NCBI GenBank assembly: GCA_946480705.1 | Contig: CAMLLF010000032.1 | Coordinates: forward strand, 1-12,726 | Direction: 5' to 3' | Origin: an uncultured Lysobacteraceae bacterium | GTDB lineage: Bacteria > Pseudomonadota > Gammaproteobacteria > Xanthomonadales > Rhodanobacteraceae | DNA length: 12,726 nt | Shown here: piece after piece, positions 1-12,726 of the stretch | How positions within the stretch are numbered: the stretch's first letter is position 1 | How the letters are laid out: every line of letters begins with the position of its first letter | Program-made: the position numbers and the translations under genes | The notes under the pieces: generated by a model | Told to the model about the DNA's origin: nothing | What the model saw: the letters and a program-made list of their open reading frames with translations, nothing else | The model's database searches: none

Positions 1-1166
1 CCTGCGTCGTCGAGACCGGCATGCAGGGTCAGGCGCAGCAGCGCGCGGTTCTTCGCCGTGGCCGGCGCGCAGAAGATCGCGCCGAACACGCTCTCGGCTT
101 CGAACGCGTCGCGCACGCGCATGACCGCCGCCTCGCTGCCGACTTCGAGCGCGATGATCTGCTCGGTGCCTTCGCCGATCGGATAGCCCAGGCCGAGCAG
201 CGCTTCGCGCACGCGCCGCGTGACGTACTGCAGCCGCGCGCGGCGCCAGCCTTCGCGCCGGATCACGCGATGCGAGGCGTCCACGGCGGCGATTTCCTGC
301 GGCAGCAGCGTCGAGGAGAAGATGGCCGGCATCGATTCGAACGCGAAGTAGGGCTTGAAGCGCGTGCTGCAGCTGATCAGGCCCGCACGCACGCAATAGG
401 CCTTGGCCAGGCTCGCGGTGACGAAATGCACGCGATCGGTAAGGCCGAGGCTCGCGACCAGGCCTTCGCCATGCACGCCGTGCGTGCCGATCGAGTGCGA
501 CTCGTCGACGACGAACACGCAGCTGCGGCGCTGTGCGATCGCGGCAAAGTCCGCGAGCGGGCAGACGCTGCCGTTGGTGCTGTAGATCGAGTCGACGAGG
601 ATGACGCCGGGGCCGTGACGCAGGATCTGGCGTTCGAGGTACTCCGGATCGTTGTGGTAGACCGGCACGGCCTGCGCGCCGGCGGCCTTGATGCCTTCCC
701 ACAGCGACGCATGCGCGAGCATGTCGATGTAGACCGGCGTGCGCTCGCCGGCCAGGCATTGCACGAGGCCGACGTTCGCGACGTAGCCGGACTGGCACAG
801 GATGGTCTCCTCGCTGCCGAGCGCGACGGCGAGCTCATGTTCGACCTGATGCATCGGATCGTCGTCCTGCTGCAGGAACAGGCCGGACATCATGTTGCCG
901 TTGCCGGCACTCGCGAGCGCGGCGCGCTGCGCGTCGACGATTTCCGGGTGGCGCCCCAGCGCCAGATAGTCGTTGCTCTGCAGCATCAGCGCGCCGGGAG
1001 CCGGGCGCAGGCCGCGAAGGATATGGCGGCCGCTCCAGCTTGCCTGGACGCGGTCCTGATGGAAGCGCTCGACGCGCTGGCGCGCGAATTCCGGCAGTTC
1101 GGGCGCACGCGCCTGCTGCAGCTGCGGAAAGGACGAAGTAACGACGGACGGGAAGGAAATACTCAT
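1..1166 (-). CDS. cqsA: Alpha-hydroxyketone quorum-sensing autoinducer synthase, CqsA/LqsA family (3' end outside window)
   Basis: PLP-dependent alpha-oxoamine synthase-type enzyme. Family members condense an acyl-CoA with a small amino acid or SAM-derived substrate to give a CAI-1/LAI-1-type alpha-hydroxyketone signal in the cytoplasm. The window holds 388 codons from ATG 1166. Visible motifs are QSNDYLAL (63-70), the PLP-binding DESHSIGTHG (221-230, Asp221), the Schiff-base lysine in ASLAKAY (Lys255) and AIFSSTLLP (281-289). From memory, these and the flanking blocks VDSIYST and GLTDRVHF match Vibrio cholerae CqsA closely, and much better than KBL or BioF. Relative to that protein the N-terminus is about 20 residues longer, and about 30 C-terminal residues lie beyond base 1. 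It is the last gene of a sensor-regulator-synthase set, 135 bases after the regulator gene. The cqsA versus lqsA name is a matter of convention; the product molecule cannot be read from sequence. Confidence 0.93.
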   Translation of the reverse strand, partial: MSISFPSVVTSSFPQLQQARAPELPEFARQRVERFHQDRVQASWSGRHILRGLRPAPGALMLQSNDYLALGRHPEIVDAQRAALASAGNGNMMSGLFLQQDDDPMHQVEHELAVALGSEETILCQSGYVANVGLVQCLAGERTPVYIDMLAHASLWEGIKAAGAQAVPVYHNDPEYLERQILRHGPGVILVDSIYSTNGSVCPLADFAAIAQRRSCVFVVDESHSIGTHGVHGEGLVASLGLTDRVHFVTASLAKAYCVRAGLISCSTRFKPYFAFESMPAIFSSTLLPQEIAAVDASHRVIRREGWRRARLQYVTRRVREALLGLGYPIGEGTEQIIALEVGSEAAVMRVRDAFEAESVFGAIFCAPATAKNRALLRLTLHAGLDDA

Positions 1167-1175
1167 GACTGCAAA

Positions 1176-1181
1176 CCTCTC
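1176..1181 (-). promoter_or_regulatory. Ribosome binding site of the autoinducer synthase gene
   Basis: GAGAGG on the minus strand lies 9 bases before ATG 1166. It supports that start and independent translation of the synthase from the rest of the cluster. Confidence 0.55.
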
Positions 1182-1199
1182 ACGGGAGTTGTGGACCAA

Positions 1200-1268
1200 A
1201 GCCATCCCTGGCTGGCTGCGGCGTTTCGTCGCCGCAGCGGGACGACCGGTCCGGCCGTGGGCCGGTCG
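1200..1268 (-). promoter_or_regulatory. Stacked inverted repeats in the regulator-synthase spacer
   Basis: The 135-base spacer between the regulator stop and the synthase start holds three inverted repeats. CGACCGG at 1243-1249 pairs with CCGGTCG at 1262-1268. A perfect 9-bp stem GCTGCGGCG/CGCCGCAGC (1215-1223 with 1230-1238) has a 6-base loop. A 5-bp stem AGCCA/TGGCT at 1200-1213 shows GGGA in its loop on the minus strand. None is followed by a T tract, so this is not a clear intrinsic terminator. An attenuating or RNA-binding-protein-responsive leader of the synthase gene is an inference only. Confidence 0.45.
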
Positions 1269-1301
1269 GAATCGAGAGGTTTCGTTACCGCTGGCGCCGG
1301 A

Positions 1302-2327
1302 TCACCCCGCGCGAGGCGGGGCGTCGACGTTGTCCTGCTCGCGCAGCCAGCTTCTGTACGACTTCACATGAGTCAGCTGCAGCGGTTCGAGATGGTCGAT
1401 AAGACTGAAGTAGTAGCAATTGTCGCCCTGTATCGCCGTGGCCGGGAACAGATTCGCCGCAGGGTCGGCGATCTGCGGGCTGTAGAAGCCGCCCGAGGAC
1501 CAGAACCAGGGAAGGGCGCTGCCGGAGCGCAGCGCGCGCAAGACGGTATCGGGCGCGCCGCGGTCTTCCGCGACGTCGTGTTGTTCGCGCAGATCGTCGT
1601 CGGTCTGCACGAGAAGGAACCTGCCCACACCCCAGGCGTCGAGCATCAGCACGCCCGTGGGATTGCAGACCACGTACGACTCGATCGGCTGGAACGTGGC
1701 GACGACAGAGTCGAATACCGAACGGAAAGCGGGGTCGCGCAGAAAGCCGAAACGTCCCATCGCCAGCGCTTCGGCCACGAACGCGCCGGCGCGCTCGAAA
1801 TACCGCTGCTGCAGTTCGCGGATGGCGACCTGGAGCTTGGCCATGGCCTGCGGATCGCTCTTGCGGATGAAGCGGTCGATGACGCCCGAATTGAAGGCCT
1901 CGATCGCGACCGAATCCTCGGCGCGGCCGGTCAGCAGTATCTTGCCGATCAGTGGATTGTTGAGCCGTTTGCAAAACGTGACACCGTCCATCTCCGGCAT
2001 GAAGTAATCGACCACGAGCACGGAGACTTCGGAAAAACGCTCGGGGTCATAGACAATGCGGTGGATCGAGTCGACATCAAGAGCGACGAGCTCCTGGGTC
2101 TGCGACGGACGGTCCTTCCAGCGGTAGAGCCAGCCGCCGCCCGGCACCGGGCGGCTGCCCGCGCTGCCGAGCGCGGCCAGCGCCATGCGTGGCGAGCTGA
2201 ACGGGCGCAGATGCAGCATCGGATCGAGCATCAGCGGCACGACGTCGAGGTATTCCTCGTGATCGTCGACGAGGACGGTCGTCGTCGGGAAATAGAACGG
2301 CGGGATCGCAGCGGCACCTCGCAGCAT
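1302..2327 (-). CDS. lqsR: LqsR-like response regulator of the alpha-hydroxyketone signalling cluster
   Basis: A 341-residue response regulator. The receiver shows the acidic pair Asp21-Asp22, phosphoacceptor Asp107 in VLVVDYFMPEMDG, Thr133 in LLTGRA and Lys156 in FIRKSD. The distance from the acidic pair to the phosphoacceptor is about 85 residues, roughly 40 more than in CheY-type receivers; the extra segment covers about residues 45-98. From memory, the phosphorylated aspartate of Legionella LqsR is at nearly the same position (108). Residues about 180-341 form an output region in which I see no helix-turn-helix, GGDEF, EAL or HD signature. The start ATG overlaps the kinase stop by one base (TGATG) and has a strong GGAGGG site 7 bases upstream (2335-2340), so translation is probably coupled. 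The likely role is to receive phosphate from the adjacent kinase. The LqsR name rests on context, receiver layout and the non-canonical output region. Confidence 0.8.
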   Translation of the reverse strand: MLRGAAAIPPFYFPTTTVLVDDHEEYLDVVPLMLDPMLHLRPFSSPRMALAALGSAGSRPVPGGGWLYRWKDRPSQTQELVALDVDSIHRIVYDPERFSEVSVLVVDYFMPEMDGVTFCKRLNNPLIGKILLTGRAEDSVAIEAFNSGVIDRFIRKSDPQAMAKLQVAIRELQQRYFERAGAFVAEALAMGRFGFLRDPAFRSVFDSVVATFQPIESYVVCNPTGVLMLDAWGVGRFLLVQTDDDLREQHDVAEDRGAPDTVLRALRSGSALPWFWSSGGFYSPQIADPAANLFPATAIQGDNCYYFSLIDHLEPLQLTHVKSYRSWLREQDNVDAPPRAG

Positions 2328-3697
2328 CAGTTGTCCCTCCGCAGGAGGTCGGGAAACACGATCGTGAATTCGGTGAATTCGCCGTAGGTCGAGCGGCAGA
2401 TTATCGTCGCGCCCATGCGTTCGAGCGCCATGCGTACGAAGGATAGACCGACGCCGAGGCCGGTGCTGTAGTCGGTGGCGCTGGAATAGAAGCGCTCGAA
2501 GATGTGCGGCAGGACGTCCGGCTGAATGCCGGGGCCGCTGTCGTGACAGACGACACGTTGGCCTCCTTCGTCGGCGTGGACGCTGAGCACGATGCTGCCC
2601 TTGCCGGCGCGTCCAGTGTGGAATAAGGCATTTTTTATCAGATTGAACAGCACATGGACCAGCAGCAGGCGCGATCCGCTGAACTGGAAGTCGTCGGCGA
2701 CGCCGATCGCGACGCGGCTGCGCTCATGTTGCGAGCCGAACGGGTAGCGGTCCAGTGCCTCGAGCACGCATTCGCGCGCCGACACGCTTTCGATCTGCAG
2801 GCTGCCGATCGGGCGCGCGGCGACGAGCAGCATGTCGATGACGGTGTTGGCGTGCTCGACCTCCCGGCCGATGGTCTCCATGGCCTTGGACAGGCGGCCC
2901 AACTGCGATTCGCGCAGTTCCGGCACATTGAGCTGAGCGTCGACCGCCTTGCGGTGCGAGTCGGCGAGCAGCGGCAGAAAGCGGTCGACCGCCTGGGTGG
3001 CGATGCGCACCGAGGCGAGCGGCGTACGCAGCTCGTGGGCGATGTTGTTGCTCGCGGCGATGATCGCGTCGATGCGCGCCTGGTTGCTCATGCTGTGCGA
3101 AATACTGAATACCGAACCGGAAATGATCGCGAAGGCCCAGACCGGCGAATACGCCAGCAGGGCGGCGCTCGCCAGCGGCTGCGCCGGCGCGATCAGGTAG
3201 GCGGTCACAGCAAGCAGCGTGCCGATCAGCCCGGTGATGATGAAGCTGCCCATGTCGAACAGCATGACCATGAGGAACACGGAAATCAGATGCGACAGCA
3301 GCCAGGCGACGCTGCCGCCGTTCTGCAGCAGCATGTACGAAAAGAAAAAAGGCAGCGCGAAGGTCATCGCGAGATACCAGTACAGCGGCAGCCACGCGCG
3401 CAGTCGGTTCGGCCACAGGCTGACGAGCATCAGCGGCAGGAACAGCAGCGAGCCGAACAGACGCAGCTCCAGACTTTCGTAGGGCTGCGGCAGCAGCTTC
3501 GCCCAGACGAAGTAGTAGGTCGGAAAGCCGAACACGCCGAGCGCGCCCATCCAGCGCATCTTCGGCTCGGAATAGCGTGCACGCGTGAAGATCGCCGTCT
3601 GGAAACGCAGCCAGGCACGCTTGAGATGCCACCAGACGAGCCGCGGCACCCCATTGATGCGGCGGCCTGCGGTATGGATAGCCTCACTCGTATTCAT
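2327..3697 (-). CDS. lqsS: Six-helix membrane sensor histidine kinase, CqsS/LqsS family
   Basis: A 456-residue sensor kinase in the inner membrane. About six hydrophobic helices fall at residues 50-67, 78-95, 101-122, 129-147, 151-171 and 177-199. They are followed by the H-box IAHELRTPL (His221), N-box LFNLIKNAL (Asn352, Asn356), G1 DSGPG (386-390), F-box IFERFY and G2 GLGVGL (413-418). The segment YSEP..GFPTYYFVW..PQPYESL (42-76) matches, from memory, the start of the Vibrio CqsS sensor domain, and ALPFFFSYML matches its third helix region. There is no fused receiver, as in Legionella LqsS and unlike CqsS. The likely ligand is the hydroxyketone made by the neighbouring synthase, and the likely phosphate acceptor is the overlapping response regulator. 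The frame stays open to 3853, but the upstream part is arginine-rich and unlike CqsS, so ATG 3697 is chosen; its ribosome site is weak. Confidence 0.88.
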   Translation of the reverse strand: MNTSEAIHTAGRRINGVPRLVWWHLKRAWLRFQTAIFTRARYSEPKMRWMGALGVFGFPTYYFVWAKLLPQPYESLELRLFGSLLFLPLMLVSLWPNRLRAWLPLYWYLAMTFALPFFFSYMLLQNGGSVAWLLSHLISVFLMVMLFDMGSFIITGLIGTLLAVTAYLIAPAQPLASAALLAYSPVWAFAIISGSVFSISHSMSNQARIDAIIAASNNIAHELRTPLASVRIATQAVDRFLPLLADSHRKAVDAQLNVPELRESQLGRLSKAMETIGREVEHANTVIDMLLVAARPIGSLQIESVSARECVLEALDRYPFGSQHERSRVAIGVADDFQFSGSRLLLVHVLFNLIKNALFHTGRAGKGSIVLSVHADEGGQRVVCHDSGPGIQPDVLPHIFERFYSSATDYSTGLGVGLSFVRMALERMGATIICRSTYGEFTEFTIVFPDLLRRDN

Positions 3698-3895
3698 GCG
3701 CGCCCGGGCAATGCGACGCCGTCGGCGCGGCGCCGGTCTCGTGAACGGCTTCGATACTAGTGGAATTGCGTCGATCTGGGGCGAGTGTGCAATCGTGCGC
3801 GTCGATACGATGTCGCAGTCCGGCCGGCGCGGCGCGCTCGATCGCGCCGGCATCCGCGTGCGCCGGCGTCGAGAATGAATCGCTTACTGTCTGAT
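3698..3895. other. Gene-free spacer upstream of the quorum-sensing cluster
   Basis: 198 bases between the cytochrome gene stop and the kinase start, presumably holding the cluster's promoter. I see no convincing -35/-10 pair. The only structure is a GC-rich inverted repeat, CGCCGGC 3845-3851 with GCCGGCG 3862-3868, lying 27-50 bases after the cytochrome stop. It has no T tract and may help end transcription of that gene. Confidence 0.4.
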
Positions 3896-4285
3896 TCAGC
3901 GATAGTCGCGATGGCAGTCCTTGCAGGCGTTGCCGATCTGCTGCATCGCCGCGTCGAGCGCGCGGCAGTCGGCCGGCGGCTCGGCGCCGAGGCGGGCACC
4001 GAGTTCGATGAAGCGCCGCGCCTGGTCGTGGTAGTCGGGCTTTTCATCAGGACGGGAAGGGCCGATGTCGGCCGCGGTCTCGGCCAGGCGGCGAAAGCGC
4101 GGAGCGCTGCGTGCCGCGGTGCAGTCGCCGCTGCGCTGCTGCCGGCGCAGTTCGTCGAGATGGTGCTGCAGAATGTGCATCACGCCGCGCTGCCAGGCGT
4201 TGCGCTGCGACAGCGCGTTGGCTGCGCTGAACGCGACGAGGGCGCCGATGAACAGGCCGGCGAGCAGGGACAGCAACAGGCGCAT
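3896..4285 (-). CDS. Cytochrome c'-like class II c-type cytochrome
   Basis: A 129-residue protein with a hydrophobic N-terminal segment (residues 2-24) that acts as an export signal or anchor. It has a single haem-binding CxxCH (CKDCH, about residues 122-126) right at the C-terminus. A small helical protein with the haem motif at its very end is the arrangement of class II cytochromes c (cytochrome c' and c556), which are four-helix periplasmic proteins. Family roles include electron transfer or binding of NO and other small ligands; neither can be chosen here. ATG 4283-4285 has GGAA close upstream. The gene is on the same strand as the quorum-sensing genes but 198 bases away, so co-transcription is uncertain. 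It is divergent from tcdA. Confidence 0.75.
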   Translation of the reverse strand: MRLLLSLLAGLFIGALVAFSAANALSQRNAWQRGVMHILQHHLDELRRQQRSGDCTAARSAPRFRRLAETAADIGPSRPDEKPDYHDQARRFIELGARLGAEPPADCRALDAAMQQIGNACKDCHRDYR

Positions 4286-4365
4286 CGTCGTTTCCGTGTC
4301 AAAACCGCAAGCCTAATGCAGACCGCCCGGCGCCAGAAGCCGTCGGTCACGCGCGCGGGGACGCC

Positions 4366-4374
4366 TGCTAGAAT
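4366..4374 (+). promoter_or_regulatory. Extended -10 promoter of tcdA, probably giving a leaderless mRNA
   Basis: TGCTAGAAT fits the extended -10 pattern TGnTAnAAT. Its 3' end is 6 bases before ATG 4381, so transcription would begin at or next to the start codon. No Shine-Dalgarno sequence precedes that ATG, which fits a leaderless message. Confidence 0.5.
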
Positions 4375-4380
4375 CCGCCG

Positions 4381-5175
4381 ATGTCCGATCCCGTTCTCTC
4401 GGCGCGCTTCGGCGGCGTCGACCGTCTTTACGGCCGCGGTGCGGCGCAGCGTCTGTCCACGCGTCACGTCGCCGTCGTCGGCGTCGGCGGCGTGGGTTCC
4501 TGGAGCGTCGAGGCGCTGGTCCGAAGCGGCGTCGGCGAATTCACGCTGATCGATGCGGACGACGTCTGCGTGTCGAACACGAATCGTCAGTTGCATGCGC
4601 TGGAGGGCCAGTTCGGCCGCGCCAAGGTCGACGTGCTCGCCGAACGCGCCCGCGCGATCAATCCACAGGTCCGCGTCCACGCGATTCCGAGTTTCCTGAC
4701 GCCGTCCACTCTCGGCGAACTGCTCGACCGCGGCTACGACCTCGTGCTCGACGCCTGCGACAGCTTTCGCGTCAAGGTCGAGATGATCGCCTGGTGCCGG
4801 CGCCGCAAGCTGCCGTTGATCGTGGTCGGTTCCGCCGGCGGGCGCATCGACGCGTCGCGCGTGCAGGTGCGCGACCTGTCGCGCACGGAACACGATGCGC
4901 TGCTGTCGCTGGTGCGCAAGAAACTGCGGCAGGAGTTCAACTTTCCGCGCAATCGCGATCGGTATTTCAGCGTGCCGGCCGTGTTTTCGCTCGAGAACGT
5001 GCGCTACCCGCAGGCCGACGGCAGCGTCTGCGGCACGCGTCCGGCCAACGCCGACGAAGCGATGCGGCTGGACTGCGGCAGCGGGCTCGGCGCCGCGATG
5101 CACGTGACCGCGACGTTCGGCATGGTAGCCGCGGGCAAGGCGATCGAGCGCCTGCTTGCGCCCGACCCGGCTTGA
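4381..5175 (+). CDS. tcdA: tRNA threonylcarbamoyladenosine dehydratase TcdA
   Basis: A 264-residue E1-like (ThiF/MoeB/HesA superfamily) enzyme. In the known family it uses ATP to cyclise the threonylcarbamoyl group at tRNA A37 (t6A to ct6A) in the cytoplasm. Visible features are the ATP-binding GVGGVGSW (34-41), the acidic stretch LIDADDV (57-62), NRQ (68-70) with the following Gly-Arg-Ala-Lys (79-82), and the TcdA-like blocks DACDSFRVKV and VGSAGG. Full length matches E. coli TcdA (formerly CsdL/YgdL). It has no rhodanese extension, which helps exclude MoeB/ThiF proteins. Translation seems leaderless. The gene is followed after 61 bases by a small membrane-protein gene with its own possible promoter. 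Confidence 0.93.
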   Translation: MSDPVLSARFGGVDRLYGRGAAQRLSTRHVAVVGVGGVGSWSVEALVRSGVGEFTLIDADDVCVSNTNRQLHALEGQFGRAKVDVLAERARAINPQVRVHAIPSFLTPSTLGELLDRGYDLVLDACDSFRVKVEMIAWCRRRKLPLIVVGSAGGRIDASRVQVRDLSRTEHDALLSLVRKKLRQEFNFPRNRDRYFSVPAVFSLENVRYPQADGSVCGTRPANADEAMRLDCGSGLGAAMHVTATFGMVAAGKAIERLLAPDPA

Positions 5176-5199
5176 GTCGCCCCGGCAAGACCCCATACT
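5172..5199 (+). promoter_or_regulatory. Candidate promoter of the small membrane-protein gene
   Basis: TTGAGT (5172-5177, overlapping the tcdA stop), a 16-base spacer and CATACT (5194-5199) give four of six matches in each box. The predicted start near 5206 would leave a leader of about 30 bases. Confidence 0.35.
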
Positions 5200-5236
5200 G
5201 CGAGCCGCAGAGTCGCTGCGTTCGGAGGGGTGTCGC

Positions 5237-5470
5237 ATGACCGGTCCGGTGCGTTCGCTGATGGTCGGCCCGTTGCTCGGCTTCGCCGAGCGTCTGCGTT
5301 TTCCGCGCCTGCTGCTGCTGACCGCCGCGCTGTTCTTCGTCGATCTGGTCGTGCCCGACCTGATTCCGTTCGTCGACGAGATCCTGCTCGCGCTGGTGAC
5401 GCTGCTGCTCAGCCGCTGGAAGAAGAAGCCGGCGGCGGCGCCGACGCCGCTCGGGCGGGCGCGAGGTTGA
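5237..5470 (+). CDS. Small membrane protein, DUF6116-like
   Basis: A 77-residue protein of unknown function. A hydrophobic stretch (about residues 25-58) contains VPDLIPFVDEILLALVTLLL and ends in a basic tail SRWKKKP. The L-PDLIP-DE motif resembles DUF1232/YkvA-type small membrane proteins, and from memory the whole protein fits the DUF6116 family seen in Xanthomonadales. A strong GGAGGGG at 5224-5230, 6 bases before ATG 5237, fixes the start; an in-frame upstream ATG at 5156 lies inside tcdA and is not used. Its last 62 bases overlap the 3' end of the convergent tatD-family gene. Confidence 0.75.
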   Translation: MTGPVRSLMVGPLLGFAERLRFPRLLLLTAALFFVDLVVPDLIPFVDEILLALVTLLLSRWKKKPAAAPTPLGRARG

Positions 5471-6236
5471 ACAGGCGGCGCGCGTTCGCGCTCGTCGCCG
5501 CCGCGATCGTCTCGCGCGATTCGCCACGCAGCGCGGCGATCTCGTCGAGCACGGCGGCGACGCTGGCCGGCTCGTTGCGTTCGCCGCGTTGCGCGGCGAG
5601 CGGCTGGTCCGGCGCGTCGCTCTCCAGCAGCAGGAATTCCAGCGGCATCGCCGCGACGATGCGGCGCAGCCGGTGCGCGCGCGAATAGCTGACCGGGCCG
5701 CCGATGCCGAGCAGGAATCCCATTTTCCACAACTGCGCCGCTTGTTCCTCGCTGCCGGAATAGCTGTGCACGACGCCGCGCAGGCCCGGATAGTCGCGCA
5801 GCGTGTGGATGGACTCCTCGACGGCGCGGCGCGCGTGCACGATGACCGGCAGGCCGGTCTCGCGCGCGAGCGCGAGCTGGCCGCGAAAGAAATGGCGCTG
5901 CGCGTCGGCCGGCAGGTTCTCGACGAAATAGTCGAGGCCGCATTCACCGACGGCCACCGCGTCGCCGTCGGCGAGGCGGTCGCGCAGCAGCGCGAGGTGT
6001 TCGTCGCGATGCTCGGCGAGAAGCAGCGGATGCAGGCCGTAGGCAGGATGCAGTCCCGCCGCGCGCGCGCAGAGTTCGGCGAGCGCCGGCCAGTCGCCGG
6101 CACGTATCGCCGGAATCACCTGGGAGGTCACGCCCGCGGCGCGCGCACGCGCGATCACCACGTCGCGGTCCGCGTCGAATTCGGGTGCGTCGAGGTGGCA
6201 GTGGCTGTCGACGAGGGGCAGGACGGTAGCGCTCAT
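5409..6236 (-). CDS. TatD-family metal-dependent hydrolase (DNase)
   Basis: A 275-residue TIM-barrel amidohydrolase-superfamily protein. Family members are two-metal 3'-5' exonucleases acting on DNA or RNA, some involved in oxidative DNA damage. Metal ligands are visible: His12 and His14 in DSHCHLD, Glu98 in VGECGLDYF, His134 in VIVHARRA, His157 in VVHSYSG and Asp207 in LLLESDAPD. YGLHPL (67-72) is also typical. It could be TatD proper or a YcfH/YjjV paralogue. ATG 6236 is chosen because the longer frame (to 6332) adds a basic, low-similarity extension before the conserved N-terminus. The last ~17 residues are an Ala/Pro/Ser tail encoded in the overlap with the convergent small membrane-protein gene. 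Confidence 0.92.
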   Translation of the reverse strand: MSATVLPLVDSHCHLDAPEFDADRDVVIARARAAGVTSQVIPAIRAGDWPALAELCARAAGLHPAYGLHPLLLAEHRDEHLALLRDRLADGDAVAVGECGLDYFVENLPADAQRHFFRGQLALARETGLPVIVHARRAVEESIHTLRDYPGLRGVVHSYSGSEEQAAQLWKMGFLLGIGGPVSYSRAHRLRRIVAAMPLEFLLLESDAPDQPLAAQRGERNEPASVAAVLDEIAALRGESRETIAAATSANARRLFNLAPARAASAPPPASSSSG

Positions 6237-6334
6237 GCGCCGCAGTCTCGCGTCCGCGCGGCGCGCGGCGCAAGCGTGCTCGTGCGCGCTGCGGCCGGCG
6301 TATAGACTTCGGCCTTTACGCCGCTTCGCCACTC

Positions 6335-7315
6335 ATGAGCGCCACTTCCGAATTCGCGGTCAGCGTGCTGCTGATCGCCTACCGCGCGACCGACACGATC
6401 GCCGCGGCGATCGACGCCGCGCTCGCGCAGACCGAGCCGTGCGAGATCATCGTTTCCGACGACTGCTCGCCCGACGACACGTTCGCCGTAGCGCAGCGCC
6501 ACGTTGCCGGCTACGCCGGTCCGCATCGCCTCATCGTGCGTCAGTGCGAACGCAACCGCGGCGTCGCGGCGCATCTGAGCGAGCTGTTCGCGCTCGCGAG
6601 CGGTCGAATCTTCGTGATCATGGCCGGCGACGATCTCGCGCGACCGCAGCGTGTCGCGGCGACGCGCGCCGCGTTCGACGAACGGCCCGACGTCTATGCG
6701 GTCGGCGCCGTCGTCGACGAGATCGACCTGGCCGGCGCGCCGCTGCGCCGCGGCGTGCGGCACATGCCGGCGGAATTCGGGCTCGACTACTTCGTGCGCG
6801 CGGGCAAGCTCGCGACCCTGCTCGGCGCGAGTCTCGCGATCCGGCGCGAGGTGTTCGAGCGATTCGGTCCGCTGCGCGCGAGCGCCGAGGACAACATCCT
6901 GACCCTGCGCGCGGCGCTGCTCGGGCGCGGCCTCTGCCTCGATCAGGCGCTGATCGACTACCGGCAGAATCCGGAGAGCCTCGGCAACTGGATCTTCGCG
7001 CGCCACGACGATTCGCCGGAACGCTTCCGCCGCCGCTACGAGCGCACCGTGCGCATGTATCGCGACGTCGCCGACGACATCGAGGCGTCGATCGCGCAGC
7101 TGCCGGAACTCGACGCGGAGCGCCGCGCGCTCGCCGAGCGCATCGTGCGCATCTACCGCATCGAGGCGGATGCGCGCAGCGCGATCCTCGACCGGCCGCG
7201 GCGCGACTGGCTCGGCCCGATCTGGCGCGGCCTGCGCGAGCCCGGGCTGCGCCGCAAGAGCGCCGAACGCGCGCTCAAGCTGCTGGTGCCGCGGCGCTGG
7301 TTCGGTCTGCGCTGA
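6335..7315 (+). CDS. Glycosyltransferase family 2
   Basis: A 326-residue GT-A fold glycosyltransferase, probably adding a sugar from a nucleotide donor to a surface glycan or lipid. The N-terminal strand FAVSVLLIAYRA is followed by the nucleotide-binding SDDCSPDDT (Asp42, Asp43), the metal-binding IMAGDD (95-100), LGASLAIRREVF (163-174) and the acidic pair in SAEDNIL (Glu185-Asp186). The C-terminal third is charged and helical. No other polysaccharide gene lies nearby, so donor and acceptor are unknown. The ATG is 98 bases from the divergent TatD gene and has no clear Shine-Dalgarno; TATAGACT at 6301-6308 may be its -10 region. It converges on the MgtE gene with 23 bases between stops. Confidence 0.88.
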   Translation: MSATSEFAVSVLLIAYRATDTIAAAIDAALAQTEPCEIIVSDDCSPDDTFAVAQRHVAGYAGPHRLIVRQCERNRGVAAHLSELFALASGRIFVIMAGDDLARPQRVAATRAAFDERPDVYAVGAVVDEIDLAGAPLRRGVRHMPAEFGLDYFVRAGKLATLLGASLAIRREVFERFGPLRASAEDNILTLRAALLGRGLCLDQALIDYRQNPESLGNWIFARHDDSPERFRRRYERTVRMYRDVADDIEASIAQLPELDAERRALAERIVRIYRIEADARSAILDRPRRDWLGPIWRGLREPGLRRKSAERALKLLVPRRWFGLR

Positions 7316-7322
7316 GCGCGGA

Positions 7323-7336
7323 CCGCAGCGTTGCGG
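7323..7336. terminator. Short hairpin between convergent genes, possible weak bidirectional terminator
   Basis: CCGCA and TGCGG form a 5-bp stem with the loop GCGT in the 23-base gap between the stops of the glycosyltransferase and magnesium transporter genes. It has no T tract on either strand, so a terminator role rests only on position. Confidence 0.25.
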
Positions 7337-7338
7337 CC

Positions 7339-8523
7339 TCAGGCGACGAATGCCGCGGCGAGGCCGAGAAACAACCCCATGCTGACGACGTCGGTCGCGG
7401 TCGTCAGGAAAATGCTCGACGCCGTCGCCGGGTCGGCGCCGAGGCGCTTGAGTACGAGCGGAACGGCCGCGCCGGCCATGCCGGACACGGCGCAGCTCGT
7501 CGTCATCGCCGCAAACGTGATCAGCGCGAGAACGAGCGGCTGCGGATGCGTCTGCAGCCGCGCCATCACGTACATCGCGATGGCGGCGACGACGCCGGTC
7601 AGCGCGCCGTTGAGAAAGCCGAGCAACGCCTCCTTCGCCATGAGCGCCGCCGCCTGCGAACTGCGCACCTCGCCGAGGGTCATGCCGCGCAGGGTCACGG
7701 CGAGCGACTGGCAGCCCGTATTGCTGCATTGGCCCGACAGCACCGGGATGAAGATCGCGAGCAGCACGATGCGATTGACCGTGTCCTGGAACAGCCCCAC
7801 CGTGCCCGCGGCGATGAAGGCCGTGAACAGGTTGAGCTGCAGCCATGGGTGGCGGAATTTCAACGAGCGCAGCCACGGCGTCGCGGCGCGCTCTTCCTTC
7901 TCGACACCGACCATCGCGCCGGCCTGCGCGCTGATCTCGAACGCCTGCTGCTCGAACAGCACCGAGCCGCGCACGACGCCGATCAGGTGGCCTTCGGCAT
8001 CGCAGACCGGGTAGACGGGATAGTGGCGCGTGACGACCGCGTGCATCGCATCGATGAGATCCATATCGCCGCGCAGCGCGAACGGCGAGGGGATCATGAC
8101 CTCGGCGAGCGTGTCGTTCGGATTGGCGAACAGCAGCTCGCGGAACGCGACGACGCCGACGAGGCGGTCTTCGCGGTCGAGCACGTAGAGATAGGTGATC
8201 AGCGTCTGCTTGACCGCTTCGCGCAGTTCGTCGATCGCTTCGTGGATGCGCGTGCCCGGCGCGAACACGGCGTTGGGTTTTTCCATGAGCCGGCCGACGC
8301 TCGATTCGGGCCAGGCCACGTCTTCGAGCCACTGCTCGCCGGCGCTGTTCGTCGCGGCGATGCGCTCGCGGCGCGTAGGCGGAAATTCCTCGAGGATCTC
8401 CACCGCCTGGCCCGGATTGAGCTGGGCCAGCACGGCAGCGACGGCGCTGTCGTCCTCGTCGTGCAGCATGTCGGCGGCGGCCTTGGGATCAAGCTCGCGC
8501 ACGCGCCGGTATAGCGATTCCAT
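7339..8523 (-). CDS. mgtE: MgtE-family magnesium transporter
   Basis: A 394-residue Mg2+ channel/transporter of the inner membrane. A short helical N domain (about 1-70) is followed by two CBS domains (about 75-195). A connecting helix then leads to the MgtE membrane domain (about 230-394, five hydrophobic segments). The signature IPVLSGQCSNTGCQSLAV (259-276) corresponds to the GGNxGxQ motif, and the pore-helix acidic residue lies in TTATDVVSM (Asp378). The Thermus protein is about 450 residues with an N domain near 130, so the Mg2+-sensing N domain is roughly half size here. ATG 8523 follows AGGGGA; the frame is open to 8991 but the extra part is antisense to nothing recognisable and arginine-rich. 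The gene is monocistronic, or follows the VOC gene by 149 bases. Confidence 0.92.
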   Translation of the reverse strand: MESLYRRVRELDPKAAADMLHDEDDSAVAAVLAQLNPGQAVEILEEFPPTRRERIAATNSAGEQWLEDVAWPESSVGRLMEKPNAVFAPGTRIHEAIDELREAVKQTLITYLYVLDREDRLVGVVAFRELLFANPNDTLAEVMIPSPFALRGDMDLIDAMHAVVTRHYPVYPVCDAEGHLIGVVRGSVLFEQQAFEISAQAGAMVGVEKEERAATPWLRSLKFRHPWLQLNLFTAFIAAGTVGLFQDTVNRIVLLAIFIPVLSGQCSNTGCQSLAVTLRGMTLGEVRSSQAAALMAKEALLGFLNGALTGVVAAIAMYVMARLQTHPQPLVLALITFAAMTTSCAVSGMAGAAVPLVLKRLGADPATASSIFLTTATDVVSMGLFLGLAAAFVA

Positions 8524-8625
8524 CGTTCCCCTGCCTGCCTCGAAAGTACGCGTCGTGCGATTCGAAGTCGCAGGCATCCGGCGCAGGGCACCGGGCCTGC
8601 GGTCGGAAGTGCGCTCGAAGCGCCG

Positions 8626-8634
8626 ATGGTAGCA
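8626..8634 (-). promoter_or_regulatory. Candidate extended -10 promoter of mgtE
   Basis: TGCTACCAT on the minus strand fits TGn plus a four-of-six -10 box. Transcription would start near 8619 and give a leader of about 95 bases. In that leader I see only a 5-bp TGCGA/TCGCA inverted repeat and no recognisable Mg2+ riboswitch. Confidence 0.35.
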
Positions 8635-8672
8635 AACGCGGTCCGGCGCGCGACAAGCGCCGGCAGGCGGGC

Positions 8673-9056
8673 CTACTGCCCCTCGGGCGGCTGCCAGAGT
8701 TCGATCTTGTTGCCTTCCGGATCGACGACCCAGCCGAACTTTCCGTATTCGGATTCGTCGGTCTTGTCGATCACGTTGCAGCCTTCGTCGCGCAGCGCGG
8801 CGAGCAACGCGTGCAGGTCGGCGACACGGTAGTTGACCATGAACGGCGCATCGCTCGGCGCGAAGTACGCGGAGTCGGCCTTGAACAGGCTCCACACCGT
8901 CGTACCGACGGCGCCGGGATTGTCGTCGTTCCAGCGGAAGGCGACGCCGCCCCAGTCGGCGATGTCGAGGCCGAGATGCCTGCCGTACCACTCGCGCAGC
9001 GCGTCCGTGTCGCGTGCCTTGATGAAGATGCCGCCGATACCCGTCACACGTTTCAT
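8673..9056 (-). CDS. VOC-superfamily (glyoxalase/bleomycin-resistance fold) protein
   Basis: A 127-residue single-module vicinal-oxygen-chelate protein. It begins with IGGIFIKARDTDALREWYGRHLG (roughly 7-29), the usual first strand and helix with the W-Y-x-x-x-L-G pattern. It ends with WVVDPEGNKIELWQP, where Glu119 is the typical C-terminal metal ligand. The middle segment FMVNYRVADLHALLAALRDEG is the standard second half. The first module's His ligand position is not obvious, so metal-dependent catalysis is uncertain. The family includes glyoxalase I, dioxygenases, antibiotic-binding proteins and many uncharacterised members; no specific substrate can be assigned. It lies between a cell-wall hydrolase gene (79 bases upstream) and mgtE (149 bases downstream) on the same strand. 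Confidence 0.85.
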   Translation of the reverse strand: MKRVTGIGGIFIKARDTDALREWYGRHLGLDIADWGGVAFRWNDDNPGAVGTTVWSLFKADSAYFAPSDAPFMVNYRVADLHALLAALRDEGCNVIDKTDESEYGKFGWVVDPEGNKIELWQPPEGQ

Positions 9057-9135
9057 GCGCGCCCCCGCGTTGGAATGGACGGCGGCGAGCTTAGAGCCGG
9101 AACGGCCGCGCCGTCGAGGCGCGACGCGGCGGGAG

Positions 9136-9573
9136 TCAGTTCAACGAATAGAAGCGGTGCGGACCGATGATCGCGACCGGGCGGCCCATCGCCCAGCTCT
9201 GCGGTTCGGCATAGCTCGCGACGAAATGGCTCGCGCCCGGCACCACGCGCACGCGCAGGCTTTCCGGCAGCAGCCACACGTTGCGTGCGCTGCTCGCGAC
9301 CATCCACGCTTTTGTCCACGCTTCCAAGTTGTCTATTTCGTAATTCTTGCTCGTAATGGACAACGCGAACTGGCGCGGCGCCTTGAGCACTTCGCAGAGG
9401 TTCTTGCCCCAGCGGCCCTGATCGAGGCGGTGGAGACCGACTTCGGCGACGGCCATCTGGCCGCGGGTCGACTCGCCGCGGGCCTCGAGATAAACGGTTG
9501 CGGCCAGACAGGTCTGGTCGGCGATGGGTTGCGGCATGACCGAGGTCATCCACAGCAACAGGCCCAGCTTCAT
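9136..9573 (-). CDS. SleB-like cell wall hydrolase (Hydrolase_2 family)
   Basis: A 145-residue secreted enzyme predicted to cleave the glycan strand of peptidoglycan. After a short hydrophobic leader (residues 1-19) come CLAATVYLEARGE (22-34), where Glu30 is the probable catalytic acid of the SleB/CwlJ fold, and KAPRQFA (64-70). The C-terminal part contains ASHFVASYAEPQSWA (114-128), like the family's ATHYHA...P.W block. SleB and CwlJ act in spore germination in Bacillus, but this short Gram-negative form is more likely a housekeeping or remodelling enzyme. GGAGGT at 9580-9585 sits 6 bases from ATG 9573 and zero bases from an in-frame ATG at 9579, so 9573 is the better start. The longer frame to 9747 is not supported. 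Confidence 0.85.
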   Translation of the reverse strand: MKLGLLLWMTSVMPQPIADQTCLAATVYLEARGESTRGQMAVAEVGLHRLDQGRWGKNLCEVLKAPRQFALSITSKNYEIDNLEAWTKAWMVASSARNVWLLPESLRVRVVPGASHFVASYAEPQSWAMGRPVAIIGPHRFYSLN

Positions 9574-9579
9574 CCTCAT

Positions 9580-9585
9580 ACCTCC
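9580..9585 (-). promoter_or_regulatory. Ribosome binding site that decides the SleB-like gene start
   Basis: A perfect GGAGGT is directly joined to one ATG (9579) and 6 bases from the next (9573). Only the second has normal spacing. Confidence 0.6.
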
Positions 9586-9963
9586 GTGCACACGGTCCTT
9601 GCGCGCGACAGGTCGGGACGACGCTGGCGTTTGGGGGTTCCGGAATGTCGGTTGCGCCGCGTCTTCTGGGTAATGCGGCGTGGCCGGGCCGGGGCGCATT
9701 TCCTGGACCCTGTTTGGGTCCGCGCGGGCGACGACCGGTTGATTCAAGCCTTCGCCACCGGGCGAAAGCGCCTAACCAGGGCGGCCGTAAAGCAGGAACT
9801 CCGGCCGTCATGAACCGCGCGATCCGAGTTCTTACGGTTCGCGAGGTCTGGTTGTCGGGCCTCTCGGCCCGGTTCTGGGTGCGGGAATGGCGACCCGCTG
9901 GGATTCGGTGACGCGCACCCTAGCGGGCCGGCGGAGTGCTGTCAAACGCACACGGCCGCGATT

Positions 9964-9996
9964 AACGACGACCTAACATTCTGTTCAGTCGTCGTT
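9964..9996. repeat. Perfect 9-bp inverted repeat with inner stem, possible terminator
   Basis: AACGACGAC (9964-9972) pairs with GTCGTCGTT (9988-9996). Within the 15-base loop, AACA (9975-9978) pairs with TGTT (9982-9985). The plus strand continues TTGTGT after the stem, giving four T in a row; the minus strand has only TT. It lies 86-118 bases past the stop of the PhnD-like gene, so it could end that transcript. An operator or part of a small RNA is equally possible. Confidence 0.45.
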
Positions 9997-10018
9997 TTGT
10001 GTCGGGAATCGGTATATT

Positions 10019-10036
10019 TTCGCTCAATTTAGCGAA
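10019..10036. repeat. Inverted repeat TTCGCT/AGCGAA in AT-rich DNA
   Basis: TTCGCT and AGCGAA are perfect 6-bp arms separated by CAATTT, next to TATATTTT (10013-10020). This is the most AT-rich spot in the window. Its shape suggests a protein-binding site or part of a promoter, but no gene on the plus strand follows it. Confidence 0.4.
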
Positions 10037-10081
10037 TGCGGAAAATGTCGCGACGTGCGGCCTCCCCGCCGCGGCGAAGCG

Positions 10082-10900
10082 TCACTGGTAACCGTAGAAA
10101 CCCTTGAGCATGGTCTCGGCGCTCTTGTAGTCGTCGGTCGTCGCGGCGACGAACTTGCTGATGCCGAGTTCGAGCAGCAGGTTCGACAGTGCCGGGTCCT
10201 GGTCGAGCTTGAGCAGCGCTTCGGCGACCTTGGTCCGGGTCGCCGCGGGCACGGACGGCGCGGCCGACACGGCGGCGCCTGCGAATTCGACCGAGGTCTT
10301 GACCGGGGTCAGGTTCGGATACTGATCCTTGAGCCAGGTCGGCACCATCGCAGCCTCGGCTTCGCCCGCGAACACCGCCTCGACGGCGTCGCGCCAGGAC
10401 GCGGCCGAGGATTCGATGTCGGGCTGCTGGATCGGATTCGGATAGAAGCCCAGCAGCAGCGCATAGCCGAGGCTCGGCGCGCCCATGCAGACGATCTTGC
10501 GGCCGACGAGCGCGTCGAGCCCCTTGTCCTGCAGGTCGACGTTGGTGACCAGCGTGTAGCTCTGGCGCTCCGCCGTGCGCACGAGCGGCACGAACTGGAA
10601 GCGGGCCACGCGGTAGTCGGCGAGGTGGGCCTCGTCGAGCGCGAAATCGAATTTCTCGTTCGCGCGCAGGTCGCGCCAATAGAAGTGATAGTTCTTCGGC
10701 GTGACGAGCGTGAATTTTTCGCCGGTAGCCTTGGCGAGATAGTCGATCAGCGGCTTGTAGACCTCGGCGGCCTTCTGCGGACCGTAGATCGGTTCGACCA
10801 CGAAACTGTAGTCGGCCCATGCCGTCGTACCGGCGAGGCCGAGGGTGCAGATCGCACCCCGGAGCAGACGTTTGACGCTGGTCTGTCGACGCTGAGACAT
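10082..10900 (-). CDS. PhnD-like periplasmic substrate-binding protein (phosphate/phosphonate type), orphan
   Basis: A 272-residue exported protein. The basic N-terminus and hydrophobic core end in TTAWA, with probable signal-peptidase cleavage after residue 29. The mature part resembles the PhnD/transferrin-like binding fold (PF12974 type): VVEPIYGPQKAAEVYKPLIDYL at the start, YHFYWRDLRANEKFDFALDEAHLADYR, and the hinge region GLDALVGRKIVCMGAPSLGYALLL. In PhnD systems it would deliver phosphonate or a related oxyanion to an ABC importer, but no permease or ATPase gene is in the window, so the ligand is unknown. ATG 10900 is preferred because GGGGAGGA lies 5 bases upstream (10906-10913); an in-frame ATG at 10927 has no such site. 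It follows ygfZ by 75 bases and has its own candidate promoter. Confidence 0.82.
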   Translation of the reverse strand: MSQRRQTSVKRLLRGAICTLGLAGTTAWADYSFVVEPIYGPQKAAEVYKPLIDYLAKATGEKFTLVTPKNYHFYWRDLRANEKFDFALDEAHLADYRVARFQFVPLVRTAERQSYTLVTNVDLQDKGLDALVGRKIVCMGAPSLGYALLLGFYPNPIQQPDIESSAASWRDAVEAVFAGEAEAAMVPTWLKDQYPNLTPVKTSVEFAGAAVSAAPSVPAATRTKVAEALLKLDQDPALSNLLLELGISKFVAATTDDYKSAETMLKGFYGYQ

Positions 10901-10939
10901 GCCAGTCCTCCCCTGTGAGCCCGACATCAGAATAGCTTG

Positions 10940-10945
10940 AGTATA
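10940..10945 (-). promoter_or_regulatory. Candidate -10 box of the PhnD-like gene
   Basis: TATACT on the minus strand matches the -10 consensus at five of six bases. It predicts a start near 10933, 33 bases before ATG 10900. A weak CTGAAA lies 19 bases upstream. This start would exclude the in-frame ATG at 10927 only marginally. Confidence 0.4.
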
Positions 10946-10975
10946 GGCGAGTTTCGCTCAGGGATTTCAGGTGAA

Positions 10976-11794
10976 TTATCGCGTTGCGGGCAGGCTCGGC
11001 CAGGCCCTCGGCAGCACGTGCAGCGTGCGCGGACCGGCGGTGAGTTCCGTAGCAGCCTCTGCCGATTCGCGGCGCACGACAGCCAGCGCGGAGCTGCCGC
11101 CGTCCGGCAGCGCGACCCATTGCAGCAGCAGGCCGGCTTCGCTGTCGCCGTCGCGCAGTTCCGCGGCACCGTCGAGCGGGCCGTCGGCGCTCACGCGGAC
11201 CGGCACGCGCTTGTCGCCGCCGCCGCGAAAATGCAGCCGCGCGACGATTTCCTGTCCGGGATAGCAGCCCTTGCCGTGGCTGATCGCACCGAGCCGCGCG
11301 AATTCCATCCATGACGGCAGCGCCTGTTCGAGTGCGTGGTCGGGCAGCCACGGCAGGCCGGCCTCGATGTCGCGCGTAAGCGTGTCGGCGAAGCCGAGCC
11401 CGTCGACCGCGGCGTTGTCCCTCAGGATCAGCCGGCGTCCTTCCGGCAGCGCCGCGACGAAGTCGCCGGCCGCGGCCGGCGCGTCGCTGACGACTTCAGC
11501 CCACTGCCAGCCCGTCGGCGCTTCGACGCGTACTTTCAGGCGCAGCACGAACAGGCGCAGCGTCGGTACGACGGCTGCCGCGCTGCCGCCGCGAAGCAGC
11601 AGCAGGAAGCGCGCCTCGTCGGCGCGGATCAGATGGAACAGGCGTCGCACGCGACCCTGCGGATTGAGCCAGGCATTGAGCTGGCTGCCGCCGACCGGCA
11701 GGCCGGTCACGTCATTGCAGAACTGCGCCTGCGCAAAGGCGCCGGCGTCGGGGCCGGCGAGTTCGATGAGTTCGGTCGGAGCGGTCGGCGGCAC
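10976..11794 (-). CDS. ygfZ: YgfZ, folate-dependent iron-sulfur cluster maintenance protein (GcvT-like)
   Basis: A tetrahydrofolate-binding GcvT-like protein that, in E. coli, helps make or repair certain Fe-S enzymes in the cytoplasm. The family signature KGCYPGQE appears intact, with the conserved cysteine, followed by IVARLHFRGGGDKR. The N-terminal block AGPDAGAFAQAQFCNDV is also typical. GTG 11794 is chosen (272 residues): AGGA lies about 7 bases before it and an extended -10 at 11823-11831 lies just upstream. The 27 codons back to ATG 11875 have only about two thirds G/C in third positions, include a rare ATA and would start before that promoter. The longer 299-residue form cannot be excluded. 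The gene is divergent from the DUF1674-sdhCD operon, whose enzyme contains Fe-S clusters. Confidence 0.88.
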   Translation of the reverse strand: MPPTAPTELIELAGPDAGAFAQAQFCNDVTGLPVGGSQLNAWLNPQGRVRRLFHLIRADEARFLLLLRGGSAAAVVPTLRLFVLRLKVRVEAPTGWQWAEVVSDAPAAAGDFVAALPEGRRLILRDNAAVDGLGFADTLTRDIEAGLPWLPDHALEQALPSWMEFARLGAISHGKGCYPGQEIVARLHFRGGGDKRVPVRVSADGPLDGAAELRDGDSEAGLLLQWVALPDGGSSALAVVRRESAEAATELTAGPRTLHVLPRAWPSLPATR

Positions 11795-11822
11795 GCGGAT
11801 TTCCTGCTGGCGCGAAGACGCG

Positions 11823-11831
11823 AGTATCGCA
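11823..11831 (-). promoter_or_regulatory. Candidate extended -10 promoter of ygfZ
   Basis: TGCGATACT on the minus strand fits TGn plus a four-of-six -10 box. The predicted start near 11816 lies inside the longer possible reading frame and about 20 bases before GTG 11794, which supports the GTG start. Confidence 0.4.
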
Positions 11832-12012
11832 AAACCCCCGCCGCGATCACCGTGATTCGCCGTGCGACGCTGCATTGGCCGGGCCGGGCGATCGCGGCCG
11901 GGCGCGGACGTTCCGACCTTGGTCGCAGCGCGCTCGCAGCCGGCCGTTGTGCGCTGCGCCAGGGTTGTCAGTTGGGGGCGCGGGCGTTAACCTTCGCGCC
12001 GCTTCAAGACCT

Positions 12013-12183
12013 ATGCCCGAATCCACTTCCCAGCCAGTTCCGCCAGATCGCGTCGTGCCCGAGCCCAGCGCTCCCGCACCGACGGACGCTGCATCGCGTC
12101 CGCGCGAAATCGGCGGCCGCCAGGGGCCGGAGCCGACCCGCTACGGCGACTGGGAAAAGAATGGTCGTTGCATCGATTTCTGA
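12013..12183 (+). CDS. DUF1674 / SdhAF4-type succinate dehydrogenase assembly factor
   Basis: A 56-residue protein with a proline-rich variable N-terminus and the whole DUF1674 signature at its C-terminus: EIGGRQGPEPTRYGDWEKNG followed by RCIDF. In eukaryotes the homologue Sdh8/SDHAF4 binds the flavinylated catalytic subunit SdhA and promotes assembly of complex II. Here the gene sits 91 bases before sdhC on the same strand, which agrees with that role. ATG 12013 is used because the frame extended back to 11875 adds only arginine-rich sequence running into the ygfZ promoter area. No clear Shine-Dalgarno is visible. A possible -35 TTGTCA (11965-11970) lacks a good -10 partner. Confidence 0.88.
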   Translation: MPESTSQPVPPDRVVPEPSAPAPTDAASRPREIGGRQGPEPTRYGDWEKNGRCIDF

Positions 12184-12274
12184 GCGCGTCGCGGCGGGCT
12201 GAATCCGTCGTGCGAGTTCGAAAAGCGCGGCAACGCCGGATCGGAAACCCCGGTTGGCGTAAAGGATGGCGACC

Positions 12275-12670
12275 ATGCCTCAAGCGGCAAGACCCAAGTC
12301 ACCGCACCTCCAGATCTACCGTTGGCAGATCCAGATGGTGTCCTCGATTCTGCATCGCGCCGCCGGCATCGCGTTGGCCGCAGGGACGGTGCTCCTGGTC
12401 TGCCTGCTGGCGGCGCTCGCCGCGGGGCCTGAAGCCTACGCAAACGTGCAGAGCTGCTGCGCCTCGGTGTTCGGTCAGCTGCTGCTGCTCGGCTGGACCT
12501 GGTCGCTGGCGTATCACCTGCTCAACGGCTTGCGTCACCTGCTCGAAGACACCGGCGCCGGCTTCGAGATCAAGACCTTCGTCATGACCGGCTGGGTCGC
12601 CGTCGCCGGTTCGTTCGTGCTGACCGCGCTGGTCTGGGCCTGCGTCCTGCTGCAGCGGGGTGGCGCATGA
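12275..12670 (+). CDS. sdhC: Succinate dehydrogenase cytochrome b556 subunit SdhC
   Basis: A 131-residue membrane anchor subunit of complex II that binds haem b and ubiquinone with SdhD. The N-terminal signature RPKSPHLQIYR is followed by SSILHRAAG, where Ser24 and Arg28 align with the E. coli quinone-site Ser27 and Arg31. AYHLLNGLRHLLED follows, where His81 aligns with haem ligand His84. Three membrane helices lie at about 28-50, 63-86 and 104-126. ATG 12275 is chosen over the in-frame ATG at 12266: AAGGA (12262-12266) is 8 bases from the former but abuts or overlaps the latter. The stop overlaps the sdhD start (ATGA). Confidence 0.95.
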   Translation: MPQAARPKSPHLQIYRWQIQMVSSILHRAAGIALAAGTVLLVCLLAALAAGPEAYANVQSCCASVFGQLLLLGWTWSLAYHLLNGLRHLLEDTGAGFEIKTFVMTGWVAVAGSFVLTALVWACVLLQRGGA

Positions 12671-12726
12671 GCGACAACGGAAAGCTCCGCACGCCGCTCA
12701 AGACCGTCCGCGGTCTCGGTTCCGCA
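12667..12726 (+). CDS. sdhD: Succinate dehydrogenase membrane anchor subunit SdhD (5' end only)
   Basis: The first 20 codons begin at an ATGA overlap with the sdhC stop, read MSDNGKLRTPLKTVRGLGSA and run off the window. The LRTPLKTVRGLGSA stretch is the conserved start of SdhD proteins. The overlap implies translational coupling with sdhC; sdhA and sdhB probably follow outside the window. Confidence 0.88.
   Translation, partial: MSDNGKLRTPLKTVRGLGSA

Follow-up and report, generated by a model that had tools for sequence, protein, structure and literature searches.

I propose that the window, by which I mean the whole 12,726-nt stretch of DNA analyzed, comes from a Tahibacter-like bacterium and carries a complete alpha-hydroxyketone (AHK) quorum-sensing circuit of the Lqs kind, the synthase of which is additionally limited at translation by an RNA leader. 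I judge this likely. The synthase would make an alpha-hydroxyketone or amino-ketone, a membrane kinase would sense the ketone and pass phosphate to an LqsR-type regulator, and the 5' arm of the synthase mRNA leader would hide the ribosome-binding site of the synthase. The fold of the leader could then be shifted by another signal or by a regulator that binds RNA, for which CsrA, at an ANGGA conserved in the window's lineage, is the most likely candidate. The signal chemistry, the phosphotransfer, the translational repression and the part of CsrA as effector are what I infer here. AHK signaling has been worked out chiefly in Vibrio and Legionella. The closest named genome to this one is Tahibacter caeni (Rhodanobacteraceae), in keeping with the Xanthomonadales-type host suggested in the initial annotation of the window (the order is Lysobacterales in present NCBI naming). 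Two things go beyond that annotation: a structured leader of 135 nt between regulator and synthase, and a locus found in three states across Rhodanobacteraceae.

Gene identity, order and common direction, all computed, agree with the annotation, which had described kinase, regulator and synthase genes in that order on the minus strand, the first two overlapping (Table 1). The kinase begins with an ATG at 3697 and its stop, 2329-2327, shares one nucleotide with the ATG of the regulator, 2327-2325; the regulator stops at 1304-1302. The synthase is cut at its 3' end by base 1 of the window, with 388 of 428 amino acids inside. The database has the full-length protein as P0060, encoded on a contig of 61,207 bases.

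Table 1. Features of the AHK locus and its surroundings in the window.
Feature	Position	Strand	Remark
AHK autoinducer synthase (CqsA/LqsA type)	1..1166	-	start 1166; NF005526, 3hqt, tree
Structured 5' leader of synthase mRNA, 135 nt	1167..1301	-	covariation, model R2, helix tests with controls
Synthase Shine-Dalgarno (SD) arm TGAGAGGTTT	1173..1182	-	6 nt before ATG 1166
ANGGA (AGGGA) CsrA-type motif within CAGGGATG	1205..1209	-	ANGGA in 12/12 non-Luteibacter leaders
Leader hairpin GCTGCGG...CCGCAGC	1215..1238	-	helix 4 of A6
Leader hairpin GACCGGCCC...GGACCGGTC	1244..1267	-	helix 2 of A6
Anti-SD arm AAACCTCTCG, leader 5' arm	1273..1282	-	pairs with 1173-1182
LqsR-family response regulator, 341 aa	1302..2327	-	1-nt overlap with kinase stop
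LqsS/CqsS-type sensor histidine kinase, 456 aa	2327..3697	-	hydrophobic N-terminal sensor, HisKA + HATPase_c
Conserved block CACTCGCCC...CAATTCCACTAGTATCGA, candidate promoter/operator	3751..3787	-	upstream of kinase
Cytochrome c'-like gene, family core gene	3896..4285	-	adjoins kinase; judged outside the system

The identity of the synthase decides whether there is a signaling system at all. It scores 531.8 bits against NF005526, the NCBIfam equivalog model for AHK synthases (cut-off 428), as its annotation as an AHK-type synthase would lead one to expect, and it matches the structure of the CAI-1 autoinducer synthase, 3hqt, with an E value of 3.5e-97. It is scarcely credible that the protein is instead a biosynthetic enzyme of the BioF/Kbl kind, which would leave no signaling system. 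The two share a fold family, and the bioF model does give 218.2 bits, but this lies under its cut-off of 426.45. Nor does the synthase fall with AONS/KBL enzymes in a tree, the placement that the annotation had named as speaking against it: a branch with SH-aLRT 100 parts 38 AHK-synthase rows, the window's included, from 15 BioF/Kbl paralogs, albeit in a quick tree with long branches. (The regulator tree is of the same kind, and both leave out loci that duplicate a genome.) Moreover, the regulator is present in all 30 of the 30 Rhodanobacteraceae genomes that have the synthase.

The kinase proves to be of the non-hybrid LqsS/CqsS type that had been claimed for it. The sensor motif YY..W....PQPYE.L.LR is common to the window kinase and to sensors of the Vibrio and Legionella types, and Pfam finds HisKA and HATPase_c only. 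The 508-codon kinase reading frame scanned has no match to a receiver domain such as is fused to the hybrid kinase CqsS of Vibrio. The phosphorylated histidine is residue 221, and, with regard to the six transmembrane helices of LqsS/CqsS sensors, a hydropathy scan gives several hydrophobic stretches before residue 205. The start at 3697 remains a choice. The reading frame is open as far as 3853; the alignment with the T. caeni kinase starts only at residue 53 of the frame, and all extracted Tahibacter-type kinases are 456 amino acids long from a start matching 3697.

The regulator, also as annotated, resembles LqsR over its full length, C-terminal output domain included: residues 7-332 match the solved LqsR structure 6sy9 (E 7e-53), and model searches return LqsR itself first and receiver domains after it. 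Residues D21, D22, D107, T133 and K156, which I take to be the receiver residues for phosphorylation, are invariant in 22 rows. The viral contigs searched gave a single match, and it covers just the receiver part.

Upstream of the kinase, the block at 3751..3787 is largely kept in seven of eight aligned Tahibacter-type loci (not in L092). A sigma-70 promoter scan of bases 1-4500 found none, that block included, and the same bases hold three terminator-like sites where 2.4 are expected. Beyond the block lies the cytochrome c'-like gene, which scores 25.9 against PF01322, just below the cut-off of 26.5. It adjoins the kinase on the same strand, and does so in most cluster loci, as would a gene belonging to the circuit, for example as a nitric-oxide input. 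Yet it occurs in 172 of 197 Rhodanobacteraceae genomes, most of them without the cluster (the synthase is in 30 of the 197), and in each of the four empty loci fetched first (L126-L129) it still has tcdA as its neighbor. I reject it as a fourth component; that it has a part in the circuit is very improbable.

I turn now to the leader, whose conservation and covariation were both computed. Compared with shuffled upstream sequence, the anti-SD/SD helix of the window has p values of 0.015 and 0.02 in two helix tests. In a pairing-probability computation that took in 19 of 35 synthase leaders, the SD of the window (positions -16 to -7) is paired with a mean probability of 0.94, and counting only partners that lie more than 60 nt upstream leaves 0.90; the SD of L106 pairs with far-upstream bases at a probability of only 0.25. 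For the window leader (146 nt), the fold of lowest energy is without the SD helix, which the centroid, at a distance of 1.1 kcal/mol, does contain. Over the whole gap, an SD-hiding helix is found at p<=0.05 in 22 of the 35 leaders and missed in 13; at fixed length it is found in 18. The same fixed-length test gives 0/22 for kinase starts, 1/20 for tcdA starts and 1/14 for outgroup synthases. Start codons were set by hand for L176, L206 and L207, and in L207 the single-sequence test did not find the helix. The anti-SD lies anywhere from -96 to -169.

Covariation points the same way. The observed score is reached by 0 of 500 shuffles for the 23 Luteibacter leaders, by 0 of 500 for ten Tahibacter plus Mizugakiibacter-type leaders and by 1 of 500 for the eight Tahibacter leaders alone, counts that are not independent because the sequences are related. 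In A6, which was fitted to the very structure tested, 92.2% of cells in helix 2 are paired and three of its pairs have changed on both sides, while in helix 4 all seven pairs have done so in at least one sequence. The Luteibacter leader is a diverged version with a pseudoknot, in which the hairpin loop GGGCGA pairs with TCGCCC (89.4% of cells paired, two of seven pairs changed on both sides).

One may object that the cluster is an ordinary AHK cluster, that its conserved gap is a DNA element such as an operator palindrome or promoter, and that the pairing is incidental. Such gaps are the usual place of promoters, and this one does hold near-palindromes, for example GACCGG...CCGGTC. However, the Tahibacter plus Mizugakiibacter-type leaders have 13 pairs changed on both sides as opposed to 4.7 in shuffles, and the complementarity extends into the SD itself, changing with it between lineages, and is nearly confined to synthase starts in the comparison with kinase and tcdA starts given above. 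A DNA element is thus an unlikely explanation. I infer that the leader, as modeled, would gate signal production at translation. If it does, RNA would join cell density in setting signal production here.

What might the leader respond to? A metabolite riboswitch, perhaps for SAM, acyl-CoA or the AHK product, would suit the hiding of the SD, the Luteibacter pseudoknot and the fact that the substrates of CqsA are SAM and decanoyl-CoA (PMC3376566). It would also suit the results with R1, the covariance model of the Luteibacter lineage: in 197 Rhodanobacteraceae genomes its 18 strong matches lie solely in front of the synthase gene, though these 18, like the seven of R2 in the genome scan, are the sequences from which the models were built. 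(Another 24 weak R1 matches, at 23-32 bits, were taken as background.) Against a riboswitch, each lineage's model misses the leaders of the other lineage. R1, run on 40 sources, gives 13 matches up to E 1 and no Tahibacter leader among them. Its best match there (22.1 bits, L113) is inside the kinase gene and was taken as chance, and a weak one falls at the synthase leader of L106 (17.2 bits, E 0.067). R2 gives 136 bits on the window leader, itself one of its eight source sequences, and has no match to the five Luteibacter loci given to it, nor to L206 or L207. No common ligand pocket is therefore evident. Rfam, too, gives nothing at gathering score in the window, leader included; in seven relatives it gives two matches, which are sub-threshold and do not fall in the leader. 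A riboswitch is accordingly quite improbable. Equally doubtful is the bolder claim that the leader represents a new metabolite-sensing class of RNA gating the quorum signal at translation, with Dyella-type species keeping a receiver without a transmitter; were it true, metabolic state would govern how much census signal Rhodanobacteraceae make.

R2 does reach beyond its sources, matching two leaders of another genus at the right place (E 4.5e-5 and 7e-4); it holds one pair (columns 22 and 117) more than the structure counted in the covariation test on eight Tahibacter leaders. It finds the leaders of G016 and G041 when given them directly. The stricter filters of the genome scan missed these two, so the absence of the leader from other genomes is weakly tested.

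To return to a leader shifted by an RNA-binding protein, ANGGA occurs in all 12 non-Luteibacter leaders, the window's among them, where 2.9 are expected, and a csrA gene is present in nine of nine genomes tested. On this motif evidence CsrA is the most likely candidate for the effector in the window's lineage. It cannot be the general effector, because Luteibacter shows no enrichment of ANGGA (present in 3 of its 23 leaders, with 2.8 expected), and it was rejected as such. There is a precedent of sorts in L. pneumophila, where lqsR mRNA is under CsrA control with A(N)GGA sites near its start (PMC5338858). Both would be cases of post-transcriptional control of an AHK-system gene, in L. pneumophila on the mRNA of the regulator and here, as a candidate, on the leader of the synthase.

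The gene set itself is not new. The initial annotation singled out the cluster as lying outside Vibrio and Legionella, in a host group where such a circuit is little described; lqsA/S/R-type clusters outside those two genera are already published (PMC3376566, PMC3566124, PMC10653808). The review PMC3376566 lists several environmental genera that have lqsA/lqsS clusters, of which some include lqsR, and PMC10653808 finds lqs clusters widespread in Alpha-, Beta- and Gammaproteobacteria; the passages on such clusters drawn from these three sources make no mention of Rhodanobacteraceae. The betaproteobacterium Janthinobacterium has an equal three-gene set, jqsA/jqsS/jqsR, with functional complementation shown, and the passages drawn from that account mention no RNA leader (PMC3566124). 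PhcX of Ralstonia is likewise an LqsR-family regulator; phcX lies beside the phc cluster, lqsA having been lost except in R. insidiosa (PMC10653808).

In comparison with Legionella, the window synthase is 44-45% identical to those of two loci, L016 and L018. L. pneumophila has hdeD between its lqs genes (PMC3376566), whereas the three genes of the window are co-directional and there is no hdeD between kinase and regulator, since the two overlap. L. pneumophila also has two sensors, LqsS and LqsT (PMC10653808). A second, orphan LqsT-like sensor was sought here in 32 genomes and rejected: each of the 27 genomes with the cluster has exactly one sensor match and the five empty-locus genomes have none, and to that extent the system is self-contained, as the annotation supposed. 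With the synthase of Vibrio sp. THAF190c the identity is 46.2%, in an alignment that takes in 95% of the query. The kinases of the window and THAF190c share, besides the sensor motif, an F 24 residues before the phosphorylated histidine, which by residue count aligns with the C170/F175 position of CqsS (PMC3285556). This residue is F in Tahibacter and C in Luteibacter, from which, by analogy with CqsS, the Tahibacter sensor would be predicted to prefer a signal with a shorter tail. The Vibrio sensor, in contrast, is a hybrid kinase (681 amino acids in L170), and the V. cholerae cluster has no LqsR homolog (PMC3566124).

Across Rhodanobacteraceae a single locus is found in three states: full, kinase and regulator only, and empty. 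The regulator exceeds 200 bits in 43 of the 197 genomes, a threshold that defines the number, since at any score it is matched in 167, mostly through receiver domains. The synthase is present in 8 of 8 Tahibacter genomes searched (one as a fragment) and 23 of 23 of the Luteibacter group, and the circuit could therefore be dissected outside the pathogens of Vibrio and Legionella. The scan of genome contigs covered the best 80 of 208 relatives. The flank-gene tree has 54 rows, leaving out L107, L097, L122-L124, L099 and rows with fewer than 300 filled columns; L125 was counted by hand as full, since a synthase fragment is present on another contig of its genome (G115:C529). The clade with kinase and regulator only may listen without speaking, and the three states offer a natural series for the decay of a circuit and for whether listening outlives speaking. 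Because the pairs compared are few and related, I say of the receiver-only sensor just that it is still constrained: the relaxed-selection comparison gives medians of 0.24 and 0.09 for its two subclades, as against 0.07 and 0.10 for the full clades.

Judged by its sequence, the cluster in the window is a real alpha-hydroxyketone (AHK) circuit, complete in gene content, with the kinase and regulator genes overlapping by one base. The complete synthase (P0060 in the protein database, 428 amino acids) lies on a 61-kb contig, so the window is a piece of a longer record. The initial annotation supposed a Xanthomonadales-type host, and this is borne out: the closest named genome (among the best 80 of 208 relatives) is that of Tahibacter caeni, of the Rhodanobacteraceae, order Lysobacterales, with identities of 96% for the regulator, 91% for the kinase, and 85% for the synthase, and with the window's genes, ygfZ through synthase, arranged in the same order.

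As a gene set, the cluster is a fresh member of a kind already known. Passages in a 2012 review describe AHK clusters from other genera, some containing lqsR and some lacking it (PMC3376566), and portions of two other papers treat the function of the cluster in Janthinobacterium (PMC3566124) and map such clusters across Proteobacteria (PMC10653808). What sets it apart is the co-directional layout together with a covarying leader RNA on the synthase that hides its Shine-Dalgarno (SD) region. I found no paper linking Tahibacter to quorum sensing and an autoinducer, none linking Luteibacter to a CAI-1 autoinducer synthase, and, among the literature matches listed, none on a leader RNA of cqsA or lqsA, which is weak evidence of absence because the search covered open-licence papers.

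Features of the window, and the clade of loci lacking a synthase
Feature	Location	Strand	Remark
Sensor kinase	3697-2327	minus	first in transcription order
Response regulator	2327-1302	minus	second in transcription order
Synthase leader	1167-1301	minus	regulator-synthase gap, 135 bases
PLP-dependent synthase	1166 to base 1	minus	third in transcription order; cut by window edge
Antisense open frame	3-2387	plus	794 codons
Conserved block	3751-3787		upstream of kinase
Cytochrome c'-like protein	3896-4285		contains CKDCH
Dyella-type kinase and regulator clade without AHK synthase at the locus	L112-L121		genomes G099, G019, G087, G058, G071, G008, G007, G073, G044, G059

The LqsR-type regulator is found (>200 bits) in 43 of 197 Rhodanobacteraceae genomes and the synthase in 30, all among those 43 and one of them a fragment. 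The synthase is present in every genome of the Tahibacter genus group (8/8) and of the Luteibacter group (23/23), and in 28 of 398 drawn from the order. Synthase and regulator are co-directional in all 22 family loci examined, whereas the synthase lies on the opposite strand in all 12 outgroup loci holding the three genes; co-directionality is therefore a Rhodanobacteraceae feature among the loci seen. The open frame antisense to synthase and regulator is taken as a G+C-rich shadow frame.

The gap between regulator and synthase, which the initial annotation does not mention, is strikingly conserved in Tahibacter. The SD region of the synthase, TGAGAGGTTT, has its complement about 100 bases upstream in the 5' part of the gap, AAACCTCTCG, and hairpins lie in the interval. 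Of 200 shuffles of the stretch, 199 fold less well (z -2.68), and the SD region has a mean pairing probability of 0.94 in the window and 0.60-0.97 across 19 leaders tried; at locus L106, pairing of the SD with far-upstream partners reaches only 0.25. The helix is absent from the lowest-energy fold of the window's 146-base stretch and present in the centroid. With the SD fixed and upstream bases shuffled, it is significant (p<=0.05) in 22 of 35 family leaders. With upstream length fixed as well, the count is 18 of 35, against 0/22 for kinase starts, 1/20 for tcdA starts, and 1/14 for synthases of other bacteria. Between lineages, a change in one arm goes with a change in the other, for example CTCTCTCGTT/AACGAGAGAG in part of Luteibacter and ACTCTTTCG/CGAGAGAGT at locus L206.

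The shuffles used to judge covariation leave shared ancestry in place, so the case for the RNA rests on the sum of covariation, slides, unprompted matches, and negative controls. In eight Tahibacter-type leaders, five pairs carry changes on both sides, where shuffles give 2.1 and 3/500 come as high. A covariance model built from these eight matched two leaders outside its build, those ahead of the synthase at the Mizugakiibacter-type loci L105/L205 and L106 (E 4.5e-5 and 7e-4), and among 36 sources, up to E 1, nothing beyond those two and the window. Run on the 197 genomes under strict filters, it returned only seven Tahibacter leaders, all of them used to build it. Adding the two Mizugakiibacter-type leaders gives 13 such pairs (4.7 in shuffles) and a score of 0.220 versus 0.095 (0/500), from an alignment fitted to the structure. 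A diverged version in the 23 Luteibacter leaders combines the SD helix with two hairpins and with a pseudoknot (GGGCGA loop with TCGCCC). Here 16 pairs changed on both sides (8.7 in shuffles), and the covariation score is 0.199 versus 0.145 (0/500), with six of six slides lower. A model of the Luteibacter leaders hit 18 family genomes at >=75 bits, always immediately ahead of the synthase; among the 42 matches listed, the best of the rest had 32.4 bits. Rfam holds no family matching the leader.

What might open the structure? ANGGA occurs in all 12 non-Luteibacter leaders (2.9 expected), 32 to 46 bases before the start in 11 and only at -102 in that of L207, and the full form, CANGGANG, in 6 of the 12 (0.5 expected); I take both to be forms of the CsrA-type motif. 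Luteibacter leaders show no excess (3/23, 2.8 expected). All nine genomes tested have csrA. The parts consulted of one study give the CsrA motif as A(N)GGA and report that in L. pneumophila CsrA binds and represses lqsR mRNA (PMC5338858), so it is a natural guess that CsrA would control the synthase in the window's lineage. The effector may instead be a metabolite or an sRNA.

The locus itself exists in three states. Between a tcdA-cytochrome c' pair on one side and a DUF962-like/pirin-like pair on the other (the latter names read from the sequences) lie all three genes, kinase and regulator only, or nothing. A tree of the flanking proteins, covering 54 loci (21 full, 10 kinase and regulator, 23 empty), needs 4 changes of state, as opposed to 24.2 with shuffled labels. 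One group (support 99), which joins Luteibacter (support 92), takes in the 10 kinase and regulator loci together with 16 of the 23 empty loci; the other seven empty loci fall elsewhere. Read most simply, this is loss in steps that began with the synthase, plus one or more further losses elsewhere, on a tree that does not separate gain from loss. In the regulator tree ten of the family loci lacking a synthase are a single clade (support 98). Dyella lutea belongs to it, and no AHK synthase over the cut-off was found in its genome. The sensor in this clade is still under constraint, and the clade possibly listens without speaking.

In three further regulator-bearing genomes (G205, G202, G106) a divergent kinase and regulator pair sits elsewhere, with no synthase, at L122, L123, and L124; in G106 the usual locus (L126) is empty. 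Two Luteibacter-group genomes have a second, divergent AHK synthase (L204/L097 on G024:C3; L203 on G209:C5), and no regulator was found beside either. Three Legionella genomes (G012, G013, G014; loci L013, L017, L020) have genes of lqsR and lqsS type and no AHK synthase over the cut-off. AHK-type synthases P0166 and P0172 (57-60% identical) are filed under Paenarthrobacter and Microbacterium, through either transfer or contamination, and P0110 (67% identical), recorded under the name Bacillus sp. NP157 but listed with the Luteibacter proteins, probably comes from a mislabelled genome. The cytochrome c'-like gene is found family-wide between tcdA and the cluster site, and the conserved block that precedes the kinase, reading CACTCGCCC...CAATTCCACTAGTATCGA, is a candidate promoter or operator.
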